Shown here piece after piece: positions 1 through 56,635 of a stretch of 56,635 bases of DNA; position 1 is the stretch's first letter; each line of letters opens with the position of its first letter. The stretch lies in the NCBI RefSeq assembly GCF_024639605.1, contig NZ_JAHEHZ010000003.1:1-56635 (forward strand), written 5' to 3'. The stretch is from Roseobacter sp. (GTDB taxonomy: Bacteria > Pseudomonadota > Alphaproteobacteria > Rhodobacterales > Rhodobacteraceae). The position numbers and the translations under genes were made by a program. A model generated the notes under the pieces. That model saw nothing but the letters and a program-made list of their open reading frames with translations, did not search any database and was not told the origin of the DNA.

Positions 1-216
1 CCCCGCACTGATATGCGGGCTGTCGAGAAGTCCCAGATATTCCAGATCCTGCATGACGTTGCGGATCGTCGCCGCACTCACCTTTTCCGAGAAATCCCGT
101 GTCAGTGTGCGCGAGCCGACAGGCGCGCCATCAGCAAGGTAGCCTTCGACCACGCGTCGAAACACTTCGCGCGAGCGATCGTTCATCTCTCCGAGGATAT
201 CTGCCTTGTCACTCAT
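1..216 (-). CDS. hrcA: Heat-inducible transcription repressor HrcA, N-terminal part (cut by window edge)
   Basis: The 72 visible residues match the HrcA winged-helix DNA-binding domain: an early NDRSREVFRRVVEGYL helix, then PVGSRTL and ATIRNVMQDLEYLGLL and a trailing SPHISAG. HrcA represses groESL/dnaKJ-type chaperone genes by binding the CIRCE inverted repeat; no CIRCE copy is visible here. The ATG at 216-214 is preceded on the minus strand by an AGGAAA ribosome site. The gene is divergent from rph. The C-terminal dimerization part lies outside the window. Confidence 0.93.
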   Translation of the reverse strand, partial: MSDKADILGEMNDRSREVFRRVVEGYLADGAPVGSRTLTRDFSEKVSAATIRNVMQDLEYLGLLDSPHISAG

Positions 217-329
217 AACCGTTTCCTGACCAGGAGCACATAAAAGCACAGATCGCGCGGAATTCAATCGGGGTTGCATCAGGGCCCGCAGCCCCTGTAT
301 CGGAGAGACGCATATAAAAAGGATATCCC

Positions 330-1043
330 ATGCGCCCCTCCGGCCGAGAACTGAACGAAATGCGCGCTGTTTCTATAGAAACAGATTTCACCAAACACGC
401 CGAAGGCTCCGCGCTGATCCGCATGGGCGACACGCATGTGCTCTGTACCGCAACCATCGAAGACCGCGTGCCGCCGTTCATAAAAGGCTCCGGGCTTGGC
501 TGGGTTACAGCAGAATACGGCATGCTGCCACGCGCCACCAACACCCGCATGCGCCGCGAAGCCGCCAGCGGCAAACAGGGTGGCCGCACCGTCGAGATCC
601 AGCGACTGATCGGGCGCTCTCTGCGCGCCGGTGTCGATCGCGTGGCCCTGGGCGAGCGGCAGATCACCGTCGATTGCGATGTACTACAGGCTGATGGCGG
701 CACCCGCTGCGCATCTATCACCGGCGGCTGGATCGCGCTGAAACTGGCGGTGAACAAGCTGATGAAGGCCGGCGATGTTGTCAGTGACCCGCTGACCGAT
801 CCGGTGGCCGCGATCAGCTGCGGCATCTATGCAGGCCAGCCGGTGCTTGATCTGGACTATCCGGAAGATTCCGAGGCCGGCGTGGATGGTAATTTCATCA
901 TGACCGGCACGAAACAGCTCATTGAGGTGCAGATGAGTGCTGAGGGCTCGACCTATTCACGTGATCAGATGAATGCTTTACTTGATCTTGCCGAAAAAGG
1001 CGTGAGCGAACTGGTCACAGCACAGAAAGCCGCCACCTCATGA
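330..1043 (+). CDS. rph: Ribonuclease PH
   Basis: 237 residues, the normal length for RNase PH, the phosphate-dependent 3'-5' exoribonuclease that trims tRNA 3' ends. The start [12 protein letters not shown], the [17 protein letters not shown] segment, the [14 protein letters not shown] block and the arginine-rich NTRMRRE followed by [16 protein letters not shown] are family hallmarks; [14 protein letters not shown] is the later conserved core. It starts at ATG 330 after an AAGGAT site and overlaps rdgB by ATGA. First gene of an rph-rdgB-hemW operon divergent from hrcA, an arrangement common in alphaproteobacteria. Confidence 0.97.
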
Positions 1044-1651
1044 CACGACGCTTCACTGGCAAACGTATCCTGATCGCCACCCATAACACGGGCAAGCTGG
1101 AAGAGATGGAACAGCTCTTTGCGCAACACGGGGTCGAGGTTGTGGGTGCTGCCGCGATGGAGCTGACGGAACCCGAAGAAACCGAAGACACCTTTGTCGG
1201 CAACGCCCGGATCAAGGCGCGCGGGGCCGTCGCGGGCACCGGCTTGCCTGCGCTGGCGGACGACTCCGGGATTGAGGTTGAAGGACTGGACGATCAGCCG
1301 GGCGTTTACGCCGCCGACTGGGCCGAAACACCTGACGGTCGCGATTTCATGATGGCGATGCAGAAAACCCACGACATGCTGGTGTCCAAAGGCGTGCCAC
1401 AGCCCTGGCGCGCCCGTTTCCGCGCCACCTTTGTGCTGGCCTGGCCCGGCGGCGACGAAGAGGTCTTTGAGGGCCGCGTGAACGGCACGCTCGTATGGCC
1501 GGTCCGGGGCGGGACCGGGCACGGCTATGACCCGATGTTCATGCCCGACGGGTACGACGTGACCTTTGCCGAAATGGACCCGGCACAGAAAAACAAGGTG
1601 AGCCACCGCGCCGACGCCTTCCGGAAACTGATTGCCGGCTGCTTTGGCTGA
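1040..1651 (+). CDS. rdgB: XTP/dITP diphosphatase (RdgB/HAM1 family)
   Basis: 203 residues. It removes non-canonical purine triphosphates (dITP, XTP) from the nucleotide pool, giving the monophosphate and pyrophosphate. The family signatures are visible: [11 protein letters not shown] near the N-terminus (substrate-binding T/SHNxxK), [20 protein letters not shown] with the metal-binding acidic pair, [10 protein letters not shown], and [10 protein letters not shown] near the C-terminus. ATG 1040 overlaps the rph stop and the end overlaps hemW by 20 bases, so translation is probably coupled. Confidence 0.96.
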
Positions 1652-2801
1652 GGATTGGCAGGAGGGCGGGTTCGGGCTCTATATCCACTGGCCTTTCTGC
1701 GAGGCAAAGTGTCCCTATTGCGACTTTAACAGTCACGTATCACGCTCCATCAACCAGGCGGCCTGGGCTGCGGCGTATCTGTCGGAACTGCGCCGCGCAG
1801 CTTCTGAAACTCCGGGCCGGGTGCTGAACGCGGTATTCTTCGGCGGCGGCACTCCCAGCCTGATGGACCCCGACACCGTTGCCGCGATCATCGCCGAAAT
1901 CCGAAGGTTGTGGCCTGTGGCAAACGATCCGGAGATCACGCTGGAAGCAAACCCCGGTTCTGTGGAGGCCGGGCGCTTCCGGGCCTATCGCGATGGAGGC
2001 GTGAACCGTATCTCGATGGGTATTCAGGCGCTCAATGATGATGATCTGCGCCGGCTGGGCCGTATCCACACCGCGCAGGAAGCCATGGCCGCATTCGATA
2101 TCGCGCGGGACACTTTCGCCCGGGTCAGTTTTGACCTGATTTATGCCCGCCAGGGACAATCCCTTGCAGACTGGGATGCGGAACTGCGCTCTGCCCTGTC
2201 GATGGCCGTAGACCACCTGTCGCTTTATCAGCTGACCATCGAACAGGGCACCGCTTTCGGCGACCGCTACAACGCCGGCAAATTGCGCGGCCTTCCCGAC
2301 GATGATCTGAGCGTGGATCTCTATGCTCTGACCCGCGACATTTGCGGCGCGGAGGGCATGCCCGCGTATGAAGTTTCCAATCATGCCCGGGACGGGGCGC
2401 AGTCCCGGCACAACCTGATCTACTGGCGATACGGTGATTACATCGGGATCGGTCCGGGCGCACACGGGCGGCTCACATCAGACGGGGCACGATACGCTAC
2501 TGAATGTTTCTCTAACCCAACGCGATGGCTTGCCGCTGTCGACACCAACTCCGCTGAAAAACCCCGCCAGCTTCTGACGCGGGCAGACGAGGCCAGTGAA
2601 TTTCTGCTGATGGGATTGCGTCTGAAGGAGGGCGTCAGCCTCTCCCGCTATGAAAAGCTCAGCGGCAGACCGCTTGATCCCGGCCGCATTGAGCATCTTC
2701 GCGATATCGGTATGGTCGATGCGACTAAAGACAGAATTACTGTTTCAGAACAAGGGTTTATGGTTCTTAATGCAGTGCTTGCCGACCTTCTGAGCGTTTA
2801 A
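1632..2801 (+). CDS. hemW: Radical SAM heme chaperone HemW (coproporphyrinogen dehydrogenase-like)
   Basis: 389 residues. The motif CEAKCPYCDF near the N-terminus is the CxxxCxxC radical-SAM 4Fe-4S site of the HemN/HemW family, followed by FFGGGTPSLM and NPGSVEAGRF. HemW-type proteins bind heme and deliver it to respiratory enzymes; true HemN catalyses anaerobic coproporphyrinogen oxidation. The short N-terminus without the extension typical of HemN favours HemW. No ATG exists before the motif: the start is TTG 1632 (GGAA five bases upstream) or TTG 1644. The TAA stop overlaps the parB stop on the opposite strand. Confidence 0.9.
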   Translation: MPAALAEDWQEGGFGLYIHWPFCEAKCPYCDFNSHVSRSINQAAWAAAYLSELRRAASETPGRVLNAVFFGGGTPSLMDPDTVAAIIAEIRRLWPVANDPEITLEANPGSVEAGRFRAYRDGGVNRISMGIQALNDDDLRRLGRIHTAQEAMAAFDIARDTFARVSFDLIYARQGQSLADWDAELRSALSMAVDHLSLYQLTIEQGTAFGDRYNAGKLRGLPDDDLSVDLYALTRDICGAEGMPAYEVSNHARDGAQSRHNLIYWRYGDYIGIGPGAHGRLTSDGARYATECFSNPTRWLAAVDTNSAEKPRQLLTRADEASEFLLMGLRLKEGVSLSRYEKLSGRPLDPGRIEHLRDIGMVDATKDRITVSEQGFMVLNAVLADLLSV

Positions 2802-3688
2802 CTCCCGCTCAGAATACGGCAAAGCTCGTCCAGCTCTTCCAGCGATGAATAGTGCAGCGTGATATGCCCTTTTTCGCCGCCAGGCTTATGGGAGAGCTCG
2901 ACCTTCATCCCAAGGGTCGCGGAAAGATCCCCTTCAAGCGCTTTGGTATCGGCATCCTTTGCAGGCGCCGCAGCTTTCTCAGGCCTCGTGGCGCCGTCCC
3001 CCGCCTGAACCTTTTTCACAAGCGCTTCTGTCGCGCGCACGGACAGCCCGCCTTTGACGATCTGCTTTGCGAGGGCCAGCGGATCATCGGACCCGATCAG
3101 CGCGCGCGCATGACCGGCGCTCAGCGTATCACCGCGGACCATGTCCAGAACAGGTTCAGGTAGATTCAGCAAGCGCAACAGGTTGGCAATATGGCTGCGG
3201 CTCTTGCCAAGGGCCTCGGCCATCTTTTCCTGAGTGTGGCCAAACTCATCCATCAGGCGCCGGTAGCCAGCAGCCTCTTCCACCGCATTCAGATCGGCCC
3301 GCTGGATATTTTCGATAATCGCCACTTCGAGCACTTCGACATCGGAAAACTGCCGCACGATGACCGGCAACTCATGCAGCTTTGCCATCTGCGCCGCGCG
3401 CCAGCGCCGCTCTCCTGCAACAATCTCATAGCGTCCGCTTGCCAGGGCCCGCACGATCAGGGGCTGAATGATTCCCTTCTCTTTGATCGAGGCCGCAAGA
3501 TCATCAAGATCACCGTCCGCAAAGCGTTTGCGCGGCTGGTCCGGATTCGGGGATATCTGTTCAATAGGGATTTTCCGCTCGGCAGCTGCGGGGCCTGCAG
3601 CAGCACGCTCCCCGGTGTCCGCCACATCCGACATCAGGGCAGACAGCCCCCGTCCCAAACCACGCTTGCGCTCTGTTCCACCCGACAT
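2798..3688 (-). CDS. parB: Chromosome partitioning protein ParB
   Basis: 296 residues. ParB loads at parS, spreads as a CTP-dependent clamp and works with ParA to segregate origins. Visible parts: N-terminal GRGLSALM peptide (ParA-interacting), IPIEQISPNPDQPRKRF, IVAGERRWRAAQMA (the GERRxRA CTP-binding box), a helix-turn-helix around KMAEALGKSRSHIANLLRLL, and a C-terminal dimerization region. I chose ATG 3688 because GAGGGAG sits six bases upstream; a GTG at 3703 would overlap the parA stop by GTGA and is possible. Its likely targets, two parS sites, are 1.4 and 3.3 kb away. Confidence 0.97.
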   Translation of the reverse strand: MSGGTERKRGLGRGLSALMSDVADTGERAAAGPAAAERKIPIEQISPNPDQPRKRFADGDLDDLAASIKEKGIIQPLIVRALASGRYEIVAGERRWRAAQMAKLHELPVIVRQFSDVEVLEVAIIENIQRADLNAVEEAAGYRRLMDEFGHTQEKMAEALGKSRSHIANLLRLLNLPEPVLDMVRGDTLSAGHARALIGSDDPLALAKQIVKGGLSVRATEALVKKVQAGDGATRPEKAAAPAKDADTKALEGDLSATLGMKVELSHKPGGEKGHITLHYSSLEELDELCRILSGS

Positions 3689-3699
3689 GTCCCGCTCCC

Positions 3700-4509
3700 T
3701 CACGCCACTTTGGCTTTATTTTTATGCATAATTTCCTGCGCCAGCGCGCGATAGGCCTGCGCGCCTTTCGACGCTGTGTCATAAGTCAGCACCGGCATGG
3801 CATAAGACGGCGCTTCACTGACACGCACGTTGCGGGGAATGCGCGTTTCAAACACCAGTTCCCCCAGATTGTCCCGTGCATCCTGCTCCACCAGCGTCGA
3901 CAGGTTGTTGCGCTGATCGAACATTGTCAGCAGCACGCCCTCAATGCGCAGGTTCTTGTTCCCGGTCTGACGCACTTCGCGAATCGTCAGCATGAGCTGA
4001 GACAGACCTTCCAGCGCGAAAAACTCACTTTGCAGCGGCACCAGAACGGAATGCGCCGCAATCATCGCATTCACCGTCAGCAGGTTCAGCGACGGCGGGC
4101 AATCGATCAGGATATAGTCGAGGTTGAAATCGTCCATCCGCGTCTGACGCAGCGCGTCATGCAGAAGAAAACTACGCTTTTCGTTGGACATCAGTTCCAG
4201 ATCGGCAGAACTCAGATCGACCGTTGCCGGCACGATCATCAGATTTGGCGTAACCGTCGGCAGAATAACCGAGCCCAGATCGATGTCTTCAAGCAAAAGC
4301 TCATAGGTGGTGAATTCACGGTTCTCCATCTCGATCCCGAGACCGGTGGACGCATTTCCCTGCGGATCCAGATCAATCACCAGTACCCGTGCGCCGGATT
4401 CGGCGAGTGCTGCGGCAAGATTGATGGTGGTCGTCGTCTTGCCGACGCCCCCTTTCTGATTCGCAACTGCAATAATTTTTGGGCCTTGAGGACGCGACAG
4501 GTCAGACAC
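3700..4509 (-). CDS. parA: Chromosome partitioning ATPase ParA (Soj)
   Basis: 269 residues. Deviant Walker [14 protein letters not shown] near the N-terminus, [13 protein letters not shown] (A' motif) and [18 protein letters not shown] (Walker B) identify the chromosomal ParA/Soj ATPase, which binds nucleoid DNA and relays ParB-parS complexes. It starts at GTG 4509, overlapping the rsmG stop by eight bases, and its stop is 11 bases before the parB ATG. The rsmG-parA-parB order next to mnmG is the classic origin-proximal set. Confidence 0.97.
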
Positions 4510-5116
4510 GCTTGATTTCCTTTATCTCAAGAACGGCAGCAGCGGGGTTCGTTTTACTTTTATGCGATGTGACGGAAAATGACCAGGTTTCCTGTGCTCT
4601 GGCGAGCTCTTTTTCCCATGTTTCGCCTTTGAAAAAGACGGCGCGACCCTCAGGGTTGAGATGACGCTCAGCATACCCGATAAGCTCCGTCAGATCAGCC
4701 AGCGCCCGGGCAGAAATCACATCGGCTCCCACGGGCTCAGTGGTCTCAACCCGGGACACCTTAACGGATGCGTTCAGGTCAAGCTCTCTTATGGCAGTTC
4801 TCAGAAACGCCGCCTTACGCTGATCGCTTTCGATCATGATGACCCGGCCGCCAGGGTTTTGCCGCTGCGCAAGGATCGCAATGATAATAGCGGGAAATCC
4901 GCCCCCGCTTCCGATATCCAGCCAGGTATTCCAATCTTCGACAATCGGATACGCCTGCGCAGAATCCCATATATGGCGGCTCCAAAGCTCTGGGATACTT
5001 GATTTAGATATCAGGTTTATTCGCGGGTTCCATTTGAGCACCAGATCGTGAAAGACACAAAGCCGCTCAGATGTTTCACGTGAAACATTGATATCCATCG
5101 GCGCCTGTGAACTCAT
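4502..5116 (-). CDS. rsmG: 16S rRNA (guanine-N7)-methyltransferase RsmG (GidB)
   Basis: 204 residues. RsmG methylates G527 of 16S rRNA using S-adenosylmethionine. The SAM site is visible as [16 protein letters not shown], preceded by [16 protein letters not shown] and [11 protein letters not shown], followed by [12 protein letters not shown] and [10 protein letters not shown]. The ATG at 5116 overlaps the mnmG stop (ATGA). The first codons contain a complete parS palindrome (5072-5087), so residues NVSRET are dictated partly by that site. Confidence 0.97.
5072..5087. promoter_or_regulatory. parS site 1 (ParB binding), inside rsmG
   Basis: Perfect 16-bp palindrome TGTTTCACGTGAAACA, identical to the canonical bacterial parS consensus. 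It lies within the 5' coding part of rsmG, about 1.4 kb upstream of parB and about 5 kb from the proposed oriC. Confidence 0.93.
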
Positions 5117-6984
5117 GCGGATCTGCGCTTGTTGCGCTGCCGCAGCCGCGCCAGAACAATGGTCATGGCCGCCGGTGTGATCCCATCGACACGCCCCATC
5201 TGCGCGAGCGTCTCCGGACGCGCCAGGGAAAGCTTAACCTGCAGTTCTTTCGACAACCCATCGAGAGAAGTATACTCAAAGTCGGCTGGTATCTTAAGCG
5301 CCTCGTCCTTCTGCAGCATCGCGATATCCCGCTGCTGACGCTCAATGTAGTTGGCATAAAGTGCTTCCCGCTCCATCTGACGCCGTATCTCAGGCTGGAC
5401 TGCGGCCAAACGCGCATCAACCCGTTCAACCATATCAAAATCTGCGTCCGGAAAGGCCAGTAACTCCATCGCCGTTCTGCGGGACCCATCCTGGTTGATC
5501 TTCATGCCTGCCGCGCCTGCCTCCGATGGTGTAAACGTTGCATCTGTCAGCATGGTTCTTGCTGCCTCAAGCGCTTCCCGCTTTTCTGACCACGCGGCGG
5601 CGCGTGCCGGACCCACACATCCGATTGCGATTCCTTTCGGCGTCAGACGCTGATCGGCATTATCCGCCCGCAGTGACAGCCTGAATTCTGCACGGGAGGT
5701 AAACATGCGGTAAGGTTCCGTCACCCCCCGTGTGGTGAGATCGTCGATCATAACGCCGATATAGCTTTCGGCCCTTGAAAATATGATCTTTTCGCGCCCC
5801 ATCGCCCGGGCGGCCGCGTTCAACCCAGCGACCATGCCCTGCGCTGCAGCCTCCTCATACCCGGTGGTTCCGTTGATCTGACCAGCGAGATAAAGCCCTG
5901 GAATACTGTCCAGACCCAGCGTCGCATTCAAGACCCTCGGATCGACAAAATCATATTCAATTGCGTAGCCAGGCTGAATGATCCGAGCTCCTTCTAGACC
6001 TTCTATCGACCGGACATATTCCAATTGAACGGCTTCGGGCAGAGATGTTGAAATTCCGTTCGGATAGACCGTATTCGTGTTCAACCCCTCTGGTTCAAGA
6101 AAAATCTGGTGGGATTCCTTATCGGCAAAGCGCACGATTTTATCTTCAATTGACGGGCAATATCTAGGTCCGACGCCGTCAATATGCCCACCGTACATTG
6201 CTGACTTCTCAAGATTTGCCCGGATAATAGCATGCGTTTTTTCATTGGTGTGCGTAATACCGCAGGAGACTTGCCGCGCTGAAACACCTAGCGACATAAA
6301 GGAAAAAAGCACCGGTTCATCATCGCCCGGTTGTTCTTCAAGGATGTCCCAGTTGATTGTTGTCCCGTCCAGTCGCGGCGGCGTCCCGGTTTTTAAACGC
6401 CCCATAGGAAGCTCAAAGCTATCCATACGATCTGCAAGCTTAACGGACGCGCGATCACCCATCCGTCCACCTGACCGTGAGACATCTCCGATATGAATAA
6501 CACCGCGCAGAAAGGTCCCGGTGGTCAGCACAACTGTTTGTGACGCAATCTCACTCCCGTCTGAAAGGATCACACCTGTCACCCCCGAGCCATACATCTG
6601 AAAATCAGTAACCTCGCCCGTTATGACGGTGAGATTTTCCTGATGAGTGATTTCAGCAAGCATTTCCCGTTGATAGATTTCGCGGTCGGATTGTGCCCGG
6701 GGGCCCTGTACTGCCGGCCCCTTGCGCCGGTTCAGCAGACGAAACTGAATACCCGCTTTATCAGCAACCCGGCCCATGACGCCGTCCAGCGCATCTATTT
6801 CCCGTACCAAATGCCCTTTACCGAGGCCACCGATCGCCGGGTTACAAGACATAACACCGATTCCGGCCTCTGACATGGTTACAAGCGCGGTCTGTGCGCC
6901 ACAACGCGCTGCCGCGTGCGCGGCTTCGGCCCCGGCATGACCGCCACCAATCACCAGAACGTCAAATTGTTTCACGTGAAACAC
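5113..6984 (-). CDS. mnmG: tRNA uridine-5-carboxymethylaminomethyl modification protein MnmG (GidA)
   Basis: About 623 residues. With MnmE this FAD enzyme installs the cmnm5 group on U34 of certain tRNAs. The dinucleotide fold [20 protein letters not shown] opens the protein, then [26 protein letters not shown] and [17 protein letters not shown], and [16 protein letters not shown] later. There is no ATG: candidate starts are GTG 6984 and GTG 6975, both inside a parS palindrome. The second has GGAG eight bases upstream, the first lies four bases after the mnmE stop. Starts further upstream would overlap mnmE heavily and add residues unlike the family. Confidence 0.95.
6968..6983. promoter_or_regulatory. 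parS site 2 (ParB binding), covering the mnmG start
   Basis: A second perfect TGTTTCACGTGAAACA palindrome, 1.9 kb from the first. It contains or abuts both plausible GTG start codons of mnmG and ends five bases before the mnmE stop codon. About 3.4 kb from the proposed oriC. Confidence 0.93.
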
Positions 6985-6988
6985 TCCG

Positions 6989-8272
6989 CTATTTTCCGAG
7001 GCAAAAGCTGGCGAAAATCTCATCCAGCAGGTTCTCAACATCAATGCGGCCAACGAGCGCCTCAAGTGCTCGAATCGCAGATCTCAGTTCTTCGGCAGCT
7101 ATATCATATAGCTCCGGTCCGCGACCAACGATCTCCCGGGCAGCTTTCAGGCCATCCAGCGCGCGCTCCATGGCAACCCGGTGGCGCTCGTGCGTGGCAA
7201 TCCCGGCATCAGAGGTTCTGTTTGAGAGGATCTGCCTGATATCTTCGATCAGTTCATTAACACCCTGACCAGTTCTTCCCGAAACGCCTCGAACACCAGA
7301 AAAAGGCGTGTCCTGCTTCGGCACGAGGACGATATCTTCCGGACAAGGGGAAATCTTCAGAATTCCGCCGTCGTTCAGAAAAACACGCAGATCGGCCCTT
7401 TCTGCCCGCTCGACAGCACGCTCAACTCCGATCGCTTCAATCTGGTCTTCGCTGTCCCGAAGGCCAGCGGTGTCCAGAAATGTAACAGGCAGCCCGCCCA
7501 GATCCATTCTCACTTCAATCACATCGCGCGTTGTTCCGGCAATCTCAGACGTGATCGCAGCATCCCTGCCGGCCAGTCGGTTCAGCAGCGTGGATTTCCC
7601 AACGTTGGGCGCACCAATGATCGCAACCTCAAACCCGGTTCTGATCCTCTCGGCAACAAATGAGCCGTTGATCTCAGAGGTGATGTCGGATGCGGTCGCG
7701 GTCAGGAGTGTTGACACTTCCGGAGAGACATCAACGGGCACGTCCTCATCCGCAAAATCAATGGTGGCCTCAAGTAAGGCAGCCGCACGAATAAGGTCCC
7801 GACGCCAGATCTCGACCTTTTCTCCCAAGGCACCTGAAAAAACCCGCACAGCCTGACGACGTTGCGCGTCTGTCTCCGCATTTATGAGATCCGCCAGGCC
7901 TTCGACCTGCGCGAGATCCAGCCGGTTATTCTCCAGAGCGCGCCGTGTGAACTCGCCAGGCTCCGCCAGCCGGCATCCATCAATTGTGCCAAGCTCTTTC
8001 AGGCAGCCGCGCACAACAGCCACACTACCATGCACCTGCAACTCCACCACGTCTTCTCCGGTAAAGCTGTTTGGCCCGGAGAAGCTGAGTACCAGCGCCT
8101 CATCGATCAGATCTCCGGAGGCATCCCGCAGTTTTCTCACGGCAGCACGCCGGGATTGAGGGACATCCCCACACAGCACCTCAGCCGCGTCGAACGCGAG
8201 AGGACCGGAAATCCGGATCACCGACACGCCGGCCCTGCCTTGCGCCGTTGCGAGGGCAAAGATCGTATCCAT
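6989..8272 (-). CDS. mnmE: tRNA modification GTPase MnmE (TrmE)
   Basis: 427 residues. Partner of MnmG in U34 modification. N-terminal formyl-THF-binding domain ([24 protein letters not shown]), helical domain, and an inserted Ras-like G domain with [14 protein letters not shown] (G1), [10 protein letters not shown] (G2) and [10 protein letters not shown] (G3). The protein ends FCLGK, the conserved C-terminal C-x-G-K motif whose cysteine is essential in the family. It is directly upstream of mnmG, with a gap of about four bases. Confidence 0.97.
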
Positions 8273-8303
8273 TACGGTTAACTCACTGTTAATAAACAGT
8301 AAT

Positions 8304-9602
8304 TCAGGTATTCATAGAATCAAAAAACTCAGCGTTATTTTTGGTCTGCTTGAGTTTCGAGATCAGGAACTCAATGGCATCTGTGGTGCCCATCGGGTTC
8401 AGAATACGACGCAGCACGAAGGTTTTCTGCAGATCGATCTTGTCGACAAGCAGGTCTTCTTTCCGGGTGCCCGATTTGAGAATGTCCATCGCGGGGAAGA
8501 CCCGTTTGTCGGCCACCTTGCGATCCAGCACAATCTCGGAGTTGCCCGTGCCTTTGAATTCTTCAAAGATCACCTCATCCATCCGGCTGCCCGTGTCGAT
8601 CAGCGCCGTGGCAATGATGGTCAGCGAGCCACCCTCTTCGATGTTCCGCGCAGCACCAAAGAAGCGTTTAGGCCGCTGCAGCGCATTAGCGTCGACACCG
8701 CCGGTCAGAACCTTACCCGACGAGGGCACAACAGTGTTAAACGCCCGGCCCAGTCGCGTGATGGAATCGAGCAGAATGACCACGTCACGCTTGTGCTCCA
8801 CGAGACGCTTGGCCTTTTCAATCACCATATCCGAGACCGCCACGTGACGTGTTGCAGGCTCATCGAAGGTCGAGGAGACCACCTCGCCTTTGACCGAGCG
8901 CTGCATGTCGGTGACCTCTTCGGGCCGTTCGTCGATGAGCAGAACAATCAGATAGCATTCCGGATGGTTCTTCTCGATCGAATTGGCAATGTTCTGCAGC
9001 AGAACGGTTTTACCCGTGCGCGGCGGCGCGACAATCAGCGACCGCTGCCCTTTACCAATCGGTGACACCAGGTCGATGATCCGCGCGGACCGGTCTTTGC
9101 TTGTCGGATCGTCTGTTTCCATCGTCAGACGCTCATCCGGATAGAGCGGCGTGAGGTTTTCAAAAGCAACCTTGTGGCGCGCCTTTTCCGGCTCTTCGAA
9201 GTTGATTTGCGTGACATCGATCAGCGCAAAATACCGCTCATTGTCGTCCGGCGCTTTGATGACGCCTTCGATGGTGTCCCCGGTGCGCAGCGAATATTTG
9301 CGGATCATCTCAGGCGACACATAGATGTCGTCTGGACCCGGCAGATAGTTTGCCTCAGGAGAGCGCAGAAAGCCAAATCCGTCCTGCAGCACTTCGAGCA
9401 CGCCGTCCCCGGAAATTTCCCAGCCCTCATCTGCGCGCTCGCGCAGGATCTGGAACATCATCTCGCCTTTGCGCATGGTCGATGCGTTTTCGATCTCCAG
9501 ATCTTCGGCCATGGACAGGAGATCTTTTGGCGACTTGCGCTTGAGATCCGCCAGGTTCAGCGTTTCCATCGGTTCGTTGGTGTCGATCGTGTCAGTTGTC
9601 AT
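8304..9602 (-). CDS. rho: Transcription termination factor Rho
   Basis: 432 residues from ATG 9602. Rho is the hexameric RNA helicase that ends transcription at C-rich untranslated RNA. N-terminal [22 protein letters not shown], an RNA-binding cold-shock-like region ([22 protein letters not shown]), Walker [16 protein letters not shown], and [16 protein letters not shown] plus [23 protein letters not shown] are all classic. A longer reading from TTG 9644 adds residues unlike Rho; ATG 9569 is a shorter alternative. Sits between hemJ and mnmE. Confidence 0.97.
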
Positions 9603-9723
9603 GGAGATACCCGCAAAGCCGCGTGGCCCGGCGGCCCGCAGCAAGAATTCAGAAATGTAAGGTCTGCACCATCCCCGGACGGGGTGGTGGCAATCAGTTA
9701 ATCAGCCAGTCCGCCCCTGTCAA

Positions 9724-10173
9724 TCAGAACCGGACCACCACCGACAGAACAATCAGGACCATCAGCACTGTGGGCACCTCATTCATCATCCGGTACTGCC
9801 GGCCGGTCAGAGTATTTTCACCAGCGATAAACTCTTTGCGCCGCAACCCCAGCCAGTGATGAAACCATGTCATGGCCAGCACACCGCCAGCCTTTGTCCA
9901 GGGCCAGACCTGATCCCAGCTCACAATGCCCGGGGTAAAGACCAGACACAGCCCGAAGATCCAGGTGGCAATCATCGCCGGGTTCATGATCGCGCGCAGC
10001 AGGCGCCGTTCCATGTCCTGAAACATCTGATGGGTATCGCCCGTCGTGCCCACCTGTTCGGTATGATAAACAAAAAGGCGTGGCAGATAGAAAAGCCCGG
10101 CCATCCAGGCAATCACCGACATAATGTGAAAGGCCTTGATCCAGGGATAGGCGTTTAAGAGCAGATCAGTCAT
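9724..10173 (-). CDS. hemJ: Protoporphyrinogen IX oxidase HemJ (UPF0093 membrane protein)
   Basis: 149 residues with about four hydrophobic helices. HemJ oxidises protoporphyrinogen IX to protoporphyrin IX in the inner membrane. Visible signatures: YPWIKAFHIMSVIAWMAGLFYLPRLFVYH (conserved His in helix 1), MERRLLRAIMNPAM, and a late FHHWLGLRR segment. ATG 10173 is the first Met giving the family N-terminus. It borders the proposed oriC, which fits the common placement of heme genes next to alphaproteobacterial origins. Confidence 0.94.
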   Translation of the reverse strand: MTDLLLNAYPWIKAFHIMSVIAWMAGLFYLPRLFVYHTEQVGTTGDTHQMFQDMERRLLRAIMNPAMIATWIFGLCLVFTPGIVSWDQVWPWTKAGGVLAMTWFHHWLGLRRKEFIAGENTLTGRQYRMMNEVPTVLMVLIVLSVVVRF

Positions 10174-10256
10174 TCCGGGCCCCCGTCGGTCCAACCCTCT
10201 TAATAATTAATAAAGAAAGAGAAAAGGATGATGATGTAGGTAGGGTTGCCGATTTC

Positions 10257-10265
10257 TGTGGATTA
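10257..10265 (-). promoter_or_regulatory. DnaA box, one mismatch
   Basis: Minus-strand reading TAATCCACA, one base from the consensus TTATCCACA. It sits beside the left AT-rich tract of the proposed oriC. Confidence 0.55.
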
Positions 10266-10350
10266 ACGATTTACCAGGGGTTTTTCCCACAGGGGGACAA
10301 GATCAGCGTTTAAAATTAACAGTATGGTAATGAAATAAATAACGATTTAA

Positions 10351-10363
10351 AATCAAGTAATTA
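10351..10363 (+). promoter_or_regulatory. IHF-type binding site in oriC
   Basis: AATCAAGTAATTA fits the consensus WATCAANNNNTTR at every defined position. It lies in the AT-rich tract about 35 bases left of the first strong DnaA box, where a DNA bend could help origin opening. Such a short consensus can occur by chance in AT-rich DNA. Confidence 0.5.
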
Positions 10364-10397
10364 AATGGTCCTATTACTCCGGGAAACTGTACGACTC

Positions 10398-10406
10398 TGT
10401 GTATAA
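10398..10406 (-). promoter_or_regulatory. DnaA box
   Basis: Minus-strand reading TTATACACA matches TTATNCACA exactly. It directly abuts a GACTC (GANTC) site at 10393-10397, a possible CcrM methylation target. Confidence 0.75.
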
Positions 10407-10422
10407 ACCGGTGGAAGACACA

Positions 10423-10431
10423 TTATGCACA
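10423..10431 (+). promoter_or_regulatory. DnaA box
   Basis: TTATGCACA matches TTATNCACA exactly. It faces the box at 10398-10406 with a 16-base spacer; a degenerate TTATCCTTA follows at 10441-10449. Confidence 0.75.
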
Positions 10432-10568
10432 CCGACTGGTTTATCCTTACCCTTACGGGGGTGAAATGCGCCGGACCCCGTGAGACAAGCGCGCCGCCCG
10501 GGACTTGCGCCGGGCCGGCATTTTGCCCAGAAGAAATGCAGCAACAATCCAGCGTCCCGCACACAGGC

Positions 10569-10577
10569 TTATTCACA
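10569..10577 (+). promoter_or_regulatory. DnaA box overlapping the maf start codon
   Basis: TTATTCACA matches TTATNCACA exactly; its last base is the A of the maf ATG at 10577. Part of the proposed oriC, and positioned where bound DnaA could also affect maf expression. Confidence 0.65.
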
Positions 10578-11176
10578 TGCCAACGCCCCTGATCCTTGCC
10601 TCCGGATCCGAGATTCGCGCCCGGCTTCTGCAGCAGGCTGCCGTTGCATTCACGGTCGTCCCGGCCCGGGTCGATGAAGAGATGGTGCGTGCGGCCCTAC
10701 TGGCAGAAAACGCGCCGCCCCGGGATATTGCTGATACACTCGCGGAGCTCAAAGCCCGCAAGATCAGTGAAAAGTACCCCGGTGCGTTGGTAATCGGCTG
10801 TGATCAGGTGCTTGATCATAAGGGGACGCTGATGTCCAAGCCCGCGACGCCCGAAGATGCTGTTGATCAGTTGCACGCGTTGCGCGGAGGCCGGCATCAG
10901 CTTTTGTCGGCGGCGGTGGTCTGTGAAAACGGAGAGGCGATCTGGCGACACGTGGGTCAGGTCAGGCTGTATATGCGCGCTGCGACCGATGCTTATATCG
11001 CGGGATATGTCGCGCGGAACTGGGACAGCATCCGCCATTCCGTCGGCGCCTATAAACTCGAAGAAGAAGGCGTGCGGCTTTTTCACCGGGTCGAGGGCGA
11101 CTATTTCAATGTGCTGGGCCTGCCTTTGCTGGAGCTTCTGTCCTGGCTCACTTTGCGGGGGGATCTCGAACAATGA
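10577..11176 (+). CDS. maf: Maf/YceF-type nucleoside triphosphate pyrophosphatase
   Basis: 199 residues. Maf proteins hydrolyse modified or non-canonical NTPs (dTTP/UTP or m7GTP types). Seen: [16 protein letters not shown] at the N-terminus (the usual ASxSPxR loop, here with Glu in place of Pro), [16 protein letters not shown] and the later [18 protein letters not shown]. The start is ATG 10577; a reading from 10505 would extend into oriC. Ends with an ATGA overlap into aroE. The substrate class cannot be decided from sequence alone. Confidence 0.93.
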
Positions 11177-12006
11177 TCAGGGAAAACATCCCGCTGGCCG
11201 GCGTGATCGGATCACCCATCGCCCACTCCCGGTCCCCGCAGCTGCACGGGTACTGGTTGCACAGATACGATATTGCTGGATTCTACGTACCGATGAACGT
11301 GGCGGCAGGCGATCTGGAAACGGTGTTGCGCACCCTGCCGCGCGCCGGATTTGTCGGGGTAAATGTCACCATCCCGCATAAAGAAGCCGCTCTCAGAATT
11401 GCGGATGAGACCAGTGAAACCGCCCGGTCAGTCGGTGCGGCGAACACTCTGACTTTTCTGCCAGATGGACGAATTCACGCAGATAATACAGATGGTTACG
11501 GATTTATGGCAAATCTGCGCCAGGGCGCACCGTCCTGGAAACCTGAGTCCGGTCCGGCGCTGGTTTTAGGCGCTGGCGGCGCCGCGCGTGCAGTGATCGT
11601 GGCCCTGCTGGATGCGGGTGTCCCGGAAATTTACCTGACGAACCGGACACGCGCCCGTGCCGAAGAACTGCGCGCGGCCTTCGGAGCTAAAATCACCGTC
11701 ACCGGATGGGAAGACGCTCGGGATGCCGTTGAACCCGCGCATCTGATTGTGAATACCACGTCGCTGGGCATGACCGGGAAACCACCGCTGGAAACAGACC
11801 TCGCAGGTCTGCAACCGCGAACGCTGGTCACCGATCTGGTCTATGCTCCGCTCCGCACGGGTCTTCTGCAAACGGCCGCCGCGCGGGGCTGCGCGACGGT
11901 CGATGGACTGGGCATGCTTCTGCATCAGGGTGTTCCGGGATTTGAGAGATGGTTTGGTCAACGCCCCGACGTGACCGAAGACCTGCGCGATGCGGTGCTT
12001 GGCTGA
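11173..12006 (+). CDS. aroE: Shikimate dehydrogenase
   Basis: 277 residues. Reduces 3-dehydroshikimate to shikimate with NADPH in aromatic amino acid synthesis. Visible: [16 protein letters not shown] (substrate serines), [13 protein letters not shown] (catalytic Lys), NTDGYGF (catalytic Asp), [17 protein letters not shown] nucleotide fold, then NTTSLGM and [12 protein letters not shown]. Overlaps maf by ATGA and coaE by TGATG, so it is one operon. Confidence 0.96.
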
Positions 12007-12596
12007 TGTTCATCCTCGGGCTCACCGGCTCCATCGGCATGGGCAAATCAACTACGGCGAAGATGTTCGCCGAAGAAGGCTGCGCCCTCTGGAACGCGGA
12101 TGCTGCGGTGCACCGGCTTTATGCGAAAGGCGGCGCCGCCGTCGGACCATTGCAGGAGGCTTTCCCGCAAGCCATTTCGGATGGCGCTGTCAGCCGTGAC
12201 ACCCTGCGCGGCATCATTGCCGATGACCCGGGCGCGCTGAAACGGATCGAAGCAATCGTGCACCCGCTGGTCGCCGCCGACCGCGCGGCATTCCTGTCAG
12301 AAACCACCGCAGACATTGCCGTCCTCGATATTCCGCTGCTCTTTGAAACCGGAGGTGAAAAACTCGCAGATGCCGTTGTATGCGTCTCTGTTCCGGCCGA
12401 ATTACAGGAAAAAAGAGTTATGGAGCGTGGCACGATGACACGTGAACAGTTTGCGCATATCCGCGATAAACAGCTGCCTGATGCCGAAAAACGAGCGCGT
12501 TCTGATTATGTGATCATCACCGATACGGTTGAACATGCCCGCGCGCAGGTTCAGAATATCGTCAGGCAGATCAGGGAGAAAATGGCCAATGCGTGA
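12006..12596 (+). CDS. coaE: Dephospho-CoA kinase
   Basis: 196 residues. Last step of coenzyme A synthesis: phosphorylates dephospho-CoA. LGLTGSIGMGKSTTA is the P-loop at the N-terminus; WNADAAVHRLY and VLDIPLLFETGGE are the usual acceptor-site segments, and RVMERGTMTREQFAHI the lid region. ATG 12006 overlaps the aroE TGA. The end overlaps dnaQ by eight bases. Confidence 0.96.
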   Translation: MFILGLTGSIGMGKSTTAKMFAEEGCALWNADAAVHRLYAKGGAAVGPLQEAFPQAISDGAVSRDTLRGIIADDPGALKRIEAIVHPLVAADRAAFLSETTADIAVLDIPLLFETGGEKLADAVVCVSVPAELQEKRVMERGTMTREQFAHIRDKQLPDAEKRARSDYVIITDTVEHARAQVQNIVRQIREKMANA

Positions 12597-13275
12597 GATC
12601 GTTCTGGATACGGAAACCACCGGCTTTGACCCGGAAACCGGCGACCGGATCGTTGAGATCGGCGCAGTTGAGCTGATGGGCCATATGGCCACCGGGCGCA
12701 CGTATCATCAGTATATCAACCCGGAACGCGCGATGCCGGAGGATGCGTTTCAGGTACACGGGCTTGGTGATGAGTTCCTTGCTGATAAACCGAAATTTGC
12801 CGAGGTCGGTCAGGGTTTTCTGGATTTCGTCGGCGATGCAAAGCTGGTCATTCACAACGCTGCATTCGACATCAAATTTCTCAATGCCGAGCTGAAATGG
12901 ATGAACCTGCCGCAAATCCCCTGGGAGCAGGCAATTGATACGCTGGCGATTGCGCGCAAACGTTTCCCCGGGTCGCCCGCTTCTCTTGATGCGCTTTGCC
13001 GGCGTTTCAGCATCGATAATTCATCGCGCACCCTGCACGGAGCACTTCTCGACAGTGAAATCCTCGCAGAAGTATATCTGGAACTGATCGGGGGACGGCA
13101 GCCTGATTTCGGCCTGTCAGGTGACAGTCAGAAACCGGGCAGCGATGCAGTACCCGAGTGGACGCCGAGACCGCGTCCGACAGCACTGCCATCCCGTCTT
13201 TCTGAGAAAGAAGCCGCCGCCCATGCCGCCTTCGTGGCAAAGCTGGGCGACGACGCTATGTGGAAAAAAGCCTGA
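12589..13275 (+). CDS. dnaQ: DNA polymerase III epsilon subunit (3'-5' proofreading exonuclease)
   Basis: 228 residues. Proofreading subunit of the replicative polymerase. DEDDh exonuclease motifs are visible: VLDTETTGFD (Exo I), LVIHNAAFDIKFL (Exo II) and RTLHGALLDSEILAEVYLEL (Exo III with His and Asp). A C-terminal Pro-rich tail (WTPRPRPTALP) resembles the segment that holds the alpha subunit. ATG 12589 gives the correct N-terminus. Last gene of the maf-aroE-coaE-dnaQ operon; convergent with secB two bases away. Confidence 0.96.
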   Translation: MREIVLDTETTGFDPETGDRIVEIGAVELMGHMATGRTYHQYINPERAMPEDAFQVHGLGDEFLADKPKFAEVGQGFLDFVGDAKLVIHNAAFDIKFLNAELKWMNLPQIPWEQAIDTLAIARKRFPGSPASLDALCRRFSIDNSSRTLHGALLDSEILAEVYLELIGGRQPDFGLSGDSQKPGSDAVPEWTPRPRPTALPSRLSEKEAAAHAAFVAKLGDDAMWKKA

Positions 13276-13277
13276 GA

Positions 13278-13781
13278 TCAGGCGTCGGCTTTGGGTGTCT
13301 CTGCGGCCTGACGGCGCGCGATTTCGTTGCGGTAAAGCGACAGGAAATCAATGTTTTCGAGGTTGAGCGGCGGGAAGCCACCGTCTCGGGTGATGTCACT
13401 GACAACCCGGCGCAGAAACGGAAAAATCATCCGCGGGCATTCGATCAGCAAAAACGGGTGCAACTGATCTTCGGGCACGTTCTCGACATGGAAAATACCG
13501 GCATAATCGATCTCGAGCACGAAAAGCGTGGTGTCGCCCTCTTTTGCCTTTGATGTCACGTTCAGCTTGATCGATGTCTCGTACTGGTTTTCGGCTGAGC
13601 GCTTTTTGGCGTCCAGATTGACCTGCACCTGAACGTCGGGCGTCGTATCAGCCGGCGCGCCCTTCTGTGCCATGATGTTTTCAAAGGACATATCACGGAT
13701 GAACTGACCAAGGACGCGCATCTGCGGGGCCTGAACCTGCTCCTGTCCGTTCGGCTGCGCTTGCGGTTGTTCGTCTGCCAT
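13278..13781 (-). CDS. secB: Protein-export chaperone SecB
   Basis: 167 residues. Tetrameric chaperone that keeps preproteins unfolded for SecA. Seen: MRVLGQFIRDMSFEN, QVNLDAKKRSAENQYETSIKLNVTSKA, FVLEIDYAGIFHVENVP and LIECPRMIFPFLRRVVSDITRDGGFPPL, all strongly SecB-like. CAGGAG lies just before the ATG at 13781. The N-terminal 20 residues are Gln-rich, as is common in this order. Confidence 0.97.
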   Translation of the reverse strand: MADEQPQAQPNGQEQVQAPQMRVLGQFIRDMSFENIMAQKGAPADTTPDVQVQVNLDAKKRSAENQYETSIKLNVTSKAKEGDTTLFVLEIDYAGIFHVENVPEDQLHPFLLIECPRMIFPFLRRVVSDITRDGGFPPLNLENIDFLSLYRNEIARRQAAETPKADA

Positions 13782-13840
13782 TGGTTACTCCTGACGGGAA
13801 AATAAAATCAGCGCGTGCTTAACAGCTTGGCGGGGGCTTC

Positions 13841-14332
13841 TCAATGCCTGGTCCAGCCCGACGGACCAGACGGCGAATCGTCTTCGGGCCGGGCTTCGGA
13901 ATACTCGCCCTCGATAACGTCATTCTGGTAATGCGCCCGTCGGGTATCCTGAAAACCGTCCCGCGGACCGGGGCCCATGGTCTGAATGTTCACCCGGGCG
14001 CGGATCGCAGCGAAAACAGCCGTGCGCACCCCGGGGATCAGCAGCAGAAAACCGATGGCATCGGTGAAAAACCCGGGCGTCAGCAGCAAAGCACCCGAAA
14101 AAAGGATCATCGCGCCGTGCACCAGCGGTTCGGTCGGATCTTTCATATCGGAAAACGACGCGCGCAGCTGCGTGAGCGCCAGCGCCCCCTGATTGCGCAC
14201 CAGAACGGTACCGATGATCGCAGTAATAACGACCGTTGCGAGGGTCCATCCGAGACCAATTGCGCCGCCGATCTGGATGAAAAGTGTGATTTCAATCAGC
14301 GGAACCGCGAGAAAGGCTATAAAGAGCCACAT
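13841..14332 (-). CDS. FxsA family membrane protein
   Basis: 163 residues. Starts MWLFIAFLAVPLIEITLFIQIGG, followed by TLATVVITAIIGTVLVRNQG, a GALLLTPGFFTDAIGFLLLIPGVR segment and a charged C-terminal tail: the FxsA layout (E. coli FxsA suppresses phage F exclusion; molecular role unclear). I prefer ATG 14332 because AAGGAAG lies seven bases upstream; ATG 14350 in the same frame is possible. Divergent from the Tim44-like gene. Confidence 0.87.
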   Translation of the reverse strand: MWLFIAFLAVPLIEITLFIQIGGAIGLGWTLATVVITAIIGTVLVRNQGALALTQLRASFSDMKDPTEPLVHGAMILFSGALLLTPGFFTDAIGFLLLIPGVRTAVFAAIRARVNIQTMGPGPRDGFQDTRRAHYQNDVIEGEYSEARPEDDSPSGPSGWTRH

Positions 14333-14436
14333 TTTGATACTTCCTTTCATGGCACCGCAGTGGACTTGGGCGTGCCCCGCACCTACATAAGAGCAGACTG
14401 GCTCCGTTTCCACATCGTACCCCGCATGAGGTTTTT

Positions 14437-15096
14437 ATGAATTCGTCCCTGATACAGCTTCTTGTCCTTGCCGGCATCGCTGTTTTTTTGATTCTGCGCC
14501 TGAAAAACGTGCTTGGGACCCGGGATGGATTTGAAGCACCGCCCGCGCAGAAACCCGTAACCGACCGGCGCGCCGGTCGTGACTTCGAAGTTATTGAGGG
14601 CGGACCCGATCTTGATATCACCGATCACGTCGATGAAGGCAGCGACGAGGCAAAAGCGCTGGCTGAGATGAAGCGCGCTGAGCCATCGTTCAGCGTTACC
14701 GAATTTCTTGGCGGTGCGCGCGGTGCTTATGAGATGATCGTCATGGGCTATGAGAACGGCGAGCTTGATCAGATCCAGCCGTTTCTCGCGGAAGACATCT
14801 ATGATTCCTTCGTCGATGGCGTCGCCGCCCGCGAAGACGCCGGCCTGACGATCGAGGCAAACTTCATCGGCGTGCGTGAGATCAAACTCATGAATGCCAC
14901 TTTCGACCGCGACACGAACGAGGCCGAGCTGACCATCCGCTTTACCAGCGAGATGACATCGGCGGTGCGCAATGCCGAAGGTGAGATAATCGAAGGCAGC
15001 ACAACTGAAATCAAACGGCAGAAAGACACCTGGTCCTTTGCGCGGACCATGGGCGCGGATGATCCCAATTGGTTGCTGGTATCCACAGACGCCTGA
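14437..15096 (+). CDS. Tim44/TimA-family inner-membrane-associated protein
   Basis: 219 residues. One N-terminal hydrophobic helix (residues 5-20), a polar linker, and a C-terminal alpha/beta domain starting near residue 90 with GGARGAYEMIVMGYENGELDQIQPFLAEDIYDSF and ending KDTWSFARTMGADDPNWLLVST, the bacterial Tim44-like domain. The mitochondrial relative tethers the import motor; the bacterial role is proposed to be a membrane adaptor. The next gene, mltA, starts inside its 3' end. Confidence 0.87.
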   Translation: MNSSLIQLLVLAGIAVFLILRLKNVLGTRDGFEAPPAQKPVTDRRAGRDFEVIEGGPDLDITDHVDEGSDEAKALAEMKRAEPSFSVTEFLGGARGAYEMIVMGYENGELDQIQPFLAEDIYDSFVDGVAAREDAGLTIEANFIGVREIKLMNATFDRDTNEAELTIRFTSEMTSAVRNAEGEIIEGSTTEIKRQKDTWSFARTMGADDPNWLLVSTDA

Positions 15097-16127
15097 ATGC
15101 GGCGGTCTGTGCGGCATGCGCGGGGCTGGTTTTTATGGCTGATGCCGCGATGCCGGATACCCGAACGCAGATATTGTCGTTTGATGATCTCGATGGCTGG
15201 GCCGCGGATGACCATGCCGCGGCCTTTGATGTTTTTAACCAGACCTGTCCTGACCTGACCGCGCCCGACTGGCGCGCTGTCTGCGCCTATGCCACCAGCA
15301 ATCCGGAGCCGCGGGCGTTTTTTGAGCTGTTCTTCCGGCCGGTGCTGATCGAAGATGATTCAGATATGCTTTTCACCGGATATTTCGAACCGGAACTCAG
15401 AGGCGCACTGACCCCGGACGCGCGCTACCGGTATCCGGTTTATGCCATGCCGCCCGAGGCGCTGGAAGTTGAGCAATGGTTTTCCCGACAGCAGCTGCTG
15501 GATGACGATCTCCTGGCCGGGCGTGGTCTTGAGATTGCTTACGTCGATGACCCGGTGGAGCTTTTCTTTCTTCAGATCCAGGGCTCGGGCCGGATCACCC
15601 TGCCGGACGGCGACAAAATCCGCGTAGGTTATGGCGGGGCAAACGGGCATCCCTATCGCTCGGTAGGCAAGGAGCTGGTGCGCCGTGGCGTTTACGAGGC
15701 GCATCAGGTAAGCGCCGATGTCATCCGGTCCTGGGTGCGGCGTAACCCGGTTGAGGGCGAGGCGCTGCTGTATCACAACCCGTCTTATGTTTTTTTCCGT
15801 GAAGTCAGCGAAGTGCCCGCGCATCTGGGCCCGCTTGGCGCGATGAACCGCTCGGTCACGCCGATGCGCACCATTGCAGTTGATCCTGCTTTCACACCGC
15901 TCGGCGCTCCGGTCTGGATCGAGAAAGACGGAGAAGATCCGTTGCGCCGGCTGATGATCGCACAGGATACCGGCTCTGCGATCAAAGGCGCGCAACGGGC
16001 GGATATTTTTTTTGGTACCGGCGATGACGCGGGGCGCGCGGCCGGGCGGCTCAGAGACCCCGGGCGGATGGTTGTGCTGCTGCCCATTCAGCGGGCCTAT
16101 GCCTTGTTGCCGGAGGACACACCGTGA
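15069..16127 (+). CDS. mltA: Membrane-bound lytic murein transglycosylase A (MltA)
   Basis: 352 residues. Cleaves peptidoglycan glycan strands with formation of anhydromuramic ends. Seen: LFTGYFEPELRGA, LFFLQIQGSGRITLPDG, GYGGANGHPYRSVGKELV, and the 3D domain with three Asp near the C-terminus (DPAFTPLGAPVW and MIAQDTGSAIKGAQRADIFFGTG). The start is uncertain: TTG 15069 gives a short positively charged, hydrophobic secretion-like N-terminus ending near ADAAMPD; the first in-frame ATG is at 15135. It overlaps the Tim44-like gene by 28 bases. Confidence 0.92.
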   Translation: MVAGIHRRLNAAVCAACAGLVFMADAAMPDTRTQILSFDDLDGWAADDHAAAFDVFNQTCPDLTAPDWRAVCAYATSNPEPRAFFELFFRPVLIEDDSDMLFTGYFEPELRGALTPDARYRYPVYAMPPEALEVEQWFSRQQLLDDDLLAGRGLEIAYVDDPVELFFLQIQGSGRITLPDGDKIRVGYGGANGHPYRSVGKELVRRGVYEAHQVSADVIRSWVRRNPVEGEALLYHNPSYVFFREVSEVPAHLGPLGAMNRSVTPMRTIAVDPAFTPLGAPVWIEKDGEDPLRRLMIAQDTGSAIKGAQRADIFFGTGDDAGRAAGRLRDPGRMVVLLPIQRAYALLPEDTP

Positions 16128-16726
16128 GCCGGCGCAAACTGCGACCTGATGAGATCGCGCTCTGGCAGCAGGTGGCGGACCGCACAGAGCGGCTCGATAA
16201 ACGCGAAACATTTGATCCTGACGCGGTGGCTCCGAAACCTGTGCGCAGTGAGACGCCTCAGTCCCCGCGCAAAGTGCGCCAGGCTTTTGGCGATGCGATA
16301 CAACCGCCCAGACCAGCGTCGCGCAAAACCAGTTACGATCTGGCACCGGCCCTGCCTGACCGTCTGCGCAAAGTGCCGGTCCAGATGGACCGCAAAACTT
16401 TTGGCAGAATGAACCGTGGCAAGCTGAAACCCGAGGGGCGCATCGATCTGCACGGCATGACGCTCGACCGTGCACATGCGGCCCTGAACCGGTTTATCAT
16501 GTCCGCGCACGGATCCGGAAAACGGCTGGTGCTTGTGATCACCGGCAAGGGCAAAAACCGGGACGAGGGCGGACCGATCCCGGTGCGTTTTGGCGTGCTG
16601 CGTCATCAGGTGCCGCAATGGCTGACGACGCAACCGCTGGCCGGTGTGGTCATGCAGATCTCGGAGGCGCATATCAGCCACGGTGGCGGTGGTGCCTATT
16701 ACGTCTACCTCAGGCGGCACCGCTAG
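16124..16726 (+). CDS. Smr domain protein
   Basis: 200 residues. C-terminal Smr domain: GRIDLHGMTLDRAHAALNRFI, LVLVITGKGKN and SHGGGGAYYVYLRR, the conserved DLHG, TGKG and GGxGAxxV motifs. The N-terminal half is polar and low in known motifs. Smr domains nick DNA or RNA in other proteins (MutS2, SmrA/B); the target here is unknown. Overlaps mltA by GTGA and its 3' end overlaps the convergent MFS gene by 17 bases. Confidence 0.9.
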   Translation: MSRRKLRPDEIALWQQVADRTERLDKRETFDPDAVAPKPVRSETPQSPRKVRQAFGDAIQPPRPASRKTSYDLAPALPDRLRKVPVQMDRKTFGRMNRGKLKPEGRIDLHGMTLDRAHAALNRFIMSAHGSGKRLVLVITGKGKNRDEGGPIPVRFGVLRHQVPQWLTTQPLAGVVMQISEAHISHGGGGAYYVYLRRHR

Positions 16727-17936
16727 GCAGATCGCGCTGGTAGCGCAGGATGCCGAAACCTGCCAGCAGGGCTCCGGCGAAATAATAAGCGGCAATCGGG
16801 ATCATCTGTTGCGGAAAATCGATCCCGGCATCTATCAGCGCGCCGGTAATCCCCGGGCCGATGGCAGAGCCGAAAACCATCAGCGCCGCTGCTGCCGCTT
16901 TGATGGATCCCAAATTGCGCGTGCCATAGAAAACCGCCCAGAATGCAGTGATTGCCGTGGCCTGCATTCCCTGCCCGATCCCGAACACCGTCAGGCCGGC
17001 ACCGGCCATGAAAATCGTATCCGCATAAGCGAGGATCAGGAACGACACACCAAACGGCACCAGGTAAAACGGCACGATCCATTTCACGCCGATCCGGTCC
17101 ACGGCCCAGCCGGTGATGAAGGTAAAAGCGATGGTCGCCAGCGTATAGACCGGCATCAGCGCCACATAAGACACGAGGCTCCAGCCTTTAACTTCGGTCA
17201 GATGCACCTGCTGAAAAAACAATGCTGTGCCCCATGCGGCAGGCCCCAGAATGAGCGGGATCAGCATGTAAAAGAGCGGATGGCGCAACAGTTCTGCGCG
17301 GGTCCAGTGACGCCCGCCCATCCCGAGGCTTTGAGTGCTGTCTGACATGGATTGCGGTGTGCGTTCCTGGCGCAGCAGCATCTGCATCACCGGTATTGTC
17401 ACCAGGATGCATATCGCCGCCAGAACCCAGAGCAAACGCCAGTCAAAGCGCACCAGCAGGGCCACGAAAATGACCGGCAAAAGCGCCTGGCCTGCGGCAA
17501 ACCCCATAGATGCCAGCGAAATTGCCCGCCCGCGCGCCGCGACGAACCAGCGCGACATGGCCACCGCGCTGAGCTGCGACATCATCCCCTGGCCCGTCAG
17601 GCGCAGGGCATAAACGACAAACACCAGCAGAAATCCCGTCGGCACCAGGGCCATCGCCACGCAGGCCATCGCCAGCAATCCCATCACGCCCAGCGACAGA
17701 TGCCGCACCCGGAAACGATCGGTCAGCGCGCCTGCCCAGATCATCGTGATGGCCGACAGTGTGGTGCCGATGGTATAAATGCCGCCCCAGCTGCCATCGG
17801 TCAGACCAAAGGCCTCTTTGATCTCACCGGCAAAGAGCGAGATGAAATAGGTCTGCCCGTAGGACGAGGTAAAGGTCAGCAGAAACCCCGCCAGCAAAAA
17901 CAGCCGGTTGTCGATCAGAAAGCGGATGTAGCCCAT
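16710..17936 (-). CDS. MFS transporter
   Basis: 408 residues with about 12 hydrophobic helices. Between helices 2 and 3 lies GALTDRFRVRHLS, the MFS loop motif, with GWAVDRIGVKW as its repeat in the second half. Two six-helix halves are joined by a polar loop (TPQSMSDSTQSLGMGGRHW). The substrate is not recognisable; the overall look recalls organic-acid or oxalate/formate-type carriers. Stands alone, convergent with the Smr gene. Confidence 0.88.
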   Translation of the reverse strand: MGYIRFLIDNRLFLLAGFLLTFTSSYGQTYFISLFAGEIKEAFGLTDGSWGGIYTIGTTLSAITMIWAGALTDRFRVRHLSLGVMGLLAMACVAMALVPTGFLLVFVVYALRLTGQGMMSQLSAVAMSRWFVAARGRAISLASMGFAAGQALLPVIFVALLVRFDWRLLWVLAAICILVTIPVMQMLLRQERTPQSMSDSTQSLGMGGRHWTRAELLRHPLFYMLIPLILGPAAWGTALFFQQVHLTEVKGWSLVSYVALMPVYTLATIAFTFITGWAVDRIGVKWIVPFYLVPFGVSFLILAYADTIFMAGAGLTVFGIGQGMQATAITAFWAVFYGTRNLGSIKAAAAALMVFGSAIGPGITGALIDAGIDFPQQMIPIAAYYFAGALLAGFGILRYQRDLPSGAA

Positions 17937-17975
17937 GCGCAGAGGTGTTGCAGGACCGCAGCCCGATGGGAAGCC

Positions 17976-19286
17976 TTAAAGCACGTAGCGGCTGATATCT
18001 GTGGATTTTGTCAGCTCGCCGAGGTTGGCGTCGACAAATTCCGCATTGACCACGATTTCCTCACCGCCGCGATCCGGGGCCGTGAATGACAGTTCCTCAA
18101 AGACCCGTTCCATGACCGTGTAGAGGCGTCGCGCGCCGATGTTTTCGACCGACTGGTTCACGTCGGCGGCGATTTTCGCGAGTGCTGCGATACCGTCTTC
18201 GGTGAAGGACACGGTCACTTTTTCGGTGTCCATGAGTGCTGTGTATTGCAGCGTCAGCGCGTTGTCGGTTTCGGTCAGAATGCGCACGAAATCCTCTTCG
18301 GTCAGAGCACGCAACTCCACCCGGATGGGTAAACGCCCCTGAAGTTCGGGCAAAAGATCAGAGGGCTTGGCAATGTGAAAGGCGCCTGAAGCAATAAAGA
18401 GCACGTGATCAGTTTTGACGGGTCCGTGTTTGGTGCTGACCGTGGTGCCCTCGATAAGCGGCAGCAGATCGCGCTGCACCCCTTCTCGGCTCACGTCCCC
18501 GCCGCGCGCATCCGAGCGGGCGCAAACCTTGTCGATCTCATCGAGAAACACGATCCCGTTCTGTTCCACGGCTTCGATGGCAGCACGGGTCACCGTTTCA
18601 TCATCCAGCAGTTTATCGGCTTCTTCGCCGATCAGAATTTCATAACTCTGCGCCACCGACATGCGTTTACGGGTGGTGCGCCCACCCATGGCTTTGCCGA
18701 AAATATCGCCAAGGTTCATCATGCCGCCGCCCATTGCGGGCTGTCCGGGGATGTCCATCATGGCGCCAAAGGGGTTGGAACTGTCGGCAATCTCAAGCTC
18801 AATCTCGGTATCATCAAGCTCACCGGATTTGAGCTTTCTGCGAAACATCTCACGGGTACTTTCGCGGGCGTCCTCGCCGGCGATGGCAGTGATCACGCGC
18901 TCTTCGGCGGCTTTGTGGGCGTTGGCTTTGACGTCCTCGCGCATATGCTCGCGCACCATGGTGATCGCGCTGTCCACCAGATCGCGGATGATCTGTTCCA
19001 CGTCGCGGCCCACATATCCGACTTCGGTGAATTTTGTGGCCTCTACCTTGAGAAACGGCGCACGCGCCAGTTTCGCCAGACGGCGGCTGATCTCGGTTTT
19101 GCCGACTCCGGTGGGCCCGATCATCAGGATATTTTTGGGATAGACCTCATCGCGCAGATCGTCGCTCAGCTGTTTGCGCCGCCAGCGGTTTCTGAGGGCC
19201 ACAGCCACGGCGCGCTTGGCGTCTTTCTGTCCGATGATGAACCGGTCGAGTTCGGAAACGATTTCGCGGGGCGTAAGGTCAGTCAA
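17976..19286 (-). CDS. hslU: HslU ATPase (ClpY), unfoldase of the HslVU protease
   Basis: 436 residues. AAA+ unfoldase feeding HslV. Seen: [16 protein letters not shown], Walker [16 protein letters not shown] at residues 57-64 and following, the pore motif [14 protein letters not shown], Walker [13 protein letters not shown], sensor region [17 protein letters not shown] and a C-terminus ending SRYVL, the tail that activates HslV. It begins with TTG 19286. Separated from hslV by a membrane gene, which is unlike the usual adjacent hslVU pair. Confidence 0.97.
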
Positions 19287-19382
19287 GGGAATATCCTGAA
19301 GTCAGTTCTCTGAAGCGATGTAAGGAGTAGTGCCGGAAACGCAACCGCGTAGGTGAAATCACGCCACTTCGCGGCGCGGATT

Positions 19383-20447
19383 TCAGATCGATGGTGGCAG
19401 TCTGTCACGCGGAATGACCCCCGGCAGAATGCGCATAAGCCGCGCGCGGATCCGTTCCCAGCGCGCACCGAGCACCAGCAGAAAGATGCCCAGAAACAGC
19501 ACGGTAAAGACCGCGCTTTGCTCGTCAAAAACCGTGTTGCTCAGGATCACAATATATCCGATGGCCGCGATCAGGAACGAGCGCCGGTCGATCACGATCG
19601 CAATCATCGCGACCACAGCCAGCACCGCCAGAAGTACGGCATTCGACCAGGCCGCATCCCGGTCCATCAGGCTGAGCGCGATGGTGTTCACCAGCGCCGG
19701 GGCCGCCACCACATGCAGCCAGAACCCGTTGGCCGCGCGCCGTGTCACGCGGTGCGGATCGGACATGTCGAACAGCATAGCGATGGCGAAAACGATAAGC
19801 CCAAGCACAAGAGTGATCACCGCAAAGGGCCCGTCGGCGGAGAGCAGAAAAAGATCACGCATGTCCTGTGGCGCGCCTGACATATTGCCGGCGATCAGCA
19901 CGGACACGCCAAAAGCTCCGAGTGCGATGATCGCCAGCGCGAAGGGCACCCGGAACCGGTACCAGAAAATCAGCAGGGACACGGTCGCAAGGGCGAGAGG
20001 CAGCGGCAGGCTGTCAGTATCGCCCTGGGCCACCATGAAAAGCTCGGCAATGCCACCGGAAAATCCGTAAGCGGCATTCACCGCAAACATCACGGACAGG
20101 GCAATCGCCGGTGCGACCATCCGGCGGGTGCGGATGAAATACTCCGAAAGCGTCCAGACGACGACCGCGCCGATCAGGCCCGACCCGATCAGAACATTGC
20201 GCAGATCAGAGATATTCTCGATGGCGGCGAAGGTGACGACACCGATCCATCCGGTGGTCAGGATGATCAGGCCGACGACGATGAAAATCTCGTTGAAACC
20301 GCGGAAAAGCTCAAAGGGTTCGTCGCCCGGGTCGAGGTTTTCGCGCGCGCCCCGCCGGCTGTCTGCCAGCGAGGTGAGTGCCGCGGCCTGCGCTTCGGTC
20401 AGCAGGCCGGCGGCGACCGAGGCGCGCAGGTCGTCGCGCCCGATCAT
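19383..20447 (-). CDS. Uncharacterised multi-pass membrane protein between hslV and hslU
   Basis: 354 residues. A short soluble N-terminus ([29 protein letters not shown], helical, DUF2157-like in look) is followed by about ten hydrophobic helices from residue 52 on, and a basic C-terminus. The ATG at 20447 overlaps the hslV stop (ATGA), so it is translationally coupled to hslV; hslU begins 97 bases downstream. I do not recognise a function. The linkage suggests a membrane role during heat or envelope stress, but that is inference. Confidence 0.85.
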
Positions 20448-21001
20448 TTGCTGATCTTTTCGACCGTCAGATTGCCGTTGGTATAGACACAGATGTCTGC
20501 GGCAATCGCCATCGCATCACGTGCCACGGTTTCGGCATCCCGGTCGCTGTCCATCATGCCGCGCGCGGCCGCAAGCGCATAGTTGCCGCCCGACCCGATG
20601 GCGGTGACGTCATGTTCCGGCTCCAGCACATCGCCCGCGCCGGTGATCACAAAAATCTCCGCGCCATCGGTAACAATCAGCATCGCTTCGAGCTTTTGCA
20701 GGTACTTGTCAGTGCGCCAGTCCTTGGCCAGCTCAACACTCGCGCGGGCCAGCTGCCCGGGCGTTGATTCCAGTTTCGCCTCCAGCCGCTCAAGCAGCGC
20801 AAAGGCATCCGCCGTTGACCCCGCAAACCCCGCGACCACATCATAGCCACCGGGCGAGAGCCTGCGCACCTTGCGCGCGGAGCCCTTGATCACGGTCTGG
20901 CCCAGAGAGACCTGCCCGTCGCCTGCAATGACAACCTCGCCGCCCTTTTTGACGCCGATGATGGTGGTGCCGTGCCATCCGGGAAACTCTTCGCGGGCCA
21001 T
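20444..21001 (-). CDS. hslV: HslV protease subunit (ClpQ)
   Basis: 185 residues. Threonine peptidase of the HslVU complex. The mature protein should begin at the Thr of [11 protein letters not shown] after a ten- or eleven-residue propeptide ([11 protein letters not shown]). [48 protein letters not shown] and [16 protein letters not shown] are family segments. ATG 21001 follows AGGAGA; longer readings to 21280 have no family resemblance. A heat-shock-type promoter lies immediately upstream. Confidence 0.97.
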
Positions 21002-21029
21002 TGTGCTCTCCTGTCGTTTTGCAGAGCCT

Positions 21030-21058
21030 ATATGGCGGTCAGGGCGGCGTGGCACAAG
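21030..21058 (-). promoter_or_regulatory. Putative sigma-32 (RpoH) promoter of hslV
   Basis: Minus-strand CTTGTGC (21058-21052), a 15-base spacer, then GCCATAT (21036-21030), close to the heat-shock consensus CTTGAAA/CCCATNT. It predicts a start near 21023 and a 5' leader of about 20 bases containing the AGGAGA site. Fits the usual heat-shock control of hslVU. Confidence 0.55.
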
Positions 21059-21086
21059 GGCCGGTCGCGGGGCATGGATAACGCAG

Positions 21087-21116
21087 CGAAAAGGGCGCCC
21101 CGCAGCGGGACGCCCT
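21087..21116 (-). terminator. Intrinsic terminator after trxA
   Basis: Read on the minus strand: AGGGCGTCCCGC, loop, then GGGGCGCCCT and a short TTT run. The arms AGGGCG/CGCCCT pair fully. It lies 22 bases after the trxA stop and separates trxA from the hslV promoter. Confidence 0.65.
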
Positions 21117-21137
21117 GAAAATCCTGATATCAGAGGA

Positions 21138-21458
21138 TCAGATGGAGGCTTCGATCCAGCTTTGCAGCGCTGCTTTCGGCTTGGCGCCAGCCATGTTCGA
21201 GACCACCTGACCGTCTTTGAAGATAAAGAGCGCCGGAATGCCGCGCACACCCATCTGGGCGGGGGCATTGGGGTTTTCATCCACGTTTACTTTGACGATT
21301 TTGACCTTGCCGTCCATCTCAGAGGACAGTTCTTCAAGAGAGGGGCCGATCTGTTTACAGGGGCCGCACCAGGGCGCCCAGAAATCGACAACAACGGGGA
21401 TGTCGGACTGTTTGACTTCAGCGTCAAAGGTCTCGTCGGTTACTGCATGGGTTGCCAT
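21138..21458 (-). CDS. trxA: Thioredoxin
   Basis: 106 residues. Active site [13 protein letters not shown], plus [28 protein letters not shown] with the cis-Pro, are standard thioredoxin. Cytoplasmic disulfide reductant. ATG 21458 follows AGGAGA; the longer reading from 21476 has no such site. 35 bases downstream of addA, so it may be read from the addBA operon or its own promoter, and it ends at a hairpin terminator. Confidence 0.96.
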
Positions 21459-21493
21459 GATGGTCTCCTGAGGCATGTGTCTGAGCGCTGAAC

Positions 21494-24400
21494 CTATGTA
21501 TCCGGGGCCGCAGCGTCAAGATATGGCGCGTGTGCCAGCGCGTCCCTCACGATTTCGTGCGGCAGATGCATGAGTCTGCACCGCGCCGTCCACAAAATCG
21601 CCGTTTCGATGCGCTTGTCCGGGTAAATCTGCGTAAGGGCATGGGCATAGGCGCCCATTTGTCGCAGGAGCCCCTCGGGCACTGCTTCGGACGTGTCAGG
21701 CACCACGCGGTTTGTCTTGAAATCAACGGCAAGAATGAGATCGCCGGTGATCAGCAAACGGTCAATGACACCGAACATCCGGCGGCCGTGCAGATCGGCT
21801 GAAACGGGCACCTCGGCCAGACCGTCCGGGGAAAAGAGATGTGCAAAACCAGGCGTTTTCAGAACAGACTGCGCCTCCGCAAGCGCCTCGTCTGCATCCG
21901 GGTGACCTTCCGCGAGGGCGCGTGCGAGATCCGGATCCGCATCTGCGCCGGCGCCAGCCAGATGCTCCAGCAGCAGATGCACCAGCGTGCCGTAGGCTTT
22001 TGCCTCTTCCTCGGTGCGCGCGCTTTCGCCGGGCAGCGCTTTGGCACCTTCCAGATCCGAGGGTGACAGGGTCTCCTCACGCGCTTCAGGTGCAAGTGCT
22101 GCTCTTCCAAAAAACGCAGGGAGCACCGGGGTTTCGGGCGTGTTGCTATCGGTTGCCACCAGCGGCAGCGCGTCCCAGTCGCCGTGGCTGAGCCGCCGGA
22201 CCGGCATCCCGAAGAAATCCACTTCCTCTGCACCGGCCGCATTCAGAGCGGCCTCTACCATCTGGTACCAGCTTTCGCCCCGGTCAGATAATTTCCCCGC
22301 CGCCGCCACGATCAGCCACTTTTCCGCCCGTGTCAGAGCCACATAAAGCAGCCTCAGGCGTTCCCGGCGCTGGGCTTCCTTCATTGCATCCACGACCGTC
22401 ACCATGGAGGCGGGCATATCATCGGCCCGGGTTTTCCAGACCGGTGTATCCTCCATCGTGAGAATGCTGTCATTGATCGTAATGTCGCGTTTGCGCGTAT
22501 CGGGCAGAATGACGACGGGGGCCTCGAGGCCCTTGGCGCCATGTACCGTCATTACCCGGATCTGATCGGAGGCCGTGTCGATCTGGCGTTTTACTTCCAG
22601 ATCATCGGTTTCGATCCAGACCAGAAAACCGGTCAGGCTGGGGATGCTGGTACGCTCATAGGCAAGCGCCTGGCTCAGCAGTGCGTTGATCCCGTCTTCG
22701 GCTTCCGCCCCCAGGCGTGCGAGCAGTTTTCTGCGACCGTCGTGCCGGGTCAGAATCCGTTCCACCAGATCATAGGGCCGCAGAAAATCAACATTGGCGC
22801 GCAGATCTTGCAGCATGGCGAGCGTTTCCGGGTGCCTTGCCTGCTGGTTCCGCAGCACTTCCCACAAATGCTTCGGCCCGCGCCCCTGCGCCAAAGTGAA
22901 AAGCGCCTGCTCGCTCCAGCCGAAAAGCGGCGATTTCAGCGCCGACGCCAGCGACAGGCTGTCTTCCGGCGTGGCAAGGAAGGCCAGCAGTGCGGCCAGA
23001 TCACGGACCGCCAGTTCACCGCCCACCTTCAGCCTGTCCGCGCCAGCAATCGGAAGGTCTGCGTTCTTACACGCGCGGATGATCTCGGAAAAAAGCGTCC
23101 CGCGCCGCTGCACGAGAATGAGGAAATCGCCGGCCCGCAGCGGCCTGCGCACGAGAGCACCACCCGGCCCGCTATCGTCCGGGATGGTCATGCCGGTGGC
23201 GATCATATCCGCAATCCGGCCCGCGATCTGCCGCGCGAGAACGACATCGTGATGCTGCGTGCCGCGCCGGTCGAGCGGTTCGTGCCAGGCCCTGTCGTCC
23301 TCGTCTTCCTGCTCTGGCGTCAGGGGCCAGAGATCCACACGCCCGGGCAGGTCCGATTTGAAGGCGCGGTGCGGATCGGCGCCGAAACCGGCCTCTTCTT
23401 CGTCGCTAAAGGTGTTATCGACCAGCCGCAGAACGGCCTCTGATGAACGGAAAGACCAGGCCAGCGCCTCTCTTTGAAACACCAGATCAGCTTCTGTGAA
23501 CCTTGCGCAGAATTCGCTTTCCATGCGGTCAAACTCGCGCGGATCAGCCCCCTGAAAGGAATAGATCGACTGCTTTTTATCACCCACGACAAAAAGCGTG
23601 CGCGCAAGATCGCCCCTTGCACCCGCGCCGCTGTAAAATTCCGTCGCAAGCTGCCGGATCACGTCCCATTGCGCGGGGCTGGTGTCCTGGGCTTCGTCCA
23701 CAAGGATGTGATCAATTCCGCCGTCAATCCGGAAGAGCACCCAGGCGGCAACATCAGGGTCACGCAGCAAGGCGCGCGCCTTGAGGATGAGATCATCAAA
23801 ATCGAGCCAGCCGCGCCTGAGTTTTTCAGCTGCGTATAACCCCAGAAAACGTCCGGCGAAATCATGAAGCGCTTTCGATTTTGCCGCTGCCGCGAGGGCG
23901 AGGCGCGCCTCTCGCGCGTCAGCGATCCGGTCTGCGAAGGCATCCAGCGACGGCGTAAGATGCGCGATTTTTGTCCGTGTCGGTTTGGTCGGAAAGTTGC
24001 CCGATTTGGAGCCGAAAGCATTTGCGGCATCTTTTCCATAAAGAAAAACCGTCTCTAACACAGGCAGATTGTTGAGGTCAAAACCGTATACGGCTGCGAG
24101 CTTCTGCGCCGCTTTCGCGTCATTTCCCCCCTTTTCCAGCATCACCGGAATTGCCTCGTCCAGAACGGCCTGTTCGGTTCCGTCAAATACAGCGGCCTCA
24201 AGACCCGCGGCGCTGAGATCCGGTGATTGCCCCAAAAGCGCCAGCAGATCGCCGCGCTTTATCGGGGCGCCAAAGGCCTCGCGATACCGCACAATATCCG
24301 CAGTCAGCTCTGTGAAACCTTCGTTGCTGTAATGCTCGGCCAGTTGTGCGACCAGTGCGGCGTCCCTGCCGTCAGCCATTTCCTCGATGATCTCCGCGCG

Positions 24401-24868
24401 CAGAAGGTCAGCGGCGCGGTCCTCGATTTCGGTGAACTGGGGGCTGACGCGTGCTTCCAGCGGAAAACGGCGCAGCAATGAGGCACAGAACGAGTGAATC
24501 GTCTGGATTTTTAAACCGCCCGGCGTCTCGATTGCGCGGGCAAAAAGCGTGCGTGCATCCCGCAGACGGTCCGCGCCGGTTTCTGCATTAATGCCCAGCT
24601 CTGCCAGAGCCTTGCTGAGAGCCACATCTTCCAGCATTGCCCATTCGCCGAGTCGCCGGAAAAGCCGGTTCTGCATCTCAGAAGCGGCGGCCTTGGTATA
24701 GGTCAGGCACAGAATGTGCTGTGGTTCGACACCTTCGAGCAGAAGGCGCGCGACCCGGTCGGTCAGCACCCGCGTCTTGCCGGAACCGGCATTGGCCGCA
24801 AGCCAGGTCGACGCATCGGGGCGCGCGGCTCGGATCTGTGCTTCGGTTGCCTCATCGCGCGCGGTCAT
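21494..24868 (-). CDS. addA: Double-strand break repair helicase-nuclease AddA
   Basis: 1124 residues. UvrD/Rep-type helicase with Walker [19 protein letters not shown] at the N-terminus, [31 protein letters not shown] (motif II), [31 protein letters not shown] and [18 protein letters not shown]-terminal RecB-type nuclease is shown by [23 protein letters not shown]. AddAB resects double-strand ends for RecA loading. ATG 24868 overlaps the addB stop (ATGA). Typical length for alphaproteobacterial AddA. Confidence 0.96.
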
Positions 24869-27813
24869 TTCAGATCCTCCGGAACCGGCGTATCCGTGGC
24901 ATCCCATTCGCCGAAACGCGCCAGCAGATCATAGTCGCTGCCATAGGCGTCTTTTTCCATCATCCGGCGCGCAGTGAACCCCTGTCCCGGATCAAGATAA
25001 GCGCTGATCAGCGCCCGCAGCTTTGCCAGCACCACGGCTGGCGGTTCATTGTCCAGGGGTGCAGCCACCTCCTTCATATCAGTGCCTAATCCAATAAAAA
25101 CGGCCTCTCTGACCGGGTGTGGCCCCGGCAGACCGAGCGCACCTACTTCGATCATTGCGGCCTCGATCAACAGCTGTTTATCAAACTGCGCCTGTTGTTT
25201 GCGGGTAGGCACGCTGCCGGTTTTGTAATCGTAGATCAGCGCTGCACCATCCGGCGCGAGATCAATCCGGTCGGCCCGCGCAGTGAGGGTAAAAGGCGGA
25301 TCCTGCCAGACCAGTTTTCCGGTCGCGGCGTCCTCCAGCACGGCAGGGGTACCACGTGCCCTGCGCGCAACCTCAGCCGTGACAAACCGGGGTGCGGTGC
25401 GGTTCAGCAACGCCTGCCACAGCGCGCGCTCGGCAGGCCAGGGCACCCCCTCCTGCAGCATCTGATGCGCAACCTGCGAGAGATGCCCGGCGGTCAGTGC
25501 TTTCGGGTTTTCCAGCGTGTCTTTGATAAACTGCTCGAGAATATCGTGGACCACGATGCCGCGCATCAGGTGGTCCGGGCTTTGCACCAGCGGGCCAAGC
25601 GGGCGCAGACCCAGCACGTGACGGGCGTAGATCGCATAGGGGTCGCGGATCAGCCGTTTGATCTCGGTCACTGAAAGCGCGTCAGGCCGGGCGGCGCGCG
25701 GGGGTCTGGGCGAGGGCCTTGCGGCGGCGGCAACGGGATGCGTTTTTTCCAGAGCTTCGGCACGGGCCAGCCAGGCCGCACCGCGCTGACGCATCGCGTC
25801 GAGCGCTGTCGCTCCGCCATTGTCCCGGAGCCCTGCAAGAAGATTGCCGAGCCTGTTGAGCCAGCGTGAGGCGACTGTTTCGGCGTCATCGGACCGGATC
25901 GCCCGTGTCAGCCAGACCTCAGTGGCGCCCACAGCCTGCTGGTAATCATGCGCTGCCAGCCCGATACGCCGCTCAGGCAGCAAAAGCCCCGCCTTGTGAC
26001 GCATCGCGCGGTTCAGCCACGGATCGGGTGCGGGGGCTTCCGGCCATGTGCCGTCGTTCAGCCCCGCGAGGATCACCAGGTCCGCGCCCTGCACCCGTGC
26101 CTCCAGAGTGCCCCAGATCATGATGCCGGGATGCGGGGCGTCGCGGTCGCGCACCTCGCCTTCGGCCAGCAGCGCGCCGCTCAGATCGGCATAGTCAGAT
26201 GCGGACATATCGCTGCCGAAACGCGCCTGATCGGTCAGGCGCTGCAGCACGGCGCGTGCCTCCTGGCCGGCTTTCTTCTGCCAGAGCTCACCGCTGTCCT
26301 GACCGTCGGGTCCCCGGGCCGCAGACTCCGCCAGGGCCAGATGCCGCGCTACTATATCGGGCAGACGGTGATCGCCCGGGGCCTGGCGTTCGGTGAAGGT
26401 GTCCGCCACCCAGGCAAGCCATTCGTCGAGCCGCTCATGCCGTTCCATATCCCGGTGCATCAGACGCAAAAGCCCCTCGCGGTCAGGGAACGGCAGCCCG
26501 TCTTTGCGGATGCGCAACTCCAGCCGCTGCGTGTTGAGAATATGTTCATTGCGGGCGCTGGCGGAATGGGTCAGCGGATGCTTGAGCAGGGTCAGAAGAG
26601 CCGCTGCGTCAAGCCGCTGGTGAAAAAGCCGCGCGATATGGCGCAGAAACCGGCCCGGGGGCGACAGATGCAACGGGCTGCCTGCGGAATCGTCGGGCAG
26701 GATGTTCCACTGATCCAGTGCTGCTGTGACCTGGCGGGTGAGCATCCGGTCAGGTGTGATAAGAGCGGCGGTAATGCCTTCTTCGGCGGCCTGCCGCAGG
26801 CGCATTGCGATGGTCAGCGCCTCCTGCCTGGGACCGGGTGCCTCAAGCAGCGTAATGCCGGAGGTGGCCTGCGCAATGCCGGTCAGCGCCGGACCTTCGG
26901 TGAGCCAGGCGTCGGTCACGGGCGCAGGGCGCAGGGACAGCGAGATCAGCGCATTGCGCGCCGGCGACGGTGGCGGCGTGTCATGCCAGGGGATTATGTC
27001 GGCGGGTTGCTGCCCGGTCATCTGCATCAGCCGGTGAAACCGGTACTGCGGATGATCTTCGGACACCAGCCCGTCACGCAGCTGTTCCCAGACTGCCGCC
27101 GGCTGATCGAAATCGAACCCGGGCAGAATAATCGCGCCGTTGCTCAGATTTGCTACGGCTTGCATCAGCAAAAGCGTCGTGCCGCGCGATCCGGTAGAGC
27201 CTGCAATGATCACCGGATGCGCTGGCGGGCGGGTCGCCCAGCGGGTGACCAGGGTCTCGATCATCGCCCGTTGCCGCGCCTCGCTGTCCGGCAGGGTCGA
27301 GGTATCAGCAAGGTAATCCTGCGCAATGCGGATAAACTCCTGCGCCCGCTGCCAGTGGCCGGACTGGTCCGAGACGTCCAGACCGGCGAGCTTTCCGGCC
27401 GGCACGCCTTCGCCCTGCATCTCGTCCATCAGCGCGGCCAGGCTGTCGGTCAGACCATAAAGAGAGGCGCGCGGTGCCAGTTCCGGCTGCTTGTGCAGCA
27501 GACGGGACACCAGTGCAATCAGCTCAAGCCTGCGGCGCAGGGGTGGAACCGCAGGGGGCAGCGTGACCGCCGGATCAATCCTGTCAGGTTCCGTGATCAG
27601 ACAGATTTTCGGCAATAACAGAGACTGTTTTTCATGAAACAGCTGGTGTATCCGCCGCCGCATTCGCGTGGTATTCACTACCAGCGTTACCCGCGCCAGC
27701 GCTTCGGGCGGCGCATCCCCGAACCGCTGTAGAAGGCCATCGACCAGTGCGCGCGGGAAATCGACCCCGCAGGCGAGACCGTAAAGACCCCGGGTGCGCG
27801 GCGCGTCACCCAT
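24865..27813 (-). CDS. addB: Double-strand break repair protein AddB
   Basis: 982 residues. An inactivated-helicase-like N-terminal part ([32 protein letters not shown]) and a C-terminal RecB-like nuclease with [25 protein letters not shown]. No clear Walker A is visible, as is usual for the alphaproteobacterial AddB type. [25 protein letters not shown] is a conserved block. ATG 27813 overlaps the murU-like gene by eight bases; the reading from 27915 is an unlikely extension. Confidence 0.94.
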
Positions 27814-28489
27814 CGTCTGCCTCCAGCATCGCCTCGGCGGCGGCAATGCCATCCGGATGCCCGACGTCACACCATCGCCCGCTGTGCACCAGACCAAAGA
27901 GCCTGCCGCGCGCATGCATAAGATCCCAGACGCGGTTCAGCGAAAAGACAGGGTCTGGAATGTCGTGCAGGAGTGCTGTGCTGATGATCTGCACACCGCC
28001 GTAAACCAGATCACCGCCCCGGTTCAGATGTCCGCCCGCGCCAATGCTGAAATCCCCCGGCGCGCTGCGCCCGATGGTCTGCGCCAGGGGCACGCACATC
28101 AGCAAAGCATCCATGCGGTCACCGTCCCAGGCATCATAGAGAGCCTGCAGCGGGTTCGGTCCCGTCCAGACGGCATCGGGGTTCATCGTCAGAACCGGCG
28201 CCGTTCCGAGGTGTGGCAAAGCGTTCCTCAGCCCGCCTCCGGTATCCAGAATATCAGGGTCTTCCGTTACGGTGACGACGTCGGTGCCCTTAAGATGGGT
28301 GATCAGCGGACCAGGTTTGTAATGCAGATTGACGACAATCCTGTCGGGAGATGTTTCCCGGATCAGCGCCAGAGCATGATCGATCAGCGGCCGGCCTGCG
28401 ACCGTGATCATCGGTTTTGGCCGGTCGTCGGTCAGCGGGCGCATGCGCGTCCCGAAGCCGGCGGCAAAGAGCATTACAGCGCCCGGCAT
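27806..28489 (-). CDS. murU: Nucleotidyltransferase, probable N-acetylmuramate-1-phosphate uridylyltransferase (MurU-like)
   Basis: 227 residues. [24 protein letters not shown] is the sugar-nucleotide transferase signature. With the adjacent kinase it matches the AmgK/MurU pair of peptidoglycan recycling: MurNAc to MurNAc-1-phosphate to UDP-MurNAc, bypassing de novo synthesis and fosfomycin-sensitive Mur[10 protein letters not shown] and [19 protein letters not shown] are seen. ATG 28489 is chosen over GTG 28498. The specific substrate is inferred from the neighbour, as other NDP-sugar transferases look similar. Confidence 0.82.
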
Positions 28490-29496
28490 GCGCCGCACTT
28501 CGATTTGAGTTGCGCCAGAACCGCCGCGTCAGGTTCCGGCAAAACCCCTTCGATCAGCGGCCTGATTTCAGCAAGCGCAGGATGCTCGAGGTTTGTGGCG
28601 ATATGCCCCCACACGCGAGGGATAAGATCAATGTAATGCTGTTTGTTGTCGCGCAGACAGAGCCGGGCGAAGACACCCAGAATACGCAGATTGCGCTGCG
28701 CACCCAACAGGGCATAAGCATGGCTGAAGGCCTTTGTTTCGAGACTGTTCTGCGCCACATAGCGGTCGAACATCGCGGCGGCTGTTGCCGGTGTTACATC
28801 ACGGCGCGCGTCCTGCAGCACAGAGACCAGATCATAGGCGCGGTGCCCGGTCATGGCGTCCTGAAAATCAAGCAGTCCGACCCGCGCGGCCCCCGCCCGA
28901 TCTGGGAGCCAGAGCAGGTTTTCAGCGTGGTAGTCACGCTGGATCAGCACGTCGAGCTCAGCATCGAGGGGAGCCAGGGTCCGGGCGAAGATGTCGGTAA
29001 ACACCTGCCGCGCGTCCTGGTCAACCGCACCGGTCGCACCGAACTGATACCAGTCAAAGGCGAGCGCGGCGAGTGGCGTGGAAACGTCAGAGGAATAGCG
29101 CGGGGCAAGCGGCGAGGGCACCTGATGCAGCGCTGTGAGCACATCAACGGCAGCCTCATAAAGCGGCCCCTCCAGATCCGGGTCAGCAGCGATCCGACGG
29201 GCATAAAGATCATCGCCCAGATCTTCGAGAAGAAGAAACCCGCGAGCCTCATCAGCCGCAAAAATTTCCGGTGCGCTCAGCCCCCTCTTCCGCAGAAACT
29301 GCGCAATGTTGATAAAGGGGCGGACATCCTCGCCTTTGTCGGGTGGCGCATCCATCAGCACGGCGTGTCTGCCATCCTGATGCACCAGCCGGTCGTACCG
29401 CCGGTTGGATGCATCGCCCGCCAGCGGCGTGATCTGCGCGCTGGCCCAGCCACTGCTTTCCAGAAATGCCGTCAGGTGATCTGTCCGCGCGTTCAT
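28474..29496 (-). CDS. amgK: Aminoglycoside phosphotransferase-like sugar kinase, probable AmgK (N-acetylmuramate/GlcNAc anomeric kinase)
   Basis: 340 residues. APH-type kinase fold: [11 protein letters not shown] (nucleotide loop), [26 protein letters not shown], the catalytic [13 protein letters not shown] and the metal-binding [20 protein letters not shown]. Overlap with tsaE upstream (ATGA at 29496) and the MurU-like gene downstream is the known tsaE-amgK-murU arrangement. ATG 29496 gives the family N-terminus. Confidence 0.85.
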
Positions 29497-29966
29497 GCGG
29501 CCCAGGCCCTGAGACGGTCGTCCCATTTCGGATCCTGCCAGCGGGCAGTCAGGTGCCGCTCATCCTCGCCGGTCGCTGAGCGCAGTTCGATCTCAAGCGC
29601 GTCCTCCGGGCGCAGATCGCCCAGCCTGTCGGGCCATTCCACAAGGCAGACCGCCTCCGAGAACGCCTCCACCAGACCAAGCTCTTCAATTTCGGAAACG
29701 GAGCCGATCCGGTAAAGATCACTGTGCCAGAGTGTCCCGCGCGAGGTCTCATAGGTCTGAACGAGGGTGAATGTCGGCGATGGGATATCTTCAGGCACCT
29801 CCTGCACCGACCGGATCAGCGCGCGGGCGAAATGGGTTTTTCCCGCGCCGACACCGCCCGAGAGCAGCACCACATCCGCAGGTTTCAGCCGCTCTCCAAG
29901 CGCCGCGGCCCGCTCAGCGGTTTCATCGGGGGTGAGCAGATCAAGGTGGAGCGTCCGGGCAGTCAT
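29493..29966 (-). CDS. tsaE: tRNA t6A37 biosynthesis ATPase TsaE
   Basis: 157 residues. Walker A LSGGVGAGKTHFARAL, then DIPSPTFTLVQTYE and LWHSDLYRIGSVSEIEELGL, and a later VEWPDRLGDLRP, are TsaE hallmarks. TsaE drives the TsaB/TsaD complex that makes threonylcarbamoyl-A37 in ANN-decoding tRNAs. The tsaD partner is also in this window (41748-42845). First gene of the tight tsaE-amgK-murU-addBA block. Confidence 0.95.
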   Translation of the reverse strand: MTARTLHLDLLTPDETAERAAALGERLKPADVVLLSGGVGAGKTHFARALIRSVQEVPEDIPSPTFTLVQTYETSRGTLWHSDLYRIGSVSEIEELGLVEAFSEAVCLVEWPDRLGDLRPEDALEIELRSATGEDERHLTARWQDPKWDDRLRAWAA

Positions 29967-30004
29967 GCCGCATGCTTACCCCGCGCACCCGGGGCTGCAA
30001 GTGC

Positions 30005-31564
30005 TTAGTTGGCGCTGCTGCCGGTTCGGTCGGCAGCGATTGTCCTGCGGCGGCGCGCGGGCAGGTTGTTGCTGCGCACGAACCTGACAACCGTGGCACC
30101 GGAAGCAATGCGCGACACTGTGCACAGGAGCGGCACGCCTGACGAAAGAGTCGCAGGCATTTCCCAGGCCACGCGGTCGCCGTAATCGAGTACGAAATTC
30201 ACCAGCGCAGGCCAGCGCGCGCCGGATTTACACATGCGTTTCCATTCCCGCACGGAATCGCTGATCGTCACATCGGCAAAGGAGCTGTCCGGATCCAGTC
30301 CCCAGAGTTCCCGGTATGCCCGGTTGCAGAAACTGAGCACACCGGTCGAGGAGAAAACCACCAGCGCCTCGTCAAAGGTATCCATCAGCGATTGCCCGAG
30401 TTCGAGCTCAGCGCGGAAATTGCGCGTCATGGAGACCTCGGCACTGATGTCCTCAATGAGAAAGGCAATGGCACCGTCCGGATGCGGGCGTCCCTTGACG
30501 CGATAGGTCTGCCCGCTCTCCAGCGTCCAGGTTTCCTGATACCGCCCGTCGGTGGCGGCCGCGATCACATCAGAAATTTCTTCGCGCCAGGTTTTGTAGT
30601 TCTTGGGCTCCGGCATCCGGCGGTTTTCGCGCATACGGTCAAAAAATGACAACAGCGTTGGCCGGCCGCTCAGAAAATCTGCAGGCAGACTGGTCAGATC
30701 AATCAGTGCCGGATTGAAAAGGGCAAGCTGCCCGTTCCGGTCAAAAATCGCCAGTCCGATCGAAAGCTGCGCAAAGGTTTTGGCAAGCGTCTGAACAAAG
30801 TTGCGCTGGGCGATCTCCGACCGGACAACCACATTGACGTTGAGTGCGTGAAAGACCGTGATCCCGCCCACCCGGACGGCACTGACATCGTACCAGTCCT
30901 TGCGGGCGCCGTTTGATGACTGGGATGAAACCCGCTGAGTATCTGTGGTGCCGCCAACCGGTGTGTCAATCTCAAACACCGGCCGGTCGTCGCGGGGTCT
31001 GGTATTGTGGAGCTGGCTGTAGAGGCGCTCGTAGGCTGCATTGTACCAGGTGATCTTGCCGTCTTCGTTTACCTGCCAGATGGCATGGGAGGTCGTGTCG
31101 CTGGCGCGCCGCAGGTGATTGGCCTCGGTGGTGAGCGCGCGCATCTGTTGCGTCTGGGTCGCGCCGGGCAGTCCGTTTTCGATCATCTGAACCTGGGTAA
31201 ACCGCCCGCGCCGGGTCAGGCAGAGGGTCGCTTTATCCTCGACGTGGCGCGCCTGAACCGTGATGTTTTCGCCGTCTGCGGCATCGGGTGAGGCGGGCAC
31301 ATCGGGAAAGCGCGACAGCATCCGGTCGCGCCAGGTTTGCCAGTCGTCCTGCCCGGGCACCAGATTGTACATCTGCATTGCGATTTCGGACGCATGGTGC
31401 AGGTTTTTATTATCAAAAAGAAATGAGACACCCTCGGCAAGCCGTCGCGACATGCTGCGCCCGGTGGCCAGCGATTGCCCGCGCGGGGAGAGGATCCAGA
31501 CAAGCGCTGCAAGTGTGCTGACGATGGCAGCACCTGCGCTGATTGCGATGTCCCAGACAGTCAT
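30005..31564 (-). CDS. Membrane-anchored PAS-domain protein without recognisable output domain
   Basis: 519 residues. N-terminal membrane helix (residues 8-25), then an ordered series of PAS-like units: around residues 150-250 (IWQVNEDGKITWYNAAYERLY), 260-370 (IGLAIFDRNGQLALFNPALIDL) and 385-490 (DTFDEALVVFSSTGVLSFCNRAYRELWGL). It has no HATPase, GGDEF or EAL motif and ends in a basic tail. Such proteins are common in Rhodobacterales beside regB or tsaE; signal and partner are unknown. It lies 97 bases downstream of regB on the same strand. Confidence 0.85.
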   Translation of the reverse strand: MTVWDIAISAGAAIVSTLAALVWILSPRGQSLATGRSMSRRLAEGVSFLFDNKNLHHASEIAMQMYNLVPGQDDWQTWRDRMLSRFPDVPASPDAADGENITVQARHVEDKATLCLTRRGRFTQVQMIENGLPGATQTQQMRALTTEANHLRRASDTTSHAIWQVNEDGKITWYNAAYERLYSQLHNTRPRDDRPVFEIDTPVGGTTDTQRVSSQSSNGARKDWYDVSAVRVGGITVFHALNVNVVVRSEIAQRNFVQTLAKTFAQLSIGLAIFDRNGQLALFNPALIDLTSLPADFLSGRPTLLSFFDRMRENRRMPEPKNYKTWREEISDVIAAATDGRYQETWTLESGQTYRVKGRPHPDGAIAFLIEDISAEVSMTRNFRAELELGQSLMDTFDEALVVFSSTGVLSFCNRAYRELWGLDPDSSFADVTISDSVREWKRMCKSGARWPALVNFVLDYGDRVAWEMPATLSSGVPLLCTVSRIASGATVVRFVRSNNLPARRRRTIAADRTGSSAN

Positions 31565-31660
31565 ATGCCACGCCCCTTTGTCGCCACGGCAAGCCTGTCA
31601 GTAGTACAGGCAGCTTGGTTAACGCATTCTTAACGGGGAATCCGGATCTGCCGGCCTGTG

Positions 31661-33049
31661 TCAGACGGAAATGGGCTGATTGACGCCCGTCGGCGCCGGG
31701 CTGTCACCGGTGACGGCGTCAAGGTGACGGCGCTCCCAGATGACTTCAATGATCGCGCCGAAACTGTCCGCGCGCCGTGCAGACGGGGACGCGGGATCGC
31801 GCCCGTTGGCAAATCCGAGCTCCGCGCCCGAGCGCTCCAGCAATGTCTTAGCGATAAAAAGACCAAGCCCCATGCCTTCGTATCCGGGCCGCATGCGCCC
31901 GCCGGACGACGCGCGGCGTTTGCGCACGAAAGGATCTCCGATACGGCCGATCAGATCGGCGGGAAACCCGGGACCGTTATCGATAATGCGCAGCGAAATC
32001 CGGGTTTCGCTCCAGTCGGCCTCGATCCAGACTTCGGAATGGGCAAAATCGACCGCGTTCTGGATCAGGTTGCGCAACCCGTGAATGATTTCGGGTTTGC
32101 GCAGAATGGCAGGCTGTTCCGCCTCGGGCGACATGGCGCGGAAATGCACCCGTTTGCCGCGCCCGGCGTGCGGCTCTGCGGCCTCTTCCAGCACCGCCAT
32201 CAGAGGGGCCTGGCGCAGGTGCAGATCATCTTTGCCGGCGCGGCCCATATCACGCAGAATGTCGCGGCACCTGTCGGCCTGCTGCCGGATCAGGGCAGCG
32301 TCCTCGCGCAGATCGGGCCTGTCTTCGAGCTCTTCGTATAGCTCGCCGCTGGCCAGTTTGATCGTCGCCAGCGGCGTCCCAAGCTCATGTGCGGCAGCGG
32401 CCACCACACCACCCAGATCGGTCAGTTTCTGCTCGCGGGCGAGTGCCATCTGGGTTGCTGAAAGAGCGTCCGACATGGAGTGAATTTCCGAGGTTACCCG
32501 CGCTGAATAGGCACTGATAAAGACAATTGCGATGATCAGCGCGATCCAGTTGCCAAACACGAAGATTTCCGGGATTTCCAGAATGAACCCCTGATCGGTG
32601 CGCAATGGCAGATGAAACTGCGACAGAACCGTCACCGACAAAATCGCCACACTGCCCAGAAGCACGGTCGAGCGCATTGTCAGCACCGCCGCTGAAATCG
32701 TCACCGGTCCGAGCATCAGCAGCGCAAACGGATTGTTGAGTCCGCCTGTAAGAAACAACAACAGGCTCAGCTGCAGCAGATCGAACATCACGATCAGCAT
32801 GTTTTCCACTTCGGTCAGACGCTTGTTTTCGGGAAAGACAAACATCGCCACCAGGTTTGAGATTACCGAGGCACCGACCACCAGATAGCACAGCCCCAGA
32901 TCGAGCCGCAGACCGAACCAGTGCTGTGCTACGGTGATTGCGGTGAGCTGTCCGGCAATGGCAAACCAGCGCAGCACAATAAGCGTGCGCAACCGGATCC
33001 AGTTGGCCCGTATCTCTCCGCTGGGGGGGCTGACGTTTTCTTCGGCCAT
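31661..33049 (-). CDS. regB: Redox sensor histidine kinase RegB (PrrB/ActS)
   Basis: 462 residues from ATG 33049. Six membrane helices in the first 185 residues, with GGLNNPF (about residues 102-108), the quinone-binding motif of RegB. The H-box is AAAAHELGTPLATIKLA with the phosphorylated His near 221, followed by the redox-active Cys near 261 in ADRCRDILRDM. HATPase motifs are LRNLIQNAVDFAHS, DNGPGFP and GMGLGLFIAKTLLERSG. It should phosphorylate RegA under reducing conditions. GTG 33058 is an alternative start. Divergent from senC. Confidence 0.95.
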   Translation of the reverse strand: MAEENVSPPSGEIRANWIRLRTLIVLRWFAIAGQLTAITVAQHWFGLRLDLGLCYLVVGASVISNLVAMFVFPENKRLTEVENMLIVMFDLLQLSLLLFLTGGLNNPFALLMLGPVTISAAVLTMRSTVLLGSVAILSVTVLSQFHLPLRTDQGFILEIPEIFVFGNWIALIIAIVFISAYSARVTSEIHSMSDALSATQMALAREQKLTDLGGVVAAAAHELGTPLATIKLASGELYEELEDRPDLREDAALIRQQADRCRDILRDMGRAGKDDLHLRQAPLMAVLEEAAEPHAGRGKRVHFRAMSPEAEQPAILRKPEIIHGLRNLIQNAVDFAHSEVWIEADWSETRISLRIIDNGPGFPADLIGRIGDPFVRKRRASSGGRMRPGYEGMGLGLFIAKTLLERSGAELGFANGRDPASPSARRADSFGAIIEVIWERRHLDAVTGDSPAPTGVNQPISV

Positions 33050-33141
33050 TACGTTCACCGGTTATTGAATTGCACTCATGACACAGGACGTTAGGACTGC
33101 ACCCTGACAGGATCAACCTCAACGCCACGACGGAGACTGAT

Positions 33142-33765
33142 ATGAACACGCGCCTGCTTGCACCGCTTGCCCTTCTGGGCGTCGCTGTTTTTGTCGGCGT
33201 TTTCTGGTTTGTCAGCCGTGACAGAACCGGCGGGGATCAGTTCGCCCAGTGCCGCGCCAGTCAGATCGCCGGCGGCGCGGGCGCCATCGGCGGCCCGTTC
33301 GAGCTTGTGAACGCACAGGGCGACACTGTGACCGACGCCGATGTCATCACGGAGCCGTCGATTGTGTATTTCGGATATACCTTCTGCCCGGATGTCTGCC
33401 CGCTTGATGTGGCGCGCAATGCAGCGGCTGTCGATGTTCTGTCGGAACGCAACATATCCGTCACGCCGGTCTTCATTTCGATCGACCCGGCGCGCGACAC
33501 GCCCGAGGTTGTCGGCGATTATGCGGCAAATATGCATGAGCGCATGATCGGCCTGACCGGATCGGCCGAACAGGTCAAAGCCGCAAGTCAGGCCTATCGC
33601 ACCTATTACAGGGCGCAGGACACCGGCGACGAATTTTACCTCGTGGATCACTCGACATTCAGCTACCTGGTGCTGCCGGAGCACGGATTTGTCGAGTTTT
33701 TCCGCCGTGAAACAACGCCGCAGCAAATGGCCGACACTGTCGCCTGTTTTGTCTCAAATGCCTGA
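33142..33765 (+). CDS. senC: SCO1/SenC/PrrC copper chaperone-thiol protein
   Basis: 207 residues. One N-terminal membrane anchor (residues 5-24), then a periplasmic thioredoxin-like domain with YTFCPDVCPLDV (Cys 82 and Cys 86) and the third copper ligand in LVDHSTFSYL (His 170). It delivers copper to the CuA site of cytochrome oxidase and, in Rhodobacter, feeds the RegB signal. Sits between regB (divergent) and regA, as in R. capsulatus and R. sphaeroides. Confidence 0.95.
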   Translation: MNTRLLAPLALLGVAVFVGVFWFVSRDRTGGDQFAQCRASQIAGGAGAIGGPFELVNAQGDTVTDADVITEPSIVYFGYTFCPDVCPLDVARNAAAVDVLSERNISVTPVFISIDPARDTPEVVGDYAANMHERMIGLTGSAEQVKAASQAYRTYYRAQDTGDEFYLVDHSTFSYLVLPEHGFVEFFRRETTPQQMADTVACFVSNA

Positions 33766-33793
33766 AAAACCGGCACCACTGGAAAAGGGTTAT

Positions 33794-33824
33794 TTGACGT
33801 GACCCGGTGAGGCGCACATATAGT
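33794..33824 (+). promoter_or_regulatory. Possible sigma-70 promoter of regA
   Basis: TTGACG at 33794-33799 with CATATA at 33817-33822 (17-base spacer), just after the senC stop and about 40 bases before regA. It would allow regA to be expressed apart from senC. Confidence 0.4.
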
Positions 33825-33862
33825 CAGGACAAAGGAAGTTAACAAAAGGTCTCAGTGCGCAT

Positions 33863-34417
33863 ATGGCTGACATTTCGGAACTCGCGCCCGGTGCGGAAAA
33901 AACCATTCTGCTGCTCGATGATGACGAGCCGTTTCTGCGCCGGCTGGCCAAGGCGATGGAAAAACGCGGTTTCGACGTTGAAACTGCGGACTCTGTGGCT
34001 GCCGGGCGTGCGATTGCCACGGCGCGCCCGCCAGCCTTTGCGGTTGTCGATCTGCGGCTGGAAGACGGCAATGGTCTTGATGTGGTCGAAGTGCTGCGCG
34101 AAAAGCGCCCGGATGCGCGCGTTGTGGTCCTGACGGGCTATGGTGCTATCGCCACGGCCGTTGCTGCGGTGAAAATCGGTGCGGTGGATTATCTGTCGAA
34201 ACCCGCGGATGCCGCCGATATCGTGAATGCGCTGCTGGCCACGGGTGACGACCTGCCGCCCCCGCCCGAGAACCCGATGAGTGCCGATCGCGTGCGCTGG
34301 GAGCATATCCAGCGCGTGTTTGAGCTTTGCGACCGCAATGTCAGCGAAACCGCCCGGCGTCTGAACATGCACCGGCGCACGTTGCAGCGTATTCTGGCGA
34401 AACGCTCTCCGCGCTGA
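33863..34417 (+). CDS. regA: Redox response regulator RegA (PrrA/ActR)
   Basis: 184 residues, the exact length usual for RegA. Receiver domain with acidic pocket LLLDDDEPF, phosphoacceptor Asp63 in VVDLRLEDGNG, Thr91 and Lys113 (LSKPAD). A Pro-rich linker (PPPPENP) leads to a Fis-type helix-turn-helix NVSETARRLNMHRRTLQRILAKRSPR. In relatives it controls photosynthesis, CO2 and N2 fixation and respiration genes. Convergent with the acetyltransferase gene. Confidence 0.97.
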   Translation: MADISELAPGAEKTILLLDDDEPFLRRLAKAMEKRGFDVETADSVAAGRAIATARPPAFAVVDLRLEDGNGLDVVEVLREKRPDARVVVLTGYGAIATAVAAVKIGAVDYLSKPADAADIVNALLATGDDLPPPPENPMSADRVRWEHIQRVFELCDRNVSETARRLNMHRRTLQRILAKRSPR

Positions 34418-34420
34418 TCC

Positions 34421-34906
34421 TCAGATGTCATAGCGTTTGCTGATCCGGTCCACCACCAGGCCGCTGTCGAGCGTCACCGCCTCTTCGCGGTGCCAGTCGC
34501 GGAAGCCGCGGCTCTGGTAATATGTCAGCCCGCCGGTGTTATCGGCCCGGATGGTTGCATTGATCCAGGAATATCCAAGCGCTTTCGCCGCCTTTTCTGT
34601 TGCTGTGAAAAGTGCCGATCCGATGCCAAGACCGGTGCGGCCGATTTTCACGAAGGTCGCGATGTCACATGCCACGGGCGGAAGCTTTTCTCTGGGGCAG
34701 ACCCACTGAAAGCCGACCACCGCCCCCGACTCATCAAGCGCCACCTGCCAGGCAGAGCGGTCCGCATCTTCGGCCATCCAACCGGCGATATCCTGACCGG
34801 TTACCGGACGGGTCAGCGCAGTGGTACCGCCCTCTTTGATGATGGCAATCAGAAGCTCTGCCATCGGCCGGGTATCAAGCGGCGTCGGCGTCCGGACGGT
34901 GATCAC
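34421..34906 (-). CDS. GNAT family N-acetyltransferase
   Basis: 161 residues. The acetyl-CoA loop appears as KIGRTGLGIGSALFTATEKAAKALGY (the R/QxxGxG/A pattern), followed by INATIRADNTGGLTYYQSRGF. The acceptor is unknown. It starts with GTG 34906 and overlaps the HD gene by GTGA, so the two are co-translated. Confidence 0.88.
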   Translation of the reverse strand: MITVRTPTPLDTRPMAELLIAIIKEGGTTALTRPVTGQDIAGWMAEDADRSAWQVALDESGAVVGFQWVCPREKLPPVACDIATFVKIGRTGLGIGSALFTATEKAAKALGYSWINATIRADNTGGLTYYQSRGFRDWHREEAVTLDSGLVVDRISKRYDI

Positions 34907-35499
34907 TTTATCTGCTCCAGCAGAGTGTGGTGGCGTGCTGTAAACTCCCGGCGTACCTCGACAGGGGGCCGCAGAACGATTTGCAGACCCTCCATAAGAG
35001 CAGCATTTGCCGGCCCGAAAAACTTTGTCGCCTCGGCTTCGGAAAACCCGGCGATCTGCGTGGCTTCCATCCAGGCGCTGATCTTGTCGGCGCGTTTAAT
35101 CTGTTTCTTGACCGAAACAGGCAGCGCGCCGGGCAGGCCGAAACGGATGTGGATCGCCGCCATCAGCCGTTCGTCCAGCGCGCCGTACCCCGGACCGACC
35201 GCCGCTTTGACCGGCGAGATCATATCCCCGATCACATATTCGGGCGCATCGTGCAGCAGAGCGGCGAGCCGCCAGCCCGGCGGTGCTTTGGGCGCGATCC
35301 GGCCGAATATAGTCTCTGTCAAAAGGGAATGCTCGGCCACCGAATAAGCGTAATCGCCGTGCGTCTGCCCGTTCCAGCGCGCGACAAAGGCAAGCCCGTG
35401 GGCGATATCCTCAATCTCGATATCAACCGGCGTCGGGTCCAGCAGATCCAGTCTGCGCCCCGACAACATCCGCTGCCATGCCCGGTTAATTGTTGCCAT
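34903..35499 (-). CDS. HD domain phosphohydrolase (YfbR-like)
   Basis: 198 residues. The metal-binding HD pattern is visible: SVAEHSLLTETIF, then LAALLHDAPEYVIGDMISPVK (HD pair followed by E) and a later IKRADKISAWMEATQ. The set resembles YfbR-type 5'-nucleotidases acting on dNMPs. Coupled to the downstream acetyltransferase. Its start lies 217 bases from the divergent small secreted protein. Confidence 0.82.
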   Translation of the reverse strand: MATINRAWQRMLSGRRLDLLDPTPVDIEIEDIAHGLAFVARWNGQTHGDYAYSVAEHSLLTETIFGRIAPKAPPGWRLAALLHDAPEYVIGDMISPVKAAVGPGYGALDERLMAAIHIRFGLPGALPVSVKKQIKRADKISAWMEATQIAGFSEAEATKFFGPANAALMEGLQIVLRPPVEVRREFTARHHTLLEQIK

Positions 35500-35716
35500 T
35501 TGGTCACTGCCCGTCGGTTACGCCTGCTTTGTGCCCTAATTCCGGCGCAGACTTAAAGTATGGTGATTGCAAGCTGCCACAGATTATTGATGACCCGCGC
35601 TTTGTAAACCGGGCTCGTGGTCGCGATAAAAGAAGTACCAGGGGGGGAGGGCACAGCCTTTCCCGGGTCATGTCCTCTTCCCGCATCGAGCGAGAGAAAG
35701 AGGAAAGGAGGATGTC
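35500..35716. other. Divergent intergenic region
   Basis: 217 bases between the HD gene and the small secreted protein. The right end carries a strong ribosome site (AAAGGAGG). A purine-rich GGGGGG run sits near 35642. I see no convincing promoter pair, structured RNA or ORF. Confidence 0.4.
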
Positions 35717-36031
35717 ATGAAAAGGCATCTCACACTAGCAGCACTGACAGCCACAGCTCTGGCTGCGGCATCCATGGCTCAGGCCGCCAACTGTGGCGAC
35801 CGGGACAAGGTTGTCGAAAAACTTGCATCCAAATACGATGAGCATCTGACAGCAGGCGGTCTGCAACAGACGCGGTCCGCGCTCAGTGTCATGGAAATCT
35901 GGGCGTCCAGCAAAACCGGTACGTTTACCGTGCTGATCACCAGCCCCGAAGGCATCAGCTGTGTTGTTGCGGCCGGAACCGATTTCTTTGACGCCGAAGA
36001 AGCACCGCGTGTAAAAGGCTCTGCAAGCTGA
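35717..36031 (+). CDS. Small secreted protein of unknown function
   Basis: 104 residues. Clear Sec signal peptide MKRHLTLAALTATALAAASMAQA cleaved before ANCGDRD. The mature part of about 80 residues has two Cys (early CGD and a later GISCVVAAG) that could form a disulfide, and no further motif I recognise. A strong AAAGGAGG site nine bases before ATG 35717 suggests good expression. Divergent from the HD gene, 143 bases before ahcY. Confidence 0.85.
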   Translation: MKRHLTLAALTATALAAASMAQAANCGDRDKVVEKLASKYDEHLTAGGLQQTRSALSVMEIWASSKTGTFTVLITSPEGISCVVAAGTDFFDAEEAPRVKGSAS

Positions 36032-36174
36032 GTAACCGGACGGGTCTGTCTGGCAATATCCGGCCGGGCCGGCAGTGAGGACATCCTTAACCACAAGGGT
36101 ATGGTGACGCATTGTCATGTTGCCGGGGCGATGGTATCTGCGCGGTCAAACCGCATGGATAGGATCACCCGAAG

Positions 36175-37563
36175 ATGAGCAACGATTATATCGTCAAAGA
36201 CATTGAACTGGCCGCTTACGGTCGCAAAGAGCTTGATATTGCCGAAACAGAAATGCCGGGCCTGATGGCCTGCCGCGAGGAATACGGCGAGAGCCAGCCG
36301 CTCAAAGGCGCGCGCATTGTGGGCTCTCTTCACATGACTATTCAGACTGCGGTTCTGATTGAGACACTGACGGCTCTGGGCGCGGATGTGCGCTGGGCGT
36401 CGTGCAACATTTTCTCCACCCAGGACCATGCAGCGGCCGCGATCGCCGCAGGTGGCACGCCGGTTTTCGCGATCAAAGGCCAGTCGCTGGAAGAGCACTG
36501 GGACTACCTCGACAAATCGTTCGACTTCCCGGACGGGCCGAACATGATCCTCGATGACGGCGGTGATGCGACCCTCTATGTCCTGCTGGGCGCACGCGCC
36601 GAAGCCGGCGAGGAGATCATTCCGGTACCGACTTCCGAGGAAGAAGAAGTCATCAAGGCGCAGATCAAAAAGCGCATGGAAGCAAGCCCGGGATGGTTCA
36701 CCAAAATCCGCGACCAGATCCAGGGCGTCTCCGAAGAGACAACCACCGGCGTACACCGCCTCTATGATCTGGTAAAGCAGGGCCAGCTGCCCTTCCCCGC
36801 GATCAACGTGAACGACTCCGTGACCAAGTCGAAATTCGACAACAAATACGGCTGCAAGGAATCGCTGGTCGATGGCATCCGCCGTGCAACCGACACCATG
36901 ATGGCTGGCAAGGTCGCCGTGGTCATGGGCTACGGCGACGTGGGCAAAGGCTCCGCGGCCTCTCTGCGCGGCGCCGGCGCGCGTGTCAAAGTCACCGAAG
37001 TTGACCCTATTTGTGCGCTGCAGGCCGCGATGGACGGCTTCGAAGTCGTGCTGCTCGAAGACGTTGTGGGTTCCGCTGACATCTTCATCACCACCACCGG
37101 CAACAAGGACGTGATCCGCATCGAGCACATGCGCGAGATGAAGGACATGGCGATCGTCGGCAACATCGGCCACTTTGATAACGAGATCCAGGTCGCTGCC
37201 CTCAAGAATCACAAATGGACCAACATCAAAGAGCAGGTGGACATGATCGAGATGCCAAACGGCAATCGTCTGATCCTGCTCTCCGAGGGCCGTTTGCTGA
37301 ACCTTGGCAATGCAACGGGCCACCCGTCGTTTGTGATGTCCGCGTCCTTTACCAATCAGGTGCTCGCACAGATCGAGCTCTGGACGCGTGGCGACCAGTA
37401 CAAAAACGACGTCTATATCCTGCCCAAGCATCTCGATGAAAAAGTGGCACGCCTGCACCTCGACCGCATCGGCGTGAAGCTGAGCAAACTGGATCCGGAA
37501 CAGGCCGCCTATATCGGTGTAGCACCCGAAGGTCCGTTCAAGCCGGAGCATTACCGCTACTGA
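36175..37563 (+). CDS. ahcY: Adenosylhomocysteinase
   Basis: 462 residues. Splits S-adenosylhomocysteine to adenosine and homocysteine, closing the methyl cycle. Seen: [54 protein letters not shown], the NAD fold [31 protein letters not shown] and a C-terminus ending KPEHYRY, which supplies Lys and Tyr to NAD in family structures. Its nearness to regA echoes the senC-regA-hvrA-ahcY locus of R. capsulatus. No SAH riboswitch is recognisable upstream. Confidence 0.98.
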
Positions 37564-37564
37564 A

Positions 37565-38011
37565 ATGACAGGCGCGCGCATTAAACGCTCAGAGGAAAAC
37601 GACGCGGTCTATCGCCAGATCCGCAACGAAATTCAGTTTGAGCTCTCTTTGATCAATGCGCGCGTCAACTGGTTGGTCACCAGCCAGGCGTTTCTTTTCG
37701 TGCCGTTGACGCTCGGCGCGCGTGACGGCGGGATCGGGGCCTCTGTATATTATCCCGTGATCCCGGTGCTCGGAGTTGCGATCTGCTCACTGGTGCTGAT
37801 TTCCGTGATGGCCGCGGTCTGGCGCAGCCACCAGTGGCGCGCCAAGGCCTGTCAGGGCGCCTACGACGGGCGCAGCAATGATGCCACATTCGATATTATT
37901 CTGCCCCACCGGCCGCTGATCCCGCGCATGGGGCTGATCGGCGGCGTGGGTGTGCCGGTCATTCTCGTGCTCGTCTGGTTCTGGCTCCTCATCGCGCCGC
38001 CCGGCACCTGA
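37565..38011 (+). CDS. Small membrane protein of unknown function
   Basis: 148 residues. A polar N-terminus (NDAVYRQIRNEIQFELSLINARVNWLV) is followed by three hydrophobic helices (about residues 40-60, 66-86 and 120-143). It starts one base after the ahcY stop, so it is probably co-transcribed with ahcY. Unrecognised family; RNEIQFE-type membrane proteins recur in alphaproteobacteria. Confidence 0.75.
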   Translation: MTGARIKRSEENDAVYRQIRNEIQFELSLINARVNWLVTSQAFLFVPLTLGARDGGIGASVYYPVIPVLGVAICSLVLISVMAAVWRSHQWRAKACQGAYDGRSNDATFDIILPHRPLIPRMGLIGGVGVPVILVLVWFWLLIAPPGT

Positions 38012-38086
38012 CCCCCTGCGTTTTCGACTCTGCACCGGGCCATTGAGCGGTTTTCTGCCGGGGCTGCGTGATTTTTATTGTTTACG

Positions 38087-38112
38087 GGAACCAATGAAAA
38101 CCTGCCGGCGTT
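38087..38112 (+). promoter_or_regulatory. EcfG-type (GGAAC/CGTT) promoter match before the PRC-barrel gene
   Basis: GGAACC at 38087-38092 and CGTT at 38109-38112 with a 16-base spacer, an exact fit to the alphaproteobacterial general-stress sigma (EcfG) consensus. It predicts a start near 38118, just ahead of AGGAGG and ATG 38142. The motif is short and a chance match is possible. Confidence 0.45.
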
Positions 38113-38141
38113 GCCTCATTGTAAATCTCAAGGAGGTAAAA

Positions 38142-38906
38142 ATGTCCCATTCTAAACTCATGACCACCGTTGCCGTTCTCGCCCTGACTGCAGGTACGGC
38201 TTTCGCAGGATCCACGGAAACCAAAGCCGCGGATGAAGAGCTGAAAATTCAGACCCAGACCGAAGCGGCACTGGAAAACGCGGAGCAGGAGATCGAAGAA
38301 ACTGCTTCTGATGCTGCTGCTGCGACTGAAAACGCTGCAGAAGCAACTGCTGAAGCGACCGGTGATGCGGCCCAGGCTGTTGAAGAGACAGCAGAGAACG
38401 CGGCCGAAGCCACCGAAGAAGCGATTGAAGACACTGCTGCCGCTACAGAATCCGTTGCTGATGAGGCGGTCGAAGAGACTGCTGAAGCCGCAGAGGAAAC
38501 TGAGCAGGCGATCGAACAGACCGCTGACGCTGCAACAACCGAAGACACCGACATGGCGAGCGAAGACACTGTCACCAGTGCCGCCACAGGTTCCGAGTTC
38601 TCCGGTATGGTTGTGGGCGATCTGCTGGGCCTGAACGTCTATGAAGCCAATGGCGATGACATCGGCGAAATCGACTATATCGTGCGTGGCGCCAACGGCT
38701 ACGAAGCTGTAATTGGCATCGGCGGATTTCTTGGTCTGGGTGAATACACCGTGGCCATCCCGCTGGAGGAGTTCTCCATGTCCGCTGAAGATGACGGCCT
38801 GAAGCTCAGCACCTGGACCGAAGAAGAGCTCGAGGCACAGCCCGAGTTCGACGAAACCGGTGTTGAAGGTCTCGCAGACGACGTGCGTCTCGACGAAATG
38901 TCCTGA
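38142..38906 (+). CDS. Secreted PRC-barrel domain protein with long Ala/Glu repeat region
   Basis: 254 residues. Signal peptide MSHSKLMTTVAVLALTAGTAFA, then about 110 residues of Ala-, Glu- and Thr-rich low-complexity sequence (units such as EETAEAAEETEQAIEQT), predicted as one acidic helix, then a PRC-barrel domain (about residues 150-230: GMVVGDLLGLNVYEANGDDIGEIDYIV). PRC-barrel proteins of this type are often stress-induced or envelope-linked. ATG 38142 follows AAGGAGG; ORF extensions upstream are not supported. Ends at a terminator. Confidence 0.88.
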   Translation: MSHSKLMTTVAVLALTAGTAFAGSTETKAADEELKIQTQTEAALENAEQEIEETASDAAAATENAAEATAEATGDAAQAVEETAENAAEATEEAIEDTAAATESVADEAVEETAEAAEETEQAIEQTADAATTEDTDMASEDTVTSAATGSEFSGMVVGDLLGLNVYEANGDDIGEIDYIVRGANGYEAVIGIGGFLGLGEYTVAIPLEEFSMSAEDDGLKLSTWTEEELEAQPEFDETGVEGLADDVRLDEMS

Positions 38907-38930
38907 CCCGACCCTTCTGACCTGATGAGA

Positions 38931-38961
38931 GAGGCTCCGCACAGCGGGGCCTCTTTTTTTT
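38931..38961 (+). terminator. Intrinsic terminator after the PRC-barrel gene
   Basis: GAGGCTCCG, loop CACAG, CGGGGCCTC (one G-U pair) followed by eight T. About 25 bases after the stop. Confidence 0.88.
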
Positions 38962-39081
38962 CCTGCGCCTGCGCTGCGGGGAAATCCGACGGAGAAAAAC
39001 CCTTTTGCGAATAAGGAATATGCTTTTAGTCTCCGGGGCAGGGCATCAGAAAGCCCGGAAAGCCAATTGGGAGACGATATT

Positions 39082-39423
39082 ATGGGCAAGCGTGACGATC
39101 TTATTGCGCAATACGCGGACGATCTGAAAAATAAATGCGGGATGAACCCCGATATGGACCTGCTGACAAAGGTCACAATCGGATGCGGCCCGTCGATCTA
39201 TGACGCTGATGCCTCAACCGTGGCCGCCAGCCAGCCGGGAGAACTGGAAACTGTCAAAGACAAGTTTCTGATTAAGAAACTTGGCCTGTCCGATGGTCCC
39301 GAACTGATGGCGGCCATCAACAAAGTCGTTGAGACTTATGGCAAATCCGAGCGGAACAAGTACCGCGCCGTTGTCTATTACATGCTGACCAAACACTTCA
39401 GTAAAGAAGCCGTCTACAGCTGA
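39082..39423 (+). CDS. DUF2853 family protein
   Basis: 113 residues from ATG 39082, after GGGAG. Starts MGKRDDLIAQYADDLKNKCG and contains LTKVTIGCGPSIYDADAS and RNKYRAVVYYMLTKHF, all as in the short cytosolic DUF2853 family of marine proteobacteria and bacteroidetes. Function unknown. Single gene with its own terminator. Confidence 0.85.
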   Translation: MGKRDDLIAQYADDLKNKCGMNPDMDLLTKVTIGCGPSIYDADASTVAASQPGELETVKDKFLIKKLGLSDGPELMAAINKVVETYGKSERNKYRAVVYYMLTKHFSKEAVYS

Positions 39424-39446
39424 CGCGGGACACCACACGATGATGA

Positions 39447-39478
39447 GCGCCCCGTTTCCTAACGGGGCGTTTCTTTTT
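39447..39478 (+). terminator. Intrinsic terminator after the DUF2853 gene
   Basis: Stem CGCCCCGTT / AACGGGGCG with loop TCCT and a T-rich tail (TTTCTTTTTT). Perfect nine-base stem 24 bases after the stop. Confidence 0.92.
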
Positions 39479-39642
39479 TGTACGGCATTTAAACTATTGA
39501 ATGATTGCGGTTTTTTGCGACCGGTTGTATCACATTCTTGTCCGGCCAGTATGGCCAGAACCAGTTTCAGATACACGCGTGGGTATGGGATCGCGTGGGG
39601 TGAAGAGGGGTTCTGGCTTTCGCGTCAGGCCCCTTTTTCCGT

Positions 39643-40038
39643 TCAGAACAGTGTCAGCACCAGCCCGATCACCGTGCATCCGAAGGTGGCATAGCCGCCG
39701 TCGATCAGGATCAGTGTGCGTGGCTTTGCGGAGAAACTGTAAAAGGTGGCAATCCACGGGCTGACCAGAAAGAACCCGATCCCAAAGCCGGAAATCAGCC
39801 CCTTGCCCGCCGTATCGATCGCGCTCAGCTCAAAGATATGTCGCATCATGCCTGCCACCAGAACCGCCCCCAGCAGGCTGGTGACATAGGGCACCGGGTC
39901 CTTTCGGTTTGCCGGAACCCCCTGCCCGTCCAGCGGCACACCGGAGGCTTTCATCCAGCGCTCAGCAAATACCGTGTACCAGAGCGCACCGAACATAAAT
40001 CCGGCGACACCCGCAATAAGAACGCTGAAAAACCCCAT
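39643..40038 (-). CDS. DUF1761 family membrane protein
   Basis: 131 residues with about four hydrophobic helices. FMFGALWYTVFAERWMKASG near the N-terminus is typical of DUF1761; a later SFSAKPRTLILIDGGYATFG is also family-like. Function unknown. ATG 40038 gives the usual N-terminus. Confidence 0.82.
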   Translation of the reverse strand: MGFFSVLIAGVAGFMFGALWYTVFAERWMKASGVPLDGQGVPANRKDPVPYVTSLLGAVLVAGMMRHIFELSAIDTAGKGLISGFGIGFFLVSPWIATFYSFSAKPRTLILIDGGYATFGCTVIGLVLTLF

Positions 40039-40095
40039 GTTCTGACCCCCGACAGATAAATCCATACCTATCGTGGCAAATATCCGCGCTTTCGC

Positions 40096-40515
40096 CTAGT
40101 CAGAAAGGCCCGCGAGCCGGCAGACAATCCGCCATTCATCGTCTGTCACCGGCTGCACCGAGAGCCGCGAATTGCGCACCAGCACCATATCGGCAAGCTC
40201 CGGCTCTTTTTTGATCCGCTCGAGGGTCACGGGCGTTTCCAACGGCTTTACGGCTTTGATATCAACGCATTCCCACCGGTCATCGTCCGTGGTGCTGTCG
40301 GGATGGGCCTCGCGGATCACTTCGACGATGCCTGCGACCGCGCGCTCTTTCTGCGAGTGATAGAAAAACCCGGTGTCGCCCTTTTTCATCTCACGCATGA
40401 AGTTGCGGGCCTGGTAATTGCGCACGCCGTCCCATTCCTCGCCGGCCTCGCCTTTTGCTACCTGATCGTCCCAGCTCCACGTGGAGGGTTCGGATTTGAA
40501 GAGCCAGTGCGCCAT
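40096..40515 (-). CDS. EVE domain protein
   Basis: 139 residues. MAHWLFKSEPSTWSWDDQ, WDGVRNYQARNFMREMKKGDTGFFYHS and a final IVCRLAGLSD are the EVE (thymocyte nuclear protein 1-like) fold, a PUA-like domain that binds modified bases in nucleic acids. ATG 40515 overlaps the stop of the YciI-like gene (TGATG). Confidence 0.9.
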   Translation of the reverse strand: MAHWLFKSEPSTWSWDDQVAKGEAGEEWDGVRNYQARNFMREMKKGDTGFFYHSQKERAVAGIVEVIREAHPDSTTDDDRWECVDIKAVKPLETPVTLERIKKEPELADMVLVRNSRLSVQPVTDDEWRIVCRLAGLSD

Positions 40516-40787
40516 CAGCCGATAACCCTGTTCCATGGAACAAGCTCAACCGAGGCGAAAAGACCCGCTTTTGCATAGGGGTCTGAAGCAGCCCAGGCCT
40601 CTGCTGCGGCCATATCGGCCACATCGAGAATTATCAGCGACCCGCACATGTCACCCGCCGCATCGAGCAGTGGCCCGGCCTGTTGAACGGCGGGTCCGGA
40701 TTTAAGGTATTCCACGTGCAACGGGCGGTTTTCCTGTCTGACAGGCAGCGCGCCGGGCTTGTCTCGCGCAATCAGTGCAACCAGCAT
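40515..40787 (-). CDS. YciI-like protein
   Basis: 90 residues. RPLHVEYLKSG, LIILDVADMAAAEAWAASDPYAKAGLF is the YciI ferredoxin-like fold with a conserved His early and DPY/AGLF late. Exact reaction unknown. Part of the run tsaD-gpsA-YciI-EVE, a conserved alphaproteobacterial cluster. Confidence 0.85.
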   Translation of the reverse strand: MLVALIARDKPGALPVRQENRPLHVEYLKSGPAVQQAGPLLDAAGDMCGSLIILDVADMAAAEAWAASDPYAKAGLFASVELVPWNRVIG

Positions 40788-40788
40788 G

Positions 40789-41751
40789 TTATTCTTCCTT
40801 CAGTGAGCGCGACAAGAGGCGTCGCATGGCCTGGGGTACATCCAAACGGTTTTCGACAAGCGCTGCAACCACCGCCGTGATGGGCATATCGTCCCCTGCA
40901 GCGCGCGCGGCTGCGTCCATCGCCCGGGCGGTTGCGGCCCCTTCGACGGTCACGGCAGGGTCAAATCCGGTCCCCTGCCCCAGCGACAACCCCAGGCGGT
41001 AATTGCGCGACTGTTCCGAGGTGCAGGTCAGCACCAGATCTCCGAATCCCGAGAGCCCGCTGAGCGTTGCGGGGTCCGCACCCCGCCGGGCCGCGAGCCG
41101 CGTCATTTCGGCATTTCCGCGCGTCATCAGGGCCGCGCGGGCACTCTCACCAAGCCCGGCACCGATCGCCGCACCGCAGGCAATCGCCACGACGTTTTTC
41201 AGCGCCCCGCCCAGTGCTGCGCCGGTCACATCGGTGCTGCGATAAAGCCGCAGCGTGACCGACGACAACCGCTCCTGAAGCACCCCGCCAAGGGTTGAAT
41301 CCGCACAGGCCAGTGTCATCGCGGTCGGCAGACCGATGGCAATATCGCGGGCGAAAGCGGGGCCGGTCAGCAGCGCCAGAGGAGCTTCCGGCAGTACATC
41401 GGCGATGACATCCTGCGGCCCCTGCCCGGTATCAAGCTCGATCCCTTTGCAGCAGGCCACCAGCGTTCTGCCGGCAAGCTGCGCGCGATGATCCTGCAGA
41501 AATCCACGCAGCTTCTGCATCGGCACTGCCAGCAGGACGATCTCTGCCTCTGACAGTGCCTGAGCGTCAGATGAAACCCGGATGCTGTCGGGCAGACGCG
41601 CGCCGGGAAGACGCCGCGCATTTTCACGCGTCATGCTGAGTTTCTCTGCTTCGCCTGCGTCGCGCAGCCACAGGGTGACCGGGCCTGTGGCACTGATTGA
41701 AATGGCCAGCGCCGTGCCGAAAGCACCTGCACCTGCCACCGCGACCTTCAT
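40789..41751 (-). CDS. gpsA: NAD(P)H-dependent glycerol-3-phosphate dehydrogenase
   Basis: 320 residues. Makes sn-glycerol-3-phosphate for phospholipids. [18 protein letters not shown] is the dinucleotide fold; [66 protein letters not shown] (catalytic Lys in LKN) and [22 protein letters not shown] confirm it. Overlaps tsaD by ATGA. Confidence 0.97.
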
Positions 41752-42845
41752 GCCTTTGCCCCCTTTTTGCCGCTGCCCAGCATCGCGGGGCTTGTCTGGT
41801 CCAGCGGCCAGCGGGGACGCGCAGCCAGGGTCATGCCCGACGGCCCGGAAAGTGCCATCTGTTCCAGAGCAGCATACCCGATCATCGCCGCATTATCGGT
41901 GCAAAGTGCCAGCGGAGGCGCGATGAAACGCGCGCCAAACTCTTTTGAAACAGTCTCTAATGAAAACCGGATCATCATATTTGCCGCGACACCGCCGGCG
42001 ACGCAGATTACCGGCGTCTGATCCGCAACCTGCGGGTATGCGGCCATGGCCCGACGCGTTTTTTCGGCAAAAACATCCGCAACTGCGGCCTGAAACCCGG
42101 CACAAAGATCGTGTCGGTCCTGTTCTGTCAGCCCGCCCTGGTCTGCTATCAGCGCGTCCCGGGTCCGTAAAACGGCGGTCTTCAGCCCGGAGAAGGACAT
42201 ATCGCACCCTGGCCTGTCGAGCAGCGGCCTCGGAAAGGCAAAGCGTGCCGGATCACCTTCTTTTGCGGCGGCCTCGACCGCCGGTCCGCCCGGTTGCGGC
42301 AGCCCCAGAAGCCTCGCAATTTTGTCGAAAGCTTCGCCGGGTGCATCGTCGATCGTGCCGCCAAGTCGGGTGAAATCGTCCGGGCCGCGCACAAGCAGAA
42401 ACTGGCAGTGCCCGCCGGAGACAAGCAACATCAGCCACGGGTATGGCACGGCGTCGGTCAGACCGGGCGTCAGCGCGTGACCGGCGAGATGATTGATTCC
42501 GTAAAGCGGTTTGCCGGTGGCGGCCGCCAGCCCCTTGGCACACATCACACCGGACACCACGCCGCCGATAAGCCCCGGACCCGCAGTCACTGCAATTGCG
42601 TCGATGTCATCCAACCCGAGACCTGAGGCCTCCAGCGCCTGTTCCACGCAATGATCAAGCGTTTCAGCATGCGCGCGTGCAGCAATCTCAGGCACAACGC
42701 CCCCGAAACCGGCGTGCAGTTCCGCCTGCCCGTGCACCACGGAGGACAGGATCTCTGTCGCGCCACCGGCCGTCCGGCGCAGCACGGCAGCAGCCGTGTC
42801 ATCACAGCTGCTTTCCAGCGCCAGAACGGTACAGGGTGCGGCCAT
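41748..42845 (-). CDS. tsaD: tRNA t6A37 threonylcarbamoyltransferase TsaD
   Basis: 365 residues. [17 protein letters not shown] at the N-terminus, [27 protein letters not shown] (metal-binding HxxxH), [34 protein letters not shown] and [13 protein letters not shown] are all TsaD. Transfers threonylcarbamoyl to A37 with TsaB and TsaE. ATG 42845 is chosen; the reading to 42968 adds unrelated residues. Divergent from hemD. Confidence 0.97.
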
Positions 42846-42919
42846 CAGGGTGTTTCCGTTGCAAGATAAACGCCCTGCAGGTAACACCGGATGGCTGCGT
42901 AAACAATGCCGGGGGCGAG

Positions 42920-43615
42920 ATGGCAGATCAGAAATTGTCATTGCTGATGACACGTCCCGAGGGCTCAAACGCCGGTTTTGTCGGGATGCTGCCGCCCCGG
43001 GTCCGGTCTGCGGTAGAGGTTATTGAAAGCCCCCTGCTGAGTATCGAATCCCTCGGCGGTACGGCGGCACCGGGCCCGCAGGAAGAAGCGCTTTTTTCCT
43101 CGTCCAACGGTGTGCGGTTTGCCCCGCCGGGTGATGGACGCAGGGCCTGGTGTGTCGGCGCACGCACCACGGCCAGCGCACACGACGCGGGCTGGGAAGC
43201 CGTGCATGCGGGCGACACGGCAGCGGACCTGATCAGACGTATCCTCGCGGAACGCCCGGCGGCAGATCTCGTGCATCTGAGCGGCGCACACACGCGCGGC
43301 GCGATCTGTGAATCGTTGCAGGCTGCGGGGCTCCGGGCCCGGAGAATCGTTCTCTACGATCAGCAACTTCTGAGCCTCAGCCCGGCTGCCCGCGCGCTTT
43401 TTGACCAGCCCCGGCAGGTCATTGTGCCACTTTTTTCACCGCGTATCGCCGTCCGGTTTGTGGCGGAATGCCCGGCCCCCGAACAGGTGATCGCAGTCTT
43501 TCTGAGTGACGCTGTTGCAGCCGGTACGGGTCAGACAGCGTTTTTGCAGCGGATCACTGCCGGCACACCCGATGCGGTTTCCATGGCGGCAAGTATTGAA
43601 AAACTGTTTCGCTGA
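42920..43615 (+). CDS. hemD: Uroporphyrinogen-III synthase
   Basis: 231 residues. Cyclises hydroxymethylbilane to uroporphyrinogen III. The family is very divergent; seen are [50 protein letters not shown] and [16 protein letters not shown], which fit HemD. The start is ATG 42920. No hemC is adjacent. It precedes mic60 and hemY, the usual alphaproteobacterial neighbours. Confidence 0.85.
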
Positions 43616-43693
43616 GACAGCTTGGGTTGAGAGGAGTTCCGCCGCGGAGTAAGCTTTCAAAGCGACGCCGGCGGGCGGAGAATCGGATTAGGG

Positions 43694-45172
43694 GTGGATG
43701 TTTTGGCTAAATCGCGCAAATCGGGCAACAAGGAAGAAGACAAAGACCTGTCTGCAGAGACGCCGGAGACGCATGTCACCGATGAAGTATCAGGAAAAGA
43801 CACGCCCGTTATAAAGGCAGATGACACCGACGGGCACGAGCAGCAGGAAGTCTCTGCTGAGCAGTCGGATGCAGCGGATGAGCCAGTTACGGATCCTGAT
43901 GCGATCCTCGCGAAGACGCCTGAGAAAGCGCCCGAACCCGACCCTGAAAATCCCGATGCAGAGCCTGATTTTGTCCTGTTAGAGACAGATGAAACTGAAA
44001 AGAAATCATCCGGGAACCCCTGGTCTGCGGAGGCCGGAGAGGCAGACATTGCGGACACTCAGACCGCAGTAAACGACGCCGGTGAGACCTCTGACGCGGA
44101 TAAACCGGAAGAGGAACCGGCCCTGCCTGTGGTCACTCAGACGACGGTGCGCGAGGTGCACAAAGGCAGCATGTGGCCCGCTGTCTTTGGTGGCGTGATC
44201 GCTGCCCTGATTGGTTTTATCGCAGGCCGCGGCGATCAGCTTGACGCTTATCTTCCGGAATCGATGCAGAGAAGCAGCCTTGATGTTGCAGAGATCGAAT
44301 CGTGGACGGAGGAGCTGCGCTCTGAGTCCGCCGCTCTTTCCGCAAGGATTGAAGAACTGGAAAACGCCGAACCTGTTGTTGCTGATACATCTGAGGTCTC
44401 TGGCGCTGTCGGTGAACTTGCCATGTCAGTTGAAGCCCTTTCCGGGCGGATCACTGATCTGGAAAGCAGGCCGGTCGTCACGGATACCGGCGACAGCGGC
44501 GCCTCTGCCGAAGAGATTGCCGCCCTGCAGTCCGCCCTCGATGAACAGAGCAGGCGGCTCGATGAACAGAGCCAGCAGCTCGATGAACAGAGCCGGCAGA
44601 TTGCTGCAAAAAGCGAAGAGATCGCAAGCCTGCAGGCCGGGGCAGCCAACGCCGAAGCAGCCGCACGTTCAGAGGCTGAAAAGATCCTCGCGCGGGCGGC
44701 TTTGACACGGGTGGTTACGGCCGTCGAAAGCGGTGAGGCTTTTGAGCCGGCGCTGAGCGATCTTGAAGAGGTCGCACCTGTTGAGGTCCCTGAGGCGCTG
44801 CGCACTGCCGCATCTGCCGGTGTCCCCACCATCAGCGATCTGCGTGATAGTTTTCCGGGTGCCGCGCGCGCGGGTCTTGCCGCAGCGCGCAAGAATACAC
44901 CCGAAGCCGAAGTTCAGGGCGTTGGCGCGTTTTTGCGCCGTACGCTCGGTGCGCGGTCTGTGACGCCGCGGGATGGTGATGACCCTGATGCGATCCTGTC
45001 GCGCAGCGAAGCCGCTCTGAAACAGGGTGATATCGCGCTTGCGCTGAGCGAGATGGAGGCTCTTCCCGAACCTGCCAGAACCGCGATGCAGGACTGGATA
45101 GAATCTGCCGAGGCCCGTCAGGCCGCCCGTGACGCTGCAACCACGCTGTCTGACAGCCTGCAAAGTAACTAA
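43694..45172 (+). CDS. Mitofilin-family inner membrane protein Mic60
   Basis: 492 residues. Very acidic N-terminal 150 residues, one membrane helix (about 161-178, WPAVFGGVIAALIGFIAG), a coiled coil (about 195-330) with three EQSRRLDEQS-type repeats, and a C-terminal mitofilin part (ARAALTRVVTAVESGEAFEPAL... VPTISDLRDSFPGAARAGLAAA). Alphaproteobacterial Mic60 shapes inner membranes and is the ancestor of the mitochondrial crista protein. It starts at GTG 43694. Pairs with hemD and hemY as is usual. Confidence 0.9.
   Translation: MDVLAKSRKSGNKEEDKDLSAETPETHVTDEVSGKDTPVIKADDTDGHEQQEVSAEQSDAADEPVTDPDAILAKTPEKAPEPDPENPDAEPDFVLLETDETEKKSSGNPWSAEAGEADIADTQTAVNDAGETSDADKPEEEPALPVVTQTTVREVHKGSMWPAVFGGVIAALIGFIAGRGDQLDAYLPESMQRSSLDVAEIESWTEELRSESAALSARIEELENAEPVVADTSEVSGAVGELAMSVEALSGRITDLESRPVVTDTGDSGASAEEIAALQSALDEQSRRLDEQSQQLDEQSRQIAAKSEEIASLQAGAANAEAAARSEAEKILARAALTRVVTAVESGEAFEPALSDLEEVAPVEVPEALRTAASAGVPTISDLRDSFPGAARAGLAAARKNTPEAEVQGVGAFLRRTLGARSVTPRDGDDPDAILSRSEAALKQGDIALALSEMEALPEPARTAMQDWIESAEARQAARDAATTLSDSLQSN
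44538..44600 (+). repeat. Three tandem 21-bp repeats inside mic60
   Basis: Units at 44538-44558, 44559-44579 and 44580-44600, each starting CTCGATGAACAGAGC. They encode LDEQSRR/LDEQSQQ/LDEQSRQ heptads of the coiled coil. In-frame duplication, so copy number may vary between strains. Confidence 0.85.
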
Positions 45173-45182
45173 GGAAGACATA

Positions 45183-46697
45183 ATGCTCTGGTCTCTGATT
45201 AAGATTGTACTCTTTGTTGCAGCTGTTGCAGCACTGGCACTCGGTGCCGATTACCTGCTCGAAAGCGAAGGCGGTGTGCAGGTCACCGTAATGGGCAGCG
45301 AATACACCTTTGGCCCGCTGCAATCGGTCATCGCCGTGGCGGTGATGGTGCTCGCCGTCTGGATATTGCTGAAACTGCTCTCGCTGCTGATGGCCACGTG
45401 GCATTTCCTCAATGGTGATGAAACGGCGCTGTCGCGGTATTTTGACCGCAACCGGGAACGCAAAGGCTTCGAGGCTCTGTCCGAAGGGCTGATGGCGCTG
45501 GCCAGCGGCGAGGGCCGTGTTGCGATGAACAAGGCCGCCAAAGCCGACCGATATCTCAACAAGCCTGAGCTGACCAATCTGCTCACTGCGCAGGCCGCCG
45601 AAATGGCCGGGGACAAGCGCAAGGCCGAAGAGACATACAAAAAGCTGGTCGCCAACAACGCGACGCGCTTTGTCGGAGTGCGCGGTATTCTGCGTCAGAA
45701 ACTGGCAGAGGGGGACACCGAAACGGCGCTGGCTCTGGCTGAGAAAGCGTTTGCTCTCAAGCCCAGACACGAAGAAACCCAGGACGTGCTGTTGCGTCTG
45801 CAGGCAAGGAAAGAGGACTGGGCCGGTGCGCGGCAGACCCTGAGTGCCAAGCTGAAACACGGCACCCTGCCACGCGACGTGCATAAACGCCGTGATGCGG
45901 TTCTGGCGCTGTCGGAGGCCAGGGATATTATTTCTGACGAGAGTTCTATCGAGGTGCAGGAAAAGGCCATCGAGGCGAATAAACTGTCGCCTGACCTCAT
46001 TCCCGCAGCGGTCATGGCGGCGCGCAGCTATATCCGCCAGCAGCGCCCGCGCCTCGCGACGCGGCTCCTGAAAAAGGCCTGGGAGGCACACCCGCACCCC
46101 GATCTGGCCGCAGCTTTCGCTGAAATAGAGCCTGATGAGACACCCCAGGCCCGGATCAAACGTTTTGCCGCTCTGACCCGGACGCGACCTGACGACCCTG
46201 AGACAAAGATGCTGCTGTCTGAACTGCACATCGCCAACGAGGATTTCCCGGAAGCCCGGCGCGCTCTGGGAGATCTGGTTGAAACCGACCCGACGGTGCG
46301 GTCTGTGACCCTGATGGCGGCGATCGAGCGGGGCGAGGGGGCAGCGGATGCAGTCGTGCGGGGCTGGCTTGCGCGGGCGGTAACTGTTTCGCGCGGCCCG
46401 CAGTGGATCTGTGACAACTGCCAGCACATCCACGCGGAGTGGGCGCCGATCTGTGAGAATTGCGAGAGCTTTGACACGCTGGCCTGGAAACGCCCGCCAA
46501 TGTCGGAAATGGCGATGCCCGGCGGCGTGCAGATGCTTCCTCTGATTGTCGGTACGCTTGAGGACAAATCCGCGACGGAAGAGCCCGACGAAACAACCGA
46601 AGATACCGAAATTGTAGATGCGGAGCTGGTCACGGATCCGCCGGGCGACCCTGCTACGGAAACTCCTGAAAACCAGGAAACCAGCAAAGCCGTCTGA
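45183..46697 (+). CDS. hemY: HemY-like membrane protein with TPR region and CxxC zinc ribbon
   Basis: 504 residues. Two N-terminal membrane helices (about 4-22 and 48-68), a helical TPR-type region (about 90-390), then WICDNCQHIHAEWAPICENCES at about residues 408-429, a double CxxC ribbon like the rubredoxin-type end of LapB, and an acidic tail rich in Glu and Thr. HemY_N proteins were named from the hem operon, yet no porphyrin enzymatic function is shown; they are structural partners in this cluster. ATG 45183 follows AAGGAAG. Confidence 0.88.
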   Translation: MLWSLIKIVLFVAAVAALALGADYLLESEGGVQVTVMGSEYTFGPLQSVIAVAVMVLAVWILLKLLSLLMATWHFLNGDETALSRYFDRNRERKGFEALSEGLMALASGEGRVAMNKAAKADRYLNKPELTNLLTAQAAEMAGDKRKAEETYKKLVANNATRFVGVRGILRQKLAEGDTETALALAEKAFALKPRHEETQDVLLRLQARKEDWAGARQTLSAKLKHGTLPRDVHKRRDAVLALSEARDIISDESSIEVQEKAIEANKLSPDLIPAAVMAARSYIRQQRPRLATRLLKKAWEAHPHPDLAAAFAEIEPDETPQARIKRFAALTRTRPDDPETKMLLSELHIANEDFPEARRALGDLVETDPTVRSVTLMAAIERGEGAADAVVRGWLARAVTVSRGPQWICDNCQHIHAEWAPICENCESFDTLAWKRPPMSEMAMPGGVQMLPLIVGTLEDKSATEEPDETTEDTEIVDAELVTDPPGDPATETPENQETSKAV

Positions 46698-46714
46698 AAC
46701 CCCGGCGCCGGGTC

Positions 46715-46745
46715 TTGACCTTCCAGTTACTGGAACCCTTATGTA
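46715..46745 (+). promoter_or_regulatory. CueR-type promoter and operator of copA
   Basis: TTGACC (46715-46720), a 19-base spacer and TATGTA (46740-46745). The spacer holds a perfect 15-base palindrome TTCCAGTTACTGGAA (46721-46735). The long 19-base spacer with a central dyad is the hallmark of MerR/CueR-activated promoters. Confidence 0.82.
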
Positions 46746-46775
46746 GACGGCATCTGCATAAGGGAACCCTGGTAC

Positions 46776-49001
46776 ATGGCAAATACAGTCACGCTTTCGG
46801 TCGAAAAAATGTCCTGCGCCTCCTGCGTCGGTCGGGTGGATCGCGCCCTTTCGGCGGTGCCCGGGGTTCACAGCGTCGCGGTAAACCTTGCAACGGAAAC
46901 CGCGACCGTCACCGGCGACGTTTCTGCTGACGCTCTGATCGCTGCCGCAACTGACGCAGGATACCCCGCACGCCGGTCCGATGCCGATGCGCTGGCACAG
47001 GGCGCGCGCCGTGATGCAGAAGCCAGCCACCTGAAAAGGCAGGTTATGCTGGCGGCGGCACTGACCGCGCCGGTGTTTTTCCTCGCCATGGGCGCGCATG
47101 TGGTGCCGGCACTCGAAGCTGCGGTCGGGCAGGGGAACAGCCACCTCATTCAGGCCATCCTGACGCTCGCGGTAATGGCCGGCCCCGGGCGCGCTTTCTA
47201 TCGTGACGGGTTTCCGGCGCTTTTCCGGGGCGCGCCCGATATGAACAGCCTCGTTGCCCTCGGCAGCGGTGCGGCGCTGATATATTCGTTGTTTGTGATG
47301 CTGATCCCTTCGGCCTTTCCCGAAGCAGCCCGCGGCGTTTATTTCGAAGCTGCTGCCGTCATCGTGACCCTGATCCTCACAGGACGCTGGCTGGAGGCGC
47401 GCGCGAAAGGCCGTACCGGTGCCGCGATCCGTGCGCTCGCCGGGTTGCAGCCGCGCAGCGCCCGTGTGGAACGCGACGGAAAGACCCTCGAATTGGCCGT
47501 TGCTGACATCGTGACGGGCGACTTTATTCTGCTGCGTCCGGGCGAACGGGTGCCGGTCGACGGCGAAGTGCTCGAAGGCACAGGAGCCGTGGATGAAGCG
47601 ATGATGACCGGCGAGCCGATGCCGGTTGAAAAAACGCCCGGTGATAAGGTCACCGGCGGAACGGTCAATGGCGCGGCCAGCCTCAGGATCAGAGCGACCC
47701 GGGTGGGCAAAGACACCGTGCTTGCCGGCATCATCCGCATGGTGCAACAGGCCCAGGGCGCCAAACTACCAGTGCAGGATCTTGTAGACCGCATCACCAT
47801 GTGGTTCGTTCCGGCGGTTCTGGTGGTGGCTGCGATTGCTGTCGTGGCCTGGGTGATCTTCGGGCCGGCACCTGTCATATCCTACGCTCTGGTGGCCGGT
47901 GTGTCGGTGCTGATCATCGCCTGTCCCTGCGCCATGGGGCTGGCAACGCCGACCTCGATCATGGTGGCGGTGGGACGTGCTGCCGAACTGGGCGTTCTTT
48001 TCCGCAAGGGCGATGCGTTGCAGACGCTGGCCGGGATCGACGTCATCGCATTCGATAAAACCGGCACGCTGACAACCGGGCGACCGGTGCTGGCGAGCCT
48101 GGAACTTGTTGAAGGCCGGGAGAGAACTGACCTGCTGGCGTATATCGCCGCTGTGGAGGCGCGTGCGGAACATCCCGTCGCCCGCGCCATCGTCGAGGCT
48201 GCAAAAGACGCGGGTGCGCCGGAGCACGCGGCGCAGAATGTCTCCGCACGCAGCGGACTGGGCATCGAAGGAGAGGTCGAAGGCCGCACCGTCCTGATCG
48301 GGTCAGGCAAACTGATGGCTGATACCGGGATCAGCACAGCAGAGATGGACGACCGCGCCAGTGAACTTGCAGCGCAGGGTCAGACGGTATTTTTCGCCGC
48401 AATCGACGGCAACGTGGCGGCGCTTCTGGGGGTGTCGGACCAGATCAAAGAGAACGCCCGCGCAACGGTGGCCGCCCTGCGCGCGCATGGTACGGAAGTT
48501 GCCATGATCACCGGCGACCGCGAAGAAACAGCCCGCACAATCGCCAAAGAGATCGGTATCAGCACCGTGGTCGCGGGGGTCATGCCCGACGGCAAGGTCA
48601 GTGCCCTGCAGGAGATCCGCGGCGATGGACGCCGTATCGCATTTGTCGGGGACGGGATCAACGACGCGCCGGCCCTTGCGGCGGCGGATGTGGGCATCGC
48701 CATCGGCGCGGGCACGGATGTGGCAATTGAAGCGGCAGACGTGGTTTTGATGTCCGGCGATCTGCAGGGTGTGATCCGTGCGGTATCAGTCTCTGATAAG
48801 GCAATGCGCAACATCCGTCAGAACCTTTTCTGGGCATTCGGATATAATGTCGCTTTGATCCCCGTCGCCGCCGGGGTCCTTTGGGCCAGTGCGGGTATCC
48901 TGTTGTCTCCGATGCTCGCGGCCGGAGCCATGGCGCTTTCGAGTGTTTTTGTTCTGACCAACGCACTGCGCCTGCGTGGCATGACGGGAGATAAGCTTTG
49001 A
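46776..49001 (+). CDS. copA: Copper-exporting P1B-type ATPase CopA
   Basis: 741 residues. One N-terminal heavy-metal domain with metal site MSCASC (Cys 14, Cys 17), eight membrane helices, phosphatase motif TGEP, CPC metal site (Cys 383-Pro-Cys 385), phosphorylated Asp 427 in [23 protein letters not shown] (the HP motif) and [16 protein letters not shown]. Exports Cu(I) to the periplasm. It is co-transcribed with cueR from a CueR-type promoter. Only one N-terminal metal domain, shorter than E. coli CopA. Confidence 0.97.
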
Positions 49002-49393
49002 ACATCAGCGACGTCGCAAAGGCCACGGGCCTGCCGGTAAAAACCATCCGCTATTACGAAGACATTGATCTGATCACGCCCGGGCGGGGCGAGAACGGCT
49101 ATCGCAGGTTCAGCGTGCAGGATCAGCACCGGCTGGCTTTTATCGGGCGGGCACGCTCGCTGGGGTTTTCGGTCGAGGCCTGCCGCAGTCTGCTGTTGCT
49201 TTATAATGACCGCGACCGGGCCAGCGCCGATGTCAAACGGATCGCCAGAGAGCATCTCGCGGAGATTGAGCGCAAGCGGGATGAGCTGACACAGATGCGC
49301 GATACGCTCTTTCAACTGATCAGCGCCTGTGCGGGTAACGACCGGCCCGACTGCCCGATCCTCGCGGATCTGGCGTCAGGTGATGGCTCTTGA
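48998..49393 (+). CDS. cueR: Cu(I)-responsive MerR-family regulator CueR (HmrR)
   Basis: 131 residues. MerR helix-turn-helix [25 protein letters not shown], a central dimer helix, and the Cu(I)-binding loop with Cys 111 and Cys 119 spaced by seven residues (CAGNDRPDC), diagnostic of CueR over ZntR. Starts with TTG 48998 overlapping the copA stop (TTGA), so it belongs to the operon it should activate. Confidence 0.95.
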
Positions 49394-49423
49394 CGCGGCG
49401 CGCATTCGGGTCAGGTTAGGCGT

Positions 49424-49849
49424 ATGGGCGACGTTTTTCAGCATACGATCAAGGTTCTATTTCAGCACTGCGACCCGGCGGGGATCGTTTTTTATCCGCG
49501 CTACTTCGAGATGGTCAATCAGACGGTCGAGGAATGGCATGAGGTCGGCCTTGGCCACTCTTTCGCACAGATGCATCTGGAACGTGGCCACGGTGTGCCA
49601 ACGGTCTCTATCGGGGCCGAGTTTTCCGCGCCCAGCAGAATGGGCGATATTCTGACCTGGCGGCTGCGTGTTACAAAGCTCGGGCGCACATCTGCCCATC
49701 TGCATGTTGAAGCGCATTGCGCGAACGAACTGCGCATGACGGCTACGCCGGTTCTCGTGTCGGTGGATATGAGCACCGGCCGTCCGGTGCCCTGGCCCGA
49801 CGCCATGCGATCACGCATCACGACCTTCCTGCAGAGCAAACAGCTTTAA
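49424..49849 (+). CDS. Acyl-CoA thioesterase, 4-hydroxybenzoyl-CoA thioesterase family
   Basis: 141 residues. Hot-dog fold: VLFQHCDPAGIVFYPRYFEMVNQTVEEWHE contains the catalytic Asp (HCDPAGIVFYPRYF) of the 4HBT family; FSAPSRMGDILTWRLRV follows. Likely hydrolyses an aromatic acyl-CoA, in keeping with the aromatic cluster downstream. 30 bases after cueR, so partial read-through from the copper operon is possible. The dyad before the monooxygenase gene lies after this one. Confidence 0.88.
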   Translation: MGDVFQHTIKVLFQHCDPAGIVFYPRYFEMVNQTVEEWHEVGLGHSFAQMHLERGHGVPTVSIGAEFSAPSRMGDILTWRLRVTKLGRTSAHLHVEAHCANELRMTATPVLVSVDMSTGRPVPWPDAMRSRITTFLQSKQL

Positions 49850-49894
49850 ATATAAAAATTTCAGGCTTGAAACAAATTCCGTGTCGGATAGGTT

Positions 49895-49912
49895 TGTGAT
49901 CAGTGAATCACA
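49895..49912. promoter_or_regulatory. Inverted repeat before the aromatic acyl-CoA cluster (candidate MarR operator)
   Basis: TGTGAT-CAGTGA-ATCACA, six-base perfect arms with a six-base spacer, 15 bases before ATG 49928. A plausible operator for the MarR protein encoded three genes later. Confidence 0.5.
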
Positions 49913-49927
49913 GACAGGGTGCCGGTG

Positions 49928-52228
49928 ATGAAAGTTGCATGTCTGGGCGGAGGGCCTGCAGGGCTCTATTTTGCGATCTCGATGAAGTTGCGCAGTCCGG
50001 AGCATGAGATCGTGGTTTTTGAACGCAACAAGGCTGACGACACCTTTGGCTGGGGGGTCGTACTGTCCGACGAAACGCTGGATAACCTCGCCGCAAACGA
50101 TCCCGTCAGTGCCGACATGATCCGGGCCGAATTTGCATACTGGGACGATATTGCAGTCGTGCATGACGGGCACCGGACGGTTTCTTCGGGCCACGGGTTC
50201 TGTGGCATCGGGCGCAAACGCCTGCTGATACTGCTGCAGCAGCGCGCGCGGGATCTGAACATCGATCTGCGCTTTGAGCAGACTGTGGAAAAAGCCGCTG
50301 ATCTGGCGGCGGAGTACGATCTTGTTGTGGCCTCTGACGGGCTCAATTCCCGCACCCGAACGGAGTTCGAAGAAAGCTTCAAGCCGGATGTGGACCTGCG
50401 CAAATGCCCCTTCACCTGGCTGGGCACGCATCAGAAATTTGACGATGCATTTACGTTTATTTTCGAGAAGACCGTGCATGGCTGGGTCTGGGCACACGCC
50501 TATCAGTTCGACCCTGACACAGCGACTTTTATCGTGGAATGCAGTCAGGAGACCTATGACAACTGGGGCTTTGAGACGATGTCCAAAGCGGACAGCATCG
50601 CCACCTGCGAGCGGATTTTTGAAAAGCATCTCGGCGGTCATGCGCTGATGTCGAACGCCGGTCATGTGCGCGGGTCGGCGTGGATTCGGTTCCCGCGCGT
50701 GCTTTGTGAGCACTGGCATCACGACAATATCGTGCTGATGGGCGACGCCGCGGCGACGGCACATTTCTCCATCGGATCGGGCACAAAACTCGCGCTGGAA
50801 TCCGCCATTGCTCTCGCCGGTTACCTTACGACTGAAGAGAGCATGCCGGCGGCCTTTCAGAAATACGAAGACGAACGGCGCGTGGAAGTTCTGAAACTTC
50901 AGTCGGCCGCGCGCAACTCGCTGGAGTGGTTCGAGGAGGTCGGGCGCTACCTGGATCTCGACCCGGTACAGTTTAATTATTCGCTGCTCACCCGGTCGCA
51001 GCGGATCAGTCACGAGAACCTGCGCGCGCGCGATGCCGACTGGCTGAGGTCTGCGGAAGGCTGGTTTCAGACCGCGGCCGGGGTCAGCGACAACGCGCCG
51101 GTGCGGCACCCGATGTTCGCCCCCTTTCAGCTGCGCGGGATGCATCTGAAAAACCGCGTAGTGGTCTCGCCAATGGCGCAGTACAAAGCGGTGGATGGTA
51201 CGCCGACCGACTGGCACCTCATCCATTACGGTGAGCGCGCCAAGGGCGGCGCGGGCCTGATATATACGGAAATGACCTGTATCAGTGACGATGCGCGCAT
51301 CACGCCGGGCTGCCCCTGTATCGCAACAGATGCGGATGAGGCCGCCTGGAAACGCATTGTGGATTTCATTCACGCGGAGACCGCGGCGAAAGTCTGCCTG
51401 CAGCTTGGCCACGCGGGATCGAAAGGATCGACCCAGGTGGGCTGGGAGGAAATGGACGCGCCGCTTGAGACAGGGAACTGGCCGCTGATTGCAGCGTCCG
51501 ATGTTCCCTGGTCGCCACGCAACGCAACACCACGCCCGATGACGCGGGACGATATGGACCGGGTAAAGGCAGATTTCGTTGCGGCAGTGAAACGCGCGGA
51601 CCGTGCCGGATTTGACATGATCGAGCTGCATGCTGCGCACGGCTATCTGATTTCGGGTTTCATCACACCGGTTCAGAACCGGCGGGAGGACGAATATGGC
51701 GGGTCGCTGGACAACCGCCTGCGTTATCCGTTGGAGGTGTTTGACGCCATGCGCGCCGCCTGGCCCGAAGATAAACCGATGTCGGTGCGGATTTCTGCAC
51801 ACGACTGGCTTGGCGATGAGGGCATCACGCCTGAAGATGCCGTGCAGATCGCAGCGGCCTTCCGCGATCATGGCGTGGACATTTGTGATGTCTCTGCAGG
51901 GCAGACTTCCACAGATGCACGGCCTGTCTATGGCCGCATGTTTCAGACACCGTTTTCGGACAGGATCCGCAATGAAACGGGCCTGCCCACCATGGCGGTC
52001 GGCAATATTTTCGAGCCTGATCACGTGAATTCCATTCTGATGGCAGGGCGTGCGGATCTGGTATGTCTCGCCCGGCCCCATCTCAGTGATCCTTACTGGC
52101 TATTGCATGCCGCGACCGCCCTGGGGGACCGTGCAGAAGCCTGGCCCGCGCCTTACCTTCCTGGCCGTGATCAGGCCTGGCGACTGGCGGACAAAGATCA
52201 GGCCGCCTCTGAGGAGATACGCGCATGA
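49928..52228 (+). CDS. Fused FAD monooxygenase / Old Yellow Enzyme, 2-aminobenzoyl-CoA monooxygenase/reductase-like
   Basis: 766 residues. N-terminal flavin monooxygenase: [15 protein letters not shown] (FAD fold), [16 protein letters not shown] and [25 protein letters not shown]-terminal half from about residue 394 is an Old Yellow Enzyme domain: [55 protein letters not shown] and [17 protein letters not shown]. This fusion matches 2-aminobenzoyl-CoA monooxygenase/reductase of aerobic anthranilate breakdown, also annotated as salicylyl-CoA 5-hydroxylase/oxidoreductase. ATG 49928 is preferred over GTG 49919. The CoA ligase is not in the window. Confidence 0.9.
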
Positions 52229-52944
52229 GACGGGTGCTGGTGACAGGCGGCGGTTCGGGGATAGGCCGCGCAATTGCCCGCGATTTTGCCGATGCAGGTG
52301 ACGCGGTCACGATTTCCGGGCGACGTACTGATGCCCTTGAGGAAACGGATGGCGGGCGCGGTATGACGCTGCGCCCGGGCGATGTGACCTGCGAGGCGGA
52401 TGTGCGCGCCCTCTTTGATGCTCCCTATGATGTGGTTGTCGCCAATGCCGGATCTGCCGTGGTTCTGCCACTTGCAAAAACCGGGCTTGAAGACTGGCAG
52501 AGCACCATTGATGTCTGCCTCACGGGCGTTTTTCTGACGTTCCGCGAGGCGTTGCGCGACATGCCTGCCGGGGGGCGGCTGATTGCTATGGCGTCAACCT
52601 CCAGCCTGCAGGGGAGCGCAAACCTTTCCGCCTATGTGGCGGCCAAACACGGCGTGCTGGGCATGGTGCGCAGTCTGGCGATCGAGGTGGCGCGCAAGGA
52701 GATAACCTGCAACGCCGTCTGCCCCGGTTTTGTCGACACACCGATGGCCGACGGCGCGGTGCAGAACGTGGCCACACGGTACGATATCAGCCTGGAAGAG
52801 GCGACCGCCCGGATCGTAGAGGACAATCCGCTGAAACGCATGATCCGGCCCGACGAAGTGGTTGCCGCCGTCCGGTTTCTGGCAAGTGCTGAGGCCAGCA
52901 TGGTGAACGGCCATGCGCTCAGCGTTTCGGGAGGCGAAGTATGA
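52225..52944 (+). CDS. SDR family oxidoreductase
   Basis: 239 residues. NAD fold [22 protein letters not shown] (residues 4-25), VVANAG, and the catalytic Tyr137 and Lys141 in SAYVAAKHG, with the Ser in MASTSS. C-terminal [14 protein letters not shown] and [13 protein letters not shown] are classical SDR. Overlaps the monooxygenase gene by ATGA. Probably a 3-hydroxyacyl-CoA-type dehydrogenase of the pathway; substrate unproven. Confidence 0.92.
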
Positions 52945-52981
52945 GACGGTGCAGGCAGCTTCCCACAGGTGGAGAGTATTG

Positions 52982-53446
52982 ATGCAGGAGACCACGTCCC
53001 CGTCAGACCTGAGCAAAGACCGTCTGCGTGTCTGGCTGCGCATGCTCAAAGTCACCCGGATGATCGAGGCTGAACTGCGCGAACGCATGCGCCTGACCTG
53101 GGATATTACCCTGCCGCGTTTCGATGTCATGGCGGCCCTGCGCCGCAACGCGGAGGGGCTCAAAATGAGTGATCTGTCCGGTGTCCTGCGTGTCTCGAAC
53201 GGTAATGTCACCGGGATCGTGGACCGCCTCGTGGCCGACGATCTGGTCGAGCGGCGCGCCGTCGAGGGCGACCGCCGGGCCATGCGCGTTGTGCTGACGG
53301 CGGCAGGGCGAGAAATGTTTGACGAGATGGCTGCCGTGCATGAGCTCTGGGTCGATGAGCTTCTGTCACCGGTCGGCGCACAGGGCCTGAACACGCTTCA
53401 CAGCCGTCTGGGGCGCATAACCGGTCGTCTTGAGGAGGAAAGCTGA
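52982..53446 (+). CDS. MarR family transcriptional regulator
   Basis: 154 residues. Winged helix: [64 protein letters not shown] is cut here only in description; residues about 45-105 hold the DNA-binding part with the DRR wing. Sitting inside the operon, it probably represses the cluster and is released by an aromatic acyl-CoA, as for related regulators. ATG 52982 follows GGTGGAGAG. Overlaps the hydratase gene (TGATG). Confidence 0.92.
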
Positions 53447-54237
53447 TGCCTGAGCATTTCAACCTGACGCGCCGGGGGGATGTCGCCCTCGTGACGCTCA
53501 ACAACCCGTCCCGCAAGAACCCGCTGACCTTTGAAAGCTATGCTGAACTGCGCGACTGGTTCCGTGCGCTGCGCGATGATGAGGAAACAGGCGCCGTGGT
53601 GTTCGGATCGGCGGGTGGCAATTTCTGCTCGGGCGGTGATGTGCATGACATCATCGGGCCGCTGGTCGCGATGGATATGAAAGACCTGCTGAAGTTCACC
53701 CGGATGACCGGCGATCTGGTCAGGGCGATGCTGGGTTGTGGCAAGCCGGTGATTGCGGCGGTGGATGGTGTCTGCGTTGGTGCAGGAGCGATCATCGCCA
53801 TGGCCTCGGATCTGCGGCTGGGCACTGCTGACGCGAAAACCGCGTTTCTCTTCACCCGGGTGGGGCTCGCGGGCTGTGACATGGGTGCCTGTGCGATGCT
53901 GCCGCGCATTATCGGGCAGGGTCGGGCGGCTGAACTGCTTTATACAGGGCGCACCATGCGCGCAGACGAGGGCGAAGCCTGGGGCTTCTTCAACCGCCTT
54001 GTGGCCCCCGGGGACCTCGAAGCTGAGGCCGTCACCCTGGCGCAGCGGATCGCCGACGGGCCCGGGTTTGCGCATATGATGACCAAAACCATGCTGCAGC
54101 AGGAATGGTCGATGACCGTTGATCAGGCGATCGAAGCCGAAGCGCAGGCGCAGGCCATCTGTATGCAGACCGCCGATTTCCGCCGCGCTTACGAGGCGTT
54201 TGTGGCAAAAGAGAAGCCGGTGTTCGAAGGTGACTAA
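53446..54237 (+). CDS. Enoyl-CoA hydratase/isomerase family protein
   Basis: 263 residues. Crotonase fold: [37 protein letters not shown] (oxyanion hole), [23 protein letters not shown] and [20 protein letters not shown]. In the pathway context it would hydrate or cleave a ring-derived acyl-CoA. Starts at ATG 53446, overlapping the MarR stop. Confidence 0.92.
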
Positions 54238-54332
54238 AGACTGTTTTGCGTTGGATACTTCCTGGCACCCGGCAGATCACCGATGCCTCTGGCACGGTTG
54301 TCTGCCGCCCGAAGACGTAAGGAGCCCGCGCC

Positions 54333-55484
54333 ATGACAGACCGTAGTTTTCTCGACTGGCCGTTTTTCGAAGACCGGCACAGGGAGCTTGCAGCAGCGCT
54401 GGAGACCTGGTGTGCCGAAAACCTCGGGTCGGTCGATCACAGTGATACAGATGCTGCGACCGTGGCGCTTGTGCAGATGCTGGGGGCAGGTGGCTGGCTG
54501 AGATATTCCGGTCCTGATCCGGCGAAACCTGCGCCGCTGGATGTGCGCAGCCTGTGCCTGATCCGCGAAACACTGGCGCGCCACGACGGGCTGGCGGATT
54601 TCGCTTTTGCCATGCAGGGGCTGGGCATGGGGGCTGTATCGCTTTTCGGAAGCTCAGAGCAGCGCGAATGGCTTGTCCGTACACGTAAAGGCGCGGCTCT
54701 CTCAGCATTTGCACTCAGCGAGCCGGCGTCGGGCTCCGATGTGGCCAGCCTCGCGACAACGGCGGTGCGCGATGGCAATCACTATGTCCTGAACGGCGAA
54801 AAGACCTGGATTTCCAACGGCGGCATTGCGGATGTCTACACGGTTTTCGCGCGCACCGGAGAGGCAGAGGGCGCGCGGGGGCTCACGGCTTTTCTGGTGC
54901 CGGCTGACACGCAGGGTCTGGAGATTGCCGAACGGCTCGAGGTGATGGCGCCGCATCCGCTGGCGCGGCTGACTTTTCGCGATCTGCGCATCGATGCCGG
55001 TGCAGTGATCGGAACCCCGGGTGAGGGGTTCAAAGTCGCGATGTCGGTGCTGGATGTCTTCCGCTCCACCGTTGCAGCGGCAGCACTCGGGTTTGCGCGT
55101 TCCGCACTGGACGCGTCTCTTGAGCGGGTCCGCGCACGGCAGCTTTTTGGCGCGCCGCTGTCTGAGTTACAGATGGTTCAGGGGCACATCGCTGATATGG
55201 CACTGGATGTGGACGCCTCGGCACTGCTGATTTACCGTGCGGCCTGGGCGAAGGACACAGGCGCCGCGCGTGTCAGCCGGGAGGCCGCAATGGCGAAACT
55301 TTTTGCCACGGATCAGGCGCAGCGTGTCATCGACAAAGCGGTGCAGCTGCACGGTGGCGACGGGGTGCGCGTAGGCTCTGTTCCCGAACGGCTTTACCGC
55401 GAAATCCGGGCGCTGCGAATCTATGAAGGGGCGTCAGATGTGCAGAAGGTCGTGATCGCCCGCGCGACACTGAAAACACCGTAA
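54333..55484 (+). CDS. Acyl-CoA dehydrogenase family protein
   Basis: 383 residues. [45 protein letters not shown] and [23 protein letters not shown] are acyl-CoA dehydrogenase motifs; the catalytic base is Glu 365 in [11 protein letters not shown] near the C-terminus. FAD enzyme. A 95-base gap from the hydratase gene contains AAGGAG just before ATG 54333. Last visible gene of the aromatic cluster; convergent with the XRE gene. Confidence 0.93.
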
Positions 55485-55493
55485 CAGAGACGG

Positions 55494-56330
55494 TTATTCA
55501 GGTCCTGCGGCCTGTGCCAGCTCATCCAGCGTGATGTGCACGATGTCGGGGCTGATGATTGTCTGGCGTACCAGACGGTCGAACTGGCGGGCGAAATCAC
55601 GTACCTGATCGGGGCTGCTGACCACCAGATAGGCATCACCGATATATAGAGCCACGCGCTCCTTGCCGAAGACGGTGAAAGGTGCGGAGAAACTCCGCGT
55701 GCCATCATAAAGATGCAGCCGGAGCGCGGGATAATTATCGCGGCACACGCGCGCCATATGAGTAAGCTGCCGGCGTCGCAAAGCCACCGGCGTGTCGGCC
55801 CAGAGGCCGGTGCCGGCAGAGAGATCCCTGAGGGTCTGGACCGGCATGGCAATTTCCACGTCGACATCATCCAGCGAGATACTGCCCAGAACCGCCTCGA
55901 CACCGCCACCGTGCGGGCCTGGTGTGGCGTAATGACCCGCTTCATCAGGATCAAAGCTCAGCATGTCGGGCAGGGTGGAGGGCACATAACGCAGTTTGAA
56001 CCCGGTGGCCTCGCTGCGCCACTGGTCCAGCGGAGTGGAGCCATCGGCCTGCATTTCCTGTTCAATCTTGACGCTGCCTGCCACTTCCTGGCGGCCTTCG
56101 GGTGCGTTCTCCAGACAGAGCAGCCAGTCCACCGAAACGCCGCTGACCGATGCGATGCGCCTGAGCGTTTCGGCCCGGGGCAGCCGGTCTGACGCGGGAC
56201 TCAGGAACTGGCTGAGGGCCGACCGGTCCATACCGGTCTGGCGCAGGAAATCCGAACGGCCACTGCTGTGTGACCGGACAACCCGGCCGAGACGGGTGCG
56301 GAACTGGGCAGAAAGATCACGTTTGTCCAA
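55494..56330 (-). CDS. XRE-type helix-turn-helix regulator
   Basis: 278 residues from TTG 56330. Helix-turn-helix in the first 70 residues: RTLGRVV-like helix, then SDFLRQTGMDRSALSQFLSP and LPRAETLRRIASVSGVSVDWLL, typical XRE. The long C-terminal domain (about 180 residues, with DQWRSEATGF and LHLYDGTRSFSAPFTVFG) is an unrecognised ligand or partner region. The longer ORF to 56483 runs through an AT-rich dyad and has no ribosome site, so I prefer a start after the dyad. Start uncertain. Confidence 0.8.
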   Translation of the reverse strand: MDKRDLSAQFRTRLGRVVRSHSSGRSDFLRQTGMDRSALSQFLSPASDRLPRAETLRRIASVSGVSVDWLLCLENAPEGRQEVAGSVKIEQEMQADGSTPLDQWRSEATGFKLRYVPSTLPDMLSFDPDEAGHYATPGPHGGGVEAVLGSISLDDVDVEIAMPVQTLRDLSAGTGLWADTPVALRRRQLTHMARVCRDNYPALRLHLYDGTRSFSAPFTVFGKERVALYIGDAYLVVSSPDQVRDFARQFDRLVRQTIISPDIVHITLDELAQAAGPE

Positions 56331-56346
56331 GAGTCTGTCCGGATCA

Positions 56347-56368
56347 TTTGTAGTAGAAACACTACAAA
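56347..56368. promoter_or_regulatory. Inverted repeat upstream of the XRE gene (candidate operator)
   Basis: TTTGTAGT-AGAAAC-ACTACAAA, eight-base perfect arms, 17 bases before the TTG start of the XRE gene and between it and the divergent desaturase-like gene. Candidate site for self-regulation or control of both genes. Confidence 0.55.
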
Positions 56369-56495
56369 AGTGCTTAAACGCTTCATAATAAACATAAGTG
56401 TTGCATATACACGCGCTTGTGAGAATTGTTTCAGCATCCAGAATACAGCAGCTTCGGTCGATAAGCCGACACTTCAGACGCATGAGAACAAAAAA

Positions 56496-56635
56496 TTGAA
56501 TACCCGAAGAAAAAGAATTTTCACGCCGGTTGAATGGCCTACCCTGATTGTCGCCGCTCTGTGCTATGCCGGATATGCTGCGGCAACGAGCGCATATGGC
56601 GCGCTTGGTCCCGCTGCATCAGCAATTCTGCTGAC
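56496..56635 (+). CDS. Desaturase-like gene, first codons only (cut by window edge)
   Basis: 46 codons from TTG 56496: NTRRKRIFTPVEWPTLIVAAL followed by a hydrophobic stretch. The FTPVEWPTL start with an early membrane helix resembles fatty acid desaturases of Rhodobacterales. No ATG is in frame before it, so the start is uncertain. Most of the protein, including the His boxes that would prove the family, is outside the window. Divergent from the XRE gene. Confidence 0.5.
   Translation, partial: MNTRRKRIFTPVEWPTLIVAALCYAGYAAATSAYGALGPAASAILL

Follow-up and report, generated by a model that had tools for sequence, protein, structure and literature searches.

A conserved BUS-like cassette with a fixed register in the probable chromosome origin between hemJ and maf of a Roseobacter sp.

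The adjacency of oriC and maf is conserved in the Rhodobacteraceae according to the available part of PMC4793288, and the available part of PMC6699656 reports oriC predictions for 101 Rhodobacteraceae based on DnaA boxes, skew and parAB. The location of the origin studied here is, as far as these partial sources go, already known and not new. Another of the closest known systems is the basal unwinding system (BUS). The available part of PMC8287927 describes it as beginning with one or more DnaA boxes, which are followed by a GC step of ~4 bp, then by 3'-GAT-5' trios and finally by AT-rich DNA. The search rule given there calls for three or more NAN trios no farther than 16 bp from a box; the spacer length peaks at 10–13 bp, and tandem boxes occur in 57% of BUS. 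The same order, with the 3'-GAT-5' trio appearing as 5'-CTA-3' on the other strand, is given in the accessible part of PMC8235120; further sources on the BUS of Bacillus subtilis and others, likewise accessible in part, are PMC6669920 and PMC10721633.

The window, i.e., the whole stretch of 56,635 nucleotides that was analysed, is contig C161 of a draft genome of 3.67 Mb in 260 contigs. The divergent genes hemJ and maf, starting at 10173 (minus strand) and 10577 (plus strand), leave a gap of 403 bp between them. The genes rho, mnmE, mnmG/gidA, gidB, parA and parB lie to the left of the gap and aroE, coaE, a dnaQ-type exonuclease gene and secB to the right, and the sole Bac_DnaA_C match of the genome is on a different contig, C242. 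For the comparison with relatives, a Maf search of named genomes was used; it confirmed 123 relatives, of which the best 80 were taken. A divergent hemJ match was present beside maf in 77 of these 80, with a gap of 358–455 bp. No hemJ match was seen in L003, L029 and L063, and the contig of L003 begins 248 bp before maf. Together with the window, the 77 made a set of 78 gaps, reduced to 67 (the window among them) once near-duplicates were removed. The features of the window are as follows.

2798–3703, minus strand: parB (PF02195, PF17762)
3700–4509, minus strand: parA (PF13614, PF01656)
5072–5087, no strand given: parS, exact 16-mer, one of the only two in the genome
6968–6983, no strand given: parS, exact 16-mer, the other of the two
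9724–10173, minus strand: hemJ, left neighbour (TIGR00701)
10174–10576, no strand given: oriC candidate, the hemJ/maf gap, called from box counts, layout in relatives, parS and literature
10200–10226, no strand given: AT tract on the hemJ side, where melting is proposed to begin; includes 10200–10225, the least stable 26-mer of the window
10227–10235, plus strand: GATGATGAT block, trio-like, conserved in the gaps
10241–10243, plus strand: TAG, a single 3'-GAT-5' trio; 13 bases separate it from the box
10244–10247, plus strand: GGTT, the 4-bp step from TAG to the near box register
10248–10256, minus strand: near box register of 9 bp, worn away in the window
10257–10265, minus strand: DnaA box TAATCCACA with one mismatch (TGTGGATTA on the plus strand), present in 18/18 aligned close gaps
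10308–10380, no strand given: second AT-rich, low-stability tract, least stable at 10328–10353
10351–10363, plus strand: IHF-like site AATCAAGTAATTA
10398–10406, minus strand: DnaA box TTATACACA, exact
10423–10431, plus strand: DnaA box TTATGCACA, exact
10441–10449, plus strand: possible weak box TTATCCTTA
10569–10577, plus strand: DnaA box TTATTCACA, exact, overlapping the A of the maf ATG
10577–11176, plus strand: maf, right neighbour (PF02545)

The original prediction read this gap as oriC and listed three exact DnaA boxes, a near-match at 10257–10265, an IHF-type site at 10351–10363 and GACTC at 10393–10397; all of these were found in place. The oriC reading itself gained support from the box cluster, the low-stability tracts, the conserved IHF-like site, parAB and parS, the layout shared by 77 of 80 relatives and the available part of PMC4793288. 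The gap resembles the maf-adjacent Rhodobacteraceae origins predicted with Ori-Finder/DoriC in its maf-side position, DnaA boxes, low GC and nearby parAB, and we conclude that it is almost certainly the chromosome oriC.

The three exact TTATNCACA boxes compare with 0.42 expected in the window, at least three being reached in 2 of 100 shuffles, and a search of the whole window found no exact copy outside the gap. The whole draft genome has 55 exact boxes, 3 of them inside the gap, and the listing of these 55 contains no second group of three within 180 bp. In the 67 non-redundant homologous gaps, we counted 60 exact DnaA boxes (shuffled mean 1.2), which are spread over 40 gaps and leave 27 without any; their density is 2.2 per kb in the gaps versus 0.010 per kb in the remainder of the same loci. 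The box at the maf start is kept in 44 of the 67 gaps, always at exactly -8 and with no more than one mismatch (22 exact; shuffled 0). The opposed pair at 10398 and 10423, to which the original prediction had attached weight, is indeed a pair of exact sites, but it is only partly conserved: boxes with at most one mismatch were seen near the same places in 47 and 15 of the 67 gaps, respectively, versus 3 and 0 at control positions. In the same-genus genome G271, the cassette described below and the -8 box are retained and each member of the opposed pair carries a mismatch (by eye). A motif related to TTATCCTTA, T[TG][AG]T[CT]CTT, occurs at -150 to -110 in 27 of the 67 gaps (shuffled 1.2), and TTATCCTTA and its kin may perhaps be a conserved weak DnaA box.

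On the hemJ side of the gap, the elements follow in the order AT tract, GATGATGAT, TAG, 4 bp, 9 bp and TGTGGATTA. The one-mismatch box noted earlier as a near-match is thus present, but it is more than that, being part of a conserved unwinding-type cassette. To the left of TGTGGATTA, nearly all of the 18 aligned close gaps read GATGATGAT...GTAGGG. The exact words are rarer over the 78 gaps (GATGATGAT in 40/78, and TGTGGATTA or TGTGGATAA in 44/78). The cassette was scored as the ordered series GATGATG, GTAGG and TGTGGATTA/TAA, each element being allowed a single mismatch. By this score the cassette was found in 61 of the 67 gaps and was missing from 6; it occurred in none of 40 shuffled sets and in 1 of 15284 control tiles from the same loci, the tiles being non-overlapping, so that a cassette spanning a tile edge would escape. 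Among close relatives, the 10257 box is better conserved than the exact opposed pair.

The spacing inside the cassette is nearly fixed. With 1–15 bases allowed, the distance from TAG to the box was 13 bases in 40 of the 61 cassette gaps, 14 in 7, 4 in 12 and 3 in 2 (the near register, at 3–4 bases, thus accounting for 14/61), which indicates that the box occupies one of two registers, 9–10 bp apart. These distances agree with the 9-bp box, the GC step of ~4 bp and the spacer peak of 10–13 bp in the described BUS. Both registers are filled by abutting boxes in the family genomes G117, G230, G261, G264 and G265, where a DnaA box stands in the register that is worn away in the window. GATGATG begins 12 bases before GTAGG in 43 of the 61 gaps and 13 bases before it in 14.

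When read on the minus strand, the window shows TAATCCACA, a 9-bp slot, AACC, CTA, CCTACATCATCATCC and the AT tract. This is like the BUS in its box-first order, in the 13-base spacer or the box plus 4-bp step, in a first trio that is 3'-GAT-5' and in the AT-rich DNA; the tandem box registers in relatives of the window are a further likeness. The box TAATCCACA, whose one mismatch is inside the two that a BUS box may have, points at the trios, the spacer of 13 is within the limit of 16, and the AT-rich DNA is at 10200–10225. The cassette differs from the BUS in that the repeat following its first trio is shifted from the phase by one or two bases, and for this reason the strict BUS rule fails in the window. 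No box there has three or more 3'-NAN-5' trios in phase within 16 bp, and 18 of the 67 gaps contain such a run (shuffled 5.6). Judged by its sequence, the cassette appears BUS-like and is not a proven member of that group.

The exact cassette pattern was found in 40 of 295 family genomes, at one place in each (with nested double counts in three), and a reversed control pattern had no match in these 40. One of the 40 matches, in G283, has a shorter spacer and may be due to chance. A looser pattern matched 102 of the 295 genomes, in many cases apparently by chance within genes. In a class-wide draw of 289 genomes, the exact pattern occurred in 2 of the 4 inside the family and in 0 of the 285 outside it. 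Other alphaproteobacterial families were also approached via Maf: 115 class genomes were searched, 102 matched and 30 loci were read. Two of these loci, those of the window's own genome and G215, both of the family, show the cassette. In the other 28, a looser expression produced nothing beyond loose hits that seemed unrelated (L160, L172, L174), and a cassette beyond the family was rejected for these loci, which extend ~1.5 kb past maf, so that an origin farther away would escape. The available parts of PMC4793288 and PMC6699656 contain no mention of the cassette and its register. A thin literature search found no earlier description, and we do not claim the cassette as undescribed.

Cori of Caulobacter crescentus offers a second comparison within the Alphaproteobacteria. 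There, too, the second base of the box is changed, from T to G in the Cori G-boxes (available part of PMC4468827) and from T to A here. The gap of the window contains no one-mismatch box of the Cori G-box form TGATCCACA and no TTAA-N7-TTAA. CtrA-type sites, another likeness to Cori, are seen in some relatives: exact TTAA-N7-TTAA lies at -36/-37, beside a DnaA box, in 10 of the 67 gaps (L001, L006, L010, L012, L015, L017, L021, L023, L027 and L037). The motif was also noticed by eye in L146 of genome G014; the equivalent place in the window, ~10540–10554, is without it. CtrA is encoded in the genome of the window (L203 protein, NF045991, 430 bits versus a cut-off of 350). The neighbour of Cori is hemE.

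The single IHF-like match in the window is not beyond chance (0.84 expected; at least one in 57 of 100 shuffles), and it gains weight only because its position is conserved in relatives. A site at -270 to -180 was present with at most one mismatch in 48 of the 67 gaps and exactly in 14, compared with 18.3 and 1.1 after shuffling, and the plus-strand positions cluster at -223 to -231. Meanwhile, the proposal that GACTC, a GANTC site abutting a DnaA box, is an origin element did not hold. The site, near -184, is unconserved and common to only one further gap of the 67, and GANTC as such is depleted, with a count of 166 in the 67 gaps versus 226 after shuffling (both strands, each site counted twice). 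Across the window, GANTC occurs 59 times versus 254 expected, about a quarter of its number in shuffled sequence, which would fit a CcrM-type methylation system.

From the computed sites, their conservation and their fixed spacing, we infer the following course of binding, filament direction, melting, helicase loading and segregation. DnaA would bind the boxes at 10398, 10423 and 10569, and an IHF-type protein would bend the AT tract at 10351; this assembly would help to load DnaA on the box at 10257–10265. A DnaA filament would then extend leftwards from that box, cross the 13 bases of the spacer, continue along TAG and GATGATGAT on the plus strand and melt the adjoining AT tract at 10200–10226, where the helicase would be loaded. 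ParB bound at the two parS sites would then segregate the new origins. The whole account, with the gap as oriC, DnaA loaded at the 10257 box and melting on the cassette side, has in our estimate a probability of about 70%. Provided that the gap is oriC, it probably melts at the hemJ-side cassette and not in the middle AT tract.

The other place at which the gap could melt is this middle tract, 10308–10380, in an E. coli-like, IHF-aided manner, with the cassette serving as an accessory DnaA site or a regulator of the neighbouring genes. We regard this as unlikely, albeit worth serious thought. Among the 50-mers of the gap, stability is lowest in the middle tract, which also exceeds the hemJ-end tract in AT richness over 50–100 bp; no 100-bp stretch of the window has more AT than 10308–10407 (28% GC). 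The middle tract also holds the position-conserved IHF-like site, and the failure of the strict trio rule at the cassette speaks for it as well. Both tract positions are AT-rich on average across the 67 gaps. The two least stable 26-mers of the window both fall inside the gap. However, the least stable of them adjoins the cassette, and the cassette has a fixed spacing register. In the 18 close gaps, moreover, the sequence of the middle tract is poorly conserved, whereas that of the cassette is well conserved. A different role for the same elements, with the origin elsewhere, would be that of a DnaA-regulated divergent promoter for hemJ and maf, which we consider very improbable. DnaA is known elsewhere as a transcription factor, the cassette lies 50–90 bp before hemJ, one box overlaps the maf start, and L029, which has no hemJ match, shows no clear cassette. 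Against this, genome G014 (L146), which has rho and maf matches and in which hemJ was not found, carries an intact cassette 356 bp before maf with rho as the left neighbour. L063, in which hemJ likewise has no match and rho is the left neighbour, keeps most of the cassette at 332–310 bp before maf: an AT tract is followed by GATGATGATGATG and by the box GGTGGATAA, which has one mismatch (by eye). The cassette thus seems to track the origin and not hemJ, by two cases versus one, and parS adjoins it.

The remaining alternative, that the true origin lies elsewhere, e.g., near a skew minimum at 42.8 kb, and that the gap only titrates DnaA, we find hardly credible. The skew check suggested in the original prediction gave a divided answer on the contig: there is a slope break at 10667, but the minimum is at 42822, outside 10.2–10.6 kb. 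In G014, too, the minimum (2.75 Mb) is 162 kb away from the cassette (2.913 Mb). On the other side, a minus-strand gene run from 16.7 to 43 kb can lower the skew, all exact DnaA boxes of the window are inside the gap, and parAB and the genome's only two exact parS sites are beside it. These parS sites, searched for with the parS 16-mer, are ~1.9 kb apart and both within 5.2 kb of the gap. In 5 of 5 genomes (this one and four relatives picked for a cassette on a long contig), there are only two exact parS sites each, all 2.8–5.2 kb from the cassette. In G002 the skew minimum (370–375 kb) coincides with the gap (367 kb). An origin at 42.8 kb was rejected as a candidate, there being no exact DnaA box at that place; third-position skew, computed to take out gene-strand bias, decides neither way. 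Pooled by segment, it is about -0.14 to -0.15 to the left of the gap and +0.02 to +0.04 to the right; per gene, it is negative in 10/10 on the left and positive in 16/29 on the right, with the minimum after the gene ending at 29526 and no clean V.

The skew of the four sampled relatives is mixed: one gives a clear minimum, two depend on whether the trend is removed, and one is 162 kb off. For these long contigs, 20–22 stretches of 12 kb each were sampled, so the minima are estimates. In G001, where the skew is weak and noisy, the minimum is at 1.03 Mb raw or 1.195 Mb detrended versus a gap at 1.047 Mb, and in G008 it is at 3.49 Mb raw or 3.31 Mb detrended versus a cassette at 3.478 Mb. Among the 78 loci, 70 had 5 kb on both sides, and every one of these 70 has more G on its right flank than on its left (skew negative on the left in 70 and positive on the right in 67), a direction in which gene divergence biases the skew alike. 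The 42822 minimum of the window contig, within 41748–43694, is near the start of tsaD, where the long run of minus-strand genes ends and plus-strand genes begin.

What is added here to the known maf-side origin is the cassette with its fixed register; the origin is otherwise normal and well supported. The cassette confines the probable melting point to ~65 bp and permits a direct test of how strictly DnaA needs in-phase trios in alphaproteobacteria. We tentatively suggest, at somewhat less than even odds, that Rhodobacteraceae origins use a family-specific DnaA-trio unwinding element. In it, a single 3'-GAT-5' trio would stand exactly in the BUS register and, after a shift of one or two bases, the GATGATG block would follow; a second box register would be occupied in some genera and eroded in others. 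If this is true, the in-phase rule for calling a BUS would be too strict, and draft genomes could be searched for these origins with the cassette as a sequence tag; in its exact form, it pointed to just one place in each of the 40 matched genomes.

Two minor observations were made at other loci. Apart from the gap, exact boxes form a close pair at a single place of the genome, 418–462 of L081 on contig C64, where two TTATCCACA boxes are separated by 36 bp; ~550 bp after them comes an open frame that, by eye, resembles DksA/TraR. This pair was rejected as a competing origin, as by eye the 260 bp read there showed no cassette and no likeness to box pairs in G001 and G003. Finally, a contig titled as a 'Nitrospira sp.' metagenome-assembled genome (L045, JAAUPT010000331.1) contains a Rhodobacteraceae-type hemJ-cassette-maf locus with a 70% identical maf and is probably a stray contig in that bin.
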